Shown piece by piece: positions 1 through 64,000 of a stretch of 64,000 nucleotides of DNA (positions within the stretch are counted from its first letter, which is position 1; every line of letters starts with the position of its first letter). Under the pieces are notes generated by a model. That model saw nothing but the letters and a program-made list of their open reading frames with translations, was not told the DNA's origin and did not search any database. Both the position numbers and the translations under genes were made by a program. Location: NCBI RefSeq assembly GCF_012516395.1, contig NZ_CP051206.1, positions 4,903,334 through 4,967,333 of the forward strand, in the 5' to 3' direction. The stretch comes from Dolichospermum flos-aquae CCAP 1403/13F. Lineage in GTDB: Bacteria; Cyanobacteriota; Cyanobacteriia; Cyanobacteriales; Nostocaceae.

Positions 1-656
1 AACCGAATTGAGATAATACTTCTTTGTTGGGCTTTACGAAAATTCTTAACTACATTTTGTTCAGATTCTGGATCTAATTCTACTTGTAGCCGCGTAATTG
101 TGCTTAAAATTGAACGAGGTAAAATACCTGTAGTATTGGCTTTTCCTCTAGATATATTTTGGCTAACTTTCCGTGATGTTTTTGGTGTAAATTGTGGAGA
201 ATTAACTAAATCTGTGGGGGGTTCAACAGGTTGAGGATGGGAATTTCTATAATTTGTATCTATATCATTATTAGTGTATTTAGATGTAATTTGATCAATG
301 AATTCTAGTTTCTCTAAAATTGATGCTGGGCTAGAATATTCTATCCCCACTTTCATAGCAGCTTTTTGTTTGGATTCATTCGCAAACCACCGACTGGCTT
401 TGAATTCCGTCAGCCGCATTTGTACAGTTTTTAATAACTTTTGCAAATCTCCTTGAAAATAATCCATGACGCTGGTGCTGTGCATGGTAAATTCGGAGTC
501 TATTTTGTTACCATTGAAGTGTTTATCTTCAATTTCCTTAATTTGTATAGCCGCTTGATAAGCTGTATCTAAAGAACGTTCTGGTGTCAGTAGATACCAT
601 CTGTAAGCAGCTAGTAAAAAGGGGTATATTTTTTGGCTAAACACGGTATTTTTCAT
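1..656 (-). CDS. pxcA: Proton extrusion protein PxcA, N-terminal part (runs off window)
   Basis: Not in any complete reading frame because it runs off the left edge; I translated it by hand. The reverse strand is open for 218 codons from the ATG at 656. It begins MKNTVFSQKIYPFLLAAYRW, followed by TPERSLDTAYQAA and then EDKHFNGNKI, which I recognise as the conserved N-terminus of cyanobacterial PxcA (CotA/CemA family). The family consists of inner-membrane proteins needed for light-induced, Na+-dependent proton extrusion. The membrane-spanning C-terminal half lies outside the window. A Ser/Thr/Asn-rich linker occupies roughly residues 130-185. It is divergent from the gene at 715, and the 58-bp gap must hold both promoters. 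Confidence 0.85.
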   Translation of the reverse strand, partial: MKNTVFSQKIYPFLLAAYRWYLLTPERSLDTAYQAAIQIKEIEDKHFNGNKIDSEFTMHSTSVMDYFQGDLQKLLKTVQMRLTEFKASRWFANESKQKAAMKVGIEYSSPASILEKLEFIDQITSKYTNNDIDTNYRNSHPQPVEPPTDLVNSPQFTPKTSRKVSQNISRGKANTTGILPRSILSTITRLQVELDPESEQNVVKNFRKAQQRSIISIR

Positions 657-714
657 CGAGACAATTATTTGGCATTATTTACTAAATTCTTAAACTTAAG
701 TTAACGCAAAAAGA

Positions 715-2907
715 ATGATTTCTGATTCCCTTTGGATTTTTGGTACTAGTCGTAGTGGTAAAACTACTCGCTTGGTAAACCAGTTTAGTGCTTGGTTGCA
801 AATTGATAGTCAAGTACCTGATTTATTTTATAATAAAAATATTCACAATTCCCAACCTCAACCTATAGATTCAAAGGTGAATTTACACCAAAAAGAACTA
901 GGTATTTTATTGTTAGCTGCTAATGATGATAACCGCAGGGAATTAGCTGATAGAGTTACCACTTTAACATTAGGAAAATATCCTATTCGCGTTAAAACAG
1001 CTTTGGGTTTTTTCCAAGATGAGGTGATTTTATTTTGGCCGTTACTAATTGATTTGTTGTCAATTAAAGCTCAATTTCCCGTCAGATTACGCCCAGAAAC
1101 GGAACAAGAATTGGCGACAAAACTCTGGAGTTGTCAGCTAGATTCAGAGGTTTTGCGGCGTGTAGGGATGAATGAAAATCGTTTGGTCAGACGTATCCTG
1201 GATTTATGGCAATTAGCAGCTTATAGCGGTGTACCCTGTGAAGACATTCCTAAAATATTGCACAGTGGTTTAGAAGATAGTTCTATCAATTTAGAACCAC
1301 AGTTTTTGGGTTCTTTACTACTAAATTGGCGGAATTGGTGTTTAGAACGGGGGTTATTGACTTATGCGCTAATTACTGAACTGTATCACCAAAAATTATT
1401 AACTAATAGTAGCTATCAGGAACATCTAAAACAACGCTATCAGGGCATCATAGCAGATGATGTAGATGATTATCCGGCGATCGCTGCTAACTTATTTGAA
1501 TTTTTATTAGATGCTGGGGCTGTGGGCGCGTTTAGCTACAATTCCCATGGGAAGGTACGCTGGGGTTTAGGTGCAGATCCTGAGTATTTAGCCAGATTAT
1601 CTGCCCGTTGTCAAGTAGAAAATTTAACCTCACAACCTAAGAATAGTTTGGGTTATTCTCTCACCAGTCAAATGGTAGAATTGGTAACACAGCCCATGAC
1701 AATGTTACGTTTACCAAGTTATGTCCAGCCTATTCAAACCACTTCCCGCGCCCAGCTATTACGCCAAACAGCCGAGATGATTATTGATGGGGTTAAATCC
1801 GGGGAAGTGGCGGCGGATGAAGTAGCGATTATTGCACCGGGTTTAGATGCGATCGCTCGTTATACCTTGGTAGAAATATTAACTAAACAAAATATCGAAG
1901 TTGCATCTCTCAACGAACAACGCCCTTTAATCAGTTCCTCGGTAGTCAGAGCATTACTTACCCTCATGGCTCTAGTTTACCCCGGTTTAGGACGGTTAGT
2001 AGATAGGGATGCGGTGGCGGAAATGTTGGTGGTTTTGAGTCAATATCAAACTCAAAATGGAGAGGAAAAAGAATTCCATCATTCTAAAATAGATCCAGTG
2101 CGGGCTGGGTTAATCGCCGATGCTTGTTTTGTTCCCCACCCCGACACACCCAATTTATTACCCGTGAAAACCTTTGAACGCTGGGATAGAATTGGCTATA
2201 TTGCCACTCAGTCCTATGAAAAAATATTACAATGGATTCAAGCACAACGGGAGCAATATCATCAGCGCCTTCTCCTCACACCTATTTTTTTCTTGTACCA
2301 AGCTATTCAAGACTTTGTGTGTAATGATAAGAACCCTTCATATCAAGAATTAGCAGCATTAAGAGAATTATTAGAAACAGCCCAACATTATTGGGAAATA
2401 GACACCCGCTTAAAACAAACCGATCCTCTATTTCTTTCGCTGCATACACCAGAAACTCTCAGTATTACCATTATTGATAGCGATAGCGTGGCGATAGCCA
2501 TATTTATTCAACTGCTGCGACGGGGGACAATTACTGCAAATCCCTATCCTATCCGTCCCATTGGTAGCAGTAGAAAGGCTGTAACTTTAGCAACTATATT
2601 TCAATACCGAGCGAGTCGCAAAAATCACCGTTGGCATTTTTGGTTAGATATTGGTTCACCGCTATGGGCTAAAGGTGGTGCGGCGACTTTATTTGGTGCT
2701 ACTTTATTTTTACAGGATAGGTTAGGACAACCTTGGACAGCAGCAGATGAAGAATTAGCGGAAGAAGAAAGATTACAAAGAATTGTCGCTGATTTGCTGG
2801 CGCGGGTGTCTGATAAATTGTATTTGTGTCACAGTGATTTGGCTGTCAATGGACAGGAACAAATTGGACCTTTATTACCTTTAGTTCATGCTTGTGAAGT
2901 GGTGTAA
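715..2907 (+). CDS. P-loop, SF1/UvrD-like helicase-related protein (often called recombinase family protein in cyanobacteria)
   Basis: 730 residues starting at ATG 715. A Walker A motif, GTSRSGKTT, lies at residues 10-18. Near residues 350-420 there is a block (EVAIIAPGLDAIARYTLVEI) resembling the 2A domain of UvrD/AddB-type superfamily 1 helicases, followed by an all-helical C-terminus. No RecB-type nuclease motif is evident. The likely role is DNA repair or recombination, but this rests only on domain resemblance; the substrate and partners are unknown. It ends at a strong bidirectional hairpin (2940-2959), so it is probably monocistronic. Codon use looks like the neighbouring core genes. 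Confidence 0.7.
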   Translation: MISDSLWIFGTSRSGKTTRLVNQFSAWLQIDSQVPDLFYNKNIHNSQPQPIDSKVNLHQKELGILLLAANDDNRRELADRVTTLTLGKYPIRVKTALGFFQDEVILFWPLLIDLLSIKAQFPVRLRPETEQELATKLWSCQLDSEVLRRVGMNENRLVRRILDLWQLAAYSGVPCEDIPKILHSGLEDSSINLEPQFLGSLLLNWRNWCLERGLLTYALITELYHQKLLTNSSYQEHLKQRYQGIIADDVDDYPAIAANLFEFLLDAGAVGAFSYNSHGKVRWGLGADPEYLARLSARCQVENLTSQPKNSLGYSLTSQMVELVTQPMTMLRLPSYVQPIQTTSRAQLLRQTAEMIIDGVKSGEVAADEVAIIAPGLDAIARYTLVEILTKQNIEVASLNEQRPLISSSVVRALLTLMALVYPGLGRLVDRDAVAEMLVVLSQYQTQNGEEKEFHHSKIDPVRAGLIADACFVPHPDTPNLLPVKTFERWDRIGYIATQSYEKILQWIQAQREQYHQRLLLTPIFFLYQAIQDFVCNDKNPSYQELAALRELLETAQHYWEIDTRLKQTDPLFLSLHTPETLSITIIDSDSVAIAIFIQLLRRGTITANPYPIRPIGSSRKAVTLATIFQYRASRKNHRWHFWLDIGSPLWAKGGAATLFGATLFLQDRLGQPWTAADEELAEEERLQRIVADLLARVSDKLYLCHSDLAVNGQEQIGPLLPLVHACEVV

Positions 2908-2939
2908 ATAATTGGCAATTTCCATAACTATAAATAAAA

Positions 2940-2959
2940 CCTCTATGGAATTATAGAGG
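2940..2959. terminator. Bidirectional rho-independent terminator
   Basis: A 7-bp perfect stem CCTCTAT/ATAGAGG with loop GGAATT is followed by CTTTTTATTT on the + strand and by a T-rich run (GTTTTATTT) on the - strand. It lies between convergent genes ending at 2907 (+) and 3008 (-), so it can serve both. Confidence 0.75.
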
Positions 2960-3007
2960 CTTTTTATTTAAAATCTATTTACCGACTCTTAGCTTTTCAT
3001 TGCTTTT

Positions 3008-3403
3008 TTAGCAATCCCCATTTCCACCATTCCCACCTCCATTATAAGAGCTAAGATCAGTAGGAATTATCTTAGTTCCTGATTGATTTAAACTGAATGT
3101 ACCGGAAGGATCTGCTTTGAATACTGCGGGGCTAATTCCGGAACTTCCTGCTGAAGAATTATACAAAAGAAACTCTCCTGGATAAGTGCCGCTTTCTCCC
3201 GGTTTTAAAGTTTGTTGTTGTAGGGGTGACTTCTCCCCAAAATTATAAAAAATCCTCGGTGCTTCTGTATTATTTTTAAGTGTAAATCCTCCAGCAATAT
3301 TAGAAGCTTGTTCCGAACTTAATTCCGATAAACAATTTTCATCAAAAGCGTTTAAAGAAGTATCTTTTTTTGTCTGGGAAGTCGTCAAATTTGCTTGCAA
3401 CAT
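3008..3403 (-). CDS. Double-glycine leader peptide protein (bacteriocin/RiPP-like precursor)
   Basis: 131 residues. The first 39 form a typical double-glycine leader: a polar helix with LSELSSEQASNIAGG, ending in Gly-Gly at 38-39. This is the signal processed by C39-peptidase ABC exporters. The remaining about 92 residues are Ser/Gly/Asn/Pro-rich and end in a short glycine run with a terminal Cys (NGGGNGGNGDC). Start ATG 3403 has GGAG about 10 nt upstream. I do not recognise the mature part. No maturation enzyme or complete exporter gene lies nearby; the only related item is an ABC-exporter fragment 40 kb away. It could be a secreted bacteriocin-like peptide or a non-toxic secreted protein using the same export route. 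Confidence 0.65.
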   Translation of the reverse strand: MLQANLTTSQTKKDTSLNAFDENCLSELSSEQASNIAGGFTLKNNTEAPRIFYNFGEKSPLQQQTLKPGESGTYPGEFLLYNSSAGSSGISPAVFKADPSGTFSLNQSGTKIIPTDLSSYNGGGNGGNGDC

Positions 3404-4000
3404 AATCTTATATCTCCAAAATAAAATAGTTGGAATTAACCTGCTATAAACAGATTATGCTTTAATAAAAGTAATTTAATTAATCCTGAGTTAGATATTT
3501 TAAATTAACCCTAAGATAGATGACTGACATTAATATGATGAGAGATAGTCAGTTTCCTGACCTAGAACAATTGCTTTTCAAGATAGGTTTTAAGAAAGTA
3601 CCAACAATAGGCTCTCAACCTTATTATTAAGATATAATTATTTAAAATCATCCCCTACTGAAAAACTTGAAATTCAAACTATGAAAATAAAAGTCATTAT
3701 TCACAAAGAAGAAACTCAAATTCTTCTTTTTGGTTATTTATATTTTTTGGTATTTTGATTTCATTCAGACTCATTTTCTCATTTTCTCTTCTAAATTTAT
3801 TGTCAATACCTTATTAACAGGATTTACGCAACTTTATATTTAAGCTATTTCTGTTACTTATTACACTTATGTCTGTACTAGAAAATGAAGTGCGGAATGT
3901 GGGTAGTAAGAAAATAGGGAACAAAAAAATTCTCGGCTTTTTTTGACAAGACAGTGGAGAGTTTTACCGTATGCTATATTACTAGGGAAATAATCGGAGT
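3404..4000. other. AT-rich spacer, promoter region for the EACC1-caspase pair
   Basis: About 600 bp without a supported gene. A TTGACA box at 3943-3948 and TATGCT at 3970-3975 are 21 bp apart, too wide for a confident sigma-70 promoter. A 31-codon frame at 3536-3631 (+) has no family resemblance or clear ribosome site, so I do not call it. Confidence 0.3.
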
Positions 4001-4408
4001 GTGGTGGTGAATATGACAGATGATTACACAATTCAATTTACTTTTGCTGTTAATGACCCAGAATTAGATGATGACAGACGGCTAAAAATAGCAAGTAAGT
4101 TGCTGCGGGAATTACGAGATTCCGACGAAGTGGAAAAAGCAGACCGTGCTGAAGATCTTAACCCAGAAGCAGGAAGTAAGCCAGGTTTTGCAACTTTGAT
4201 CGGAGTGCTGACAGCACAAGTCAGTATGAAAAATATTAAAACATTTTTAGCCTTTTTGGGCGATCGCTTGGGAGACAAACCCATCGAACTGACTGTCAAA
4301 GTCGGTGATAAAGAAGTCAGTATCAAAGCCAAAAGCCGCCAAGAACTGCTAGAAAGCGAAAAAATAGCAAAAGACCTATTAGCCGCAATGGGTGGTGACA
4401 ATGGCTAA
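4001..4408 (+). CDS. Effector-associated constant component 1 (EACC1)-like protein
   Basis: A small acidic protein (135 residues from GTG 4001, 131 from ATG 4013). The leader reads gtg-gtg-gtg-aat-atg. GGAG at 3996-3999 is best spaced for GTG 4007 and still usable for ATG 4013, so the exact start is open. The sequence (a beta-rich start with IQFTFAV, a helical Leu/Glu segment, then IELTVKVGDKEVSIKAKSRQ) matches the EACC1-type proteins that precede caspase, FGE or NTPase effectors in bacterial conflict systems. That is family knowledge, not an experiment. Its stop overlaps the next gene's ATG by 8 bp (ATGGCTAA), so the two are translationally coupled and probably act together. Confidence 0.65.
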   Translation: MVVNMTDDYTIQFTFAVNDPELDDDRRLKIASKLLRELRDSDEVEKADRAEDLNPEAGSKPGFATLIGVLTAQVSMKNIKTFLAFLGDRLGDKPIELTVKVGDKEVSIKAKSRQELLESEKIAKDLLAAMGGDNG

Positions 4409-6377
4409 AAAAATGGCTCTACTGATTGGAGTCAGTGAATATGGTGCAGGTATCCCACCCCTATTATCTGCACTCAATGATGTCCAGGCTATGGAACGAG
4501 TTTTGCGAAATCCCAACTTGGGAAATTTTGCACAGGTAGAACGGCTGCTGAATCCTGATTCAGTAGCTATGAGAATAGCAATTCAAAAGCTGTTTAAGAA
4601 TGCAGGTAAAGAAGATTTATTATTATTCTTTTTTTCTGGACATGGAATTACTAATGATGATAATCATCTCTATTTAGCAACTCGCAACACAGCAAAAGAT
4701 AACTTTGAAGCCACTGCTGTAGATGCAAATTTTATTCAAACACAATCAAAAAGTTGTTATTCCAAACGACAAGTTTTAATTTTAGATGCTTGTTACAGTG
4801 GTGCTTTTGCTAATGGTTGGCACACAAAAAGTATTGGAGTAGATATCAAAAAGCAATTAGGTGCAGAAGGACGAGTTGTGCTGACATCTTCTGGTGCAAC
4901 TCAAACTTCCTTTGCACAAGAAGGTGCAACACTTTCCCTCTATACTCAATATTTAGTTGAGGGAATTGAGACAGGTGCAGCAGATACAGATAACGATGGC
5001 AATATTCATGTCCAAGAACTACACACTTACGCTAAATCAAAAGTCCAAGCGGTGAAGCCTAACATGACACCGGATATCATTCTGGACAAGGAAGGATACA
5101 ATATTTTATTGGCCTATGCTCCCAAAAATCCAGAAGCAGAGTATCGCAAATTGGTTGAACAATATGCTAAAAATGGTGGACTTAAAAGAATTGCTATTGA
5201 AGTTTTAAAAGCAAAACGGAAAACTTTGGTAATTACAAATGCAAAAGCCGAGGAAATAGAAACGGAAGTTTTAGAACCTTTTCGGAGACGATTAATAAAT
5301 TTGCAAAGTTATAAACAATATTTTGCAGAAGAAGTTGAGCAACAATATCCTCTAGATGAACATACTTTGAAGATATTAAAAGATTATCAACAAGATGTTT
5401 TAGGTTTTAGAGATGAGGATGTAGCATCAATTGAGTTAGAAATTACATCCGTTAAAGAAGCAGAATATCAAAAACAGCTTCAGATACAAAAGCAGCAAGA
5501 AAAGGAAGCATTGCAACTTCAGCAACAAACAAAAGCATTATCACAATTACGATTGCAGCAAGAAGCAGAAAGATTGCACCGCCAGCAAGAAGCAGAAGCA
5601 GCCGAACAACTAAGATTGCGGCAAGAAGCAGAAAGATTGCAACGCCAGCGAGAAGCAGAAGCAGAAAAAAATAAATCTAGTTATCAGTTAAAGACTTTTC
5701 AGTTTGAAACTGCTCAGATAACTTTAAAAAGCTCAATGCTTGGTTTGGTAAAAACACCGGAGATTAAACGTATTGCCAAAAGCGCCGAGTATTTTACCCA
5801 AGACTTAGGAAATGGTGTATTACTGGAAATGGTACATATTCCTGGAGGGACTTTTCTTATGGGTTCTCCAGAAAATGAGAAAGACCGAAATTCTTCCGAA
5901 AGTCCACAACATCAAGTTACCGTTCCTTCGTTCTTTATGGGTAAATATCCAGTCACTCAAAAACAATGGCGACTTGTAGCTGCTTTACCCAAGATTAAGA
6001 TTGATTTAGAATCTGATCCATCGAACTTTAAAGGTGATGGTTCGACTTCGCTCACCAACAATCTGCCGATTGAGTGTGTATCGTGGAATCATGCTCAAGA
6101 ATTTTGCGCCAGACTTTCCTGCAAGACAAATAAGACCTATCGTTTACCTAGTGAAGCCGAATGGGAATATGCTTGTCGCGGGGGAACAACCACACCATTT
6201 TATTTTGGGGAAACAATTTCCACAGAATTGGCAAATTATGATGGTAACTACACCTATGGTGGTGGTGCAAAAGGAGAATATCGAGAGAAAACCACAGAGG
6301 TAGGAAAATTTCCTGCTAACCCTTGCGGTTTATACGATATGTGTGGTAATGTATGGGAATGGTGCGAAGATGAGTAG
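4401..6377 (+). CDS. Caspase-like peptidase (C14) with coiled coil and interrupted FGE-sulfatase domain
   Basis: From ATG 4401 this encodes 658 residues. Residues 1-240 are a caspase-fold peptidase with the His-Cys dyad visible (His81 in FFFSGHG, Cys131 in LILDACYSG). A helical linker follows, then a Gln/Glu/Arg coiled coil with repeated QEAERLHRQ-like units (about 350-430). From about residue 470 comes a formylglycine-generating-enzyme/C-type-lectin fold domain (IPGGTFLMGS, RLPSEAEWEYACRGG, GLYDMCGNVWEWCEDE). The frame stops at TAG 6375-6377, where the family has Trp, and the same frame stays open to 6578. Caspase-FGE proteins are thought to be target-activated suicide effectors in cyanobacteria. 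As written the effector lacks its ligand-binding C-terminus: a recent nonsense mutation, read-through or a sequencing error. Confidence 0.85.
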   Translation: MAKKMALLIGVSEYGAGIPPLLSALNDVQAMERVLRNPNLGNFAQVERLLNPDSVAMRIAIQKLFKNAGKEDLLLFFFSGHGITNDDNHLYLATRNTAKDNFEATAVDANFIQTQSKSCYSKRQVLILDACYSGAFANGWHTKSIGVDIKKQLGAEGRVVLTSSGATQTSFAQEGATLSLYTQYLVEGIETGAADTDNDGNIHVQELHTYAKSKVQAVKPNMTPDIILDKEGYNILLAYAPKNPEAEYRKLVEQYAKNGGLKRIAIEVLKAKRKTLVITNAKAEEIETEVLEPFRRRLINLQSYKQYFAEEVEQQYPLDEHTLKILKDYQQDVLGFRDEDVASIELEITSVKEAEYQKQLQIQKQQEKEALQLQQQTKALSQLRLQQEAERLHRQQEAEAAEQLRLRQEAERLQRQREAEAEKNKSSYQLKTFQFETAQITLKSSMLGLVKTPEIKRIAKSAEYFTQDLGNGVLLEMVHIPGGTFLMGSPENEKDRNSSESPQHQVTVPSFFMGKYPVTQKQWRLVAALPKIKIDLESDPSNFKGDGSTSLTNNLPIECVSWNHAQEFCARLSCKTNKTYRLPSEAEWEYACRGGTTTPFYFGETISTELANYDGNYTYGGGAKGEYREKTTEVGKFPANPCGLYDMCGNVWEWCEDE

Positions 6378-6578
6378 CACGGAAATTATATAAATGCTCC
6401 CGCTGATGGTAGTGCGTGGTCAAATGGTAGCAATAATTACATGAGTCTGCGGGGCGGGTCTTGGATCTACCCTCCTCAATTCTGCCGTTCCGCGTCTCGC
6501 CCCTTCAACTCCCGCGACAACCGCTTCAACCTTATTGGTTTTCGTGTTGTCTGCGTTGTTGGGAGAATTCTTCAGTAG
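6378..6578 (+). other. In-frame continuation of the FGE domain; DGR variable-region-like C-terminus
   Basis: After the TAG, 66 codons continue in the same frame (HGNYINAPADG..., then LRGGSW) and end at TAG 6576-6578 with GFRVVCVVGRILQ. From about 6448 to 6560 the invariant scaffold is RGGSW, CRSA, R, RDNR, IGFRVVC. The codons in between are largely NNC-type (ATC, TAC, TTC, TTC, AAC, TCC, AAC, TTC, AAC). That pattern is expected where AAC codons of a template repeat were diversified at adenines by a DGR, a system whose targets commonly are C-type-lectin/FGE folds. No template repeat or reverse transcriptase was seen in this window, so any DGR would act from elsewhere. Confidence 0.6.
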
Positions 6579-6747
6579 CCCTTTATACTTTTCCCCTCTT
6601 ACACTTTGCGCTCTTGATTTTTCCCTTCCCTAGCGTAACGGAGTGGAGCGATAAAAAATATTTTTTTAGATTTTCGGATGCTTGATGAGTGCTTCGTCCA
6701 TAATACAGAAAACTTTAGATTTAGTCAAGTAGATAATAGCATAGAAT

Positions 6748-6780
6748 AGATCCCCGACTTCTTAAAGAAGTCGGGGATCT
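6748..6780. repeat. Long hairpin repeat (GATCCCCGACTTCTT type)
   Basis: A 16-bp perfect inverted repeat (AGATCCCCGACTTCTT and its complement) around a single A. This is a common interspersed palindrome in Nostocales; a diverged copy is at 25317-25349 and a half-copy near 41857. It sits just upstream of the gene at 6817 and could fold in RNA or terminate upstream transcription. Confidence 0.75.
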
Positions 6781-6816
6781 GGCAACATCTAAGATATCTT
6801 TAAAGTAAACACGAAA

Positions 6817-7725
6817 ATGACCCGCTTTATACACGATCAATTCGCCAAGGACTACTTAGAAGAACTACTCAAACCTTATGGAGAAGTACAAGCAGCCAGT
6901 CAAGTAGCTGGAGAAATCCGAGAAATAGACGTATTGTTTACACCATTTCCCAACCAAACAACCAACGTAGAACTATTAGGATTATTAGGAAAATTAGCCA
7001 CAACACCAGCTATTTTTGAGCCATTTCGCAATCCAGCATCAACAGAAGAAATCTGTGATTGTCTGTTAAAATCATTAGAAGTCAGAGGTGCATTAAGAAG
7101 AGCAGCCAAACGCGAACAAACCAACAAAACAAAAATCGAAATTCCTAAATTGTGGATTCTCACCCCCACAGCCTCAAGAAACATCTTATCAGGATTTAGC
7201 GAGACAACAAAACCAGATTCCTTACCCGGAATATACTATTTAGCAAAATCATTACAGGCCGCAATTGTTGTTATTCATCAATTACCACAAACTCAAGAAA
7301 CACTGTGGTTAAGACTTTTAGGTAGAGGTACAGTCCAAAAACGAGCAATTGATGAATTAGCTGCGTTACCATTAAATCAACCTTACGTCAAAATCACCTT
7401 AGAACTACTCTATAACCTCCAGAAAAACTTAAAAATCAATCAAAGTTCACAAACAGAAGATCAGGAGTTGATTATGCGATTAGCACCACTTTACCAACAA
7501 GATAGAGAACTAGCTAAACAAGAGGGATTACAAGAAGGACTGCAAAAAGAAAAACGTCTAATTATCCGGCAATTAAATCGTCGAATTGAGGAAATTGACT
7601 CATTATTAATTCAAAAAGTTCAAGAGTTAACTGTTGAAAAACTTGAAGAATTAGGAGAAGCTTTGTTAGATTTTACTTCAGTTACAGATTTAGAAACTTG
7701 GCTGCAACATAATTCAATTAATTAG
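6817..7725 (+). CDS. DUF4351-type protein with PD-(D/E)XK-like N-terminus (Rpn/transposase-related)
   Basis: 302 residues beginning MTRFIHDQFAKDYLEELL. The N-terminal half has the EIREIDVLFTPFP strand-D-strand pattern of restriction-like (PD-(D/E)XK) folds. The last 55 residues (RQLNRRIEEIDSLLIQKVQ ... LEELGEALLDF) resemble DUF4351. A charged helical linker (KQEGLQEGLQKEK) joins the two. A paralogue with the same N-terminus lies at 33370-34365. Such families are abundant in cyanobacteria and suspected to be DNA-acting or transposon-related nucleases; activity is unproven. It stands alone, downstream of the long hairpin at 6748. Confidence 0.6.
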   Translation: MTRFIHDQFAKDYLEELLKPYGEVQAASQVAGEIREIDVLFTPFPNQTTNVELLGLLGKLATTPAIFEPFRNPASTEEICDCLLKSLEVRGALRRAAKREQTNKTKIEIPKLWILTPTASRNILSGFSETTKPDSLPGIYYLAKSLQAAIVVIHQLPQTQETLWLRLLGRGTVQKRAIDELAALPLNQPYVKITLELLYNLQKNLKINQSSQTEDQELIMRLAPLYQQDRELAKQEGLQEGLQKEKRLIIRQLNRRIEEIDSLLIQKVQELTVEKLEELGEALLDFTSVTDLETWLQHNSIN

Positions 7726-7779
7726 CTGCAACGTCCTAATTTTTCTGCACTATTAACAATAGCGATCGCTCTGCCCATT

Positions 7780-7852
7780 GTATCTTATTTTCTGGGTAAT
7801 GCTTAGGGTGAAGGATGCGATAGCGAAGCGCTGCTGCAAGCAGTTCGCTATC
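7780..7852. repeat. 73-bp direct repeat, copy A (flanks Uma2 gene)
   Basis: Begins GTATCTTATTTTCTGGGT and ends in a hairpin GATAGCGAA ... TTCGCTATC (7819-7827/7844-7852). It is nearly identical to 8561-8633, differing at about seven positions. Confidence 0.8.
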
Positions 7853-7926
7853 TATCTACCTAACTTAATTATGAGATTTAAAATAGATAATCAAACCAAA
7901 ACATTTGATTAATTAGTTTCCTATAT

Positions 7927-8544
7927 TTAGGTTATAGCACAAACAGACGTAAAGACTTGTTTTGCTGTTAATTGTAAATTGGGAAAGATTGAGGAAACCA
8001 GTTTATCGTTGTTTTGAAACAATCGCTTTTGATATTCGTCTTCTACTAACGTACAAATTGTAATTGTTGGCTGCTTGGTTTTGCCAATATATTCTCTACC
8101 ACCAATGCCTAAATAATCTACAATCCAATATTCAGGAATAGCTAATAGGGCATAATCTTCAACTTTGCGAGCATAATCATTTTGCCAGTTTGTGCTGACA
8201 ACTTCAGCAATTAGTTTAATTGATTTTCCTGATGTAATTACAGGTTCTTGTTGCCATAATGGTTCATTGATTAGTTGTGTTTGGTCTAATATGATCACAT
8301 CGGGACGAAAGGCTGTGTTTGTTCCCAGTAGTTTGATCAAGCAGCGATGGGGGATAAAGTATGGTAAATCATAATGATCAATTTCCACATTCAGTTTTCT
8401 GCCAATGAAAGATGATACCTGTTCATGTGGTCCTGTGGGTTCCATCTCGATTAATTCCCCATCAATAAGTTCATAGGGATAGCTGTCACCATATTGAGTA
8501 ATAAATTCATCAGATGTAATTAATTTTAGGGTTGATTGTACCAT
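7927..8544 (-). CDS. Uma2 family endonuclease (DUF820)
   Basis: 205 residues with the Uma2/DUF820 layout: YELIDGELIEMEPTGPHEQV near the N-terminus, a central FRPDVIILD strand, then LIAEVVSTNWQNDYARKVEDY and IPEYWIVDYLGIGG. The D...E-V-x-S arrangement fits a PD-(D/E)XK nuclease fold. The family is hugely expanded in cyanobacteria and its biological role is not established. The gene is bracketed by 73-bp direct repeats (7780-7852 and 8561-8633), suggesting that gene and repeat were duplicated or moved as a unit. Start ATG 8544 is the only sensible start. Confidence 0.85.
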   Translation of the reverse strand: MVQSTLKLITSDEFITQYGDSYPYELIDGELIEMEPTGPHEQVSSFIGRKLNVEIDHYDLPYFIPHRCLIKLLGTNTAFRPDVIILDQTQLINEPLWQQEPVITSGKSIKLIAEVVSTNWQNDYARKVEDYALLAIPEYWIVDYLGIGGREYIGKTKQPTITICTLVEDEYQKRLFQNNDKLVSSIFPNLQLTAKQVFTSVCAIT

Positions 8545-8560
8545 TATTATTTTTCTAGCT

Positions 8561-8633
8561 GTATCTTATTTTCTGGGTGATTCTTAGGGTGAAAGTTGCG
8601 ATAGCGAAGCGCTGCTGCAAGCAGTTCGCTATA
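8561..8633. repeat. 73-bp direct repeat, copy B (flanks Uma2 gene)
   Basis: Same orientation as 7780-7852 and the same terminal hairpin core (GCGAAGCGCTGCTGCAAGC). It lies just upstream of the Uma2 start and about 100 bp before leuS. Confidence 0.8.
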
Positions 8634-8729
8634 TAGCTGATTTAATTATTTAATTTTCACTCTTAATGTCTGATATCTACAATTATGCCACAATAGCGAG
8701 ATTAGGTAAAAGCATTAGGAGTTTTAGTT

Positions 8730-11309
8730 GTGGAGTCCCCCCAAAAAACATCATACCAACCAGCCGCAATAGAGGAAAAATGGCAACAAACATGGTTAGA
8801 ACTTGGCTTAGATAAAACCCCTCAAGATACAAACAAGCCAAAATTCTACGCGCTTTCCATGTTCCCTTACCCATCTGGTAGCTTGCACATGGGTCACGTT
8901 CGTAACTATACAATTACAGATGTGATTGCCCGCCTCAAACGGATGCAAGGGTATCGGGTATTACATCCAATGGGTTGGGATGCCTTCGGACTACCAGCAG
9001 AAAACGCCGCCATTGATAGAGGTGTACCCCCTGCTAAATGGACATATCAAAATATTGCCCAAATGCGGCAACAATTACAACGTCTGGGTTTATCCTTAGA
9101 TTGGGAAACTGAACTTGCTACCTGTTCCCCCGATTATTACAAATGGACACAGTGGATTTTTCTGCAATTTTTACAAGCCGGTTTAGCTTACCAAAGAGAA
9201 GCCGCAGTGAATTGGGACCCCATTGACCAAACTGTATTAGCAAACGAACAAGTTGATAACGAAGGACGTTCTTGGCGCAGTGGGGCAATAGTAGAACGTA
9301 AATTACTACGTCAATGGTTTTTTAAGATTACCGACTACGCCGAAGAATTATTAAATGACTTAGATAAACTCACAGGTTGGCCGGAACGAGTTAAATTAAT
9401 GCAAGCCAACTGGATAGGAAAATCCACAGGTGCTTATTTAGAATTTCCTATTGTCGGCTTAGATGAAAAAATCGGCGTTTATACTACCCGTCCCGATACC
9501 ATTTATGGTGTGAGTTACGTTGTTTTAGCCCCAGAACACCCCTTAACTCAGGTTATTACCACATCAGACCAAAAAGCAGCAGTAGCAGCCTTTATCAAGG
9601 AAGTCAGCAACCAAAGCGAGTTAGAACGGACTGCGGAAGACAAACCAAAACGCGGTATTCCTACGGGGGGAAAAGTCGTGAATCCCTTCACTGGGGAAGA
9701 AGTACCCGTATGGATTGCAGATTATGTTCTCTATGAATATGGTACAGGTGCGGTAATGGGTGTACCGGCACATGATGTCCGAGATTTTAAATTTGCTAAA
9801 GAACAAGATTTAGCTATTAAAGTGGTAATTGTTCCCGAAGTTGGTGCAGAAGAAACTTTAAAATCAGCATATACAGAAGCGGGAATTTTAGTTAATTCTG
9901 GTGACTTCAATGGCATGAATTCTGTAGATGCGAAAAAAGCCATTATCGAATTTGCCGAAAAACAAAACTTTGGTAAATTAAGAATACAATATCGCCTCAG
10001 AGATTGGTTAATTTCTCGACAACGTTATTGGGGCGCACCTATCCCTGTTATTCACTGTCCTGAATGTGGAATTGTGCCTGTACCTGACAAAGATTTACCT
10101 GTCCAATTACCAGAAGATATTGAATTAAGTGGTCGTGGTGGTTCACCTTTAGCACAACTAGAAAGTTGGGTAAATGTGCCTTGTCCAACTTGCGGTACTC
10201 CTGCGAAACGGGAAACCGATACAATGGATACTTTTATTGATTCTTCTTGGTATTTCTTACGTTATCCTGACGCGAAGAATGAGGAAAAGATTTTTGATTC
10301 TGGTAAAGTAAATGATTGGATGCCTGTAGATCAATATGTAGGAGGAATTGAACACGCAATTTTACATTTATTGTATTCGCGTTTCTTCACTAAAGTATTG
10401 AGAGATAGAGGTTTATTTAATTTTGATGAACCATTTCAAAAGTTGTTAACTCAGGGAATGGTACAGGGTTTAACTTACATGAACCCGAATAAAGGTGGTA
10501 AGGATAAATGGATTCCTTCAAATTTAGTTGATGCTAATAATCCTCTAGATCCACAAACTGGAGAACCTTTACAACGTCTCTATGCTACCATGTCTAAATC
10601 AAAAGGCAATGGTGTTGCCCCGGAAGATGTGATTAATAAATATGGCATTGATACGGCGAGAATGTTCATTTTATTTAAAGCACCTCCTGAAAAAGATTTA
10701 GAATGGGATGAGGCTGATGTTGAGGGGCAATTCCGCTTTTTAAATCGCGTTTGGCGGTTGGTGACAGATTATGCTGCTGCGGGAGTTTGTAAGCAAAAAG
10801 CGGAAATTGATAAGTTAAATAAAGCCGAAAAAGATTTGCGTCGCGCAATTCATATTGCTATTCAAGCAATTACGGAAGATGTGGTAGATGAATATCAATT
10901 CAATACGGCAATTTCGGAATTGATGAAGTTAAGCAATGCCTTGACTGATGCTGATTGTCATAATTCGCCAATTTACGCGGAAGGGATGCAAACTTTGGTG
11001 ATTATGTTAGCGCCTTTTGCCCCCCATATTGGTGATGAATTATGGCAATTGTTGGGGAATAAAAGTTCTGTGCATACCCAAACTTGGCCAAGTTTTGATC
11101 CTGCGGCTTTGATAGCTGATGAAATTACTTTGGTAATTCAAATTATGGGTAAAACTCGCGGCGCTATTCAAGTTCCTTCGCAATCTGATAAGGCTGAGTT
11201 GGAAAAATATGCGCGTGAGTCGGAAGCTGGACAACGTTATTTGGAAGGAAAGGAAGTTAAGAAGGTGATTGTTGTTCCTGGTAAGTTGGTGAATTTCGTT
11301 TTGGGTTAG
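8730..11309 (+). CDS. leuS: Leucyl-tRNA synthetase
   Basis: 859 residues, the usual bacterial LeuRS length. It charges tRNA-Leu with leucine in the cytoplasm. The class I signatures are present: HMGH at 53-56 and MSKSKGN near 621-627. In between are the zinc-binding region (CPECG/CPTCG, near 430-490), the editing domain ([12 protein letters not shown] near 330) and the WYFLRYPD stretch. The start is GTG 8730 with AGGAG (8717-8721) 8 nt upstream. The C-terminal domain ends [16 protein letters not shown], so it is complete. No operon partner. Confidence 0.97.
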
Positions 11310-11314
11310 TTTTT

Positions 11315-11399
11315 GTAGGTTGGGTTAAATGAAATGCAACCCAACTTATGTATTATTATTGGTTGATGTTGGGTTTCCTTGCGTCAACCCAACTTACAG
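11315..11399. repeat. GTAGGTTGGGTT interspersed repeat, copy 1
   Basis: Contains GTAGGTTGGGTT ... AACCCAAC, then TATTATTATTGGTTGATGTT, then GTTGGGTT ... AACCCAAC, i.e. two stem-loops. A second copy lies at 11976-12040 and a short version at 30518-30548. This is a known type of cyanobacterial interspersed palindrome. Confidence 0.75.
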
Positions 11400-11440
11400 A
11401 CTTAAAATAACTTAGTTAAAAGTTTTTATTGGAAGCTGTT

Positions 11441-11968
11441 ATGCGTAAAGGTGTGATTACACAATGGAAAGATAACAGGGGTTTTGGATTTATACAACCT
11501 AGTGATGGAGGTAAAGAAATTTTCCTTCACATCAGTGAAATAAAGGTGGCAAGTCGTCGTCCAAAAGTAGGTGATACAATCCTGTACGAATTAACAACAG
11601 CCTCAGATGGAAAACTTCGCGCCACTAAAGCATCAATTGATGGAGTTCCATCTCTACCTGTCAGAAAATACCAAAAGGTAAAAAAAGGTAGTCTTATGAA
11701 AAAACTTATCGGGATTACTGTTGCTGTTGGTTGTGTTATTTTTGCAACGGAATTTAAAGGTAGCCGTTCTCCAACTCCAATCACATCGTTCACTAAACCA
11801 GGATGTAAAATCAAAGGTAATATTTCTATAAACACTGGTAGTAAATTTTATCACGTTCCTGGCGCTGAAGATTATGAATCAACAGTAATTGATCCAACCA
11901 AGGGAGAGAAATGGTTTTGTAAAGAGTCAGAAGCGTTGGCCAATGGTTGGCGTAAAGCACCAAAATAA
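11441..11968 (+). CDS. Cold-shock-domain / transmembrane / sunset-domain fusion protein
   Basis: 175 residues from ATG 11441, which has GGAAG 5 nt upstream; an in-frame TTG at 11429 is less likely. Residues 1-70 are a cold-shock domain with its RNP motifs (GFGFIQ, IFLHISE). A Lys-rich link and one hydrophobic helix follow (KKLIGITVAVGCVIFATEF, about 87-105). The C-terminus (CKIKGNISINTGSKFYHVPG ... GEKWFCKESEALANGW) is the Cys-rich sunset domain often found at the end of secreted nucleases. Known CSD-membrane proteins carry DUF1294 instead, so this combination is unusual. The topology would put a nucleic-acid-binding domain inside and the sunset domain outside, or tether an RNA chaperone to the membrane. 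Both flanks carry the same interspersed repeat. Confidence 0.75.
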   Translation: MRKGVITQWKDNRGFGFIQPSDGGKEIFLHISEIKVASRRPKVGDTILYELTTASDGKLRATKASIDGVPSLPVRKYQKVKKGSLMKKLIGITVAVGCVIFATEFKGSRSPTPITSFTKPGCKIKGNISINTGSKFYHVPGAEDYESTVIDPTKGEKWFCKESEALANGWRKAPK

Positions 11969-11975
11969 AATTTTT

Positions 11976-12040
11976 AGCAACCCAACACATTTATTATTAT
12001 TGGTTGATGTTGGGTTTCTGTGCGTTAACCCAACCTACAC
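11976..12040. repeat. GTAGGTTGGGTT interspersed repeat, copy 2
   Basis: Same core as 11315-11399 (TATTATTATTGGTTGATGTT followed by GTTGGGTT ... AACCCAACCTAC). It lies on the other side of the cold-shock fusion gene in the same orientation. Confidence 0.75.
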
Positions 12041-12107
12041 TTTTATAAGTGATTTTTTTAGAGAAATCTGGTACTATTGAGAATGGATATATAAATCATT
12101 TCAAGTA

Positions 12108-12410
12108 ATGAAAGTAAAGCTTCACAATAATGCAAACTCTTCTCGTACTGCGGTAAAACTTTCCAGTAAGTACATGGTTGTTTATCACAAAAAGGGAGAA
12201 ACATTAGGAATGAATAGAATATTGTCCCCAAATATGGAAAAGCACTATTTTGTAAAGGCATTTTTAGATTTCCTTGCTAGAGATATTAAGAAAAATCCTA
12301 GCACTATTGAACCACTTACAGAAGATATGTATCGTCGTGCTTCATTGCTTACGGAAGGGATGGAAGTTGATCTTGATGAAGAGTTCCCAGAGGATTTCAT
12401 ATTTGTATGA
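12108..12410 (+). CDS. PrlF-like antitoxin
   Basis: 100 residues. The C-terminal two-thirds (AFLDFLARDIKKNPSTIEPL ... LTEGMEVDLDEEFPEDF) match PrlF/SohA, the antitoxin of the PrlF-YhaV type II system. The N-terminal 45 residues do not show the AbrB-like swapped-hairpin pattern expected there, so that part may be diverged or frameshifted. The stop overlaps the next ATG (ATGA at 12407-12410), the usual antitoxin-toxin coupling. The downstream toxin is broken, so this is probably an orphaned antitoxin. Confidence 0.6.
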   Translation: MKVKLHNNANSSRTAVKLSSKYMVVYHKKGETLGMNRILSPNMEKHYFVKAFLDFLARDIKKNPSTIEPLTEDMYRRASLLTEGMEVDLDEEFPEDFIFV

Positions 12411-12575
12411 ATGTTAATGGGTGGACATTAAAAATTCATCCTGCCTTCGGTGAAAAATATAACAAATTGATTATTCAGGTTGAGGAACTTAAAGAAAAAA
12501 TCCAGAAGGATATCAGCAACATCCAGCTACAAAGTTTCTTAAAAATATTACTGAGCTTATTTTTAATGCTCCATT
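12407..12575 (+). pseudogene. YhaV toxin, frameshifted and truncated remnant
   Basis: The reading frame starts NGWTLKIHPAFGEKYNKLI and then VEELKEK, which is the N-terminus of the YhaV ribonuclease toxin. At a run of A residues (about 12492-12500) the homology jumps to the +1 frame: NPEGYQQHPATKFLKNITEL, the next conserved YhaV block. After about 12575 homology ends abruptly, because the DNA becomes the 3' end of the opposite-strand gene at 12513-12866. At least 90 C-terminal residues with the catalytic part are missing, so no active toxin is made. Confidence 0.65.
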
Positions 12576-12866
12576 TCTCAACCATTCAATTGGTTGTTCT
12601 TCATCTACTTTATCTGGATTTACCCATACAATATCCTTGAGTTCATCTATTTTTACAGATGCTTCACTAAAAAATTTTCTCGCAGTATTATCATCCAATG
12701 ATATAACAATTTTATCTGTTGCTAGTGCTGCTTCTATTAAACATAAATCTTTTGTCATTTCTGCAATTCTTTTATTGCCAACATTAGCAGCAATACTTTC
12801 TATCTCAGTCCATAAACTATCATTTATTGATATTTCCAGATAGTTCCATTTTTTCTTTGCTACCAT
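12513..12866 (-). pseudogene. PIN-like protein fragment
   Basis: 117 codons on the - strand. The centre (LCLIEAALATDKIVISLDDN) resembles the C-terminal half of a PIN-domain ribonuclease, with acidic residues in SLDDN. The N-terminal catalytic aspartate region is missing; upstream in frame there is a stop within the hairpin at 12894-12917. The final residues (about 12513-12575) are read antisense to YhaV sequence, so the natural C-terminus has been replaced too. It was probably the toxin half of another TA locus, now a fragment inserted into YhaV. Function is inferred from weak resemblance. Confidence 0.45.
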
Positions 12867-12893
12867 TTGTCGTCGCCAAGTTAGGGCAAATAA

Positions 12894-12917
12894 AGAGAGC
12901 TACTTGGATAGCTCTCT
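12894..12917. repeat. Hairpin AGAGAGCTA/TAGCTCTCT
   Basis: A 9-bp perfect inverted repeat with loop CTTGGA. It shares its stem with the hairpin at 13048-13073, so the two may be copies of one terminator-like element flanking this spacer. Confidence 0.55.
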
Positions 12918-13000
12918 AAAATCATCAGGGTGCATCTACTTAGCACATTATATAATTCTAGCACCAAGGGGTCAAACCCCCTATTTTTTATTTTTGTCAG

Positions 13001-13036
13001 TTGTCCGTTGTCCGTTGTTCCCTGTTCCCTGTTCCC
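13001..13036. repeat. Heptanucleotide STRR (TTGTCCG / CTGTTCC)
   Basis: Five 7-bp units in tandem: TTGTCCG twice, TTGTTCC, CTGTTCC twice. This is the short tandemly repeated repetitive class typical of heterocystous cyanobacteria; a related array is at 46736-46766. Confidence 0.8.
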
Positions 13037-13047
13037 TTTAAAAAGAA

Positions 13048-13073
13048 AGAGAGCCAATAAAAACTAGCTCTCT
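13048..13073 (-). terminator. Rho-independent terminator of gatB
   Basis: Read on the - strand, an AGAGAGC/GCTCTCT stem with a 12-nt loop is followed by TTCTTTTTAAA. It lies 60 bp beyond the gatB stop. Confidence 0.65.
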
Positions 13074-13133
13074 CGATAATCAAGTTGCGTCTTATTATCA
13101 CACTATACCATTTTCAGGGTGAGGGGTATCACC

Positions 13134-14615
13134 CTACATTGGGGCATTGAGTTTCTCTTCTAACAATTGATTGGTGAGTTTGGGTTCTGCACGTTTATCG
13201 GTTTTTTTCAGGACTTGTCCGACGAAAAAGCCTTTGAGGTTGGTGTTACCTTTGCGGTATTTTTCGACTTGTTGGGCGTTAGCAGCCATGATTTCATCAA
13301 TAATCGGTTCGAGAATGGTACGATCTGAAATGAGTTCTTGACCAGCAAAAGCTGTTTCTGGAGAAACTCCATTTAATAAGTCTGTGAGTTTTTCCTTAGC
13401 TTGAGCGTTGCTGATTTTACCATTTTCAATGCGAGTAATCACGTCTGCTAGATTAACAGCAGTCAGTTTAATTTCAGAGATGGTGAGTTTTTGTTTATTT
13501 AAGTACCCAGCGATATCTTGAGTAATCCAATTAGCCGCAGATTTGGGATTTGCACCTTTAGATATTGCACTTTCAAAATAGTCTGCAACTGGTTTATCCT
13601 CAGTTAAGACCCGCGCATCATAAGCCGAAAGTCCCAAGTCATTTTCATAATGATGGCGTTTGCGGGCTGGTAATTCGGGTAATTCACTTAACCATGAATC
13701 TAATTCTGTTTGGGTGACTTCAATGGGGGCTAAATCTGGTTCTGGGAAGTAACGATAATCACTAGAACCTTCTTTAATCCGCATACTGCTGGTGCGTTGT
13801 GAACCTTCTTCCCACAGTCGGGTTTCTTGAACAATCTTTTCTCCTGATTCAATGGCTGCGATTTGGCGTTCAATTTCATAATCAATCGCTTTTTGAATCG
13901 CACTGAAGGAGTTCATATTCTTGATTTCTACCTTAGTGCCAAATTGCTCTCGTCCCACCGGACGGACAGAAATATTCACATCACAACGCAGAGATCCTTC
14001 TTGCATATTTCCATCACTGACACCAAGATACCGCACAATCCGCCGCAGTTCTTGGGCATATTCAGCCGCTTCTTGTCCGGTTCGCAAATCAGGTTCAGAA
14101 ACAATTTCCACCAAGGGAATACCAGCTCGGTTATAATCTACGAGAGAATAGGTAGAACCGGAAAGCCTATCACTACCTGCGTGGACGAGTTTCCCCGCGT
14201 CCTCTTCCATGTGTAAGCGAGTAATACCAATGCGTTTACGGCTGGGATTTCCCTCATCATCTACCAATTCAATTTCTATCCAACCATGTTCGGCTATGGG
14301 TAAATCATATTGAGAAATTTGGTAATTTTTGGGTAAATCAGGATAAAAATATTGTTTGCGGTCAAATTTACTATACCGAGCGATTTGACAATTTAGCGCC
14401 AAACCAGTTTTCACGGCGTATTCGAGAACTTTGGCGTTGAGTACGGGTAAAACTCCTGGTAAACCCATACATATTGGGTCAATGTTAGTATTGGGGTCAG
14501 CACCAAAAGCTGTGGAACTGTTGGAGAAAATTTTGGTGTTGGTACTGAGTTGACAATGGGTTTCTAAGCCAATAATCGCTTCGTATTCTGTTTTTACAGG
14601 TGTAGCTGTGGTCAT
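13134..14615 (-). CDS. gatB: Asp-tRNA(Asn)/Glu-tRNA(Gln) amidotransferase subunit B
   Basis: 493 residues, the normal GatB length. GatB is the tRNA-binding and kinase subunit of the GatCAB complex that makes Gln-tRNA(Gln) from misacylated Glu-tRNA, the route used by cyanobacteria. Recognisable blocks are YEAIIGLETHCQLSTNTKIF at the start, PDLPKNYQISQYDLPI, HMEEDAGKL, DYNRAGIPLVEIV and the SLRCDVNISVR region. The C-terminal tail domain (YRKGNTNLKGFFVGQVLKKT) is complete. It is followed by a terminator at 13048-13073 and is not linked to gatA or gatC here. Confidence 0.96.
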   Translation of the reverse strand: MTTATPVKTEYEAIIGLETHCQLSTNTKIFSNSSTAFGADPNTNIDPICMGLPGVLPVLNAKVLEYAVKTGLALNCQIARYSKFDRKQYFYPDLPKNYQISQYDLPIAEHGWIEIELVDDEGNPSRKRIGITRLHMEEDAGKLVHAGSDRLSGSTYSLVDYNRAGIPLVEIVSEPDLRTGQEAAEYAQELRRIVRYLGVSDGNMQEGSLRCDVNISVRPVGREQFGTKVEIKNMNSFSAIQKAIDYEIERQIAAIESGEKIVQETRLWEEGSQRTSSMRIKEGSSDYRYFPEPDLAPIEVTQTELDSWLSELPELPARKRHHYENDLGLSAYDARVLTEDKPVADYFESAISKGANPKSAANWITQDIAGYLNKQKLTISEIKLTAVNLADVITRIENGKISNAQAKEKLTDLLNGVSPETAFAGQELISDRTILEPIIDEIMAANAQQVEKYRKGNTNLKGFFVGQVLKKTDKRAEPKLTNQLLEEKLNAPM

Positions 14616-14726
14616 ATCCAGATTTTGCCATTTTTCTGATTTGGTACTATTTTAGCGGTTTTGGGTTGATATTAAGGGTGAGGCGATCGCGCTATTCTGT
14701 GAGATTATAAGAGACTAGGCTGAAAA

Positions 14727-14831
14727 CCCTTGAAGTTGAGTTTTGGAGCGTGGTGGTCAGTGAGCAGTTCGGCAAGCTCACTGTAACACTTGTCGAACTG
14801 CGGAAAAACTCAACTGTCCTTTAGGCAAGGG
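14727..14831 (+). other. Strongly structured sequence upstream of TnpB
   Basis: Nested inverted repeats: CCCTTG (14727-32) pairs with CAAGGG (14826-31), and AGTTGAGTTTT (14734-44) pairs with AAAACTCAACT (14805-15). Two competing inner hairpins follow: CAGTGAGC/GCTCACTG (14758-65/14776-83) and GCAGTTCG/CGAACTGC (14764-71/14794-801). The inner part looks like a REP-type palindrome. It may be the left-end region of the TnpB element, or an independent repeat or RNA; I cannot decide. Confidence 0.4.
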
Positions 14832-14878
14832 ATGAAAGCCAGGTAGAGGCTGTCTTCCTCCACAGAAAGTTTTTCTCG

Positions 14879-14916
14879 TTGACAAAATTATAATATATGA
14901 GTTAGCATAATTTTGT
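14879..14916 (+). promoter_or_regulatory. Inverted repeat and promoter-like region before tnpB
   Basis: A TTGACA box (14879-14884) is followed by ACAAAATTAT (14882-14891) and its perfect complement ATAATTTTGT (14907-14916). The 10-bp inverted repeat lies 18 bp before the tnpB ATG and could be an operator or the subterminal hairpin of the element's left end. Confidence 0.35.
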
Positions 14917-14934
14917 GGTGTTTAGGTCGAAACC

Positions 14935-16158
14935 ATGATAATTTACGAGTTCAAAGTCAAAGGAAAAGATAGGCAATATCGCGCAATAGATGAGGCTATT
15001 CGTGCATCTCAGTTCATCCAAAATAAATGTTTAAGATATTGGATGGATAACAAAGGTGCGACGAAATATGATCTCAATAAATATTGCGCGATTTTGGCAT
15101 CTGAATTTCCTTTTGCGGATGAACTTAATTCAATGGCAAGACAATCTGCTGCGGAGCGTTCTTGGAGTGCAATAGCTCGATTTTACGATAATTGTAAAAA
15201 GAAAGTTAAGGGTAAAAAGGGATTTCCGAAATTCAAAAAGAATTGCCGTTCAGTTGAGTACAAAGTTACCGGCTGGAAGTTATCCGAAACCAGAAAAGCA
15301 ATTACTTTCTCTGATAAAAAAGGTATAGGTACTCTGAAATTAAAAGGTACTTATGATCTTAATTTCTATGACATCAAGCAAATTAAGCGAGTTCGTTTAG
15401 TCCGTCGGGCTGATGGATATTATGCTCAATTTGCAATTGATGTCAAAATTAGAATTGAATCTCAACCAACGAATCAAATAGTTGGCTTAGATGTGGGCTT
15501 GAAATACTTTATTGCCGATTCAAAAGGTAATGTAGAACCTGCCCCACAATTCTATAGAAAATCAGAGAAGCAGTTAAGTCGGGCTAATCGTCAGAAATCC
15601 AAGAAGTTTGACAGAGATAAGAAAAAAGCTAAACAACCACAATCCAAGAACTATTTAAAAGCTAAAAATAGGTATGCCCGTAAACATTTAAGAGTAAGTA
15701 GGCAGCGAAAAGAATATTGCAAGAGATTAGCATATTCCGTGATCCAATCTAACGATTTGGTAGCTTATGAAGACTTAAATATTAAAGGCATGGTAAGAAA
15801 CCGACATTTAGCTAAATCAATTTCTGATGCTGGCTGGGCAACTTTTCGGCAATGGTTAGAATATTTTGGGCATAAATATGGGAAGATAACGGTTGCCGTC
15901 CCTCCCCGTAATACTTCTCAAAATTGTGCTAATTGTGGTCAAGAAGTGAAAAAATCCCTGTCAACCAGAACCCATAATTGTCATTATTGTGGATTCGTGG
16001 AAGATAGAGATATTAATGCCAGTATCAATATCCTAAAATTAGGATTAACTACGGTAGGGATACGGTCAGCTACGCTACAGGAGATTTGCCCTCTTGGGCG
16101 ATTGGTGAGGCAGCGCGGTCTTGGGGGTTTCCCCCATGAGCGACTGCCGAACCCGTAA
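14935..16158 (+). CDS. tnpB: TnpB, RNA-guided endonuclease of an IS200/IS605-type element
   Basis: 407 residues, full length for TnpB. It has an N-terminal helix-turn-helix/WED region and a split RuvC nuclease with all three acidic motifs: VGLDVGLKYFIAD, LVAYEDLNIKGM and EDRDINASINI. A zinc finger (CANCG ... CHYCG) sits between the last two. The family cleaves DNA guided by an omega-RNA made from its own 3' end and helps retain the element after excision. No TnpA transposase is adjacent, so this is a solo-TnpB element needing TnpA in trans. Start ATG 14935 has no strong ribosome site. The coding end overlaps the structured omega-RNA region. Confidence 0.93.
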   Translation: MIIYEFKVKGKDRQYRAIDEAIRASQFIQNKCLRYWMDNKGATKYDLNKYCAILASEFPFADELNSMARQSAAERSWSAIARFYDNCKKKVKGKKGFPKFKKNCRSVEYKVTGWKLSETRKAITFSDKKGIGTLKLKGTYDLNFYDIKQIKRVRLVRRADGYYAQFAIDVKIRIESQPTNQIVGLDVGLKYFIADSKGNVEPAPQFYRKSEKQLSRANRQKSKKFDRDKKKAKQPQSKNYLKAKNRYARKHLRVSRQRKEYCKRLAYSVIQSNDLVAYEDLNIKGMVRNRHLAKSISDAGWATFRQWLEYFGHKYGKITVAVPPRNTSQNCANCGQEVKKSLSTRTHNCHYCGFVEDRDINASINILKLGLTTVGIRSATLQEICPLGRLVRQRGLGGFPHERLPNP

Positions 16159-16232
16159 GGGTGCAAACCTGTCGTCTAACGGCGAGTCTGTGAATGTAGA
16201 ATCCCCGCGTCTTTAGACCGGGGAGTGTCAAC
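16050..16232 (+). ncRNA. Omega-RNA (reRNA) scaffold and right end of the TnpB element
   Basis: The 3' end of tnpB and the next 75 bp are rich in short stems. They finish with CCCCG-CGTC-TTTA-GAC-CGGGG (16203-16223) and then AGTGTCAAC, the classic right-end hairpin of cyanobacterial IS200/IS605 relatives. By family knowledge the guide would start right after the right end, near 16233. The 5' boundary is a guess. Confidence 0.55.
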
Positions 16233-16279
16233 AAGTTCATATTCCTTAGATAGAAAAATCAACGGAATTATTTTTTGAT

Positions 16280-16307
16280 GTAGAGACGTTTTATGTAACG
16301 TCTCTAC
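16280..16307. repeat. GTAGAGACGTT palindromic repeat
   Basis: An 11-bp perfect inverted repeat GTAGAGACGTT/AACGTCTCTAC with loop TTATGT, a very common cyanobacterial interspersed palindrome. It sits between the convergent tnpB and protease genes and could act as a terminator for either. Confidence 0.7.
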
Positions 16308-16359
16308 AAGTCTCTACAAATGTTCTAGATAGCGCATATTTAATTTCGGTCGTTGTCTC

Positions 16360-19300
16360 CTAAACAAGCAAGCTGAAATCACTAACACTGAGGGTGATAT
16401 CAGGATTACCTAAACGGGCAAACTCAAATACTGATGTTGCACCCAAAAGATTTCCGTCTTGGTTATAAAACAGACTACCACTGCTTTGGCTAAAGACAAT
16501 ACGAGCATTACTGGGGTTGACTAAGTCATCATCACCAACAACTGCAAAGTCAGTTAAAGCCTGACCCACCCCATTGATTACAGCATTGAAAGTAGCTTTA
16601 CTCAGTGCGATTTTGTCTTGTCCTATATCAAACTGAGTGATGTAATCAACACCTAATGCAGTGGTAAAAACACCATTGCCTTGGAACAGATATGTATCAT
16701 TACCTGATCCTCCGGTGAGAATATCATCACCGAGTCCTCCCCACAAAATGTCATCTCCTCCTAGTCCTTGCAGTTGGTCATTGCCACCACCGCCATTTAA
16801 CGTATTATTCAGGGCATTACCTGTAAGACGGTTATTACCTGTGCCACCTATAGCGTTTTCAATCACATTGTTGGCAGAGAGAATGAGTTTAAGGTTTCTA
16901 TTAACTGTTTGCGATGTGGTGACACCCAAATTAAGGTTCACAGCACCAGTAGTACCACTAAAGTCAATAGTATCAATACCCCCGGTTGTTGTTTCGATAA
17001 TGGTATCTGTTCCCAAGCCACTGTTAGCAACAAAGACATAGGTATCGTTTCCATTTAGACCTGCAAGAGTGTTATTGGCACTATTACCAGTGAGAACGTT
17101 ATTGCCAGCATTACCTGTACCGTTAATTGCGGCTGTTCCTGTGAGAGTGAGGTTTTCTACGTTGTCTGGCAAGGTTGTGGTAACAGAGGCTGTGAGGGTA
17201 TCGGTTATGGTTGTTACAGTCTTGCTTATACCCAAATTAGCATTGGTGGGAGAGGAAAGGGAGAGGGTAAAAGTCTCATTTGCTTCGTTCAGGGAATCAT
17301 TGAGAATGGGAATATTGATGACCTGACTAGTAACACCAGGGTTAAAGGTTAGAGTTCCGTTGGTGCTGGTATAGTCTGAGCCTGCTGTAGCCGTACCGTT
17401 AGTAGTGGCATATTGGACGGTAATGGTTTGAGGGCTGGCGCTGGAAAGAGTAGCGGTATAACCAACGGTTTGCGGACTGGTGAAACCTTCAACAATGGTT
17501 TGATTGGCACTGAGGTTAATACTGGGGAAATCATTATTAGCAATATTGACGGTGGCACTAGCTAATGTACCGACGGTGTAGCCTGTTCCCGATGTGACGG
17601 TGAGGATGGCAGTTTCTGGTCCTTCTACCAAGGTGTCATCAGTGACGTTCAAGTTGACTAAGGCTGTGCTAGAACCTGCTGCAAAGCTAACAGTAGTAGG
17701 AATGGTTGTGTAATCTGTACCATTGGTGGCTGTTCCGGTCAGTCCGACGTTAACTGTTAAGCTACTGGTGGTAGGACCTGTGCGGGTTAAGGCGTATTGT
17801 CCAGGATTTGGTGTTGTTCCTAGTAGGGTTTCGGCAGCATTTGCATCTGTGGCTACTACTGAGACTTGTGGAAGATCATTATCAGCAATATTGACTGTGG
17901 CACTAGCTGATGTACCGACGGTGTAGCCTGTTCCCGATGTGACAGTGAGGATGGCAGTTTCTGGTCCTTCTACCAAGGTGTCATCAGTGACGTTCAAGTT
18001 GACTACTGCTGTGCTAGAACCTGCGGCAAAGCTAACAGTAGTAGGAATGGTTGTGTAATCTGTACCATTGGTGGCTGTTCCGGTCAGTCCGACGTTAACT
18101 GTTAAGCTACTGGTGGTAGGACCTGTCCGGGTTAATGTGTATTGTCCGGGATTTGGAGTAGTTCCTAGTAGGGTTTCGGCAGCACTTGCATCTGTTGCTA
18201 CTACTGTGATTTGTGGAAGATCATTATCAGCAATATTGACTGTGGCACTAGCTGATGTACCGACGGTGTAGCCTGTTCCCGATGTGACGGTGAGGATGGC
18301 AGTTTCTGGTCCTTCTACGATGGTGTCATCAGTGACGTTCAGGTTGACTAAGGCTGTGCTAGAACCTGCTGCAAAGCTAACAGTAGTAGGAATGGTTGTG
18401 TAATCTGTACCATTGGTGGCTGTTCCGGTCAGTCCGACGTTAACTGTTAAGCTACTGGTGGTAGAACCTGTGCGGGTTAAGGTGTATTCTCCGGGATTTG
18501 GTGTTGTTCCTAGTAGGGTTTCAGCAGCACTTGCATCTGTGGCAGCAACGGTGATTACAGGTAAGGTACTTCCACCATCACCATAGATTTTGACATCATC
18601 AACGTTCCAAGAACTTACTGTATATACACCAGCGCTACCAACATTGAACCCGAAACGAATTTGAGTGGAGGCACTCTTGTAGGCACTAATATCAAATTGT
18701 TGAGGGGTCCAAGAATTATCTTGGACTCCTGGCGCTCCTCCTGAACTCCAGAGATTGAGCCAGCTAGAACCGTTGAAGATATCAACTGTGTTCTGCATAT
18801 AGGGAGTGTAGTCACTATTGAGCCAACGAGCATATTCAAAGAACAGCTTATTAGCGGTGCTGGTGTTAATTACAGGACTGGTTAGGTAGTAATAGCTATG
18901 TAGTGAAGTAGAAGCATTTCCACCAATCACTACTCCGGCTACACCATTATCGGCTGTGGGAGTATTGTCCGTTCCAGGATCAGGGTTGCCATAAACCTGA
19001 CCCGTAGAAGTTGTGGCAGAACCGATTTGCCATTCTGTCCCCAGAGTCCAACCCTTCGTGTTATTAGCAAAATCATCCGAGAAGTAAGTAGTAAATCCTT
19101 CCTCAGAAATAATAGTTCCCGTTGCTGTATTAGGAGAACCACCAATGTAGCCTGTCCCAGAATTGACAGTTAAAATAACTGATTCGTTATTTTCCTGTAC
19201 GGTATCAGCAATCGGATCAACCACAACCGTTGCAGTTGTGGCATTAGCAGCAAAGGTGACAGTTCCCAGTTTCGTCGTCGGATTAAAGGTAACACTGCTA

Positions 19301-21234
19301 TTGGTGATAACACTATAATCTGCTGGGTCGCTTCCCACCGGGGCGGCGTTTGCTATTCCACTCGCCCCGAAGTTAACGGTCAGGGGAGAACTTAGGTTTA
19401 AATTGGTGCGAGTAAAGGTATAAACCAAGTCAGTCGCACCGTCTTCTTGGACAGTAGTAGGACTGACATCAACAGTTACAGAAGGAACACTAGATGATAC
19501 TAAGGCATTATAGACATTCAGCCGTTTACCGGACACCGTTTTCCCTGCTAAGGCGGAAATTGAGTCACCGGTTTGCATCAAGGTATTCTTAACCTGCTGT
19601 GCCGTCCAAGTCGGATTTTGAGACCAGAGTAAGGCCGCCGCCCCAGTAACGTGGGGACTGGCCATTGAGGTGCCAGAATAAGTGGAATAAGTGTTATTAG
19701 GCGTGGTGCTATAAATATCCGAACCTGGTGCGCCTAAATCCACGCTGGTCAATCCATAGTTGGAGAAAGAGGACAGGCTATCAGTGCGTGTGGTGGAAGC
19801 AACAGAGATAATATTGGCTAGGTTATAGCTGGCGGGATAGGCAGGGTTTATGTCAGTGTTTTGTGAACTATTACCCGCTGCTGCAATAAATAAAGCCCCC
19901 TGTTGTCCAGCGGCATTAATGACATCAGACAACGCTTGGCTATAGCCTCCACCTCCCCAGGAGTTGTTGGTCAGTTTCACACCCTTGGCTGTGGCATAGG
20001 CAATGGCCGAAATGGCACCGGAAGTAGAACCCGAACCACTATCGTTCAAAAACTTCAGGGGCATGATTTTAGCATTCCAGGCCACCCCGGTTACACCAAC
20101 GCCGTTATTACCTTTACCAGCAATAGTTCCGGAAACGTGGGTCCCATGTCCTTGCACATCCATGGGGTTGTTGTCATTATAGGCAAAGTCCCAGCCGCGA
20201 ACATCGTCTATATATCCGTTATTATCGTTATCTATGCCATCTCCGGCGATTTCTCCTGGATTAGTCCAAATATTGCCTACTAGATCAGGGTGGTTATAAT
20301 CAACTCCTGTATCAATCACTCCTATGACGAGGTTGGGATTGCCTGTTTGGATATCCCAGGCTTCGGGAGCGTCAATGTCTGCGTCTGGAGTTCCTCCACT
20401 TTGACCTGTGTTATTTAGTCCCCATAGTTGTCCAAAGCTAGGGTCATTGGGGATGGTGGCTGCTGTGGTGATAGTATAATCTGGCTCGATATACTCGAAT
20501 AAAGAACTATTTCTGTATGTAGCTAGGGCAGCCTCTACGGAGGTTCTTGGAGATAATTGCCATATTTGAGCGCCTGTGAGATCAATAGTTTTTGTGCTAA
20601 CTACTCCCAGGGTGCTTTTAATCTCATTGGCTTGAGTGATATCGGCTTGTCGCTTCAATTTGACAATCAGTTTATCAGAGGCATAGGCTGGTTGCGGAGT
20701 TCGATATTTTCCTACGGTATCTTGACTATTTCCGTTCGAGGTGATGGATGGAATTTCTAGCGCTGGAGATGCCTCAATCAATCCAGTAGTGTATTCTAAT
20801 ACCCAGTCTCCACCTGATGCCGTATTCCCAGTCAAGTCATCAGATGCAGCTACATCTGCCCCGGTCAACTGACTAATTTGCTGGACAAAAGTTTTACCGG
20901 CTGAACCCTGAGCAACATTGGAACCATACAACAGAATGTCTGCTGTGGCGGTGAGAGATTGACCCCACTGCTGCAATTGTGATGTGTAACTGCTGAGGTT
21001 TGCGGAGTTGAGGACAGTTGAACCAAGTGACAAACTGCCTTCTGACCCTTGAGAAATAATCTGAAGGCTATCAATGTTTGTCAGTCCTGATAAATTCTGA
21101 GTAATTTGCTGAATACCGTCTTGGTTGGCACTGAGAAGAAACAACAGTGTACCAGGTTTAACGCTATCAACTATATTTCTATAATCTGCAACGTTGGGAT
21201 CAACGAAAACAACGGATTTGGTAGATTCTGCCAT
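16360..21234 (-). CDS. Large secreted S8 (subtilisin-like) serine protease with Calx-beta and RTX-like repeats
   Basis: 1624 residues. Order: DUF4347 domain (about 1-160, VVFVDPNVADYRNIVDSV), S8 prodomain (to about 260), and a subtilase domain with the catalytic triad Asp ~308 (GVIDTGVD), His ~366 (GHGTHVSG) and Ser ~523 (GTSMASPH). A Calx-beta unit and a jelly-roll-like segment follow (about 720-890). Then come three near-identical 115-residue Calx-beta units plus a diverged fourth, and an RTX-like calcium-binding end (GNDTYVF, GGGGNDQLQGLGGDDIL). DUF4347 plus RTX proteins lack a classical signal peptide and are thought to leave by a type I secretion system. The likely role is an extracellular calcium-dependent protease or adhesin. 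Monocistronic. Confidence 0.9.
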   Translation of the reverse strand: MAESTKSVVFVDPNVADYRNIVDSVKPGTLLFLLSANQDGIQQITQNLSGLTNIDSLQIISQGSEGSLSLGSTVLNSANLSSYTSQLQQWGQSLTATADILLYGSNVAQGSAGKTFVQQISQLTGADVAASDDLTGNTASGGDWVLEYTTGLIEASPALEIPSITSNGNSQDTVGKYRTPQPAYASDKLIVKLKRQADITQANEIKSTLGVVSTKTIDLTGAQIWQLSPRTSVEAALATYRNSSLFEYIEPDYTITTAATIPNDPSFGQLWGLNNTGQSGGTPDADIDAPEAWDIQTGNPNLVIGVIDTGVDYNHPDLVGNIWTNPGEIAGDGIDNDNNGYIDDVRGWDFAYNDNNPMDVQGHGTHVSGTIAGKGNNGVGVTGVAWNAKIMPLKFLNDSGSGSTSGAISAIAYATAKGVKLTNNSWGGGGYSQALSDVINAAGQQGALFIAAAGNSSQNTDINPAYPASYNLANIISVASTTRTDSLSSFSNYGLTSVDLGAPGSDIYSTTPNNTYSTYSGTSMASPHVTGAAALLWSQNPTWTAQQVKNTLMQTGDSISALAGKTVSGKRLNVYNALVSSSVPSVTVDVSPTTVQEDGATDLVYTFTRTNLNLSSPLTVNFGASGIANAAPVGSDPADYSVITNSSVTFNPTTKLGTVTFAANATTATVVVDPIADTVQENNESVILTVNSGTGYIGGSPNTATGTIISEEGFTTYFSDDFANNTKGWTLGTEWQIGSATTSTGQVYGNPDPGTDNTPTADNGVAGVVIGGNASTSLHSYYYLTSPVINTSTANKLFFEYARWLNSDYTPYMQNTVDIFNGSSWLNLWSSGGAPGVQDNSWTPQQFDISAYKSASTQIRFGFNVGSAGVYTVSSWNVDDVKIYGDGGSTLPVITVAATDASAAETLLGTTPNPGEYTLTRTGSTTSSLTVNVGLTGTATNGTDYTTIPTTVSFAAGSSTALVNLNVTDDTIVEGPETAILTVTSGTGYTVGTSASATVNIADNDLPQITVVATDASAAETLLGTTPNPGQYTLTRTGPTTSSLTVNVGLTGTATNGTDYTTIPTTVSFAAGSSTAVVNLNVTDDTLVEGPETAILTVTSGTGYTVGTSASATVNIADNDLPQVSVVATDANAAETLLGTTPNPGQYALTRTGPTTSSLTVNVGLTGTATNGTDYTTIPTTVSFAAGSSTALVNLNVTDDTLVEGPETAILTVTSGTGYTVGTLASATVNIANNDFPSINLSANQTIVEGFTSPQTVGYTATLSSASPQTITVQYATTNGTATAGSDYTSTNGTLTFNPGVTSQVINIPILNDSLNEANETFTLSLSSPTNANLGISKTVTTITDTLTASVTTTLPDNVENLTLTGTAAINGTGNAGNNVLTGNSANNTLAGLNGNDTYVFVANSGLGTDTIIETTTGGIDTIDFSGTTGAVNLNLGVTTSQTVNRNLKLILSANNVIENAIGGTGNNRLTGNALNNTLNGGGGNDQLQGLGGDDILWGGLGDDILTGGSGNDTYLFQGNGVFTTALGVDYITQFDIGQDKIALSKATFNAVINGVGQALTDFAVVGDDDLVNPSNARIVFSQSSGSLFYNQDGNLLGATSVFEFARLGNPDITLSVSDFSLLV
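17530..18564. repeat. Three tandem 345-bp coding repeats (Calx-beta units)
   Basis: The period is exactly 345 bp: CGACGGTGTAGCCTG recurs at 17571, 17916 and 18261. Units are almost identical at DNA level, including synonymous sites, so they were recently duplicated or homogenised by gene conversion. Confidence 0.9.
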
Positions 21235-21674
21235 AACTATTGAACCCTGTATATTTTTAGATTCCTTATTTTTTTAATCTACTCCACAAATGACCGGGTT
21301 CTGTACCGGAAAATACTAAGTTATGACTGACTTAGATAATTTTTATGACTGTTTTGAGAAATACACACATAGCGCAAACCCAAGATGTTTGCATAAGCTA
21401 ATCAATTATTTTAGGTAAAGCTTGCCAATTTGCCATCCTCTTCTCTGTCCCCTACAGATGGAACATTCCTACAAAGGTTTTAAATTACGCATACTTGATT
21501 ATTGTATAAAATAAAAAAATTACTAAGTTAAAACCTTTGTCATCTATCTAAAGATAGATTGTAATGACTAATTAATTTTGAAAAAATTAAAGCCATAATT
21601 TCTGCAAATTTAGTAAAATACCGAATAAAGACTTGATTTTTTAGATTTCCAATCTTCATATTTTGAAATTACTT
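21235..21674. other. Intergenic region between protease and NB-ARC gene
   Basis: 440 bp with no gene. It must hold the divergent promoters of both neighbours. One perfect 18-bp palindrome ATCTATCTAAAGATAGAT at 21542-21559 might be an operator; nothing else stands out. Confidence 0.3.
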
Positions 21675-22964
21675 ATGCCCAGGTCACTGAGAATTCATCA
21701 TAACTATATTAATGAGATTAAGTCAAAAATTATACAATCAGGCTATCGGACTCAAAGAGCTTTAGCTGATGATGCAGGATTATGCTTAACTACAGTTAGC
21801 AACTTCCTGAATGGTAAACCCGTTGATTATGCAACCTTTGAAGAACTATGTCGGAGATTAAGTCTAGATTGGCAAGAAATCAGTATTTCAAATACAGAAG
21901 TAATATCTACTCCTCTATGTTCATACGCAAAAATACGTAAAAAACAAACAAAGATATCAAATCAAGACTGGGGAACAGCGATTGATATTTCAGCATTTTA
22001 TGGCCGCAGCCAAGAACTGACACAGCTAGAATCATGGATTTTACAAGATAGCTGTCGCTTAGTAGGATTGTTCGGTATGGGTGGAGTTGGGAAAACAACC
22101 TTAGCGACTCAACTCACAAAACAAATTCATGATCAATTTGATTACGTTTTTTGGCGTTCAGTGCCGACAGTTCCATGTTTTGATAATATGATAACTGACT
22201 TGCTATCTTTTGTCTCCCATCAAAAAGAAAGCAAACCAAATATCAATCGAGTTATCCATTATCTGCGTACCTATCGTTGTCTGATTATCTTGGATAATTT
22301 AAACACAGTTTTAGACGTGGGTAATACTGAATATAATCATTTACTCTGCATAATTGCCGAAACCAACCATCAAAGCTGTTTGATTTTCACTAGTAGAGTT
22401 AAACCTGTTCAATTCACCTTACTAGAGAAGTGGTCATTATCAGTGCATTGCTTGAGGTTGCATGGTTCATCAACAATAGCCTTTTCCCTGATACAATCAA
22501 AACAACTATTAGGGACAGATGAACAAAAGTATGAATTATGTCATCTGTATAGTAATAATCCTCTGAAAGTTAAAATTGTTGTTAATACTATCATTGACTT
22601 ATTTGATGGTAATATTGAAAAATTCCTCAAACAAAATACATTATTAGTCAGTAATTATATAAACAGCTTACTAGAACAGCAGTTAAATCCCCTCTCGGTT
22701 CTAGAATGGCAAATTATGTACTGTCTGGCCACTGACCAGCGATTAATAAACCTGACGGATTTGGCGCAAAATCAAAATATATTACCTAATGTTTCTATAT
22801 CCCAACTTTTACAAGCAATAGAGAGGCTATATTCACGATCTTTAATAGAGAGAGAAGCGGGTATGTACAGTTTGCAATCTGTTCTCAGGGAGTATGTCAT
22901 GGAAAAATTTATTAATCCCACATTCCGCACCCCAAAATGTTACAGAGGGAAATTACGGAGATGA
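21675..22964 (+). CDS. XRE-HTH / NB-ARC ATPase with IS-altered C-terminus
   Basis: 429 residues from ATG 21675. Residues 25-75 are an XRE-like helix-turn-helix (RTQRALADDAGLCLTTVSNF). Residues 110-340 are an NB-ARC P-loop ATPase with Walker A GMGGVGKTT (about 138-146) and Walker B CLIILDNL. A winged-helix-like region ends SLQSVLREYVMEKFIN. Related STAND proteins use WD40 or TPR repeats after this point as sensors; here there are none. The last 16 residues (from PTFRTPKC) are encoded by the left end of the IS at 22917. Without the IS the frame would read EKFIN-Lys-Leu-stop, so the insertion changed only the extreme C-terminus. The role, sensing or defence, is inference. Confidence 0.8.
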   Translation: MPRSLRIHHNYINEIKSKIIQSGYRTQRALADDAGLCLTTVSNFLNGKPVDYATFEELCRRLSLDWQEISISNTEVISTPLCSYAKIRKKQTKISNQDWGTAIDISAFYGRSQELTQLESWILQDSCRLVGLFGMGGVGKTTLATQLTKQIHDQFDYVFWRSVPTVPCFDNMITDLLSFVSHQKESKPNINRVIHYLRTYRCLIILDNLNTVLDVGNTEYNHLLCIIAETNHQSCLIFTSRVKPVQFTLLEKWSLSVHCLRLHGSSTIAFSLIQSKQLLGTDEQKYELCHLYSNNPLKVKIVVNTIIDLFDGNIEKFLKQNTLLVSNYINSLLEQQLNPLSVLEWQIMYCLATDQRLINLTDLAQNQNILPNVSISQLLQAIERLYSRSLIEREAGMYSLQSVLREYVMEKFINPTFRTPKCYRGKLRR

Positions 22965-25126
22965 AAATCAAAGGGAGCATCAAAACAAACAGATAAAGTG
23001 AAAAAAGGCATTTGAGAAACAGTAAATCACCAAAAATGTCATCAAAATCTATTCTCAATAAGAAGCAATAAGAATGCACACCACCTGGAGAGGTCAATGA
23101 ATAAGCGAAAGGAGATATTCAAGAAATAATTATAAGTTAGACTAATCAATTAAAGTAAAAAACGAAATTATAGACATAGTAAAATGGAGCTATAAATCAA
23201 AGAGATTAGCTCATCTTTACTCATAGAAATTAAATTGATAGAGATGATAATTAGCTGACTAATTGATAGTAACGTAAACAATCATCTGGTAAAAGACTCA
23301 AGATAAAATCTCTGTCCTTATTCCAATTAGAAATATGTTTCTCCTGATTGAGTGTAACCAAATGAATACACTGAAAGCATTGAAAAATCCAGCGTAAAGT
23401 AGGACGATTAGTTGCTTTGCCTAATTGATTTTTAATTGTTGATTTAGACTCCAAAAGAGCATTTCTAATATGACGTTGAGCCAAAGTATAAACCAGTAGA
23501 CATAAACCCATAATCATTCCCAAAGACTCTATTCTCTCAGGACTTTTGAGGAAAATACTGTCGGCAAAAAATAATGGGTCTTTGAGAAAACCAAACCCTC
23601 TTTCACATGATTGTTGAGCTTTATATTCCCTGAGCATAGAATCATTGCTTAGTTCCTTTGAATCTAAAACATTTGTCGCAATAATAAAACGTCCCGCACT
23701 CAGCAATTCTGTATTAATTTTACTTTCATCCTGGGAGACTGTAGCTGATATTTGATAGGATATTTCTCCTGAAGTATCTTTTTTATTAGATTTTACTTGA
23801 GTCACCGTACTTTCGTGAATTTGATGATATTTGAATTGTTTTGATAATTTTGATAATGCCTTGATAGCATCTGCAACACATGCAAATCTCTCTTGTGATA
23901 ACTTTTTCAAATCTTGCACAGCTTTTGATTCTGCTTTGGTAATTTTTTGTGTGAGCTTATGCAGGTCTGATTCTTTTCTTTCTTGACTTTGCACTACTAA
24001 CCATCTTTGTTCTATCCCTGCATAATTTTGGATTTTTGATGCTAATTTATATCCTGGTATTGTACTATCAATAAATTCTGATTCTGCTAATGTTGATATT
24101 AATGATTTTGCTGCTTTTATGCTTAATGGTACTCGACATAACCAACGTAATTCTGACATCATTTTCAGGTTTGATTCTGTATATAAAGCAGCGTCAGCAA
24201 CCATGAGACTATTAACTTCTAATTGTTTTTGATATTCTACTGCTATTTTACCAAAACATGATGAGTCAGCTTGGTTTCCCGATGCTAGTTTTAAAAATAT
24301 TGGTATGTCTCCATCTCCTGAACATATCATTTCTATGATAAACTGTTTTAAGTCTGGACGATGGTCACGAGAATAACCGTAGGTGATGGTTATTTCTTTT
24401 GGTGATTTTACTGCTAATTCTTCTAATTCTTGGTTATTTCCTACTTTTTGACTCTCAAATATTACGAATGGTAAGCTAGTGTTATACTGCCCATGCACGT
24501 GCATTGATGATGAGTCTAGATGTGATGTTGATAGTGATACTCCAAATTTTTGAGCAGCTTTTAAGGCTATGATAAAAAAGATTGTATCTAAGCCTTTTAT
24601 AAACAGTTTATCCATGACTCTCCCCAATTTATCGTCGTTGAGATATTCTGGTTTTACTCCTGCTCCTATTAAATGCTCACAGGCTATTGTTTCAAAATAT
24701 TTGGGAAACATATATAACGGTTTGGAGACAAATCCTAACCCGTTTATTATCATGGCTTTTACCACTTGACCTGCATTTACTTTTTCGTCTTTTTCGACTC
24801 CTATTAATTCATTTATTATTTCTACTATTCCGATTGAATCTATGATTCCTGCTACTATCCCTAGATGGTCTATGTTCTGAATTTCCATTTCTTGAGGTTT
24901 TAATTTCACAACAGTTTCCTCTCATACTTCTGTTGTTATCAATTATTTCTTATTTGGTTATCAATTCATTTTTTTCTTTTGTTACCAAGTTTCACTTTCT
25001 CACACCATTTCGCTTTTAATGCTATTTATTATCATTAAGCATCTTAATTTTTGAATTGACTTTAGTTATTATGTACTACTTTAAGGGCTTTTTTGATCTG
25101 TGACAGTTTGGGGTGCGGAATGTGGG
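22917..25126 (-). mobile_element. IS1634-family insertion sequence, complete
   Basis: 2210 bp bounded by about 29-bp inverted repeats (outer core CCCACATTCCGCACCCCAAA, two mismatches between the ends). It is flanked by the 6-bp direct repeat ATTAAT at 22911-22916 and 25127-25132. It carries one full-length transposase. About 334 bp of non-coding DNA lies between the transposase stop and the left end. Intact ends, intact transposase and a matching target duplication point to recent, probably still mobile, insertion. Confidence 0.9.
23251..24909 (-). CDS. IS1634 family transposase
   Basis: 552 residues, full length for the family. It starts MKLKPQEMEIQNIDHLGIVA. A DDE-type core follows: LDSSSMHVHG (first acidic residue), SLMVADAALYTESNL (second) and QQSCERGFGFLKDPLFF (Glu of the C-terminal Y-R/E signature). 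It catalyses cut-and-paste movement of the surrounding 22917-25126 element. No frameshift or stop is seen. Confidence 0.9.
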   Translation of the reverse strand: MKLKPQEMEIQNIDHLGIVAGIIDSIGIVEIINELIGVEKDEKVNAGQVVKAMIINGLGFVSKPLYMFPKYFETIACEHLIGAGVKPEYLNDDKLGRVMDKLFIKGLDTIFFIIALKAAQKFGVSLSTSHLDSSSMHVHGQYNTSLPFVIFESQKVGNNQELEELAVKSPKEITITYGYSRDHRPDLKQFIIEMICSGDGDIPIFLKLASGNQADSSCFGKIAVEYQKQLEVNSLMVADAALYTESNLKMMSELRWLCRVPLSIKAAKSLISTLAESEFIDSTIPGYKLASKIQNYAGIEQRWLVVQSQERKESDLHKLTQKITKAESKAVQDLKKLSQERFACVADAIKALSKLSKQFKYHQIHESTVTQVKSNKKDTSGEISYQISATVSQDESKINTELLSAGRFIIATNVLDSKELSNDSMLREYKAQQSCERGFGFLKDPLFFADSIFLKSPERIESLGMIMGLCLLVYTLAQRHIRNALLESKSTIKNQLGKATNRPTLRWIFQCFQCIHLVTLNQEKHISNWNKDRDFILSLLPDDCLRYYQLVS

Positions 25127-25146
25127 ATTAATAAATTATGATTTTA

Positions 25147-25295
25147 TTATATATAAGCTTTAAAAATCTGATTTACAGTAAGATCTAATTCAGGAAAAGT
25201 TTGGGAAATAATCCGTTCATGATCTCGAAACTTGCTAATTTGATATTCTTCATCAATTAAATTACAAACAGAGATTGTCGGTTGTTTAGGATTAC
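25147..25295 (-). pseudogene. Uma2 family endonuclease, C-terminal remnant
   Basis: Only the last 50 codons survive (IGNPKQPTISVCNLIDEEYQ to QTFPELDLTVNQIFKAYI). They closely match the end of the intact Uma2 gene at 26693-27310. Upstream the reading frame runs straight into a palindromic repeat (25317-25349) and the cobW-type gene's end. The other side lies 20 bp from the IS1634 target site. It is the leftover of a local duplication. Confidence 0.75.
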
Positions 25296-25316
25296 CAATA
25301 AAATTGACAAAAAACA

Positions 25317-25349
25317 AGAACCCCAACTTTTTGAAGAAGTCGGGGTTCT
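25317..25349. repeat. Long hairpin repeat, diverged copy
   Basis: AGAACCCC ... GGGGTTCT with an ACTT/AAGT inner stem, the same family as 6748-6780. It separates the Uma2 remnant from the cobW-type gene and could terminate the latter on the - strand. Confidence 0.65.
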
Positions 25350-25365
25350 GGATATTATTCAATTA

Positions 25366-26490
25366 CTACTTCCCAAATCCTTTACCTTTACTAATAGAAG
25401 GAAGACAAATACAGTTTTCTAACTGCTGAAGTAAGGTCTCGGTATCCAGATTTTGACCAATTAACACTAACTGATTTTTCTTTTCACCTTTCCATTGATC
25501 ATCATCAATAGTGAAGCGTTTACCGCAAAGATGGAAAATATGACGTTGGGGACTTTCATCAAACCACATAATTCCCTTAGCACGGAAGACATTTGTGGGT
25601 AATTGGTTATCTAAGAAATGTTGAAACTTTCTAATCGAAAAAGGTTTCTCACTTTGGAAAGAAATAGAGATAAAACCATCATTTTCTAAGTGGTCAGAAT
25701 GATGATGATGTTCATGATCATGGTGGTCATGGCCACAGGTAGAATGATCATGATCATCGTGATGTTCATGTCCACAATCATCATGATCATGATGACCATG
25801 ATCATGATGTTCTTCTGCGTGGTCATCAAAATATTTATCAGATTCAAACAAACCAACACTAAGAATTAAGGGAAGGGGAACTTGGGATTTTGTCGTGCGA
25901 ATAATTCTGGAACCTTCCTTAATATTGTTGATTTTTTTCTCCAATTCCTGCAAAGTGGTTTCATCAACTAAATCAGTTTTATTGAGAATAATGACATCAC
26001 CATAAGTAATTTGACTCAAAGCCGCTTCAGAATTGAATAAATCTAAGCTATAATTTGCCGCATCAACTACAGTAATAATAGAATCTAACCGAGTTAAATC
26101 TCGCAATTCTGAACCCAGAAATGTCATAGCTACAGGTAAAGGGTCTGCTAAACCAGTTGTTTCTACAACTAGATAATCTAGCTTTTCTTCCCTTTCTAAA
26201 ACCTTGTAAATAGCATCAACTAAGTCATTATTAATGGTGCAACAAATACAACCGTTGCTTAATTCCACCATGTTTTCATCAGTGGAAACAACCAATTCAT
26301 TATCAATACCAATTTCGCCAAATTCATTCACTAACACAGCAGTTTTCACACCTTGCTGATTTGTGAGAATATGATTGAGTAAAGTCGTCTTACCACTACC
26401 AAGGAAACCCGTAATAATTGTTACTGGTAAACCTTGTTTAGCAGATTCCATTGCGTGAGATTCGGAATTAACTGTTGTTTGCATAGTCAT
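25366..26490 (-). CDS. CobW/COG0523 family GTPase, zinc-type metallochaperone
   Basis: 374 residues. The GTPase domain has Walker A GFLGSGKT at 28-35, the family-defining metal-binding CICC at 81-84 (preceded by ELSNG), ETTGLADP and the NKTD guanine specificity motif. Residues about 220-270 form a His/Asp-rich loop (HHDHGHHDHDDCGHEH and similar) that would bind zinc or another transition metal. The C-terminal CobW domain ends near LENCICLPS. G3E GTPases of this type deliver metal to target enzymes; a His-rich loop and no cobalamin neighbours favour zinc over cobalt. No Zur box could be established by eye. Monocistronic. Confidence 0.88.
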   Translation of the reverse strand: MTMQTTVNSESHAMESAKQGLPVTIITGFLGSGKTTLLNHILTNQQGVKTAVLVNEFGEIGIDNELVVSTDENMVELSNGCICCTINNDLVDAIYKVLEREEKLDYLVVETTGLADPLPVAMTFLGSELRDLTRLDSIITVVDAANYSLDLFNSEAALSQITYGDVIILNKTDLVDETTLQELEKKINNIKEGSRIIRTTKSQVPLPLILSVGLFESDKYFDDHAEEHHDHGHHDHDDCGHEHHDDHDHSTCGHDHHDHEHHHHSDHLENDGFISISFQSEKPFSIRKFQHFLDNQLPTNVFRAKGIMWFDESPQRHIFHLCGKRFTIDDDQWKGEKKNQLVLIGQNLDTETLLQQLENCICLPSISKGKGFGK

Positions 26491-26546
26491 AAAGGAGGAT
26501 TTTGGTGTATTCTAAATTTTATCTTGATTTTGTCCACTCGCGATGA

Positions 26547-26672
26547 CAGGGCAAACGCACCTAAATTCTGTAATCCATGCCCAGCAAGGGTTTTAACTTT
26601 TAGTTACAAAACTTAACAATCGTCAAAACCTTTGTCCAGTAAGCATTCTAAAAATAAGATGCGCTTGCCATG
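26547..26672. mobile_element. 126-bp MITE, copy 1
   Basis: Terminal inverted repeats CAGGGCAAACGCA / TGCGCTTGCC(ATG); the right tip is mutated. It is flanked by the direct repeat TCGCGATGA (26538-26546 and 26673-26681). Reverse-complement copy 2 at 40901-41026 has the same length and about 95% identity. No coding capacity. It sits between the cobW-type gene and the next Uma2 gene. Confidence 0.8.
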
Positions 26673-26692
26673 TCGCGATGACAGTAACATAT

Positions 26693-27310
26693 TTACATAC
26701 CAGCTTGAAAAATTTGGTTAGCAGTTAAGGTCAATTCTGGAAAAGTTGGTGATACTATAGTTTCATTTTCTCGAAATTGTCTAACTTGATATTCCCCATT
26801 GATTAAATCATAAATAGAAATAGTTGGTTGTTTAGGATTTCCTATATAGGGAGTTCCACCCAAAGCTAAATAATCAACAATCCAATATTCAGGAATCCCA
26901 ATTTCTTCATAGTCTTTAACTTTTGTCAAATAATCAACACGCCAATTGCTACTAACAACTTCAATCACTAAAGGAATTGATGCTGCTTGAGTAACTGTAG
27001 CTTGTTTTTTCCATAATGGCTCATTGATTAAATTAGAACGATTTAGTATCAAGACATCTGGTGAGTAAGCTGATTCATTTTCAGATTGTTTTACTAAAAC
27101 CGTTTTAGGAATACGGTAGGGTAAATTTAAGCGCAGATATTCCGCCGTAGCTATCTCAGCCAAAAAACTACTAATATCTTCATGATCTCCTAAAGGTTGA
27201 TTCATTTCAATAATTACTCCATTATGTAATTCATAATACTTTCCCTCTGGTTTCCATTGCACAAATTCCTCAAAAGTTACTGATTTAGTTTTCGGTAATG
27301 TTTGAATCAT
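26693..27310 (-). CDS. Uma2 family endonuclease (DUF820)
   Basis: 205 residues with YELHNGVIIEMNQPLGDHED, YSPDVLILNRSN, LVIEVVSSNWRVDYLTKVKD and IPEYWIVDYLALGG in the family order. It is the intact paralogue of the remnant at 25147-25295; the two bracket the cobW-type gene, consistent with a local duplication. Putative PD-(D/E)XK nuclease; role unknown. Start ATG 27310; the gene is divergent from cysS with a 131-bp gap. Confidence 0.85.
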   Translation of the reverse strand: MIQTLPKTKSVTFEEFVQWKPEGKYYELHNGVIIEMNQPLGDHEDISSFLAEIATAEYLRLNLPYRIPKTVLVKQSENESAYSPDVLILNRSNLINEPLWKKQATVTQAASIPLVIEVVSSNWRVDYLTKVKDYEEIGIPEYWIVDYLALGGTPYIGNPKQPTISIYDLINGEYQVRQFRENETIVSPTFPELTLTANQIFQAGM

Positions 27311-27441
27311 ACTTTACCTCTATCTGTTAGTGTTAATAACCATAATTATAGCCAATTATTAGCTCCTAAAATATTCAATTATGCCATTGTCATCAACTTG
27401 CGTTATCATTGTTTATCGTCAGATTGCCTTATTCCTCTATT

Positions 27442-28902
27442 ATGACCCTATCTATTTACAATACTCTCACCCGTCGTCAAGAACAATTTACCACCGTCGA
27501 ACCTGGCAAGGTTAAGATGTATTATTGCGGCGTGACGGTTTATGATTACTGCCATTTGGGTCATGCTAGAGCTTGTATTGTTTGGGATGTAGTGCGTCGT
27601 TATCTGCAATTTATCGGTTATAATGTCCGCTATATCCAAAATTTTACGGATATTGATGATAAAATTCTCAAACGCGCCAGAGAAGAAGGTTCTTCCATGG
27701 AAGTTGTCGCCGAAAAATATATTCAAGCATATTTTGAAGATATGTCGCGGTTGGGAATTAAAGAAGCTGATGAATACCCCCGCGCTACACATACAATGAA
27801 CGGTATTCAAAGATTAATTCATGATTTAGAACATAAAGGTTTTGCTTATCCGTCTCATGGTGATGTGTATTATGCAGTCCAGAATTTTGCCGAATATGGC
27901 AAACTTTCGGGACGGAAATTAGAAGATATGCAAGCCGGTGCAAGTGAACGGGTAAACGTCGAAGACCCAGAATATCAAAAGAAGCGATACCCCTTTGATT
28001 TTGCCCTGTGGAAGGCTGCAAAACCCGGTGAACCGGCGTGGGAGTCTCCTTGGGGAAAAGGTCGCCCCGGATGGCATATAGAATGCTCGGCGATGGTACG
28101 CGATCGCTTGGGTGATACCATAGATATTCATGCTGGTGGTGCTGACTTAATTTTCCCCCATCATGAAAACGAAATTGCCCAATCGGAAGCAGTTACCGGC
28201 AAACCTTTAGCCAATTATTGGTTACACAACGGCATGGTCAAAGTAGATGGGGAAAAAATGTCCAAATCCTTGGGTAATTTTATCACCATTCGTCAATTAT
28301 TAGATCGGGGTGTAGACCCCATGGCCGTGCGTTTATTTGTGATGATGGCACAATATCGCAAACCCATAGATTTTACCGATGATGCTATATTAGCAGCAAC
28401 CAACGGCTGGCATACTATCAAAGAAGGTTTATTATTTGGACATCAACATGGTAAAAAACTAGAGTGGGATGAATCTAACCAAATCCAAAATTCCGAGATT
28501 GAGAGATTTCAAAAAGCCGTTAATGATGATTTTAATTTTCCTGGTGGTTTAGTAATAATTTTTGAATTAGCCAAAGAACTAAATCGGGAAAGAAACATCA
28601 TTGTTCATCAAGGAAAAACAGAAACCCCAGCTAACGAACTACTGCAAAAATGGCAAACCCTAATTACATTAGCAGAAGTTTTAGGTTTAACTGCCAAACC
28701 AGAAACAGAAACTCCTAAACAGGATGGTATAAGTAATGCAGAAATTGAGGAGTTAATTCAAAAAAGATGGGAAGCAAGAAAAGCAAAAAACTTTGCAGAA
28801 AGTGATCGCATTCGTGATGAACTTTTAGAAAAGGGAGTGGTCTTAACTGACACAAAAGATGGAACATTTTGGCACCCTGAGATTATACCTTTAACAAAAT
28901 GA
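27442..28902 (+). CDS. cysS: Cysteinyl-tRNA synthetase
   Basis: 486 residues from ATG 27442; an upstream in-frame TTG at 27409 adds only unconserved residues. Class I synthetase for tRNA-Cys: zinc/active-site Cys29 in YYCGVTVYD, HLGH at 38-41, the zinc-binding GWHIECSAM and HHENEIAQSE, and KMSKS near 271-275. The C-terminal DALR/anticodon region ends in the conserved RIRDELLEKGVVLTDTKDGT block. Complete and apparently functional. Confidence 0.96.
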   Translation: MTLSIYNTLTRRQEQFTTVEPGKVKMYYCGVTVYDYCHLGHARACIVWDVVRRYLQFIGYNVRYIQNFTDIDDKILKRAREEGSSMEVVAEKYIQAYFEDMSRLGIKEADEYPRATHTMNGIQRLIHDLEHKGFAYPSHGDVYYAVQNFAEYGKLSGRKLEDMQAGASERVNVEDPEYQKKRYPFDFALWKAAKPGEPAWESPWGKGRPGWHIECSAMVRDRLGDTIDIHAGGADLIFPHHENEIAQSEAVTGKPLANYWLHNGMVKVDGEKMSKSLGNFITIRQLLDRGVDPMAVRLFVMMAQYRKPIDFTDDAILAATNGWHTIKEGLLFGHQHGKKLEWDESNQIQNSEIERFQKAVNDDFNFPGGLVIIFELAKELNRERNIIVHQGKTETPANELLQKWQTLITLAEVLGLTAKPETETPKQDGISNAEIEELIQKRWEARKAKNFAESDRIRDELLEKGVVLTDTKDGTFWHPEIIPLTK

Positions 28903-29029
28903 CCATTAGTTTAATTTAATTGATACGAAATAAGCTACACGCTGGCATAGATAATAAATTTAAAATTCCTCTCTGTAGCTGGAGCGTCTCTGCGTGCAAA
29001 AAAATAATTCTCAATTTTTAATTAACACC

Positions 29030-30466
29030 ATGTGGAAACAATTAACAACCGCAATTTCTCATTTAAACATCCCCGCTGACTGGGTAGGAATTAGAGCCGT
29101 AAAAACAACTTCAACCCATCATTCCGTGCGTGATGGTTTACCCCAAAGCAATGGTAAATCATTAAACATGGGAGCAATGATCGAAGTCATAGTTGATGGT
29201 TGTTTAGGTTATGCAGCCACCAACTCCTTAGATATTTCCAGCTTACAAAACGCTGCGGAAATCGCCTATAAACAAGCATTAGTAGCCAGTAAATGGTGGA
29301 TATATCCAGTTAGTGAAAATACCCGTCCTCAAGTAGTTGGTGAATATAACTCACCATTTTTAGAACCATTTGACGCTTTTAGTCCTGGAGAAATCAACAA
29401 CTTACTAATTCGGATTTGTCAGCAACTCAAAATTAACGATAAAATCATTCAAACTACAGCCACCGTCGGCACAGATCAAAAAGAAACTTGGTTTGTGAGT
29501 AGTAATGGTTCCGAAATATATCAGAATATTCTATCTCTTAGTCATCATTTTGGAGCGATCGCTCAAGATGGCACAATCGTCCAACAACGCAGCAATAACG
29601 GCGCTCATGCAAACTCTTATCAAGGAGGTTGGGAACTGTTCAAACAAGATAATTTATGGCATCAAGTTCAAAAAGTTGGTGAGCAGGCATTAGAATTATT
29701 AACAGCGGAAGAATGTCCAAATACCCGCACTAATTTAGTTTTAGCACCAGACCAAATGATGCTACAAATTCATGAAAGTATCGGACATCCTTTAGAAATT
29801 GACCGCATTTTAGGAGATGAACGCAACTATGCTGGAGGTAGTTTTGTCACCAAAGATGATTTTGGTAAATTAGAATATGGTTCACCGCTGATGAATATCA
29901 CCTTTGATCCTACAGTACCAGGTGAATTTGCCAGTTATAGTTTTGATGATACTGGTGCAGCAGCAACCAAAGAATATGTAATTAAAAAAGGCATTTTACA
30001 ACGGGGTTTAGGCAGTTTAGAAAGTCAAGCCAGAGCAGATTTACCCGGTGTTGCTTGTGCGCGTGCTTGTTCCTGGAATCGTCCCCCCATAGACAGAATG
30101 GCTAACTTAAATTTAGAACCAGGAAACGCCACCTTTGAGGAAATTATCTCAGGAATAGAACATGGGATTTACATGGAATCTAACCGTTCTTGGTCAATAG
30201 ATGATCAACGTTATAAATTTCAATTTGGTTGTGAATATGCCAAATTAATTGAAAACGGTAAACTTACTAAAACCCTGCGTAATCCTAATTATCGTGCCAC
30301 TACGCCAGAATTTTGGCATAGTTTAATTAAAGTTGGTAATGATACTAATTGGCAAATATATGGTACACCTTTCTGCGGTAAAGGAGAACCAAATCAAGCC
30401 ATTTCTGTAGGTCATGGTTCACCAGTTTGTGAATTTGCAAATGTTGAGGTTTTTGGTGGTGGTTAA
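29030..30466 (+). CDS. tldD: TldD family metalloprotease
   Basis: 478 residues from ATG 29030 (an upstream GTG at 28994 is possible but less conserved). It carries the TldD zinc-site motif HESIGHPLE near residue 248, preceded by LVLAPDQMMLQI. The family glycine-rich blocks GDERNYAGGSF and YSFDDTGAAATKEYVI are also present. With TldE it forms a heterodimeric protease that degrades unfolded peptides and matures some peptide antibiotics in other bacteria. The partner is at 31388, separated by a Uma2 gene. Confidence 0.9.
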   Translation: MWKQLTTAISHLNIPADWVGIRAVKTTSTHHSVRDGLPQSNGKSLNMGAMIEVIVDGCLGYAATNSLDISSLQNAAEIAYKQALVASKWWIYPVSENTRPQVVGEYNSPFLEPFDAFSPGEINNLLIRICQQLKINDKIIQTTATVGTDQKETWFVSSNGSEIYQNILSLSHHFGAIAQDGTIVQQRSNNGAHANSYQGGWELFKQDNLWHQVQKVGEQALELLTAEECPNTRTNLVLAPDQMMLQIHESIGHPLEIDRILGDERNYAGGSFVTKDDFGKLEYGSPLMNITFDPTVPGEFASYSFDDTGAAATKEYVIKKGILQRGLGSLESQARADLPGVACARACSWNRPPIDRMANLNLEPGNATFEEIISGIEHGIYMESNRSWSIDDQRYKFQFGCEYAKLIENGKLTKTLRNPNYRATTPEFWHSLIKVGNDTNWQIYGTPFCGKGEPNQAISVGHGSPVCEFANVEVFGGG

Positions 30467-30517
30467 TGAATTATGTTTCGCGCAAAGAGGCAAAGGAGCA
30501 AAGGCGCAAAGTTAAAG

Positions 30518-30548
30518 TAGGTTGGGTTAAGCGATAGCGCAACCCAAC
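30518..30548. repeat. GTAGGTTGGGTT interspersed repeat, short copy
   Basis: GTAGGTTGGGTT, then AAGCGATAGCGC, then AACCCAAC: the compact hairpin version of the repeat at 11315 and 11976. It is preceded by CGCAAAG-type short repeats (30480-30510). Confidence 0.7.
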
Positions 30549-30619
30549 AAAGAATTGATAATATATTGATCTTGAATTAATGCTACAATAAACAAGTAAC
30601 TACTTGATGCCATATCAAT

Positions 30620-31384
30620 ATGATCATTGCTCAAGAATTAGAATCACAACAAGACATCTCCGCAGATGTAATATTTCCTCCTAGTGATTTATATAGTGAT
30701 GAACCTCCCGTGGAAACTGAACTACATCTACGACAAATAATTTTACTTTTCAAATGTTTAGAATGGTTATGGAAAGATAGAACAAATTTCTATGCTGCGG
30801 GAAATTTGACTATTTACTATAGTCCTAATCAGAAAAAATCACAATTTTTCCGAGGTCCTGATTTTTTTGTGGTCTTGGAAACTGAACGCAAAACCCGCAA
30901 AAGCTGGGTAGTGTGGGAAGAAGATGGTAAATATCCTAATTTCATTTTAGAAATTCTTTCACCCAGTACAGCTAATACTGATAGAGAATTCAAAAAAGAA
31001 CTTTATCAAAATACTTTCCGCACACCAGATTACTTTTGGTTTGATCCTTATACATTAGAATTTGCAGGTTTTCATTTAATAGATAATAAATATCAACCTT
31101 TAGAACCAAATAAAAAAGGATATTTATGGAGTGAACAGTTAGGGTTATATTTAGGAATTCACCAAGGACTGTTAAGGTATTTTACCCCAGCAGGAGAGTT
31201 AGTGCCGACACCAGAAGAAACCGCAGAAGAGGAAACTAAAAAAACAGCAATACAAGTGCAAAGAGCAGAAATAGAATCCCAAAGAGCAGAAATAGAATCT
31301 CAAAGAGCAGAATGGGAAGCTAGAAGATCAGAACGTTTAGCAGCAAAATTGCGAGAATTAAATATTGATCCAGATACAATTTAA
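30620..31384 (+). CDS. Uma2 family endonuclease, long form with coiled-coil tail
   Basis: 254 residues. The Uma2 core (GPDFFVVLETERKTRKSWVVWE, FILEILSPSTANTDREFKKE, DYFWFDPYTLEFAGF) belongs to a different subfamily from the Uma2 genes at 7927 and 26693. After residue 200 comes a Glu/Arg/Gln coiled coil with three near-identical QRAEIES units. It lies between tldD and tldE, and its stop is 3 bp before the tldE start, so the three are probably co-transcribed. Whether it has anything to do with TldD/E or was simply inserted is unknown. Confidence 0.82.
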   Translation: MIIAQELESQQDISADVIFPPSDLYSDEPPVETELHLRQIILLFKCLEWLWKDRTNFYAAGNLTIYYSPNQKKSQFFRGPDFFVVLETERKTRKSWVVWEEDGKYPNFILEILSPSTANTDREFKKELYQNTFRTPDYFWFDPYTLEFAGFHLIDNKYQPLEPNKKGYLWSEQLGLYLGIHQGLLRYFTPAGELVPTPEETAEEETKKTAIQVQRAEIESQRAEIESQRAEWEARRSERLAAKLRELNIDPDTI

Positions 31385-31387
31385 AAA

Positions 31388-32737
31388 ATGAAACCAGAAG
31401 AATTATCAACCCTAGAAAAAACTTTTAATCAACTTGTGGAAACCCTGCTGATTAAAAAAGCAGAAAATGAACATTTTACTGTGCGACTTAGCAGCGAAAG
31501 TAGTCAATTTACCCGCTTTAATTCTGCCAAAGTTAGACAAACAGGTTATGTTCATGATGGTTCGATTCAACTAACCTTAATGGCCAATCAACGCAGTAGT
31601 TTTCGTCAGTTTCCCTTTACTGGAAATTGGGAAATAGACTGGGAATTAGTATCCACTGCTTTACAAGAATTACGTGATGAATTAACATTATTACCAATTG
31701 ATCCTTATTTAGTTTTACCATCAGGAAATCATAGCAGTCGAGAAATTAATACTGGTAAATTACTAACTCCAGAAATATTAGTTCCCAGTATTCTCGAAAC
31801 AGTGACCAATTTAGATTTTACGGGGATGTATGCTGGAGGAATTGTTATCAGAGGTTATGGTGATTCTAGCGGACAAAAACACTGGTTTGTGACTGATTCC
31901 TTTAATTTAGATTATTCCTTATTTATGGCATCAGGACAAGCTGTAAAAGGAACTTTCGCCGGCAGTGAATGGAATGAAGCTGCTTATTTAGCTAAAATAA
32001 ATGATGGGAAACAGCAGCTAGAAATGCTATCTCGTCCAGTTAAAGAATTACCAAAAGGACAATATAAAACCTATTTTGCTCCCGCTGCGGTGGCTGATTT
32101 ATTGGGTATGCTTTCCTGGGGTGCTATCAGTGAAGCTAGTATTCAACAAGGTAATAGTGCTTTAGCTGCTTTATCACGTCAAGAAAAACAACTTTCTTCA
32201 AAATTCACTTTAAAAGAAAATTTTCAAAGTGGTTTAGTTCCCAGATTTAATAATTTAGGAGAAATGGCTGCACCCGAATTAACTTTAATTGAAAAAGGGA
32301 TTTTAATTAATAGCTTAGTTAATTCTCGCACAGCAAAAGAATATCATAAACCCGCTAATGGTGCGAATGGTTCAGAAACCTTACGTTCTCCCGAAATTAA
32401 TCCTGGTAATTTGGCATTTGAGAAGATTTTACCCAGTTTAGATACAGGGTTATATGTTTCTAATTTACATTATTTAAACTGGAGCGATCGCCCATCTGGC
32501 AGAATTACAGGAATGACTCGTTATGCTTGCTTTTGGGTAGAAAATGGCGAAATTATTGCCCCCATTGCTAACCTACGCTTTGATGAAAGTCTCTATCGTT
32601 TTTGGAGCGCAGAAAATCTCATTGATTTAACAAACTTCCAGGAATTTATTCCCGAAGTCGGAACTTACGAAAGCCGACAATTAGGAGGAAGTTTAGTTCC
32701 TGGTATGTTGGTGAAAAATTTCACCTATACATTATAA
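31388..32737 (+). CDS. TldE/PmbA-like partner of TldD
   Basis: 449 residues, TldD-related but without the HExxxH zinc motif, as expected for the non-catalytic TldE/PmbA partner. Family blocks visible are SSQFTRFNSAKVRQTGYVHD, then YKTYFAPAAVADLLGMLSWG, and near the C-terminus YVSNLHYLNWSDRPSGRITG. The start codon lies 3 bp after the Uma2 stop. It likely assembles with the TldD made at 29030. Confidence 0.88.
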   Translation: MKPEELSTLEKTFNQLVETLLIKKAENEHFTVRLSSESSQFTRFNSAKVRQTGYVHDGSIQLTLMANQRSSFRQFPFTGNWEIDWELVSTALQELRDELTLLPIDPYLVLPSGNHSSREINTGKLLTPEILVPSILETVTNLDFTGMYAGGIVIRGYGDSSGQKHWFVTDSFNLDYSLFMASGQAVKGTFAGSEWNEAAYLAKINDGKQQLEMLSRPVKELPKGQYKTYFAPAAVADLLGMLSWGAISEASIQQGNSALAALSRQEKQLSSKFTLKENFQSGLVPRFNNLGEMAAPELTLIEKGILINSLVNSRTAKEYHKPANGANGSETLRSPEINPGNLAFEKILPSLDTGLYVSNLHYLNWSDRPSGRITGMTRYACFWVENGEIIAPIANLRFDESLYRFWSAENLIDLTNFQEFIPEVGTYESRQLGGSLVPGMLVKNFTYTL

Positions 32738-32829
32738 ACCTTATCAACCTTAGATTCCCAACCGCAATATATATTAGGGAGGGAATTGGGGTTGAATCTT
32801 GATTCTACCACTTGTTGGGTAGTTCCACG

Positions 32830-32858
32830 CTGCCCTTAGGGTCAGGCGTGGGGCTTCT
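32830..32858. repeat. Imperfect hairpin (CCACGC ... GCGTGG)
   Basis: CCACGCTGCCCTTAGGGTCAG followed by GCGTGGGG folds into a stem with an inner CCCTTAGGG. It lies just beyond the ndhO stop and may terminate ndhO, or be a remnant of an IS200/IS605-type end. Evidence is weak. Confidence 0.35.
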
Positions 32859-32886
32859 GTCGGTTAAGCTAAAGCACAATTACCAA

Positions 32887-33102
32887 TTAAACAAACTCTT
32901 CCAACTGTTCTAACTTTAACCAAATATTTGGCGTTGGCACTTGTCCAAACTTCACCAAAGCATAATCACCCTTAATATCGACAATTTCCCCCTTAGTTTC
33001 AAACAAATAACTAGGAAAGCGGGAATCACTAGCTTCAGCTTCTAGACTATTTTCCAACTTTTCCCGAATAGCCCGCACCATATTGCCTTTTTTAACAGCC
33101 AT
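32887..33102 (-). CDS. ndhO: NAD(P)H-quinone oxidoreductase subunit O
   Basis: 71 residues from ATG 33102, with GAGGGG just upstream; an in-frame TTG at 33120 is not needed. The sequence ([54 protein letters not shown]) matches NdhO, a small peripheral subunit of cyanobacterial and chloroplast NDH-1 on the stromal/cytoplasmic face of the thylakoid. It takes part in cyclic electron flow and respiration. It stands alone, as ndhO often does. Confidence 0.93.
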
Positions 33103-33190
33103 AAATTCCCCTCGTTCCAAAATAAACGCTTTTACTCAAAATTTTATCTTGTACCCAGACACAAAGGTAATTTCTTTCCTCAAAAAACAT

Positions 33191-33217
33191 AACCGCCTAC
33201 CTTGGTAGTAAGCGGTT
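33191..33217 (-). terminator. Rho-independent terminator after the DUF4351-type paralogue
   Basis: Read on the - strand, an AACCGC ... GCGGTT stem with an inner CTACC/GGTAG stem is followed by ATGTTTTTTG. It lies 150 bp downstream of the gene ending at 33370. Confidence 0.65.
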
Positions 33218-33290
33218 TCAGACAATTAATATTTAGTTCAAGATAGTTCTTCCTTATCAATTTCATGATAACAAATCCCAAAGCAATTGT

Positions 33291-33349
33291 CAACCCCCCA
33301 ATTCTCTATTTTCGCGCTTTGATTTATTTGTAAATTCTGCGGGGGGTTG
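33291..33349. repeat. Inverted repeat CAACCCCCC / GGGGGGTTG
   Basis: A 9-bp perfect inverted repeat (33291-33299 and 33341-33349) with a 41-nt loop, immediately beyond the stop of the gene at 33370. Possible RNA stem; role unknown. Confidence 0.5.
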
Positions 33350-33369
33350 CTGATTTTCGCCTCACTCAA

Positions 33370-34365
33370 TTATTGTGCAAATCTAGCTAATAACTCCTCA
33401 CGAGATAATTGTAGAAGCAAAGGAGTAAATTCTTCCCTATTCATGGCAATTAGAGGGTTGATAATTGTTTGTAGCTGAGAATCAACCTGTCCAAACCGGA
33501 CTTGCATGATACTTTCAATCATAGCGCGTCGTTCCCTTTCTACACCTTCTTGTCGTCCTTCTTGTCGTCCTTCTTGTCGTCCTTCTTGTCGTCCCTCTTG
33601 TCGTCCTTCTTGTCGTCCTTCCTCAAGTCCCTCTTGAAGTCCTTGTTTTTTAAGTGCTTCTAATTGTTGTTGATACATTTCCGATAATTTCATAATCAAC
33701 TCCTGATCATCTTTATCAATATCGTGTTCTTGTCGTTGACGTGCAGATAACACAGCAATTAGGTTATGTACCAATTGTATGACATCCGCAAGGAAGGGAC
33801 TATTATTTGCCAGTGCTTCTAATTCTTCAATCGCTTGTCGTTGTACTTTCCCTTTCCCTAAAATTCTCAGAAATAGGGTTTCTGGTGTGTTGGGGAGTTG
33901 GTGAATCGCAATAATTACGGTTTTTAAGCCTTCTCCCAAAAAATAAATCCCTTTTCCCCAGTTTTCTTCATCTCCAGTTGTATTAAAACTTGTGAGAAGT
34001 TCCGCTGACGCAGTAGGAGAAAAAATCCATAGCCGGGGTAATTCGGCTTCATTTATACGGTTATTATTGCGATTAGATTGACGCTCTATGTCTCCATGGA
34101 TGTCAAATAATTTACCCATGCAACTGCGAATTTCACTTTTAGTGACAGCATTACGGAATGGTTCAAATATAGCATAATTTCTCACCATCCGTCCCAATAT
34201 TCCTAGGGCTTCCAGGCTTTGTGTTGGTTGGGGTGAAGGAATAAATACAACGTCAATTTGTCTGACTTCTGCTGTGATATCTTTACTGGTTTCTACTTGA
34301 CCATAGGGTGTTAATAGTTCAGTTAGATATTGTTTGGCAAATTGATCATGGATAAAGCGAGTCAT
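33370..34365 (-). CDS. PD-(D/E)XK-like/Rpn-related protein with (GRQE)n linker
   Basis: 331 residues, paralogue of the gene at 6817 (MTRFIHDQFAKQYLTELLTPYG and VRQIDVVFIPSP). The PD-(D/E)XK-like N-terminal half is followed by a linker of six or more tandem EGRQ tetrapeptides encoded by 12-bp DNA repeats (33547-33620). A short helical tail follows in place of the full DUF4351. The linker would be a long charged helix whose length can change by replication slippage. Putative nuclease or transposase-associated; unproven. Confidence 0.6.
   Translation of the reverse strand: MTRFIHDQFAKQYLTELLTPYGQVETSKDITAEVRQIDVVFIPSPQPTQSLEALGILGRMVRNYAIFEPFRNAVTKSEIRSCMGKLFDIHGDIERQSNRNNNRINEAELPRLWIFSPTASAELLTSFNTTGDEENWGKGIYFLGEGLKTVIIAIHQLPNTPETLFLRILGKGKVQRQAIEELEALANNSPFLADVIQLVHNLIAVLSARQRQEHDIDKDDQELIMKLSEMYQQQLEALKKQGLQEGLEEGRQEGRQEGRQEGRQEGRQEGRQEGVERERRAMIESIMQVRFGQVDSQLQTIINPLIAMNREEFTPLLLQLSREELLARFAQ
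33547..33625. repeat. 12-bp tandem coding repeat (TCTTGTCGTCCT)
   Basis: Six near-perfect 12-bp units, plus diverged flanking ones, encode Glu-Gly-Arg-Gln repeats on the - strand. In-frame unit length means copy number can vary without frameshift. Confidence 0.85.
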
Positions 34366-34401
34366 TTAAGTTGATTTGAAGACAGAAATATGAATTTAAC
34401 A

Positions 34402-34551
34402 CTAACTTTGAAATTGAGAACAAAAATGACTGGAACGCCCACCTAATTTAATGCGTTGGATAATATTACCACAAACCTTACAAAGTTCGCCAGTGCGGTA
34501 AGCTTCACCGCCATAATTACCATTAACGCCTTTAACACTCAATAAATTCAT
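34402..34551 (-). pseudogene. MutM/Fpg C-terminal zinc-finger remnant
   Basis: 49 codons on the - strand read MNLLSVKGVNGNYGGEAYRT, then CKVCGNIIQRIKLGGRSSHFC. This is the very end of formamidopyrimidine-DNA glycosylase: the VNGxYGG block and the zinc finger with QRIKLxGRSSHFC. The fourth zinc Cys of the finger (normally CxxC at the end) is replaced (FCSQFQ), and the 220-residue glycosylase domain is absent. It is a 3' fragment left by a rearrangement upstream of chlP; the intact gene should be elsewhere. Confidence 0.75.
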
Positions 34552-34744
34552 CAACAGAAAATAGTGAAGGTATTGTTAATTACCATTGATTAATCTCTAC
34601 TTATAGGATAAGAAATGTGGGGTTTTTATATCGAAATATTAAGGAATATTGCATTTCTATCAAAACATAGAGCTATAGAAGGAATTCAGCCAAAAGTCCG
34701 TGATAGGATACTTTGGGAAAATGTTTATAATTGGGAGAAAACCT

Positions 34745-35965
34745 TTGACACTACGGGTTGCTGTTGTTGGTTCAGGACCTGCGGGTTCATGCGCTGCTGA
34801 AACACTAGCTAAAGCTGGGATTGAAACCTATTTATTTGAGCGGAAGCTAGATTACGCCAAGCCTTGCGGGGGTGCTATTCCCCTCTGTATGGTGAAGGAA
34901 TTTGACTTACCTCCAGAAATTATTGACCGTCAAGTCCGCAAAATGAAAATGATTTCTCCCTCTAATCGTGAGGTTGATATCAATCTAATAAATCAAGATG
35001 AATACATAGGAATGTGCCGCAGAGAAGTGTTGGATGGCTTCTTGCGAGACCGGGCGGAAAAATTAGGGGCAAATTTAATTAACGCCACTGTTCATAAAGT
35101 TGATATTCCTGCCGGCAAGTCTGACCCCTATACAATCCACTACCTTGACCATACAGGAGAAGGAGCGCAGGGCGTTACTAAAACCCTGAAAGTGGATTTA
35201 ATCGTTGGTGCGGACGGGGCAAATTCCCGCATTGCTAAGGATATGGGTGCTGGGGATTACAATTATGCGATCGCTTTCCAAGAACGTATTCGTCTTCCCC
35301 AAGACAAAATGGCCTATTACAATGAACTCGCCGAAATGTACGTTGGCGATGATGTTTCTACCGACTTCTACGCTTGGGTATTCCCCAAATATGATCACGT
35401 AGCGGTAGGTACTGGCACAATGCACATCAACAAAGCCAGAATCAAACAATTCCAAGCTGGTATTCGCGCCCGTGCTTCTGAAAAACTAGCCGGCGGTGAA
35501 ATCATCAAAATAGAGGCACACCCCATCCCGGAACATCCCCGTCCCCGTCGCGTTGTTGGACGCATAGCCTTGGTAGGAGATGCTGCTGGTTATGTTACCA
35601 AGTCTTCTGGTGAAGGTATTTATTTTGCGGCTAAATCTGGCAGAATGTGCGCCGAGGCCATTGTAGAAGCAGCTAACGGCGGTGCGCGGATTCCCACAGA
35701 AGCCGACCTCAAAGTATACCTGAAACGTTGGGATAAGAAATACGGACTCACCTACAAAGTATTAGACATTCTCCAAAACGTCTTCTATCGTTCCGATGCT
35801 ACCCGCGAAGCATTTGTAGAAATGTGTGATGACATGGATGTACAAAAGCTAACTTTTGATAGTTATCTTTATAAAACTGTAGTTCCCGCTAACCCCTTCA
35901 CTCAATTAAAAATTACTGCCAAAACTCTTGGTAGCTTAATTCGCGGTAATGCCCTTGCGCCCTAA
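34745..35965 (+). CDS. chlP: Geranylgeranyl reductase (chlorophyll/tocopherol biosynthesis)
   Basis: 406 residues if started at TTG 34745, which gives the usual ChlP length and N-terminus (LRVAVVGSGPAGSCAAETLA) and has GGGAG 7 nt upstream. ATG 34721 would add eight unconserved residues. The FAD-binding GxGxxG lies at 8-13, with KPCGGAIP, CRREVLDGFL, VGADGANSRIA and GRIALVGDAAGYVTKSSGEG following. ChlP reduces the geranylgeranyl chain to phytyl for chlorophyll a and tocopherol at the thylakoid. The gene ends in a strong terminator and is monocistronic. Confidence 0.94.
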   Translation: MTLRVAVVGSGPAGSCAAETLAKAGIETYLFERKLDYAKPCGGAIPLCMVKEFDLPPEIIDRQVRKMKMISPSNREVDINLINQDEYIGMCRREVLDGFLRDRAEKLGANLINATVHKVDIPAGKSDPYTIHYLDHTGEGAQGVTKTLKVDLIVGADGANSRIAKDMGAGDYNYAIAFQERIRLPQDKMAYYNELAEMYVGDDVSTDFYAWVFPKYDHVAVGTGTMHINKARIKQFQAGIRARASEKLAGGEIIKIEAHPIPEHPRPRRVVGRIALVGDAAGYVTKSSGEGIYFAAKSGRMCAEAIVEAANGGARIPTEADLKVYLKRWDKKYGLTYKVLDILQNVFYRSDATREAFVEMCDDMDVQKLTFDSYLYKTVVPANPFTQLKITAKTLGSLIRGNALAP

Positions 35966-35977
35966 AAGGGGACATGA

Positions 35978-36012
35978 GAAGCCCAGAAATAAATTTTGGG
36001 CTTCTTTTTTTT
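35978..36012 (+). terminator. Rho-independent terminator of chlP
   Basis: An 8-bp perfect stem GAAGCCCA/TGGGCTTC (35978-85/35997-36004) is followed by nine T. Confidence 0.9.
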
Positions 36013-36042
36013 TGGGTGAATAAATTACATATTATTTTTGTT

Positions 36043-38052
36043 TCACTCACCCAAATTAATCGCGGGATTCCTCTTAAAAAATCCCCTGGGCATCAATTTA
36101 AAACCAACGCGGTGAGTTGGCATTACAGGCCAATCTTCTGGACGGGGAATATGAGTGATTCCCATTGTGTACCAGACAACTAGATCTTCATTATTCACAG
36201 ATTCATTATCACCAATATATTTTGGTAAACCCTCCCCCAATTGCGTTTGATTGGGATAGTCTCCACCTGCATACATTTCATTGGGTTTATATTTTGTCAC
36301 CCAGAAATGATGAGTTGCAAAACCTGCTTTTTTCCTAATATTGGCACCTTCTACCGCATACAAAATTGTATTTCCTCCTGGCATTAACATATATGCAGGT
36401 GAAACACCTAAATTATTTTGTTTATCTGCACTAGCAATCATCCATTCTCGACTGTGTTGAATATCCATATCACGCACAGCAGATTTTTCGGTTTTTAGTG
36501 GAGTATCTTCTACAGTTATGGCATTGCCTAACGGGTTTTTATCATCCATTGGTAACGCTTCTACATTCATTTCCATTACAGAATTAGCTTGTCCATCTAT
36601 ATCTAAATCTAAGCGATAATTGAAAAAATGCTGATGATTTACACCAAAGATATTTTTAGCTAATAATCTGCCAAATGACTTATTTTCAGTTTGTTTTATG
36701 CTGGCTGTTCCCTGGACTAAATCAATCCCCGTTAACTCATTTTCTACTTCTAAAGTACCGTCTTGCCTAAATATCCAATTGATACTGTAATCATAGTTAT
36801 CAACTGTTGCCATCATTTTCATGACTAATTCACGATTACGACGGATATATTTTTGTTGATTTCTGTAATTAAAATGTTTCCACAGGATACCGTTATCTCT
36901 TTCATAAATTCCCACTAATGCAGGTATGGTAAAAGGTTCTCCTTCAGGATTAGCAAACACTGTATTTAATAAAACTCCATTTTCAGGAATTTCTTTACCT
37001 AATTCTAGTTTATTCGCTAATAATCCCAAATTATATTCTCCCACATCAAAGGCATTACGAAATGACCAATTGGGCTGAGGATGACCGTAAGGAACTGCCA
37101 TTTCTGAAAGACTACCACGATATAAAATTGATCTATCTTTTTCACCATCATTATATTTGACAAGATACAAAACTAAACCTTCGCGGGGGTGCATTAAATA
37201 ACGAAATTTCCAACCTTGCCAAGTAATTTCATTACCTTTAATTTGGAAACTTGTTCCTTCTGGTTGATTAATATTTAATGTTTTTGGTGGTGCAATTACT
37301 TGACTAGAAGCATTAACATCATAATCCCAATTTTCTTGGGAAAGAGGAACTATCCCATTATCAACAAAGCTATCAACTTCACCTTTATTTAAATTAACTG
37401 TAACTAAAACGCCTTCTATGGGACGGGCATAAAAATTCCAATGTTTACCTTGATAATAAGATAATGCTCGACAAATTCGATTACCAGATTTTGCTTCTGC
37501 TTTATTGAGTATTCCTGCTCCCCAACAACTTATTTCTACATTTTTAAAATCTTTAATTCCCCGTTTTTGCATAGCTATTTGCCAACGTAAATCTGATTTT
37601 ACGACTTCGTTAGCTATGGCATAATCTGGGTTTAAAATAGCAGGTTGTCCGTGAGGTATTTCTTGCCAGGAAGTGAGATTTTTAGTATTTAAATTAACTG
37701 TTCCAGTAAAGGTTTTATTCAGTTCGATTTCATAAACTTGCAAAAAAACCTGGCGGAGAAATGATTTACCAGGTGTAAAATTTAAGACTGCTTTTTTATC
37801 GGGTTCTTGTAAGGAAATTATGGGAAAAATTGCGGTTTCACTGAGATTTTTTTGCTCTTTAACTATGGTAACTGCTGTATTAATTTCTTGTTCTGTTAAG
37901 GGGTTGAGAGGGTGTGGAATTATCGCTTCTTCAGCTAATACAATGTTAGAAAATCCCCAGCAGATATTAATGAAAATAATAATGCTAATAGTTAGCCTGT
38001 AAAAAAGATTTAGCCTCTTAATCATCTTGCACATTTTTCTGAAAAAGTACAT
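36043..38052 (-). CDS. Copper-containing primary amine oxidase, secreted
   Basis: 669 residues with an N-terminal hydrophobic signal (LTISIIIFINICWGFSNIVL, ending near LAEEA). The topaquinone precursor Tyr is in T-V-D-N-Y-D (near residue 420), matching T-x-x-N-Y-(D/E). Copper ligands are in HQHFFNYRLD and, later, THIPRPEDWPVMP. The catalytic-base Asp is likely in FRNAFDVGEYNLG. It would oxidise primary amines to aldehyde, H2O2 and ammonia in the periplasm, perhaps scavenging nitrogen. ATGs at residues 7 and 10 are alternative starts. Unlinked to other amine genes here; few cyanobacteria are known to carry such enzymes. Confidence 0.88.
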   Translation of the reverse strand: MYFFRKMCKMIKRLNLFYRLTISIIIFINICWGFSNIVLAEEAIIPHPLNPLTEQEINTAVTIVKEQKNLSETAIFPIISLQEPDKKAVLNFTPGKSFLRQVFLQVYEIELNKTFTGTVNLNTKNLTSWQEIPHGQPAILNPDYAIANEVVKSDLRWQIAMQKRGIKDFKNVEISCWGAGILNKAEAKSGNRICRALSYYQGKHWNFYARPIEGVLVTVNLNKGEVDSFVDNGIVPLSQENWDYDVNASSQVIAPPKTLNINQPEGTSFQIKGNEITWQGWKFRYLMHPREGLVLYLVKYNDGEKDRSILYRGSLSEMAVPYGHPQPNWSFRNAFDVGEYNLGLLANKLELGKEIPENGVLLNTVFANPEGEPFTIPALVGIYERDNGILWKHFNYRNQQKYIRRNRELVMKMMATVDNYDYSINWIFRQDGTLEVENELTGIDLVQGTASIKQTENKSFGRLLAKNIFGVNHQHFFNYRLDLDIDGQANSVMEMNVEALPMDDKNPLGNAITVEDTPLKTEKSAVRDMDIQHSREWMIASADKQNNLGVSPAYMLMPGGNTILYAVEGANIRKKAGFATHHFWVTKYKPNEMYAGGDYPNQTQLGEGLPKYIGDNESVNNEDLVVWYTMGITHIPRPEDWPVMPTHRVGFKLMPRGFFKRNPAINLGE

Positions 38053-38111
38053 TTATTGATTCCTCAACTAAAGATGAGAAACAGTAAGATTAAGAGGATA
38101 TTTTAACTTTC

Positions 38112-38218
38112 CTCGTTCCCATACTCTGCATGGGAATGAATTCTAGAAGGCTCTGCCTTTGATAAAAGTAGAGGCAGAGCCTCTGTGATAGCATTCCCAG
38201 TCAGAGACTGGGAACGAG
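38112..38218. repeat. 107-bp palindromic MITE-like repeat
   Basis: Outer inverted repeat CTCGTTCCCA/TGGGAACGAG (38112-38121/38209-38218) and inner inverted repeat AGGCTCTGCCT/AGGCAGAGCCT. Each arm also has a local hairpin (CCCATACTCTGCATGGG; CCCAGTCAGAGACTGGG). It is a common type of interspersed palindrome; here it separates the amine oxidase and the Ycf37-like gene. Confidence 0.75.
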
Positions 38219-38227
38219 ATAATTTAC

Positions 38228-38752
38228 TTATATAGAAACTAAGCGACGTAAAGATTCAGCCCGACGTTTAGCAACGGGGTTATTAGGTGATAATTTGAGT
38301 GTTGCTTCATACATTTCCAAGGCTTGAGCATTCAATTTTTTCTTCTCATAAGCGTGTCCGAGATTATTTAAGGCTGATACATAATCTGGGTTCAATTTAA
38401 TCGCTTCTTTGTACTGACGAATTGCTAAGTCATATTGCTCTTGAGCAAAGTAAACATATCCCAAACCGTTGTAAATGGGAGCAATAGATTCTTCTCCCTC
38501 TTCTTCGGCTGCTTTGAGAGATTTTTGAAATAGGGGTATGGCTTGGCTAAATACTTTTTTTTCTGAATAGATACTAGCTAATTCATAATATTCTTGAGCC
38601 GTACCTTTTTCTTTAGTTAATTTGTTTTTTAACTTACCTAGAGAGTTTTCAAGTTTGCGGGTTTTGAATACTTGACGAAAAACACTCACACCTGCAAATG
38701 CAAGTAAACCAACAAAAATTGACAGATAAATGACGACTAAATTGCTATCCAT
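38228..38752 (-). CDS. Ycf37-like TPR membrane protein (photosystem I assembly)
   Basis: 174 residues. One N-terminal transmembrane helix (VVIYLSIFVGLLAFAGVSVF) is followed by a basic stretch and three TPR units (about 52-155: YYELASIYSEKKVFSQAIPL, NGLGYVYFAQEQYDLAIRQY, NNLGHAYEKKKLNAQALEMY). Size, topology and TPR number match Ycf37/Pyg7, which aids PSI assembly at the thylakoid. A generic membrane TPR protein is the alternative. It is separated by 70 bp from the binding-protein gene upstream and may share its promoter. Confidence 0.65.
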   Translation of the reverse strand: MDSNLVVIYLSIFVGLLAFAGVSVFRQVFKTRKLENSLGKLKNKLTKEKGTAQEYYELASIYSEKKVFSQAIPLFQKSLKAAEEEGEESIAPIYNGLGYVYFAQEQYDLAIRQYKEAIKLNPDYVSALNNLGHAYEKKKLNAQALEMYEATLKLSPNNPVAKRRAESLRRLVSI

Positions 38753-38822
38753 TTTCTACAAATACAAATTATTAAAATACCCTATCTATTATCAGTTATT
38801 AGGTTGTATATTTCTCACTAAA

Positions 38823-39608
38823 TTACGACAATCCCCAATATTCTATCCGTTCTTTTAGCCAACCTGTAACCGTATAACGAGCGATCGCTTCATTCACGTT
38901 ACGTCTTAACTGATCATACTGCAATCCCTTTGGCATAACTACAGATAATGGTTGTGCTGATAATTTAGTTGTCAATATGCGATAACCAGGATGTGCTTGC
39001 ACCCAACCACTAAGAACGCTGATATCCGCTGCAAAACCATCTACCTGATTATTTTCTATTTTTTCCCAGCCTTGGGCGTAAGAATTTACGCCGACCAATT
39101 CAGCAGACGGTGCAAAATATTTTAAGTATCCAACAGTGCTAGAGTTGTTGAGAACGGCTATTTTCCCTTTGTCTATATCTTTTAATTCTTGAATAGATGT
39201 ATTTTTTGTAACTATTGCTGCCCCATCATAATAATAAGGAACACTGAAGCTAACAATGCGGGAACGTGACTCTGTGGCTGTGACTCCAGCAATAGCCAAA
39301 TCAACTTGTTGATTAAAGACTACAGGTAAGCGATCGCTATTAGCTACTGGTTGCAATTTCACAGCGTCAGCTTTACCCAACAAATCACTGGCCAAACGTT
39401 TGGCTAAATCAATCTCTAACCCTTGTAAATTGCCCTTGTCATCCCTAAATCCCAAAGGACGAAGATTATCCTTAACTGCCATATTTAAATAGCCTCGCTG
39501 CTGAATTTCCGCCATTGTTGCGGCAGATGCAGTTAAATTTCCACTGAGAAAAGACAGCCAAAAAATCAAAGATAGGGTAGCGGATAATACCAGATGTAAC
39601 TTATTCAT
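38823..39608 (-). CDS. Amino-acid ABC transporter periplasmic binding protein (family 3)
   Basis: 261 residues from ATG 39608 (MNKLHLVLSATLSLIFWLSF), which begins directly with a signal peptide; the longer frame from 39644 adds unconserved residues. The mature part has family 3 solute-binding signatures (GYLNMAVKDNLRPLGFRD, LQGLEIDLAKRLA, VDLAIAGVTATESRSRIVSF). No permease or ATPase genes are adjacent, so it either serves a transporter encoded elsewhere or acts alone. Confidence 0.88.
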   Translation of the reverse strand: MNKLHLVLSATLSLIFWLSFLSGNLTASAATMAEIQQRGYLNMAVKDNLRPLGFRDDKGNLQGLEIDLAKRLASDLLGKADAVKLQPVANSDRLPVVFNQQVDLAIAGVTATESRSRIVSFSVPYYYDGAAIVTKNTSIQELKDIDKGKIAVLNNSSTVGYLKYFAPSAELVGVNSYAQGWEKIENNQVDGFAADISVLSGWVQAHPGYRILTTKLSAQPLSVVMPKGLQYDQLRRNVNEAIARYTVTGWLKERIEYWGLS

Positions 39609-39718
39609 AATCGCTCTGCGTTTTACTCCAATTAAAAATGCCAAAAAGTTTCTTGATTTTTAATTTTCAATTCTCCGAAGTGCCATCTGTTACATCCGTT
39701 ATTCATCCGTTGCCACCT

Positions 39719-40075
39719 TTATCCGTTAACCGAGTTAGCGAGTTCCGCAATTTTAGCGAAGCTTGCAGGATCAAGAATTGCCAATTGTGCCAACATTTTG
39801 CGGTTTAGTTCCACATTGGCCTTTTTCAAATTACCAATCAAACGGCTATAGCTTAAACCGTGTTGTCTAGAAGCTGCGTTAATCCGTGCTATCCACAGAC
39901 GGCGAAAATCACGCTTCTTCTTTTTGCGATCGCGGTAAGCACTGCGAAGCGCCTTCATTACTTGTTGGTTAGCGGTTCTAAACAAAGTTGAGTGAGAACC
40001 ACGGAAACCTTTAGCTAGTTTGAGAATTTTATTGCGGCGTTTACGAGCTACATTACCGCGTTTTACCCGAGTCAT
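39719..40075 (-). CDS. rplT: 50S ribosomal protein L20
   Basis: 118 residues, typical: [40 protein letters not shown] and the [19 protein letters not shown] block. It binds 23S rRNA early in 50S assembly. It lies 20 bp downstream of rpmI, so the two form an operon; in other bacteria L20 autoregulates this operon through the leader. Confidence 0.98.
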
Positions 40076-40095
40076 ATCTTATTACCTGTGATCTT

Positions 40096-40293
40096 TTACA
40101 AATATGGAAGCATTAAACGCACGTTAGGTTCGTCCCGTTCATGAACAATTGCCATTTTGGACATATTGCTCTTTTTGCTAGAGGATTTATGCTCTAATAA
40201 GTGGTTTTTGAACGGTTTACGGCGGACGATTTTACCGGTACCGGTGACGCGGAATCTCTTCGCCGCAGCCTTGCGAGTCTTTAATTTAGGCAT
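40096..40293 (-). CDS. rpmI: 50S ribosomal protein L35
   Basis: 65 residues: [37 protein letters not shown] and the C-terminal VRLMLPYL. First gene of the rpmI-rplT operon. No infC is seen upstream, where the DNA is repeat-rich. Confidence 0.98.
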
Positions 40294-40417
40294 GGTCTGG
40301 CTTTAATTCAACACAATCTACAATTATATACGAGAAAAGGCAAATTGTATGCCCCATTGGCAAGATCGGCAAGGATTCCCAGGACATAGCCATTATATTC
40401 ATTCAAAAGATTTTACC

Positions 40418-40544
40418 TCAAGACTTGACAAGGCGAAAATTCTAGTTTACACTAATGTTATGAGTAGAAATCTGTCCGCGCATATATAGTAAACTTTTGG
40501 ATTGTCTGAATCAGGATTTACAGGATTTTAGGACTTACAGGATG
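40418..40544. repeat. Promoter-bearing tandem repeat, copy A
   Basis: About 127 bp, nearly identical to 40597-40724: TCAAGACTTGACAAG, a TTTACACTAATGTTA promoter-like part, AGTAGAAATCTGTCCGCGCA, then GAATCAGGATTTACAGGATT. The two copies are spaced 179 bp apart. Confidence 0.75.
40425..40453 (+). promoter_or_regulatory. Promoter-like element, copy A
   Basis: TTGACA (40425-40430), a 17-nt spacer, then TACACT (40448-40453): perfect -35 and acceptable -10 at ideal spacing. It points rightward, away from rpmI, and no gene follows within 690 bp. A small RNA is possible. Confidence 0.45.
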
Positions 40545-40596
40545 TTGGTTTGCGGTGGAGATTTTTGATTTTCAGTTTTTTATATGATTCTTGACA

Positions 40597-40724
40597 TCAA
40601 GACTTGACAAGATGCGATAATTGGTTTACACTAATGTTAGGAGTAGAAATCTATCCGCGCATATATAGTAAAATTTTGGATCGTCTGAATCAGGATTTAC
40701 AGGATTTAAGGATGTACAGGATTG
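40597..40724. repeat. Promoter-bearing tandem repeat, copy B
   Basis: Second copy of the 40418-40544 unit, with TTGACA/17/TACACT and the CCGCGCATATATAGTAAA segment conserved. Confidence 0.75.
40604..40632 (+). promoter_or_regulatory. Promoter-like element, copy B
   Basis: TTGACA (40604-40609), 17 nt, TACACT (40627-40632). The spacer sequence differs from copy A at several positions while both hexamers are unchanged, suggesting the hexamers matter. Confidence 0.45.
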
Positions 40725-40749
40725 TGATATTATCATTACCTAAACTATC

Positions 40750-41106
40750 CTGATATGGCTACGCCACGCTTCGCTATCAGACAAATAAAAATATCCAACC
40801 CCCCACCAAAAATCATCCAATAACATCCTGTACATCCTCAAATCCTGGAAATCCTGATATGGCTAACGCCACGCTACGCTATCAGACAAATAAAAATCCC
40901 CAGGGCAAGCGCATCTTATTTTTAGAATGCTTACTGGACAAAGGTTTTGACGATTGTTGATTTTTGTAACTAAAGGTTGAAACCCTTGCTGGGCATGGAT
41001 TACAGAATTTAGGTGCGTTTGCCCTGTAAAAATCCCCAACTCCCCACCAAAAATCATTCAACAACATTCTGTAAATCCTAAAATCCTAGACATCCTGATT
41101 CAGACA
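40750..41106. repeat. Tandem pair of about 105-bp repeats; the second is split by the MITE
   Basis: Unit 1 (about 40750-40851) runs from TCCTGATATGGCTACGCCAC through AGACAAATAAAAATATCC and CCACCAAAAATCATCC. Unit 2 (from about 40853) has the same order, but after AGACAAATAAAAATCCC the MITE (40901-41026) intervenes before the rest continues at 41027. Both end in AATCCTGNNNATCCTGAT repeats, related in inverse orientation to 40506-40544. Confidence 0.7.
40901..41026. mobile_element. 126-bp MITE, copy 2
   Basis: Terminal inverted repeats CAGGGCAAGCGCA / TGCGTTTGCCCTG. It is flanked by a perfect 10-bp direct repeat TAAAAATCCC (40891-40900 and 41027-41036). It is inserted in opposite orientation to copy 1 at 26547-26672. 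A related uninterrupted site exists at about 40780-40830. Confidence 0.88.
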
Positions 41107-41148
41107 ATTACGTTTATAATGAAAATTATCAGTTATAGGAAATAGACA

Positions 41149-41415
41149 ATGAATATTACCCTAAAACCAGAACAAGAACAGTTTATTCAAAACCAGTTAG
41201 CTCAAGGGAGATTTCCTAATGCTGAAGCCGTCATTAATCAAGCTCTACAACTTTTACAAGAAAAACAACGAGAATATGAAGACTGGGTAGAAGATGTGAG
41301 AATTAAAGTGAATGAAGCCGCAGCAGAATTAGAACGAGGAGAAGGAGTTCCTTTAGAAACAGTTGTTGAACAGATACAGGCAAAATTTCGTCATGCGCGA
41401 GAGGAAAAAAAATGA
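41149..41415 (+). CDS. ParD-type antitoxin
   Basis: 88 residues. The N-terminal ribbon-helix-helix region (MNITLKPEQEQFIQNQLAQG, FPNAEAVINQALQLLQEK) matches ParD/CC2985-family antitoxins, followed by an acidic helical tail that would wrap the toxin. The stop overlaps the toxin ATG (ATGA at 41412-41415). It is expected to neutralise the ParE-like toxin and repress the operon. Confidence 0.85.
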   Translation: MNITLKPEQEQFIQNQLAQGRFPNAEAVINQALQLLQEKQREYEDWVEDVRIKVNEAAAELERGEGVPLETVVEQIQAKFRHAREEKK

Positions 41416-41705
41416 ATCAATGTTTGATTTCACCTCTAGCAATTCGAGATTTAGATAGCATTTCTGAATACTTTTTAAACAGAAATATTGAAGCGGGAGA
41501 AATACTCTTTCAAGATTTCACAAAAAAGTGTGAAAAATTACTGCTATTTCCTCAAATGGGACGCAGTTACGAATACATAAGACAGGGAATGCGTGGACTT
41601 CCTTTAAATGGTTACATCATTTTTTATCAAGTTGTTGATAATAATATTGAAATTCTTAGAGTCGTGAATGGTCGCCAAGATTTAGAAGCTTTATTCGCAG
41701 AATAG
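41412..41705 (+). CDS. RelE/ParE family toxin
   Basis: 97 residues with the ParE pattern: ISPLAIRDLDSISEYFLNRN, FPQMGRSYEYIRQGMRGLPL and the C-terminal YIIFYQVVDNNIEILRVVNG. ParE toxins typically poison gyrase. The reading frame is intact and paired with its antitoxin, so this module may be active. Repeats of the AATCCTG type flank both sides. Confidence 0.85.
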   Translation: MNQCLISPLAIRDLDSISEYFLNRNIEAGEILFQDFTKKCEKLLLFPQMGRSYEYIRQGMRGLPLNGYIIFYQVVDNNIEILRVVNGRQDLEALFAE

Positions 41706-41780
41706 ATGTTTTATTAACTGAGAATTTTGATCATCAATCAAATAATATCCAAAAAATTCCCACATCACAAAAATTCTCAC

Positions 41781-41828
41781 ATCCAAAATCCTGAAAATCC
41801 TTAAATCCTGGATATCCTGATTCAGACA
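41781..41828. repeat. AATCCTG interspersed repeat
   Basis: ATCCAAAATCCTGAAAATCC followed by TTAAATCCTGGATATCCTGA and TTCAGACAG. Same family as 41064-41106 and, in inverse orientation, 40506-40544. It lies just after the ParDE module. Confidence 0.65.
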
Positions 41829-41922
41829 GTTTAAACGTTAAATAAATCACAAATTTGATCCAAGAAGTCGGGGATATCAACTATAATATTTACCACAACC
41901 TCAAATAATCAACTATAAAAAA

Positions 41923-42094
41923 ATGCCATCTACCGTTACCCTCACCCTCACCATTACTACAGGGAAACTTTCAGGAAAACAATATATATTTGATAGTCGC
42001 AGCACTTGTATTATCGGTAGAGGTGAAGATTGCAATTTGCAAATTGCTGATAATATTGATATGACAGTTTCCCGCTATCATTGCTTATTAGATA
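41923..42094 (+). pseudogene. FHA-domain protein, N-terminal fragment
   Basis: From ATG 41923 about 57 codons of an FHA domain remain (LTITTGKLSGKQYIFDSRST, CIIGRGEDCNLQIADNIDMT, VSRYHCLLD), including the phosphothreonine-binding GR and SRxH residues. The domain then runs into the inverted repeat of an IS66 relic (42095) and stops at 42114. The rest of the FHA fold and anything beyond it is not found after the IS, so the gene was cut and its 3' part lost. Confidence 0.75.
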
Positions 42095-43012
42095 GTAACC
42101 GTTCAAAGGGGTAATTGGTGACTTAAATACCGTGAAATAGAATGTGTGAAGTAGTTATAGCTATGAAAATCACTTGCTAATCCATCTGGAATACAAATGA
42201 ATAACTACGCAAAACACAGCAGTATTTATAACTTACTTAGGTACTGGAACTTGTGGAAGTAGAGAAGGAGAAGGTGGTTAAAATTCCAGCAAACCTCTCC
42301 CCTAATAAATTCTTGGCGGCATCTGTACACCGAGTTAGTGTAATCTCAAAGAAGGTGACTAATGGTGTAACTGCTGTCCATAACCAGGCTTGACTATTTT
42401 TGCCGTTGCATCCATCCGTGTTTTTTTGACTAAATCTGGTTTCATCTGCACCCACTACTGCCGCATTCTGGATGTAGGTTTTCGCCTCTTCTACTGCCTT
42501 TTCTACGGCGTTACTCGCTTCCATTCTCAGTTTATTAATGGTTCGGGTTTGATAGGTGGTATTTCTACAAGAGGGATGTCTGTATGGGTTAGCATCTTCT
42601 CCTTCCAACTGCCCTCCACAGCTACTACAGGACTCTGGCTTGTAATTTATTACCTCCTCACACTCAGATTCTGGATATAGAAACTTTGTAAATCCCTTGT
42701 GTCCTGGTTGTCCCCCTCTCTTTTTCCCACTTTTTTTCTTGATTGGTTTCTTTTCTGTGTTGAGTGGATCTGCTGATGGTGGTGATGATGAATTCTTTGA
42801 TGTTCTATTCAGTTTTTCTTCTAATTCTTGTATCCACTGCTTCATCTCCTCCATCCGTCCTTTGACACTGGTTGGAGTCTGTTCCCAATCCGTTTCCGGT
42901 ATTTCCGTTTTATAGGTGTGGCAGATGAGGCTGATTTTTTCCATGCCTTCTACTCTACCATGTCTTTCTACTTATTTTTTCTAGTAGCCAAATTAATCCT
43001 GTGAACAGTTAC
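42095..43012 (-). mobile_element. IS66-family relic with both ends
   Basis: About 918 bp. The ends form 15-bp inverted repeats GTAACCGTTCAAAGG (42095) and CCTGTGAACAGTTAC (to 43012), two mismatches, starting GTAA as in IS66. The expected 8-bp target duplication is not seen (ATTAGATA versus TAGCTGTA). The transposase inside is internally deleted and frameshifted, and no TnpA/TnpB accessory genes remain. Confidence 0.7.
42237..42944 (-). pseudogene. IS66 family transposase, internally deleted
   Basis: Begins with a normal IS66 N-terminus: a coiled coil (WIQELEEKLNRTSKNSSSPP), a GKKRGGQPGHKG linker and a zinc-finger start (CSSCGGQLEG). The frame then jumps from RHPSCRNTTYQTRT to NKLRMEASNAVEKAVEEAKT and VVGADETRFSQKN, losing about 90 residues. 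It collapses after LLGERFAGIL into a frameshifted tail. The first catalytic Asp survives (GADET), but most of the DDE domain does not, so it is inactive. Confidence 0.85.
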
Positions 43013-43017
43013 TAGCT

Positions 43018-43046
43018 GTAGGGGTTTAGCAATGCTAAACCCCTAC
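43018..43046. repeat. GTAGGGGTTTAGC palindrome
   Basis: A 13-bp perfect inverted repeat GTAGGGGTTTAGC/GCTAAACCCCTAC with loop AAT; common cyanobacterial interspersed palindrome, abutting the IS66 right end. Confidence 0.75.
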
Positions 43047-43073
43047 CCAATTTTAAAATTTTCTATTCTTTAG

Positions 43074-43261
43074 TCATCTTTAGATGACTTTAGCTATGAG
43101 ACTGGGAATTCATTCCCAGGCGGTTTATTGGGTTTATCTGTCAGCTTCCACACCCACCCGGAAATGAATTTCCGGGCTAATAGCTAAAGTGCGTTAAAAC
43201 GCACTCTAAAAACAGTCGGTTTTAACCGACTTCAGCTTTGAGACAGGGAATTTATTCCCTG
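43074..43261. repeat. Array of six short perfect palindromes
   Basis: Palindromes at 43074-43087 (TCATCTTTAGATGA), 43102-43119 (CTGGGAAT..ATTCCCAG), 43157-43176 (CCCGGAAAT..ATTTCCGGG), 43189-43204 (GTGCGTT..AACGCAC), 43215-43230 (GTCGGTT..AACCGAC) and 43244-43261 (CAGGGAAT..ATTCCCTG). They are separated by linkers containing AGCTAAAG or CAGCTTTGAG. It looks like a modular interspersed repeat. Confidence 0.7.
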
Positions 43262-43322
43262 GCTACTGGCTACCCAGATTTTTTCAAAATTCATATACTA
43301 TTGCTATATTTGCTAATAATTA

Positions 43323-43706
43323 TTACCCATTTTCCTCATTACGAATTACCCGATGTTTTTGCAAATCTGCTAAATTACAAGCCTCCAAAGCCCTAGCATG
43401 GGTAGCTTCTAAAACCACGGTCGGTGCTACACCATCTTCTAGGGCTTCTTGCCATCTTGCAGCGCATAAACACCAACAATCACCGGGTTTTAAGCCGGGA
43501 AAACTAAAATAAGGTGCAGGTGTACTCAAATCATTACCCTGGGATTTAGTATATTGCAAAAATTCCTCTGTCACTTGAGCGCAAACAACGTGCATTCCCG
43601 TATCCTGTCCACCTGTGGTACAAAATCCATCACGGTAAAAGCCAGTCATGGGAGAAGTGCAGCAAATTTCTAATTTTGTACCCAGTACGTTTTTAGCTTC
43701 TGTCAT
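43323..43706 (-). CDS. DUF2237 family protein
   Basis: 127 residues: NVLGTKLEICCTSPMTGFYR, GMHVVCAQVTEEFLQYTKSQ, PGLKPGDCWCLCAARWQEAL and the VVLEATHARAL block. This fits the DUF2237 family of small conserved proteins with invariant Cys and His. Function is unknown. Apparently complete and monocistronic. Confidence 0.88.
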   Translation of the reverse strand: MTEAKNVLGTKLEICCTSPMTGFYRDGFCTTGGQDTGMHVVCAQVTEEFLQYTKSQGNDLSTPAPYFSFPGLKPGDCWCLCAARWQEALEDGVAPTVVLEATHARALEACNLADLQKHRVIRNEENG

Positions 43707-43811
43707 GATTAATTCCTCACAATTTTAATTTATTAGGGAAAACGAACCGCAGAGGCGCAGAGGACGCAGAGAAAGAGGGTTTGAGAGATATTTTGCGTAG
43801 GTCTTGATTTT

Positions 43812-44090
43812 TTAAGTTTGTGGGAGTTTATCAAATTCAATTTTACCATAGTTTAATTTAATAATTCTATCGGCTAAATGAAAATAATGATCATCATGAC
43901 TAATTACTAAAATTGTTTTTCCCTGTGCTTTTAATTCTGGCAATAATGGAGTATAGAATATATCTTTGAATAAGGGATCTTGATCAGCAGCCCATTCATC
44001 AAATAGATAAATTTGCCGATTTTCTAAATATGCTGTTAGTAATGCGAGGCGTTTTCTTTGTCCTTGAGAAAGGGCTGTAGTGGAAAGTGT
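43812..44090 (-). pseudogene. Cyclic-peptide-type ABC exporter, C-terminal ATPase remnant
   Basis: 93 codons translated by hand. TTALSQGQRKRLALLTAYLE (signature motif), IYLFDEWAADQDP (Walker B), KTILVISHDDHYFHLADRII (H-loop) and a stop at 43812. The DEWAADQDP wording is typical of SyrD/PvdE-like cyclic-peptide exporters. The membrane domain and Walker A are missing: a stop codon (44091-44093) precedes the signature motif and the DNA beyond is unrelated. Confidence 0.75.
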
Positions 44091-44206
44091 TTATACAGCG
44101 ATAGCTTTTTTGCGTGACTCCCCTCCCATAAACCCAAAATTTCATCCCCCTGTCACTATCCTGAAACCGCTGTGTGGTGTTGATAAGGGGACTTACACCA
44201 ACTTAG

Positions 44207-44998
44207 CTTCATTTTGTCAACAATGTCACCGCTGCCAAACATGATATTTTAGTAATTGCTGATAGTGATATTCTCGTCGGTTCAGACTATTTGCAAACAG
44301 TTATTCAACCACTAAAAGATGAAAAAGTTGGTGTTGTTACCTGTTTATATCGTTCCACAGCCCAAGGAATAGCTACTATTTTAGAAGCTATTTGTATAGC
44401 TACAGATTTTCAACCCGGTATTTTAGTTAGTAATCAATTAGAGGGGATAAAATTTGCTTTGGGTTCAACCATTGTCATTCGTAAAACCACATTAGCAAAA
44501 ATTGGCGGTTTTGCCGCCGTAGTTGATTATTTAGCAGACGACTATCAACTTGGTTATTTACCAACTCAAGCCGGGGATAAAGTAGTTTTGTCTAACTATA
44601 TTGTAGAACACGGATTAGGACATAGTAGTTTATTAGATTCTATCAATCGCCAAATTCGTTGGGCGCGTTGTATTCGCGTTTCTCGTCCTGGGGGTTACGC
44701 GGGATTAATATTTACTTTTGGCACAGTTTCTAGTTTACTATTATTAATAACTAGTGGTGCTTCTATTCTCTCTTTGTTGGTTGTATCCATAACTTTACTC
44801 ATGCGATTAATTATGGCTTGGGTAATAGGGGTAAAAGTTCTTAATGATGCAGTTACTAAAAAGTATTTTTGGTTAATTCCTGTTGCTGATATAGTGAGAT
44901 TTATAATTTGGTGTTGTGGCTTTTTTGGTAATACTATTGAATGGCGAGGGACAAAGTTTAAATTAGTTAAAAATGGTAAATTAGAAATGGGTGTCTGA
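44207..44998 (+). pseudogene. HpnI-like GT2 glycosyltransferase, 5'-truncated
   Basis: The longest ATG/TTG-type frame begins at 44291, but the family match starts at 44207 just after an in-frame TAG: NNVTAAKHDILVIADSDILV, then VGVVTCLYRSTAQG, QIRWARCIRVSRPGGYAG, and two hydrophobic helices near the end. DSD is the nucleotide-sugar/metal motif. The first about 150 residues (membrane anchor and Rossmann start) are missing. It resembles HpnI/ceramide-glucosyltransferase-like GT2 enzymes. It faces away from the broken ABC gene; about 116 bp of unrelated DNA joins the two fragments. Confidence 0.7.
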
Positions 44999-45062
44999 TT
45001 TTATTTCATGATCATACTAATAAGATCAAAACCCTATTTCTTGAATTAAGTCCATAAAAAAA

Positions 45063-45082
45063 AAGTCCGTCAGTGCGGACTT
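45063..45082 (-). terminator. Rho-independent terminator of the CAP-domain gene
   Basis: A 7-bp stem AAGTCCG/CGGACTT with loop TCAGTG; on the - strand it is followed by eight or more T. Confidence 0.8.
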
Positions 45083-45156
45083 AGAAAAATCAAAGCTTTA
45101 AAACCTGGACAGGTGGATTTTACCTATGTAGATACGGTTCATAACCACCCATTTAA

Positions 45157-45774
45157 CTACGGTTTTAACACGTTAGCGGGAAATTGCCCTTGCACATTAC
45201 CAGCAGGTAAATAATGACAGACAACATAGAAAGCATTATATTTAGTACCATTCAGAGTTTTAGTACCTTTTGCCGTACCACAACCTAATTGGGTACTACT
45301 TTTCCACACAACCTGGGTAAAATGCCCAGTAGCCGAGGAAAACCCTGGACTATTATAGTTATATAATTTGACTTCATCGTACCATGACTGAACTGCTGTG
45401 TTAGCCAGGGCGGCATAGTTTACTGAGGGTGCTGTAGTATAGGAGACATACAAGTTTTCTCCAGCATTGTTCCGTTGTCCAGAGGTGCTGTGTTGAAACA
45501 ATCCATTGGTTGCTAGGTATTGCGCCCAGGCTTGAGCAGTGTTGTTAGCAGAACTACTAATAGTCATGTTAGGACTACGGTGAGTAGCTCGATAACTGTT
45601 ATGTTTAGATAAAGAAGTGCTACGCAAAGTCGTTAGATCAATAGATGTTTGTGCTAAAACTGGTTCGCTACTCATGGGAATTATACTGGCAAATTGAGAG
45701 GGAGCTATTCCCATTAATATGAGAGTTAAAGCTGTACCTGTTGTTAGAGTGAGAGTTGAAAAGAATTTATTCAT
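45157..45774 (-). CDS. Secreted CAP-domain (SCP/PR-1) protein
   Basis: 205 residues from ATG 45774 (an in-frame TTG at 45813 precedes it). Signal peptide MNKFFSTLTLTTGTALTLIL to about QFAS. CAP domain: SLSKHNSYRATHRSPNMTIS, AQAWAQYLATNGLFQHSTSG, GENLYVSY, GHFTQVVWKSSTQLGCG and FYVVCHYLPAGNVQGQFPAN, with the family's His/Glu cavity residues and Cys present. Extracellular; CAP proteins bind lipids or act in cell-surface interactions, with no established substrate in cyanobacteria. Confidence 0.9.
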   Translation of the reverse strand: MNKFFSTLTLTTGTALTLILMGIAPSQFASIIPMSSEPVLAQTSIDLTTLRSTSLSKHNSYRATHRSPNMTISSSANNTAQAWAQYLATNGLFQHSTSGQRNNAGENLYVSYTTAPSVNYAALANTAVQSWYDEVKLYNYNSPGFSSATGHFTQVVWKSSTQLGCGTAKGTKTLNGTKYNAFYVVCHYLPAGNVQGQFPANVLKP

Positions 45775-45907
45775 GTTTTTATTTGTCCTGTGACTAGAAT
45801 GAATTTTTGACAAGTTAGGTTATCGGCAAGAAGTTTATGTCAACAAAATAAAACACATAAAACGCCTAACAATATGATACTTTTTTAAAGCCATATTTTT
45901 TAACAAA

Positions 45908-46726
45908 ATGATTCAACCCCGTAAACAGTTTGCTCAACATTGGTTAAAAAGTGATAAAGCTCTCAACTCAATTGTCCAAGCGGCTAATTGTCAGGAAACT
46001 GATAAAGTTTTAGAAATTGGCCCCGGTACAGGAATTCTCACTCGGCGTTTATTACCGCTAGTGAAATCTTTACTAGCAGTGGAAATTGACCGGGATTTGT
46101 GCAAATTACTAGCTAAACAATTGGGTGAAAAAGAAAATTTCTTACTTCTGCAAGGCGATTTTCTGACTCTTGATTTACTATCCCAATTAACAGCATTTCC
46201 TAATTTCCAAAAGCAAAATAAAGTTGTTGCTAATATTCCCTATAATATTACTGGGCCAATTATTGAAAAGTTACTGGGGACTATTTCTCATCCCAATCCA
46301 GAGCCTTTTGATTCTATCGTTTTATTAGTACAAAAAGAAGTAGCAGAAAGATTATATGCTAAACCCGGTTCGAGAACTTTTGGGGCGTTATCGGTGCGGG
46401 TACAATATTTAGCAGATTGTGAGTTAATTTGTACAGTTCCCGCTGCGGCATTTGTGCCACCACCAAAGGTAGATTCCGCTGTGGTACGGTTACTTCCTAA
46501 ACAAATAGAAATTCCAGCCCATGACCCCAAGAAGCTGGAAACTCTAGTTAAATTGGGATTTGGGTCAAAGCGAAAAATGTTAAGAAATAATTTACAATCG
46601 GTAATTGACCGTGATCAATTGACGCAATTACTGGAACAATTAGAAATAAATCCCCAAGTCCGCGCTGAAGACCTCGGTGTTGCCCAATGGGTATCACTGG
46701 TAAATATGATAGGAAATGCTGAATAG
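45908..46726 (+). CDS. rsmA: 16S rRNA (adenine1518/1519-N6)-dimethyltransferase
   Basis: 272 residues: QFAQHWLKSDKALNSIVQ, the SAM-binding VLEIGPGTGILTRRLLPL, VEIDRDLCKLL and the catalytic NIPYNITGPI, followed by KVDSAVVRLLP and GSKRKMLRNNL. It is KsgA/RsmA, which dimethylates two adjacent adenines in helix 45 of 16S rRNA late in 30S assembly. It is followed by ispE after 54 bp that hold a heptanucleotide repeat; the two are commonly adjacent in cyanobacteria. Confidence 0.96.
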   Translation: MIQPRKQFAQHWLKSDKALNSIVQAANCQETDKVLEIGPGTGILTRRLLPLVKSLLAVEIDRDLCKLLAKQLGEKENFLLLQGDFLTLDLLSQLTAFPNFQKQNKVVANIPYNITGPIIEKLLGTISHPNPEPFDSIVLLVQKEVAERLYAKPGSRTFGALSVRVQYLADCELICTVPAAAFVPPPKVDSAVVRLLPKQIEIPAHDPKKLETLVKLGFGSKRKMLRNNLQSVIDRDQLTQLLEQLEINPQVRAEDLGVAQWVSLVNMIGNAE

Positions 46727-46735
46727 TTGTCTTTA

Positions 46736-46766
46736 CTGTTCCCTATTCCCTATTCCCTGTTCCCTG
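46736..46766. repeat. Heptanucleotide STRR (CTGTTCC/CTATTCC)
   Basis: Four 7-bp units CTGTTCC, CTATTCC, CTATTCC, CTGTTCC between rsmA and ispE. The repeat extends the ispE reading frame upstream artificially (Phe-Pro-Ile-Pro-Tyr-like residues). Confidence 0.85.
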
Positions 46767-46780
46767 CTTTTATAACCGTT

Positions 46781-47725
46781 ATGCGTTCTTACAGTTTAAT
46801 TACACCTGCCAAAATCAATTTGTATTTGGAAATTATTGGTAGTCGTCCCGACGGCTATCATGAATTAGCAATGATTCTCCAAAGTATAGATTTATCTGAT
46901 CAAATTGATATTCACCCTGCCAGTACAAATAATATCCGCGTCTACTGTGATCATCCCCAAGTACCCACAGATAAAACTAACCTAGTTTATAAAGCTGCGG
47001 AATTAATGGCTAAGGAATTTCCCAATGCTTTTAGTAATTTTGGGGGTGTTGATATTACCATTAAAAAGCATATTCCTGTTGCTGCTGGTTTAGCGGGAGG
47101 TTCTACCAATGCCGCAGCGGTGTTAGTAGGAATAGATTTACTTTGGAACTTGGGATTAACTCAATCAGAACTAGAAGAATTAGGCGCAAATCTCGGTTCA
47201 GATGTGCCATTTTGTATTGCTGGAGGAACGGCAATTGCTACGGGTAGAGGTGAAAAACTCGCTCCTTTACAAAGTTTGGATAATTTACATATCGTATTAG
47301 CCAAATATCGCAGTTTAGAAGTTTCCACACCTTGGGCATATAAAACCTATCGAGAACAATTTGGGATTAATTATATTCAAGATTCAGAAGGTTTAGCGGC
47401 TCGTGCTAGTGCTTTTCATTCAGAAGGCATGGTAAAAGCTATCTTGAATAAAAATACCGAAAAAATTGTCCAAGAACTACATAATGATTTGGAGAAGGTT
47501 GTCTTACCAGCTTATCCTCAAGTATTGCAACTGCGGGAATTATTCGCCAGTCAACCAGGGGTTTTAGGGACAATGATGTCAGGTTCTGGCCCTTCAGTCT
47601 TTGCCATTGTTGAATCTCAAACTCAAGCAGAAATAGTCAAGCAGCGAATACGTGAAGCTATTCCTAATGAGGATTTAGAATTGTTTGTAACGCGGACAAT
47701 TAAACACGGAATTAAAATCGCCTAA
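46781..47725 (+). CDS. ispE: 4-diphosphocytidyl-2-C-methyl-D-erythritol kinase
   Basis: 314 residues from ATG 46781. The longer frame from 46727 is translated heptanucleotide repeat and is not the start. GHMP kinase signatures are present: LITPAKINLYLEIIGSRPDG, PVAAGLAGGSTNAAAVLVGI (ATP loop) and TMMSGSGPSVFAIVES. It performs the ATP-dependent fourth step of the MEP isoprenoid pathway, supplying carotenoid, phytyl and quinone precursors. Confidence 0.95.
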   Translation: MRSYSLITPAKINLYLEIIGSRPDGYHELAMILQSIDLSDQIDIHPASTNNIRVYCDHPQVPTDKTNLVYKAAELMAKEFPNAFSNFGGVDITIKKHIPVAAGLAGGSTNAAAVLVGIDLLWNLGLTQSELEELGANLGSDVPFCIAGGTAIATGRGEKLAPLQSLDNLHIVLAKYRSLEVSTPWAYKTYREQFGINYIQDSEGLAARASAFHSEGMVKAILNKNTEKIVQELHNDLEKVVLPAYPQVLQLRELFASQPGVLGTMMSGSGPSVFAIVESQTQAEIVKQRIREAIPNEDLELFVTRTIKHGIKIA

Positions 47726-47731
47726 TTTATT

Positions 47732-48055
47732 ATGAATCAACCAAAAGAAACGTCATCAGCAGATAGTTCTACTCAAGTACAAGCAACTCCATTACGCTGT
47801 ATAACTGGAGCTACAATTTCCGGTGGATTTGCCTTTATTACCTATTCTCTCATGATAGCGATCGCTACTACTTTTGCCAATAAACCCAACCATTCTGATA
47901 ACCAAACCGTCATCAATATCGCTGCCGCTGTCCGTACCCTAGTAGTAGGTATAGTAGCCTTGGGTGCGGGTATATTTGGATTAGTTGCATTAGGATTATT
48001 AGCCTTATCAGTACAACTTTTTATCCAAAAATTAAGCAATCCTAAAAGTAGTTAG
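47732..48055 (+). CDS. DUF3082 membrane protein
   Basis: 107 residues with two hydrophobic helices (GGFAFITYSLMIAIATTFAN; VVGIVALGAGIFGLVALGLL) and a polar N-terminus. Length and pattern (PLRCITGATISGG ... TLVVGIVALG) match the cyanobacterial DUF3082 family, function unknown. It starts 6 bp after ispE, so it is probably co-transcribed with rsmA-ispE. Confidence 0.8.
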   Translation: MNQPKETSSADSSTQVQATPLRCITGATISGGFAFITYSLMIAIATTFANKPNHSDNQTVINIAAAVRTLVVGIVALGAGIFGLVALGLLALSVQLFIQKLSNPKSS

Positions 48056-48117
48056 TTTCAGCTAATAGGGAATAGGAAGTTATTTTCTTCTTCCTGCTTT
48101 CTTCTCTAACTCCTAAC

Positions 48118-48990
48118 TTAATTCCTCCCGACAGCTACAGGTTTAACTAATTGTGAGCGATTTTTGATAAATTGCAAGTTATTATTTTTCAAACCTGAAT
48201 TTAACTGATTTTTTTTGCGCCAATCTGTGGGAGATGTATGATTATATTGGCGAAACTGTCGGGAGAAATGACAAGCACTTTGATAGCCAAGATTTGTAGA
48301 AATTTCCTCAATTGTTTGATTAGTATTTTTCAGTAAAGGTAGGGCTGCTACCATTCGTCTTTTGATAATCCAAACATTTATGGGATCTCCTGTTTGTTTA
48401 GCAACTTGATTGGTTAAATATGCAGAAGAATAACCAACAGCTTCAGCAACATCCGATAAAGTAATTCCTTCTTGATAATTAGCTTCAATATAATCAAAAA
48501 CCTTTTTCAAATGGGGAATATTCGGAAAAATTGACTGAGAATTTACTGGTGTATTGGGTAATTCTGCTAATGTGACTTGAGGAAAATTAGTAGCATACCA
48601 AGATCTAAAAAGATCCTGTTTTTGTAATCTAATTGCGATTGCTCGCAATAATTCATCAGTTGTTGCAGGTTTAGTTAAATAATCATCTGCTCCGAATTCC
48701 ATTGCTTTTCGCAAAGATGCCTTTGTATTAATAGCAGTTAGAAAAATAAAAGGAATAATTGCCGTTAATCTATCCTCCCGTAGATTCCTTAATACAGTAT
48801 AACCATCCATGTCTGGCATTACCATCTCACAAATCACCAAATCAGGTAAATATTCTTTGATTAATTGCAGTCCAATAATACCATTTTCTGCACCTATACC
48901 ATGATAGCCCTTAGCCTGAAGATAATCTAAAACAAAATTGCGATTCACAACTTCATTGTCAATGACGATAATTTTTTTTGTTACGGACAT
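48118..48990 (-). CDS. Receiver / AraC-type DNA-binding response regulator, phosphoacceptor Asp replaced by Glu
   Basis: 290 residues from ATG 48990 (a GTG at 49005 is an alternative). Receiver domain about 5-125: acidic pocket D11 and E13, Thr in FLTAIN, Lys in YLTKPAT. The expected phosphorylated Asp is Glu55 in PDLVICEMVMPDMDGY. The C-terminal AraC/XylS domain has two helix-turn-helices (ITLSDVAEAVGYSSAYLTNQ; TIEEISTNLGYQSACHFSRQ). Asp-to-Glu often mimics phosphorylation, so it may be constitutively active or respond to something else. No histidine kinase is adjacent; targets unknown. Confidence 0.85.
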   Translation of the reverse strand: MSVTKKIIVIDNEVVNRNFVLDYLQAKGYHGIGAENGIIGLQLIKEYLPDLVICEMVMPDMDGYTVLRNLREDRLTAIIPFIFLTAINTKASLRKAMEFGADDYLTKPATTDELLRAIAIRLQKQDLFRSWYATNFPQVTLAELPNTPVNSQSIFPNIPHLKKVFDYIEANYQEGITLSDVAEAVGYSSAYLTNQVAKQTGDPINVWIIKRRMVAALPLLKNTNQTIEEISTNLGYQSACHFSRQFRQYNHTSPTDWRKKNQLNSGLKNNNLQFIKNRSQLVKPVAVGRN

Positions 48991-49005
48991 AATTATTCCA
49001 ATCAC

Positions 49006-49641
49006 TAGATTTTGGTGTTTTTAGCCATTACTAAAATCTGTACCGATTCACGGACAAATTTTAGATATAAACTGAGCAATAGGAAAGATAAAATTATAGC
49101 GAAGAGTTAATACAATCTTGATAATTGCTATTATCTCAATTAGTAATTAATCTTGGCAGATTCGCATTTAATATTGAATAATTTTAATTTTATCAATAAA
49201 AATTAAATACTTTCAACTTAGTTGCATAAAACAAATAATTGTTGTTTATATTGCTTTTTAATTGAGCTACCCTGAAATTTGAACGTAGAAACATAAAATT
49301 GCGCTATTGTCAATTAATATTTGTGTACATTTGGAGGTTGCGAGATTTGATAAATAGGTAAATTGTGAGTTATTTACCTGATTTTACCAAATTTAGTCTC
49401 TTTTGCATTCAACTACGAAAGAATATACAAAGTCATCTGCCCCCAGGAATATATTTTTGTCTCAAATTAGCTACTAATCATTTAGCATCCTCCCTAGGGA
49501 AGAGAAATGAATGCAATAAATACAGCACTTTCCGGTGTTATGTGGGATATATAGCGGGCAAGATGCCCGCACTACAAGAGTTTCGGTAATAATCCTTTAT
49601 TTATAGGTGTTTCAGGAGTTTTCTGCACGACCAAGCTGTGG
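49006..49641. other. Intergenic region with a GCGGGCA palindrome
   Basis: About 636 bp, very AT-rich. The only recognisable item is the common interspersed repeat around 49541-49580 (GATATATAGCGGGCAAGATG followed by CCCGCACTACAAGAG), stem GCGGGCA/TGCCCGC at 49554-49560 and 49564-49570. The short frame at 49365-49589 includes this repeat and is not supported as a gene. Confidence 0.5.
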
Positions 49642-50466
49642 CTATAACCTTAAGTATTGAAGTAGAGTCAAATTCAAGATTTGCTTGCAAGCTAACCAGA
49701 TAAAAGCTGGGATAGTTGTCATATATCTTTTAAATAGTCTGGATGGTTCTTGAGTCAGACGATATAACCACTCCCCACCCAAATGACGAATCCAATAGGG
49801 CGCTCTTTTCTGACTCTGAGCAAAAACAGGAAATGCTCCCCCTAAACCAATCATTACAGCCTGAATTTTATCTTTATGTTGATTCATCCACAACTCTTGT
49901 TTTGGACATCCTAAAGCCAATAAAACTATGCCTGCACCACTATCGTGAATTGTTTTGATCATAGCTTCATCCTCTGTAGATGTGAGTGGACGAAATGGTA
50001 AAGGCTCCATACCAGCAATTTTCAGGTTCGGAAAAAGATCCATTAAGTTCTTTCGCATCTTCTCTAGAGTTACTGTATCAGCACCTAGGAAAAAAAGAGG
50101 AATGTCTCTGAGTGGGGCTAATTTGCATAAAGATAACAGAATGTCCAAACCAGCAACGCGGTTTTGAGTACCTGCACCCATTAGTTTTAGCATCCATACT
50201 AGCGGCATACCATCGGGAGTAACAATATCTGCATTCTTTAAAACAGAGGAAAATTCAGAATGCCAATAAGATTCTACTAGCATATGAGTATTAGCTACGC
50301 AAATAACTTTGCTGACTTTGCTCATAGCCCATTCTAAAATGATGTTTATTTGTACCTCAAAAGGTAACGCAGTCACAGGAGAGCCAATTATATCAATTGT
50401 TGGAGTTTCCAGGTTGAGATATGGACTGACATCTTGAATTTGACTTTGTTTGTTTACGGTTAGCAT
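49642..50466 (-). CDS. WecG/TagA/CpsF family glycosyltransferase
   Basis: 274 residues with the GT26 pattern: VICVANTHMLVESYWHSEFS, ADIVTPDGMPLVWML (catalytic Asp region), IPLFFLGADTVTLEKM, IVLLALGCPKQELWM and VMIGLGGAFPVFAQSQKRAP. These enzymes add a ManNAcA- or related amino-sugar unit to a lipid-linked acceptor. A C-terminal hydrophobic/basic tail (MTTIPAFIWLACKQILNLTL) suggests membrane association. It opens the polysaccharide region, running leftward with the Wzc-like gene. Confidence 0.92.
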   Translation of the reverse strand: MLTVNKQSQIQDVSPYLNLETPTIDIIGSPVTALPFEVQINIILEWAMSKVSKVICVANTHMLVESYWHSEFSSVLKNADIVTPDGMPLVWMLKLMGAGTQNRVAGLDILLSLCKLAPLRDIPLFFLGADTVTLEKMRKNLMDLFPNLKIAGMEPLPFRPLTSTEDEAMIKTIHDSGAGIVLLALGCPKQELWMNQHKDKIQAVMIGLGGAFPVFAQSQKRAPYWIRHLGGEWLYRLTQEPSRLFKRYMTTIPAFIWLACKQILNLTLLQYLRL

Positions 50467-50579
50467 ATATTTTTGATATTCTTGTGTTCACAAAAATCTG
50501 CACAGAATGTTTAAAAAATCAAGGCTAGTAGACAATTATGCGAGTTATTTTCTAGTAATAGTAATTTCGCATTTTATCC

Positions 50580-52775
50580 TTATGAATCAATAGTAATTGC
50601 TCCCAAAATAGGAGTAAAAGAGAAATTTAATTGTTCTAATACCTTGCTTAAAATAGAACATTTTGTTTCACCTATTTTTATGGCTAAAATACTTACATCT
50701 GTATGCTTCATCAGGATACTAGTATCTGCAAAACCTAATAGATGTGATGTATCATAGATAATTAAGTCAAAATTTTGCTTAAATTGTTCTGTCAAATCTT
50801 GGATCTGAGGTGATGAAAGTAAAATTGTCGGATTTGTCGTGATTTGACCAGTAGTTAAGATAGACAAATTATGCTCTAAAGATAATTTTCCTGTATTTTT
50901 TACAGTTCTTTTCTTAGGGTCATAATTTTTTTCTCTGATACCGCTAATGTTTTTGTGGATAACATTTTCAAAATTTAAACCTTCAGTAATAATGTTGCTT
51001 AATCCTTGTTTATTCGGTAAGTCCAACATTTTATGAATACTAGGATTACGCAGATTTGCATCCACCAGTAACACCCGTTTACCCATAGCTGCTGCTGTCT
51101 GAGCTAAGTAAAAAGCAATTGTTGATTTACCATCTCCAGCATCACCTGAAATAATTGCTAGAGAGCGGATATTATTATCAACATTGAGCAGAGAAATATT
51201 TGTGTAAACAGAGCGAAAAGATTCCCAAAAGTCGGAGGTATTATGGTTTTGAAAAGGCTGACCACTTTTAGCAAACTTAATATGAGGAATGTTCCCTAAT
51301 ATTGGTAGTTTAGTTTTGTCTTTAACCTCTTCAATATTATAAAAGACGTTATTAAGCTTGTCTATAAATAAGGCAAATCCCGTACTTAATAATGACCCCA
51401 AAGCTATTCCTAAAATTAAATTTCGGATGGTACTCGGTGCAAGATTCTCCGGCTGACTAGGAGGAGTAAGTATCTGCCAAGGTATCTGCTTTTGGGCTGA
51501 ATCTATACGTAATCTTTCCCGTTCAGTTAAAAAGTGATTGAGGTTATCAACAGCAATTTTTAATTGTCGTTCTAAATCATCTTTTTCACGAATAAGAGCC
51601 GGAAACTTTCTAACCTGCTCTTGTAAAGAACTTTCAACTTGACTAAGAAATTGGATTTGGGTTTTTAATAATTGAATTTGCTTACTTGCATCGAGGAATT
51701 TTTGAATTTCTCGCAAACGAGCCGAATTTGGTGGGGCTGAATACAAAGAATTCATAGTTGTATTTGCAAATTTCATTCCCAAAATCTGCAATTTTTCCCT
51801 GATAATTAAATCCAATAAATTTTGTTTTTGAATGAGCAGGGTTTGAATATTTGGGCTATTTTCTGTATATTGAGATGATTTTATGGCGATTGTAGCTTCT
51901 ATATCTTGAAGTTGGCTCAGTAGCTTTTGATAATCAGGAGACTCACTCAAGGCTGAAATAGCCTCTGCTTCATGACTTTTTAATTGCAACTGTTCTTGGA
52001 GACTATTATAAAGTGCTTGAGTTCTAGCCAATTGTATTTCATTATCTACCCGTTTTTGGACAATTTGATCAAATTGATTAGCAAGTTGCTGTCCTTGAAT
52101 CTCAGCATTAATAATACCATATTTTTGACGGAAGTTTTGTAGTTTTAATTGGAGAGTTTCCACATTCCGTAATAGTTGCGGCAATTGCTTTTCCACAAAA
52201 TTAATTGCTAATTTAGTTTCTGTTTGGCGTTCATCTAAACTATATTTTAAGTATGATTCAGATGCTTGATTTAATACAAACAAAACTTTTTTAGGGTCGG
52301 TATCTTGATAACTAACTTCTAAAATTTGAGTATTGGGTAGGAGTTTGATATTAAGTTGAGGTGCGCTGCTACCTGGGTAATACTTTTGCACTTTTTCAGT
52401 GAGAGGAGACATCAATTTAGGACTTTGTAAAATCTTCAACTTAGTTTCATCAATTTTATTAGCAGTCTCATCTATTTTTGATCTATCGTCTCGTGCAACT
52501 TTATCTTCAGCAGTTATCGGCTCAGTTAAAAGTTCAAATTTACCGACATAAGTGGGAGTGCTAGTCAAAGCCAATCCTGTCGTCGCAGCCGCAATGGTAG
52601 TTGTGCCAATTATAATTATCGGTATTCTGCGACGAATAACTGCTAATACTTCACCTAAGTTCAATCCACCTTCATTACCTTCTTCAGATGGATCTGTGTA
52701 AATCAAAGGCTTAGATTGACGTTGCTGTGCATTTAGTTGAGCTAAATTTTGCTGAGAATAGCGTTTTTTTATCAT
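50580..52775 (-). CDS. Wzc/GumC-type chain-length protein with tyrosine-kinase-like ATPase
   Basis: 731 residues. The N-terminal Wzz domain has a first TM (RRRIPIIIIGTTTIAAATTG, about 33-55). A long periplasmic coiled-coil region (170-440) follows, with a second TM near 460 (LILGIALGSLLSTGFALFID). The cytosolic BY-kinase ATPase has Walker A SGDAGDGKSTIA near 545 and Walker A' LLVDANLRNPS, and Walker B LIIYDTSHLLG. The protein ends FSFTPILGAITIDS without an obvious C-terminal tyrosine cluster, so autophosphorylation is uncertain. It controls length and export of surface polysaccharide and heads the leftward arm. Confidence 0.92.
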   Translation of the reverse strand: MIKKRYSQQNLAQLNAQQRQSKPLIYTDPSEEGNEGGLNLGEVLAVIRRRIPIIIIGTTTIAAATTGLALTSTPTYVGKFELLTEPITAEDKVARDDRSKIDETANKIDETKLKILQSPKLMSPLTEKVQKYYPGSSAPQLNIKLLPNTQILEVSYQDTDPKKVLFVLNQASESYLKYSLDERQTETKLAINFVEKQLPQLLRNVETLQLKLQNFRQKYGIINAEIQGQQLANQFDQIVQKRVDNEIQLARTQALYNSLQEQLQLKSHEAEAISALSESPDYQKLLSQLQDIEATIAIKSSQYTENSPNIQTLLIQKQNLLDLIIREKLQILGMKFANTTMNSLYSAPPNSARLREIQKFLDASKQIQLLKTQIQFLSQVESSLQEQVRKFPALIREKDDLERQLKIAVDNLNHFLTERERLRIDSAQKQIPWQILTPPSQPENLAPSTIRNLILGIALGSLLSTGFALFIDKLNNVFYNIEEVKDKTKLPILGNIPHIKFAKSGQPFQNHNTSDFWESFRSVYTNISLLNVDNNIRSLAIISGDAGDGKSTIAFYLAQTAAAMGKRVLLVDANLRNPSIHKMLDLPNKQGLSNIITEGLNFENVIHKNISGIREKNYDPKKRTVKNTGKLSLEHNLSILTTGQITTNPTILLSSPQIQDLTEQFKQNFDLIIYDTSHLLGFADTSILMKHTDVSILAIKIGETKCSILSKVLEQLNFSFTPILGAITIDS

Positions 52776-52858
52776 ATCAAACCTTAGATAATTTCTAATT
52801 TAATTTCTAATCAAGTATCTTAATTACTAAGTCATATTTAATTTTTATATATGACTAT

Positions 52859-52988
52859 TAAGTAGGTGGACGTGAAATAACCAAAATGTGTAACAATATG
52901 TAAATTCACCTCAATGCGTTATTGTGGTTGAGTCTTAGCCATTTCACAAAACGAAATATATTTTGATTTTCCTCCGCCCACCTACTTA
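52859..52988. mobile_element. 130-bp MITE-like element with 11-bp terminal inverted repeats
   Basis: TAAGTAGGTGG at 52859-52869 and its perfect complement CCACCTACTTA at 52978-52988; if TA is the target duplication, the repeat proper is AGTAGGTGG. The subterminal parts also pair loosely (GACGTGAAATAACC; GATTTTCCTCCGCC). No coding capacity. Confidence 0.6.
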
Positions 52989-53902
52989 GCTATAATTATT
53001 TGTGTAGTCAGACAAGAGGACTCTAGAATATGCAAGTGCAGATAATTTTCTTAAGAGTTAAATGGAAATCCTGTATTTCATGAATGTAATTTCATAGAAT
53101 AACCAGAATACTGGCAAATAATTTGACTTTGATATAGAATCTGTAAAACTTAACTAAGTTCTAATCTACCACTGTTTCATGAGCTAGAGTGGACAAATTG
53201 GCAAAATGTCGTTAATCCTTTAATTTGCCAAATATACTATTTATAACTTCGCTGGGAAATAAGTTATATCTTCTTTAAATATTTATAATTTAACCGTGAT
53301 CATCATAGTTTTGGTTAATAACTATAAAGATTGTATGAAGTTAACATAAAACCGGAAATTAGCTATTGACTTTTATATTGAACTATCATTTAATTCTTTT
53401 AATCCAGTATTTATAAATTCAGACACATCATCTGATTACCAGAATTTTATTCCAAAATATAGAGATTGAATTATCAGATATATCTACTCAAATATGAGAA
53501 AGTAGATTTTTGAAATTCATCTGCAAGCCTACAAACTTTCTGCCAATTTGTCTACAATAGACTATGCAAAAATGCTAATTTAAAACATAGTCTAGGGTTA
53601 AAAAAGGTAGATGCACAAAATTCTCTTTAAATGAACCAATTAGAAAATATTAGATAAAAGTGTGAACAAAAAAATACAACTCTTGATTGATTTAATCTAA
53701 TCTTAAATTACGCTGTTTTTACTAAGAATTGTAAGTCAATAAATACACATTTCCTAGTTAAAAAATTAACACCTCAAACAATGTTGAATCAGGAGTTGGA
53801 CTTTGATGGTCTTTTTGATCTCAGTCCTTCCCGTGCAACCTTCTTATGATCTATTGTTTAGTTAGTGATCAGGAGGCTAAAGTGCAGAAAAGGTGTGATT
53901 GA
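52989..53902. other. Long AT-rich spacer between divergent polysaccharide operons
   Basis: About 900 bp with no gene I can support. It presumably holds promoters for the leftward Wzc arm and the rightward sugar operon. No JUMPstart-type element, riboswitch or tRNA was recognised. Confidence 0.35.
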
Positions 53903-54112
53903 AATCGGAAACGTTCTAAACGTAGAGCTATCAAATGTCCCATACATGACTATGAATCTAGATATCAATTATCTCTTGCACCGGCAGAAATTTGGCAACA
54001 AGCAACAGGTGTAATTCATCCCCATCGTAATCCTTCCGTGGGAGAGTTTACCTATAGACAATCTCGAATGCTGGGCGGTAAAAGTGTTAAAGATTTCTGG
54101 GTAATGAATTGA
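53903..54112 (+). pseudogene. Remnant of a conserved cyanobacterial hypothetical protein
   Basis: 70 codons, open from just after a stop: NRKRSKRRAIKCPIHDYESR, then APAEIWQQATGVIHPHRNPS, VGEFTYRQSRMLGG and a stop at 54110. The last block is the conserved C-terminus of a cyanobacterial family I recall without a named function, in which CPIHGCYL-type and cysteine-rich middle segments normally intervene. Here the middle is deleted and there is no proper start. Recognition is from memory. Confidence 0.5.
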
Positions 54113-54207
54113 TAGGAAAATTTTCTTACCTGAGTAAAATCCCTGTTGTTTTTTTGGACGTTCAATTAAATTACCCTAATTTACTTATCTTCCTGAGAAT
54201 AAATCTA

Positions 54208-55404
54208 ATGCTAAATCAACTTTCCGAACTTGCATATTTTGGTGGAGAGCCAAAATTTAAAGAAAAACTATTTGTAGGTCGTCCAAATATTGGAAATCGA
54301 GATATTCTTCTCAACAGGATTAATGATATGTTAGATCGCCGATGGTTATCTAACAATGGGGTATTTGTGCAAGACTTTGAACAGCGGATTGCTGATTATT
54401 TAGGAGTTAAGCACTGTATCGCTGTTTGTAACGGTACTATCGCCCTAGAGTTGGTCATTCGTGCCTTAGAGTTAAAGGGAGAGGTAATTATTCCTTCTTT
54501 TACCTTTATTGCCACAGCCCATGCTTTACAATGGCAAGAGATTACACCGATTTTTTGTGATGTTGACCCTAAAACCCATACCCTTGATCCGGAGAAAGTA
54601 GAGTCTTTAATTACACCGCATACATCAGGGATTATGGGTGTCCATGTTTGGGGACAGCCTTGTGACGTTGAATCTTTGACCGAAATTGCTGACAAGCACC
54701 AACTCAAACTAATGTTTGATGCTTCCCATGCTTTTGGCTGTTCTCATCAAGGAAAAATGATTGGTAATTTTGGTAATGCTGAGGTATTTAGCTTTCATGC
54801 TACTAAATTTATCAATACCTTTGAAGGAGGTGCAATAGTCACCAATGATGATCAGTTAAATCAAAAATTGCGGTTGATGAAAAACTTTGGTTTTTCTGAT
54901 TTTGATAAGGTCATTTACTTAGGTACTAATGGTAAAATGTCCGAAGTATCAGCCGCTATGGGGTTGACTTCTTTAGAAAATATGGAAGAGTTTATTGAGG
55001 TCAATCGCCGTAATTATCATTATTATCAAGAGGGTTTAGCTAACATTCCAGAAATATCATTATTTCCAGTCAATGAATCTGAGAAGCATAACTATCAATA
55101 TATTATCTTGGATATAGATGAGGAGAAGACTCAGGTTAGTCGAGACTTATTAATTAAGATTCTTCATGCTGAGAATGTGATTGCTAGGAGATATTTTTAT
55201 CCTGGTTGTCATCGCATGGAACCATATCGCTCTTATTTTCCTCATGCGGGTTTGCTGCTACCTGAGACAGAGAAATTAGCGCAAAGGGTTCTGATTTTGC
55301 CGACAGGAACAGCGATTTCAGAAGATGATATTAGTAAAATATGTCAAATTATTCAAATTGTAGTTGCAAACGAAATCAAAGAGACAAATAGAGATTCTGA
55401 ATAA
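54208..55404 (+). CDS. DegT/DnrJ/EryC1/StrS family aminotransferase
   Basis: 398 residues from ATG 54208; the 33 codons upstream from 54109 overlap the pseudogene and look non-coding. A PLP-dependent sugar aminotransferase: CIAVCNGTIALELVIRALEL, GEVIIPSFTFIATAHAL, LMFDASHAFGCSHQGK and the PLP lysine in EVFSFHATKFINTFEGGAIV. It probably converts a keto-deoxy nucleotide sugar to its amino form, such as a 4-amino-4,6-dideoxyhexose; the exact isomer cannot be read from sequence. First gene of the rightward operon; wbqC follows 2 bp later. Confidence 0.92.
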   Translation: MLNQLSELAYFGGEPKFKEKLFVGRPNIGNRDILLNRINDMLDRRWLSNNGVFVQDFEQRIADYLGVKHCIAVCNGTIALELVIRALELKGEVIIPSFTFIATAHALQWQEITPIFCDVDPKTHTLDPEKVESLITPHTSGIMGVHVWGQPCDVESLTEIADKHQLKLMFDASHAFGCSHQGKMIGNFGNAEVFSFHATKFINTFEGGAIVTNDDQLNQKLRLMKNFGFSDFDKVIYLGTNGKMSEVSAAMGLTSLENMEEFIEVNRRNYHYYQEGLANIPEISLFPVNESEKHNYQYIILDIDEEKTQVSRDLLIKILHAENVIARRYFYPGCHRMEPYRSYFPHAGLLLPETEKLAQRVLILPTGTAISEDDISKICQIIQIVVANEIKETNRDSE

Positions 55405-55406
55405 TT

Positions 55407-56108
55407 ATGAAACTGGCAATAATGCAACCATACCTTTTTCCGTACTTTGGATATTTTCAACTTATAAACACAGTAGACAAGTTTATCATCTATGATGATG
55501 TACAGTATATAAAAGGTGGGTGGATAAATAGAAACAGAATTCTCTTAAATACGCAAGCCCATCTATTTACATTTAGCATCAAGAACGACTCTACTTTTTT
55601 GAACATCAATCAGAGATATTTTACAAATAAGTTGGATAAGGAGAAAGAAAAACTCTTCAAAATAGTTGACTCTGCTTACTCAAAAGCTCCCTTTTACTCA
55701 AATACCAAAAAATTATTAGAGTGTATACTATTGACTGACGAACTGAATATATCAGATATGATCACACAAAGCTTAATACTGATTTGCAATTATTTAGATA
55801 TAGGGACACAATTTTATATTTCTTCAGAAATTGATAAAGATAATACATTGAAAGGAGAAGAACGAGTTATTGCTATAAATAAATGCTTGGACTCGAAACA
55901 TTACATAAATTCAATTGGAGGAGAGACATTATACTCAAAAGATGTATTTAAAGAAAATGGTATAACATTATCTTTTATCAAACCCAAATTAGTGGAATAC
56001 AAACAATTTAAAAATCAGTTTGTTCCTTGGCTTTCAATTATTGATGTTTTAATGTTTAATTCAGTTGAAAAAACAAGAGAAATGCTACAGGAGTATGAAT
56101 TAATATGA
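55407..56108 (+). CDS. WbqC-like protein
   Basis: 233 residues. KLAIMQPYLFPYFGYFQLIN, FIIYDDVQYIKGGWINRNRI and a later IGGETLYSKDVFKENGITLS match WbqC-family proteins of O-antigen and capsule loci. The biochemical function is unsettled; roles in coupling amino acids or acyl groups to amino sugars have been suggested. It is tightly packed between two PLP-fold enzymes and overlaps the next start by 4 bp (ATGA), so it is co-translated with them. Confidence 0.88.
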   Translation: MKLAIMQPYLFPYFGYFQLINTVDKFIIYDDVQYIKGGWINRNRILLNTQAHLFTFSIKNDSTFLNINQRYFTNKLDKEKEKLFKIVDSAYSKAPFYSNTKKLLECILLTDELNISDMITQSLILICNYLDIGTQFYISSEIDKDNTLKGEERVIAINKCLDSKHYINSIGGETLYSKDVFKENGITLSFIKPKLVEYKQFKNQFVPWLSIIDVLMFNSVEKTREMLQEYELI

Positions 56109-57058
56109 ATGCAATAGGTGGATATTTTGGCTTGGAACTTGATGAAAAAAATGAATATCATTCTGAAGCTATCCGTTTAAATACTGGAAGAAATGCCTTA
56201 GAGTATATCTTGGTATCAAAATTTTACAAGAAAATATATTTACCTTATTACACTTGCGATGCTCTAGTAGAGCCGGTAAGAAAATTAGGTTTATTACATG
56301 AATTCTATTTCATTAATGAAAAATTTGAACCCATATTTGACTTTTCATTAATTAAAGAAGACGAATGTTTTTTATATACTAACTACTTTGGGCTTAAAGA
56401 TGACTTTATCTATACGTTAAAAATGAGGTGTGCTAATTTAATCATAGATAATGCCCAAGCCTTTTATGCAGAACCTTTAGAAGATACTGATACATTTTAT
56501 TCACCTCGAAAGTTTTTTGGTGTTGCTGATGGAGCATATTTATACACTACTAAGATTATTCAAAGAGAATTGGAACAAGATATTTCTTATGAAAGGTTTG
56601 CACACCTACTTCGTAGGATTGATATGAATGCGGAAAATGGTTATTCATTCTTTATAAACAATGATAAATCATTGTCTAATATGCCTATTTTGAGGATGTC
56701 AAAGTTGACTCAAAGAATGCTGAGTTCAATAGACTATCAAGATGTTGCTGCTTGTAGGAGAGACAATTATAATTATTTATATATTGCTCTAAAAGATTTA
56801 AATAAAATAGATTTTAAACTCAATTTGGATCAAGTTCCTATGGTTTATCCATTTTATACAGATGATTTAACTATTAGGAAAATCTTGATTGAAAATAGAG
56901 TATATACAGCACAATATTGGTCTAATGTTTTGGATTGGGTTGATGAAGATAATATTGAATATAAATTTACTACTAATATAATTCATCTACCAATAGATCA
57001 AAGATATTCTGAAGATGATTTAAGCAAAATAGTAACCATTATATTTGAACAATATTAA
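56105..57058 (+). CDS. DegT-like PLP-fold enzyme
   Basis: 317 residues, shorter than and diverged from the DegT protein at 54208. Fold-type I markers remain: IRLNTGRNALEYILVSKF, IYLPYYTCDALVEPVRKL, LIIDNAQAFYAEPL and SPRKFFGVADGAYLY, where the Lys sits at the PLP position. The C-terminal small domain ends IHLPIDQRYSEDDLSKIV. It is likely a second aminotransferase or a sugar-modifying PLP enzyme of the same pathway; reaction unknown. It overlaps wbqC by 4 bp. Confidence 0.8.
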   Translation: MNAIGGYFGLELDEKNEYHSEAIRLNTGRNALEYILVSKFYKKIYLPYYTCDALVEPVRKLGLLHEFYFINEKFEPIFDFSLIKEDECFLYTNYFGLKDDFIYTLKMRCANLIIDNAQAFYAEPLEDTDTFYSPRKFFGVADGAYLYTTKIIQRELEQDISYERFAHLLRRIDMNAENGYSFFINNDKSLSNMPILRMSKLTQRMLSSIDYQDVAACRRDNYNYLYIALKDLNKIDFKLNLDQVPMVYPFYTDDLTIRKILIENRVYTAQYWSNVLDWVDEDNIEYKFTTNIIHLPIDQRYSEDDLSKIVTIIFEQY

Positions 57059-57070
57059 AGGTAGAATTAA

Positions 57071-57628
57071 ATGAACATTCACGGTGAAAAGGTTATATTA
57101 AGAGCCATAGAAGCAGAAGACTTAAAACAACTTCAAGTATGGGCAAATGATCCAGAAATTCAATATATGCTTGGAGGTTGGCATTTTCCAACTAGTATGA
57201 ATGATCAACAAACTTGGTATAAATCTCTTTCATGTAATTCTAACAATCAAAGATTTATCATTCTCAATGAAAATAATGTTCCAATTGGAATGGCAAATCT
57301 TATTAATATCAATTATAAGGATGGTAATGCTGAACATGGTTTATTATTGGATAAAAACTATCGGGGTAAAGGATACGGTTATAATGTAGTTGTGGCTATA
57401 ATGAATTATGCCTTTAATGAATTAAGATTAAATAGATTAGAAACAACTATTATTGCCAATAATCAGCCATCTTTGAATCTATTCATGAATAAATGTAGAT
57501 GGAAAAAAGAAGGTGTTTTAAGAAATTGGTACTTTAGGAATGGTGAATTTGTTGATAAAATATTTTTAGGTATTTTAAGAGAGGAATTCATGGACATATA
57601 TGGAGCAAATAATCATGAACAGCCATAA
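57071..57628 (+). CDS. GNAT family N-acetyltransferase
   Basis: 185 residues: VILRAIEAEDLKQLQVWAND, RFIILNENNVPIGMANLINI, acetyl-CoA loop YRGKGYGYNVVVAIMNYAFN (R-G-x-G-Y/G), and RLETTIIANNQPSLNLFMNK. RimJ/RimL-like members in polysaccharide loci acetylate the amino group installed by the DegT enzyme, giving N-acetylamino sugars. It follows the PLP gene by 12 bp and overlaps the dioxygenase start. Confidence 0.9.
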   Translation: MNIHGEKVILRAIEAEDLKQLQVWANDPEIQYMLGGWHFPTSMNDQQTWYKSLSCNSNNQRFIILNENNVPIGMANLININYKDGNAEHGLLLDKNYRGKGYGYNVVVAIMNYAFNELRLNRLETTIIANNQPSLNLFMNKCRWKKEGVLRNWYFRNGEFVDKIFLGILREEFMDIYGANNHEQP

Positions 57629-58397
57629 AAATAGTTTACTAGAATACGGATTTACTATCATAGATTCTGTCTTCGATGATAAGTTTGTTGATAAAATTAA
57701 TCTCTCTCTTGCAAGAAGTTATGATTTGTGTAGAAAGATTCAGATTAAAAATGGCATAGATGCTGTTACAGATGGAACAGTTCATCATTTAATTGCATCT
57801 CATGACATGGTTTATATAAAAGTGATTGATAAAATATGCCAATCAGAAATATTTAATTTTATTAAAGATTATTTCAATGGCAATTTTATTCTTAATAGCT
57901 ATGGAGGTGTTATAAATCTACCTGAAAAGCCGTCTTATGTAGCAAATATTCATAGAGATGTCCGATTTTTTTCAGGTGAATTTCCATTGATGCTTAATTT
58001 GTTAATCATGCTGGATGATTTTACTTTGGAGAACGGAGCTACTTATCTGTTAGCTGGATCTCATAAGCAGGACGAAAAACCAACTGAAAAAGAATTTTAT
58101 GATATATCGGATAGAGCTTTAGGCAAAAAAGGAGATATTTTATTTTTTAATTCAAATTTATGGCACGCAGCAGGGATTAACAAAACTGATCAGGCAAGAA
58201 GAGCAATAACTATAACTTTGACAAAACCATTTATGAAACAACAGTTAGATTACCCAAGGGCTGTAGGGTATGATAAATTAGAAAAAATGAGTTCTCGGTT
58301 ACAACAATTAATAGGTTTCTTTTCTCGAACTCCATCAACACTTGATGAGTGGTATCAAAAACCGGAAAATCGTTTTTATCGTCCAGGACAAGATTAA
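57615..58397 (+). CDS. Phytanoyl-CoA dioxygenase (PhyH) family protein
   Basis: 260 residues from ATG 57615, which has GGAG at 57602-57605; ATG 57600 is an alternative. Fe(II)/2-oxoglutarate oxygenase pattern: His-x-Asp in ANIHRDVRFFSG, the FTLENGATYLLAGSHK strand, the distal His in SNLWHAAGINKT and the 2-oxoglutarate Arg in QARRAITITL. It may hydroxylate a sugar or acyl substituent. Its start lies inside the 3' end of the GNAT gene, so translation is coupled. Confidence 0.85.
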   Translation: MNSHKNSLLEYGFTIIDSVFDDKFVDKINLSLARSYDLCRKIQIKNGIDAVTDGTVHHLIASHDMVYIKVIDKICQSEIFNFIKDYFNGNFILNSYGGVINLPEKPSYVANIHRDVRFFSGEFPLMLNLLIMLDDFTLENGATYLLAGSHKQDEKPTEKEFYDISDRALGKKGDILFFNSNLWHAAGINKTDQARRAITITLTKPFMKQQLDYPRAVGYDKLEKMSSRLQQLIGFFSRTPSTLDEWYQKPENRFYRPGQD

Positions 58398-58418
58398 TAA
58401 TCACCGGAGTTTAAAACT

Positions 58419-58823
58419 ATGATTACAAACAGAGATTACAACCAAGAATGGAAAGACACATCTAATCACAAATATATTTATGATTTCGATTTAGATGTAA
58501 TTCATCCTTTCATGATTAAGTCATTTACTCCATTTTTTCGTTTAGGCAATATAATGGAATTAGGAAGTTTTAAAGGAGATTTTAGAAGGAGATTGTTAAC
58601 TCTTTTTAAAGATATTACCTGTGTTGAAGCCTCAAATGAAGCTATTGATATTGTAATTCACCGCTCTGGAATATTTTTTAAAGCACTTGCCAATTTTTAA
58701 TGGGACAGATTATTAAGTACAGATATAATTTCCCCAGAATATTTGGAAGGGTGTTATCAACTGGGACAACAATATCCTGATTTATGCTCAAGTATTTTTC
58801 TAATGTGTGAAAAGGGTAAATAA
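58419..58823 (+). pseudogene. Class I SAM methyltransferase, internally deleted with a nonsense codon
   Basis: The frame from ATG 58419 has a normal start (NRDYNQEWKDTSNHKYIYDF) and SAM motif (NIMELGSFKGDFRRRLL ... CVEASNEAI). It then jumps to VIHRSGIFFKALANF, which belongs near the family's C-terminus, so about 100 residues are lost in frame. TAA at 58698-58700 replaces the Gln of the usual NFQWD; the same frame continues WDRLLSTDIISPEYLEGCYQ to a normal stop at 58821. Two independent lesions mean a dead gene. Confidence 0.8.
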
Positions 58824-58824
58824 G

Positions 58825-59778
58825 ATGGACGTTCCTTTACTATCAGTTTGTTCGACAACATACAATCATGTGAATTTCATAAAACAAGCAATTGATGGGT
58901 TTCTTGTGCAAAAAGTTGATTTTGCATGGGAGATAATTATCGCAGATGATTTTTCAACAGATGGCACAAGAGAAATTTTATTAGAGTACAAGAATAAATA
59001 CCCTGACTTGATAAAACTAATTTTACAAGAAAAAAATGTAGGAGCAGCACAAAATTGTATTGACTTAATTACCACTCCCAAATCTAAGTATATTGCCCTC
59101 TGTGACGGTGATGACTATTGGACAGATCCTCTTAAACTGCAAAAACAAGTTGATTTTTTGGAAGCCAACCCTGACTTTGCCATTTGCTTTCATAACGCCG
59201 CAGTTATCAATGAGGATTATCCCGAAAAAAATCGACTAAATAGTGATGATTTAACCCCAGAAGTTAGCACTTTGGATAACCTCCTTGAAGGAAGCAACTA
59301 TATTGCAACTGCTTCAGTTGTAATCAAGACAAATTTGATTCAAAATCTGCCTGATTGGTTTGCTTCTCTTCCTTTTGGAGATTATGGACTATACCTAATC
59401 GCAGCACAGCACGGAAAGATAAGATATCTCAATGAGGTAATGAGTGTTTATCGAATTCATAAAGGAGGTGTATACGGGAATTTAGGCAACGCGCCCAAGG
59501 GTGTGACACGAATCTATCAGCGGCACTATGAGTTTTGGAAAATAATTAATAAATCTGCCACTATAAGTCAATCAAGGCTAAGACGAGCTACTTTAAAATC
59601 AATTAAGAACGTTGTTTATAGTGCAGCTAACTCAAAACAAATAAGAGTCTTCTTAATATACCACTATCTTTTGTTAATTCACAGCCATGGTGAAGATTAT
59701 AGGCAAGTACCTAAAAAAATTCTTAGGCTTTGCCGTTCTGCTATCAGAGAATTGCGCGACCATTTGGTACACATATAA
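58825..59778 (+). CDS. Glycosyltransferase family 2
   Basis: 317 residues from ATG 58825 (an upstream GTG at 58807 is in frame). GT-A signatures: LLSVCSTTYNHVNFIKQAID, WEIIIADDFSTDGTREIL, and the DxD-like CDGDDYWTDPLKLQKQV. The C-terminal part includes a basic, helical stretch. It transfers a sugar from a nucleotide donor onto the growing glycan at the cytoplasmic face; donor unknown. It starts 1 bp after the broken methyltransferase. Confidence 0.9.
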   Translation: MDVPLLSVCSTTYNHVNFIKQAIDGFLVQKVDFAWEIIIADDFSTDGTREILLEYKNKYPDLIKLILQEKNVGAAQNCIDLITTPKSKYIALCDGDDYWTDPLKLQKQVDFLEANPDFAICFHNAAVINEDYPEKNRLNSDDLTPEVSTLDNLLEGSNYIATASVVIKTNLIQNLPDWFASLPFGDYGLYLIAAQHGKIRYLNEVMSVYRIHKGGVYGNLGNAPKGVTRIYQRHYEFWKIINKSATISQSRLRRATLKSIKNVVYSAANSKQIRVFLIYHYLLLIHSHGEDYRQVPKKILRLCRSAIRELRDHLVHI

Positions 59779-59810
59779 AAACAAGATCCTTTAGTCTGTA
59801 CACGTACATA

Positions 59811-59996
59811 ATTAAGTAGAGAGGCATATCTTTGGGTAAGTCTCCCCAATTACATCCGGTTCTGAGTTGATAGAAAATACCATCTAAGATTTTAAGATTT
59901 CTCGTTTAGTCCATGTCTGCGGACGAGTCAGCTTTTTCTTTGGCAATAGCGGTTCTATGATTAACCACTCTTCATCCGTCAAGCTACTTGAGCATA
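59811..59996 (-). pseudogene. IS5-type transposase, N-terminal fragment
   Basis: On the - strand: SSLTDEEWLIIEPLLPKKKL, TRPQTWTKREIL, then a frameshift and LDGIFYQLRTGCNWGDLP. This is the helix-turn-helix start of IS5-group transposases (DUF4096). The DDE catalytic domain is absent. It lies in the 367-bp spacer that splits the polysaccharide operon, marking an old insertion. Confidence 0.75.
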
Positions 59997-60145
59997 TTTA
60001 CCTCACCTTTTAGTTTGATTTCTCTACATCGTAAAAGATACAAAATAAGTCCTATAAATCATAAAAAAAGATTCTTAAATTTTTTGAATAGCCTAATTTT
60101 AGATGTCTCTCTTTATAAATCCAATTCATCAGGGATTAAGCACTA

Positions 60146-61936
60146 ATGACTCATTTTCTCCCTAAGCTGTTATATATTACAAAAGGCAATCATAAATCGC
60201 TTGTAGCGATGCTTTTTCTATTCATCCTTGTTTCTAGCTTAGAAGTTTTTGGAACTGGCATGATTGCTCCATTCATTAGCATCGCTATCAGTCCAGATGC
60301 AATCAAAAGTATTTACTGGTTAGATTTAATTTACAAACAGTTGCATTTTAACTCTGAGCAGCAATTTTTGATCATTCTAGGATCTGTAGTTATTATTGCC
60401 TTTTATCTAAAAGCATTCTTGGCTTTTAATGCTCAAAAAGCAGTGTTCAAATTTAGCTCTAGTTTGAAAAGAGAACTGTCTTGTAAGCTTCTAAAAGCAT
60501 ATATCGAAGCTCCTTATGGCTACCACCTACGGATTAATTCAGCAACACTTATTCAGAATATCACTAACACAACAGATGCAGTTTCTATTGGTATAGTATC
60601 TACATTTTTGACATTTATCTCTAATACGGTAGTTGTCCTAGCATTAATGCTGCTTTTAATCAAAACTAATGCGATCGCCTTAATTCTTATTGCGGTGCTG
60701 CTACTTATTTCTTTTGGATTGTTGCATCCAATGAAAGACCGTTTAGCTCGTTGGAGTAAAGAGGGGTTTCATGCTTATGGGGAGATGATTCGGATTACAA
60801 ATCATGGATTAGGGGGATTGAAAGAAACTCGTATTATTGGTTGCGAATCCTATTTTGAGGATCAGATGGAGGAGCAATCAAAAATTTATGCCAAAAGTAA
60901 CACTTTAGCTTCATCCTATGGTAATCTTCCCCGCTTTGTACTTGAGCCGTTAATGATGAGTTTCTTAATAGGCTTTACATTTTTATTTATCACCTTAAAT
61001 CAAGATAAAACGCAAAATCTGACTGGGGTTTTAGGAATTTTTGCGCTTGCTTCAGTTCGTCTGCTACCAGCATTTGGAAATTTAATCTCTGGCATTAATG
61101 TAATTAGAGGTAACAGTTATTCTCTTGATCAGCTATTTTTTGATTTGAAAGAATTGGAAAAAGAAAAGCTGATAAGTAACTTTGATTCTGCTAGAGTTTC
61201 TAACAAATTATTGCCAAAAGGGCAGCAAACATTTCGGTTTGCTGATAAAGTTATTTTAGATGGACTCACTTTTCAATATCCTAACACTGACAGAAATGTA
61301 CTAGAAGATATTTCCCTATCTATTCGCAAGGGAGAGTCTATTGGACTAATTGGTAAGTCTGGTGCTGGTAAAACCACTTTGGTTGATGTTATTCTCGGTC
61401 TTTTTATCCCTCAATTTGGAGATATCAAAGTTGACGGAGTTTCAGTTTATAGCGATTTGCGCTCCTGGCAGAATATGCTTGGCTATGTTCCCCAATCTAT
61501 ATTTTTGATTGACGATACCCTTGAACGAAATATTGCTTATGGAGTTGCTGATCATTTAATTGACCAAAATAAATTAAAGAAAGCGATTGCAATGGCTCAA
61601 CTTGGCGAGGTAGTCGAGCAACTTCCAGATGGAGTGAAAACTATTATTGGTGAACGGGGAGTTCTTTTATCAGGAGGACAACGCCAAAGGGTTGGAATTG
61701 CGAGGGTGCTTTATCACGAAAGAGAAATACTGGTTTTTGATGAAGCCACCGCCGCTTTAGATACTGAAACAGAACATCTGATTACTGAAGCAACAAAAGC
61801 TTTAGCTGGTAGTAAGACAATCATTATTATTGCTCACCGTCTTTCCACAATTGAGCATTGCGATTGTATTTATCAACTTGAACAGGGTCGAATTCTCAAA
61901 TCAGGCAGTTACCAGGAAGTGATTGTAGGCAGATAA
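60146..61936 (+). CDS. ABC transporter ATP-binding/permease, glycan or lipid-linked oligosaccharide flippase
   Basis: 596 residues, a fused half-transporter. Six hydrophobic helices lie in 1-330. The ATPase domain has Walker A GKSGAGKTTL near 405, signature LSGGQRQRVGIARVLY near 508, and Walker B ILVFDEATAALD followed by IIIAHRLSTIEH. It resembles MsbA/PglK-type exporters. In this locus it most likely flips the lipid-linked glycan to the periplasmic side. It begins after the IS5 remnant, so it may have its own promoter. Confidence 0.93.
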   Translation: MTHFLPKLLYITKGNHKSLVAMLFLFILVSSLEVFGTGMIAPFISIAISPDAIKSIYWLDLIYKQLHFNSEQQFLIILGSVVIIAFYLKAFLAFNAQKAVFKFSSSLKRELSCKLLKAYIEAPYGYHLRINSATLIQNITNTTDAVSIGIVSTFLTFISNTVVVLALMLLLIKTNAIALILIAVLLLISFGLLHPMKDRLARWSKEGFHAYGEMIRITNHGLGGLKETRIIGCESYFEDQMEEQSKIYAKSNTLASSYGNLPRFVLEPLMMSFLIGFTFLFITLNQDKTQNLTGVLGIFALASVRLLPAFGNLISGINVIRGNSYSLDQLFFDLKELEKEKLISNFDSARVSNKLLPKGQQTFRFADKVILDGLTFQYPNTDRNVLEDISLSIRKGESIGLIGKSGAGKTTLVDVILGLFIPQFGDIKVDGVSVYSDLRSWQNMLGYVPQSIFLIDDTLERNIAYGVADHLIDQNKLKKAIAMAQLGEVVEQLPDGVKTIIGERGVLLSGGQRQRVGIARVLYHEREILVFDEATAALDTETEHLITEATKALAGSKTIIIIAHRLSTIEHCDCIYQLEQGRILKSGSYQEVIVGR

Positions 61937-62069
61937 GAAATTATGTCATTTTTCATCCGATTTAAAAATTATCTCCGTGCTTCACTGACTCCTGACTAGT
62001 GGAAGAAAGCAAAAAGGTTCTAAATTTTAGATTTTTTATAATCTTAATTCAAAAAGGATTGAACAATCA

Positions 62070-63218
62070 ATGAAAATGGCTTACGTTACTAATTTTGATG
62101 CAAGAACTCTAAGCAATAAGTGGTCTGGGCTAGGCTATTATATTGCTGAGTCACTTCAAAAGCAATCTATACCTCTTGATTACATTGGACCATTAGAGGA
62201 TAAATTAACTCTACAATTTGTGAATAAGTTGAAAAGTCGTTACTACAAATGTTTTGGAGAAAACTATATAAAATATATCGAGCCATTAATTTTAAAAAAC
62301 TATGCAAGGCAAATTTCTAAAAATCTCAACAACATCAAAGCTGATGTTGTATTCAGTGCAGGAAGTGATTCAATTGCCTATCTAGAATGTAATCAACCGA
62401 TTGTTTTCTGGGCAGATGCAACCTTTGCAAATTTAATAGATTTTTACCCTGTATATAGTAATCTCTGTAAAGAATCTCTCCATAATGCCCATTTAATTCA
62501 GAGTATTAGTCTCAAGAAATCTCAGTTAGCAATTTACTCCTCTGAATGGGCAGCCCAAACGGCTATTAACTATTACAATGCCGATCCTGAAAAGGTGAAA
62601 GTTGTACCTTTTGGAGCTAATATTGAAAGTGATCACAATATTGACGACATTACAGCTGCAATTGAATCTAGACCAATTGATAAATGCAAACTCTTATTTT
62701 TAGGAGTTGACTGGTTTCGTAAGGGCGGTGATGTTGCCCTAGAGGTGGCTAAAAAACTGAATAATTCAGGGTTAAAAACTGAATTAACAATAGTTGGCTG
62801 TCAACCGACTGAAGACGAACCCCTACCTAATTTCGTTAAAGTTCTGGGTTTTATTCCAAAATCTACTCTTGAGGGTAAAAAGAAAATATATCAACTTATT
62901 GCCGATTCTCATTTCTTAATTCTACCTTCAATAGCGGACTGTACCCCTATTGTTTTCGCTGAGGCAAATTCTCTAGGAGTGCCTTGTATCTCTAGAAGAG
63001 TTGGTGGAATTCCGACAATAATCAAAGATGATTTGAATGGCAAGCTATTTGATCGGGATAGCGATCCTTTTGAATACTGTGAATACATTTTTAATATCTT
63101 TACCAACTATACTCAATACAAAGAATTAGCTCTCTCTGCTTTTAATGAATACGAATCGCGCCTGAACTGGAGAGTAGCTGGTCAGAAAGTTAGAGATTTG
63201 CTCATGACAATAGCATAA
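62070..63218 (+). CDS. Glycosyltransferase family 4
   Basis: 382 residues, GT-B fold. The N-terminal acceptor domain is followed by the C-terminal nucleotide-sugar domain: KLLFLGVDWFRKGGDVALEV, LTIVGCQPTEDEP, and the EX7E-type SIADCTPIVFAEANSLGVPC with both Glu/Asp positions. It retains the donor configuration. A cytoplasmic-face transferase for the surface glycan, 133 bp after the ABC gene. Confidence 0.92.
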   Translation: MKMAYVTNFDARTLSNKWSGLGYYIAESLQKQSIPLDYIGPLEDKLTLQFVNKLKSRYYKCFGENYIKYIEPLILKNYARQISKNLNNIKADVVFSAGSDSIAYLECNQPIVFWADATFANLIDFYPVYSNLCKESLHNAHLIQSISLKKSQLAIYSSEWAAQTAINYYNADPEKVKVVPFGANIESDHNIDDITAAIESRPIDKCKLLFLGVDWFRKGGDVALEVAKKLNNSGLKTELTIVGCQPTEDEPLPNFVKVLGFIPKSTLEGKKKIYQLIADSHFLILPSIADCTPIVFAEANSLGVPCISRRVGGIPTIIKDDLNGKLFDRDSDPFEYCEYIFNIFTNYTQYKELALSAFNEYESRLNWRVAGQKVRDLLMTIA

Positions 63219-63232
63219 AAATTGCAAATATT

Positions 63233-64000
63233 ATGAAAAACGCCGAAAAAGTTTTCGTTAGACTCAACGGACGGCTGGGTAATCAGTTGTTTCAACTGGC
63301 TTTAGCTTTGAATATTTCACAGCGATTTAAGGTTAAAGTTTTGCTAGATGATTATTTGTCCATACGCCAAGGATTTGAAAGATTCTTATTTAAAGATTTG
63401 TCTGTATTTAACTATTTTCAATATTGCTCCAAGCTGCATTCATTTACTAATAGAGTTCAGCATAATTCTACCCTCAGAAAGTTTTACAAGCCAAATAATA
63501 TATTCATAGAAAGTGAGAAAAATAATTATGAATTAGATTTCGCACAACCATATAAATCATATACGGGATTTTTTCAATCGCCCAGATTTTTCCCAGAAAG
63601 AGACGTAATTCTTAAAGCCTTCTCTTTAAGCAGTGAATTTATATGTGAACCGCTTTCGGGACTTTTGGATTTGATGGAAAAAACAGAATGTCTTGCGATT
63701 AGTGTTAGAAGAGGTGACTTTTTCGAGAATTCTGGCTTGGGAGTATGTTCAAATGAATATTATATTAATGCCATCAATTTTGTTCGAGACAGAAGATCCA
63801 TTGATTGTATCTTTGTTTTTTCTGATGATATTGCCTACTGTCGTGAACTCCTAGCTTTGCTTGATTGTCAAGTTATTTATGTGGAAGGATTTACACCTGC
63901 AAAATCCTTGTATTTAATGAGTCAATGTAAGCATTTTGTGATTGCAAACAGCACCTTTAGTTGGTGGGGTGCTTGGTTATCAGAGCATAAAGATAAGTTG
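63233..64000 (+). CDS. Alpha-1,2-fucosyltransferase-like (GT11), 3' end beyond window
   Basis: Open for 256 codons from ATG 63233 to the window edge without a stop; translated by hand. GT11 motifs: VRLNGRLGNQLFQLALALNI, the GDP-fucose-binding ISVRRGDFFEN (H/S-x-R-R-x-D), and HFVIANSTFSWWGAWLSEHK. It starts 15 bp after the GT4 stop, so it shares the operon. It would add fucose, or a similar GDP-sugar, in alpha-1,2 linkage. Only the last 30 or so residues appear to be missing. Confidence 0.9.
   Translation, partial: MKNAEKVFVRLNGRLGNQLFQLALALNISQRFKVKVLLDDYLSIRQGFERFLFKDLSVFNYFQYCSKLHSFTNRVQHNSTLRKFYKPNNIFIESEKNNYELDFAQPYKSYTGFFQSPRFFPERDVILKAFSLSSEFICEPLSGLLDLMEKTECLAISVRRGDFFENSGLGVCSNEYYINAINFVRDRRSIDCIFVFSDDIAYCRELLALLDCQVIYVEGFTPAKSLYLMSQCKHFVIANSTFSWWGAWLSEHKDKL

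Follow-up and report, generated by a model that had tools for sequence, protein, structure and literature searches.

A probably abandoned DGR variable region, cut off by a stop codon from its caspase-FGE gene, in Dolichospermum flos-aquae

The window analysed here is a stretch of 64,000 nucleotides of the genome of Dolichospermum flos-aquae CCAP 1403/13F (contig NZ_CP051206.1, positions 4,903,334 to 4,967,333), and the window coordinates given below count from its first letter. On its plus strand lies a frame that starts at 4401 and, apart from a TAG codon at 6375..6377, the sole in-frame stop within 4404 to 6575, runs to 6578. The part ahead of this stop (4401..6374) encodes a caspase of the EACC1-associated type and most of an FGE-sulfatase domain, the Pfam matches of the frame from 4401 being 2e-21 for Peptidase_C14 and 1.4e-45 for FGE-sulfatase. 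The assignment of the caspase rests on the NCBIfam model NF047832 (164.5 bits, with a cut-off of 140), and both the SGHG and the DACYSG motifs are present. The remainder of the frame (6378..6578, plus strand), 66 codons and a stop that are unattached to the caspase in this strain, also matches FGE-sulfatase (6.4e-7), so that the domain is found on both pieces and the variable region (VR), taken as 6450..6563 for comparison with template repeats (TRs), lies at the 3' end of a C-type-lectin/FGE domain. Because of the TAG that stands between caspase and VR, the two are not joined in the product; the stop may be a base error, in one assembly of one strain. The caspase gene is preceded on the same strand by a small open reading frame of 135 codons (4001..4408), which from its position alone would be the seat of an EACC1 partner gene and which no Pfam or NCBIfam model matched at E 0.001, and it is followed by a gene with a DUF4351 domain (6817..7725, plus strand), found at the same place in the genus genome G005. 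Further upstream, on the minus strand (3008-3403), lies an open reading frame of 131 amino acids with an N-terminal stretch that ends in a double glycine (LSELSSEQASNIAGG) and that, presumably, resembles the leaders of exported peptides.

An earlier note, made from the letters of the window, had claimed that the end of the caspase-FGE gene bears the marks of adenine mutagenesis, with invariant scaffold codons alternating with codons of the NNC type. The scaffold (RGGSW, CRSA, RDNR, IGFRVVC) and the NNC-type codons are indeed present at 6444-6578. Codons that end in C account for 17 of the 28 in 6450-6533 compared with 78 of the remaining 696 codons of the frame (Fisher p 1.7e-9), and 17 is the highest count in any stretch of 28 codons of the frame. 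The signature is borne out by comparison with TRs: relative to the two closest of 41 TR-like sequences in the fetched loci, the window VR differs at 19 of 31 template adenines in both cases, and at 5 of 83 other positions with one gap of 3 nt (L265; p 1.5e-9) or at 8 of 83 without a gap (L267; p 5.4e-8), these p values being uncorrected for picking the best of 41. Thus, the differences are concentrated at template adenines, though not strictly confined to them, and the five to eight non-adenine differences remain because both TRs come from other genera. In the family, 105 of 217 genomes contain a sequence that matches the window VR with an E value of at most 1e-12.

The search of the genome for a TR and a DGR-type reverse transcriptase (RT) that the earlier note had proposed gave a divided answer: the assembly holds no DGR RT, and it does hold a TR, of another scaffold class. 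A profile search with RVT_1 over the 5.22-Mb, two-contig assembly returned four RTs, all of other types. Two of these carry RVT_N and GIIM maturase domains. The third, a protein of 757 amino acids with a fused AAA_5 ATPase domain (L011:22-2295, G000:C1 about 1.0031-1.0054 Mb, minus strand), has retron RTs as its nearest relatives, with scores below the NCBIfam cut-offs and with single-gene retron RTs as the best PADLOC matches. The fourth (L012:1279-2313) matches UG39, but the match begins only at position 216 of the 541 in the profile, and the N-terminal part of the protein thus seems to be missing. DGR RTs carry the motif SQ...YVDD. When the DGR RT of Anabaena sp. UHCC 0204 (P0001) was used as a query, it hit two of the four RTs of this genome at E 0.001 and 0.007, and it gave intact matches at E below 1e-150 in five of the 16 genus genomes (G002, G004, G005, G010 and G012). 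Since P0001 itself scores 7.8e-20 on RVT_1, the family search should have detected a DGR RT, although a replicon carrying one may be missing from the assembly. A clean empty site of a lost DGR was not seen either: the 12-kb DGR locus of G005 maps to scattered places in this genome. Two genus genomes that have no intact DGR RT, G007 and G014, contain short pieces that share 50% identity with the DGR RT and are probably remnants (L145, G007:C37:18354-18467; L153, G014:C69:10358-10489). As for the template, a TR of the class of the window VR was found neither in this genome nor in its genus; the genome's single TR, considered as the template of the window VR, was rejected on account of its different scaffold and 26 mismatches at 88 non-adenine positions.

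The window VR is one of ten written VRs, in four scaffold classes, in this genome. The other nine comprise seven of the SGA class (SGAART), which are all the SGA VRs found in it, one of the SSF class (SSFRTL) and one of the FGS class (FGSSSP). Compared with the TR of G002, the seven SGA VRs show 10-18 adenine mismatches and 2-5 mismatches at 80-82 other positions, and the SSF VR differs from a TR of G005 at 15 of 27 adenines and 2 of 87 other bases. The FGS VR stands at the end of an intact caspase-FGE gene of 626 codons (L106:6217-8094, G000:C1 about 1.8742-1.8765 Mb), with its TR 285 bp downstream (L106:8371-8490, about 1.8764 Mb); within the 120-bp repeat, 14 of 27 template adenines differ and none of the 93 other bases (16 of 29 and 0 of 94 when a few bases ahead of the repeat are included). 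No RT adjoins this gene and TR. In the orthologous pair of G005, the TR shows no difference from that of D. flos-aquae, and neither do the 245 bases counted from its start; the VR departs from the TR at 12 adenines and nowhere else. Between the two species' VRs, 20 template-adenine sites differ and none of the other 93. Given identical TRs and VR differences limited to adenines, at least one of the lineages rewrote the FGS VR after the split, or else the two inherited different variants. The pair could equally point to a writer that is still active, or stopped only very recently, which counts against the reading of the genome as writerless. Two other VR-bearing genes of this genome that were examined are kinase-FGE genes, and at least two of the ten are broken, namely the window gene and an FGE gene at 206 kb with only 96 codons open before its stop (L208:6144-6434, G000:C1 about 206.1-206.4 kb, minus strand). 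We also noted a palindromic, MITE-like repeat between a VR and a TR of this genome (L095:1320-1360), with similar short matches at many places in the genus.

Across the genus, targets outnumber writers. We counted 31 VRs of the SGA class in 13 of the 16 genomes, a lower bound taken from the fetched loci, with a DGR RT in five; nine of the 11 genomes that have no DGR RT contain such VRs. Among these loci the corresponding TR was found in G002 alone, and no other of the places that match its translation exceeds 82% identity. The 31 VRs were picked, from loci already fetched, by at most five non-adenine mismatches to the G002 TR; 32 rows carry the SGA tail, and the one left out (L299 of G015) has 11 such mismatches at 82 positions. 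Over the 465 pairs of these VRs, identity at third codon positions is 0.577 in the FGE body, 0.945 at the non-adenine sites of the VR, a value that is high partly by choice because of this selection, and 0.403 at template-adenine sites. For the seven SGA genes of D. flos-aquae, the respective values are 0.544, 0.946 and 0.360. With regard to such synonymous sites, selection on the protein fold would not be an easy explanation, whereas copying from a common template could account for the pattern.

How, then, might written VRs come to lie so far from any writer? One answer is that VR cassettes acquired their diversity in a cell with a resident DGR next to them and then spread by recombination between FGE genes. 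Together with the upstream reading frame and the downstream gene, the window gene aligns with its nearest ortholog, that of G005, at 91% identity over 3714 bp, and the G005 gene reads through at the position of the window stop; at about 6403-6612 (plus strand), with borders set by eye, the identity breaks, and G005 has a VR of the SGA class where the window has one of the VGR/RILQ class. The exchanged cassette comprises the VR, some 45 nt ahead of it and some 35 nt beyond the stop codon. Its 3' tail beyond the stop resembles that of another FGE gene of G005, and the nearest TRs do not extend into it, so that retrohoming alone seems a less likely origin than exchange between VR genes. In a tree built from 71 FGE bodies, from which two spurious rows (starting DGGAW and NGGAW) had been dropped, VR class needs 28 changes, compared with a minimum of 6 and a mean of 36.3 on shuffling (0 of 200 shuffles reached so low a number). 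Nine changes are needed for the nine rows of the VGR class, the window included, although this tree rests on 133 columns and leaves 22 of 68 inner branches open. However, exchange alone does not explain the adenine-limited differences between paralogs, nor the caspase-FGE VRs of D. flos-aquae and G005, which differ at template adenines only next to identical TRs. We put this explanation at not quite an even chance. To the extent that VR cassettes are exchanged between target genes, one gene can change its template class.

Another answer, which we consider less likely than not, is that DGR cores (RT, avd and TR) enter on plasmids, write chromosomal VRs in trans and vanish with the plasmid, so that clean VRs stay behind with no writer. 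In PLSDB, relatives of P0001 at 59.8-65.1% identity are found on plasmids of five cyanobacterial genera (Nostoc, Anabaena, Fischerella, Microcystis and Acaryochloris), and the 83 records of phage relatives of the DGR RT are all under 60%. The TR closest to the window VR, L265, is located on the 291,576-bp plasmid pn2 of Nostoc sp. UHCC 0926, in the order two FGE genes, avd, RT, TR and then ParA/ParB. This plasmid DGR is complete with avd and RT, and both of its targets end in RILQ*, like the window frame, but its TR is 3 nt longer than the window VR. The plasmid pANA02 of Anabaena sp. 90 likewise carries two FGE genes, avd, RT and TR, and the VR in one of these FGE genes has 17 differences from the TR, every one of them at a template adenine. 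This plasmid (L334, 56 kb) also holds a type I-D CRISPR-Cas set and further genes with RT domains. Its TR differs from that of G002 at two bases, 62 and 101, and four VRs are free of non-adenine mismatches to it: L006 of D. flos-aquae (81 of 81 matching, with 18 of 33 adenines changed), L002 of the same genome (80 of 80, with a gap of 3 nt and 17 of 31 adenines changed), L109 of G005 and L176 of G006 (0 of 81 mismatches each). These are the only four of the 31 SGA VRs that share with this TR a T at position 62. Furthermore, the DGR core of G002 is 95.5% identical to pANA02 over 2151 bp, and the DNA of G002 outside the core matches a Dolichospermum plasmid at 91%. Against this stand several observations. 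The DGR RT of G005 sits on a contig of 5.7 Mb, so that DGR writers are not always on plasmids; the remaining 27 SGA VRs differ from the pANA02 TR at one to five non-adenine bases, some of them common to several genes and species, as we would expect of other template variants; the 69-kb second contig of D. flos-aquae shows no similarity at E 1e-15 to the 49.9 kb of pANA02 compared; and no act of trans writing was seen. The first 20 kb of that second contig have a partial likeness to other cyanobacterial plasmids.

The view that no DGR was involved and that the NNC codons and the N-rich scaffold are ordinary features of an FGE-family C-terminus under selection can draw on the similar motifs of two pattern-free FGE ends of the same genome (L008 and L104), but we consider it very improbable, because those ends show 24 mismatches at 80 and 37 at 82 non-adenine positions to the best genus TR, because the non-adenine third positions of the SGA VRs are about 95% identical where the bodies reach about 55%, and because it is refuted for the genome's own TR-VR pair.

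We conclude, with a probability of roughly four in five, that positions 6450-6563 are a VR of an EACC1-type caspase-FGE gene that was formerly written by a DGR and is now a writerless orphan, disconnected by a stop and probably abandoned. Under this scenario, adenine mutagenesis from a DGR template would have written the VR in the past; the writer, that is, the RT with a matching TR, is absent from the genome as assembled, and the stop detaches the VR from the caspase. We infer that this lineage formerly possessed the writer, as opposed to having received a cassette written elsewhere, and that the window gene no longer works. The earlier note had left a choice between diversification in trans and an abandoned target; trans writing from within this genome is impossible as assembled, and abandonment fits best, given the lack of a DGR RT, the lack of a TR of the class and the stop ahead of the VR. 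Its idea of a diversifiable caspase is a better fit to the locus at about 1.876 Mb, where a TR accompanies an intact caspase-FGE gene, apart from the missing RT. In its intact form, the product would be an EACC1-type caspase with a C-terminal FGE/C-type-lectin surface varied by a DGR, and would presumably act in biological conflict as a sensor-effector, which agrees with the proposed role of proteins of this kind in the sensing of invaders (PMC7159879; PMC10907252). With its VR detached and no rewriter found in the assembly, the window gene is an ordinary kind of DGR target turned relic.

Several parts of this picture are already known. In its account of remote variable proteins, PMC7517822 describes C-terminal VRs with a C-type-lectin fold and orthocaspase N-termini far from any DGR locus and raises the removal of the diversifying parts after a variant has been selected, so that remote targets, orthocaspase targets and later removal are not new here. 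The window VR, too, belongs to a C-terminal C-type-lectin fold with a caspase N-terminus; unlike the remote targets described there, it has no DGR RT in its assembly, its frame is broken and its VR class differs between orthologs. For Anabaena sp. 90, that account reports a remnant of an RT only; provided that this is the RT of pANA02, it is in fact accompanied there by avd, a TR and a gene that bears a VR. In Thiohalocapsa PB-PSB1, trans activity, degenerate DGR loci and MITE-like elements at such loci are described (PMC10907252), and the likeness extends to targets at incomplete loci that match a distant TR at all non-adenine sites and to the presence of MITE-like elements; however, TR and RT there belong to the same genome, whereas the perfectly matching TR here is on a plasmid of another strain. 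The gene order, with a small gene 5' to a caspase gene whose C-terminal domain is variable, resembles that of the two-gene EACC1-caspase conflict system, which is placed mainly in actinobacteria and for which the section on the system in PMC7159879 does not name an FGE C-terminus; the upstream protein of the window differs in that it matched no family. A literature search for DGR together with Dolichospermum found no paper, and the passages that our searches returned hold no statement of DGR writing from plasmid to chromosome.

The target of a DGR can thus persist after its writer is gone: of the 16 genomes of the genus, at least 13 have clean SGA-class VRs and five have the RT. Surveys that look for the RT first would miss such genomes, in which written targets persist and the writer does not. 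What deserves testing is this wider pattern, in which written targets lack a writer and some of them agree perfectly with the plasmid template of another strain. It is conceivable, although we would not bet on it, that DGR writers are transient and sometimes plasmid-borne, that they rewrite chromosomal sensor genes in trans and leave, and that the VR cassettes are exchanged as well. If the plasmid explanation is true, the capacity to hypermutate putative immune sensors would be gained and lost along with mobile DNA. Small differences between templates then act as a kind of handwriting: the non-adenine letters of the pANA02 TR recur exactly in two VRs of D. flos-aquae and in a single VR of each of two further species, and on the same premise such letters would allow tracing which writer wrote which gene.
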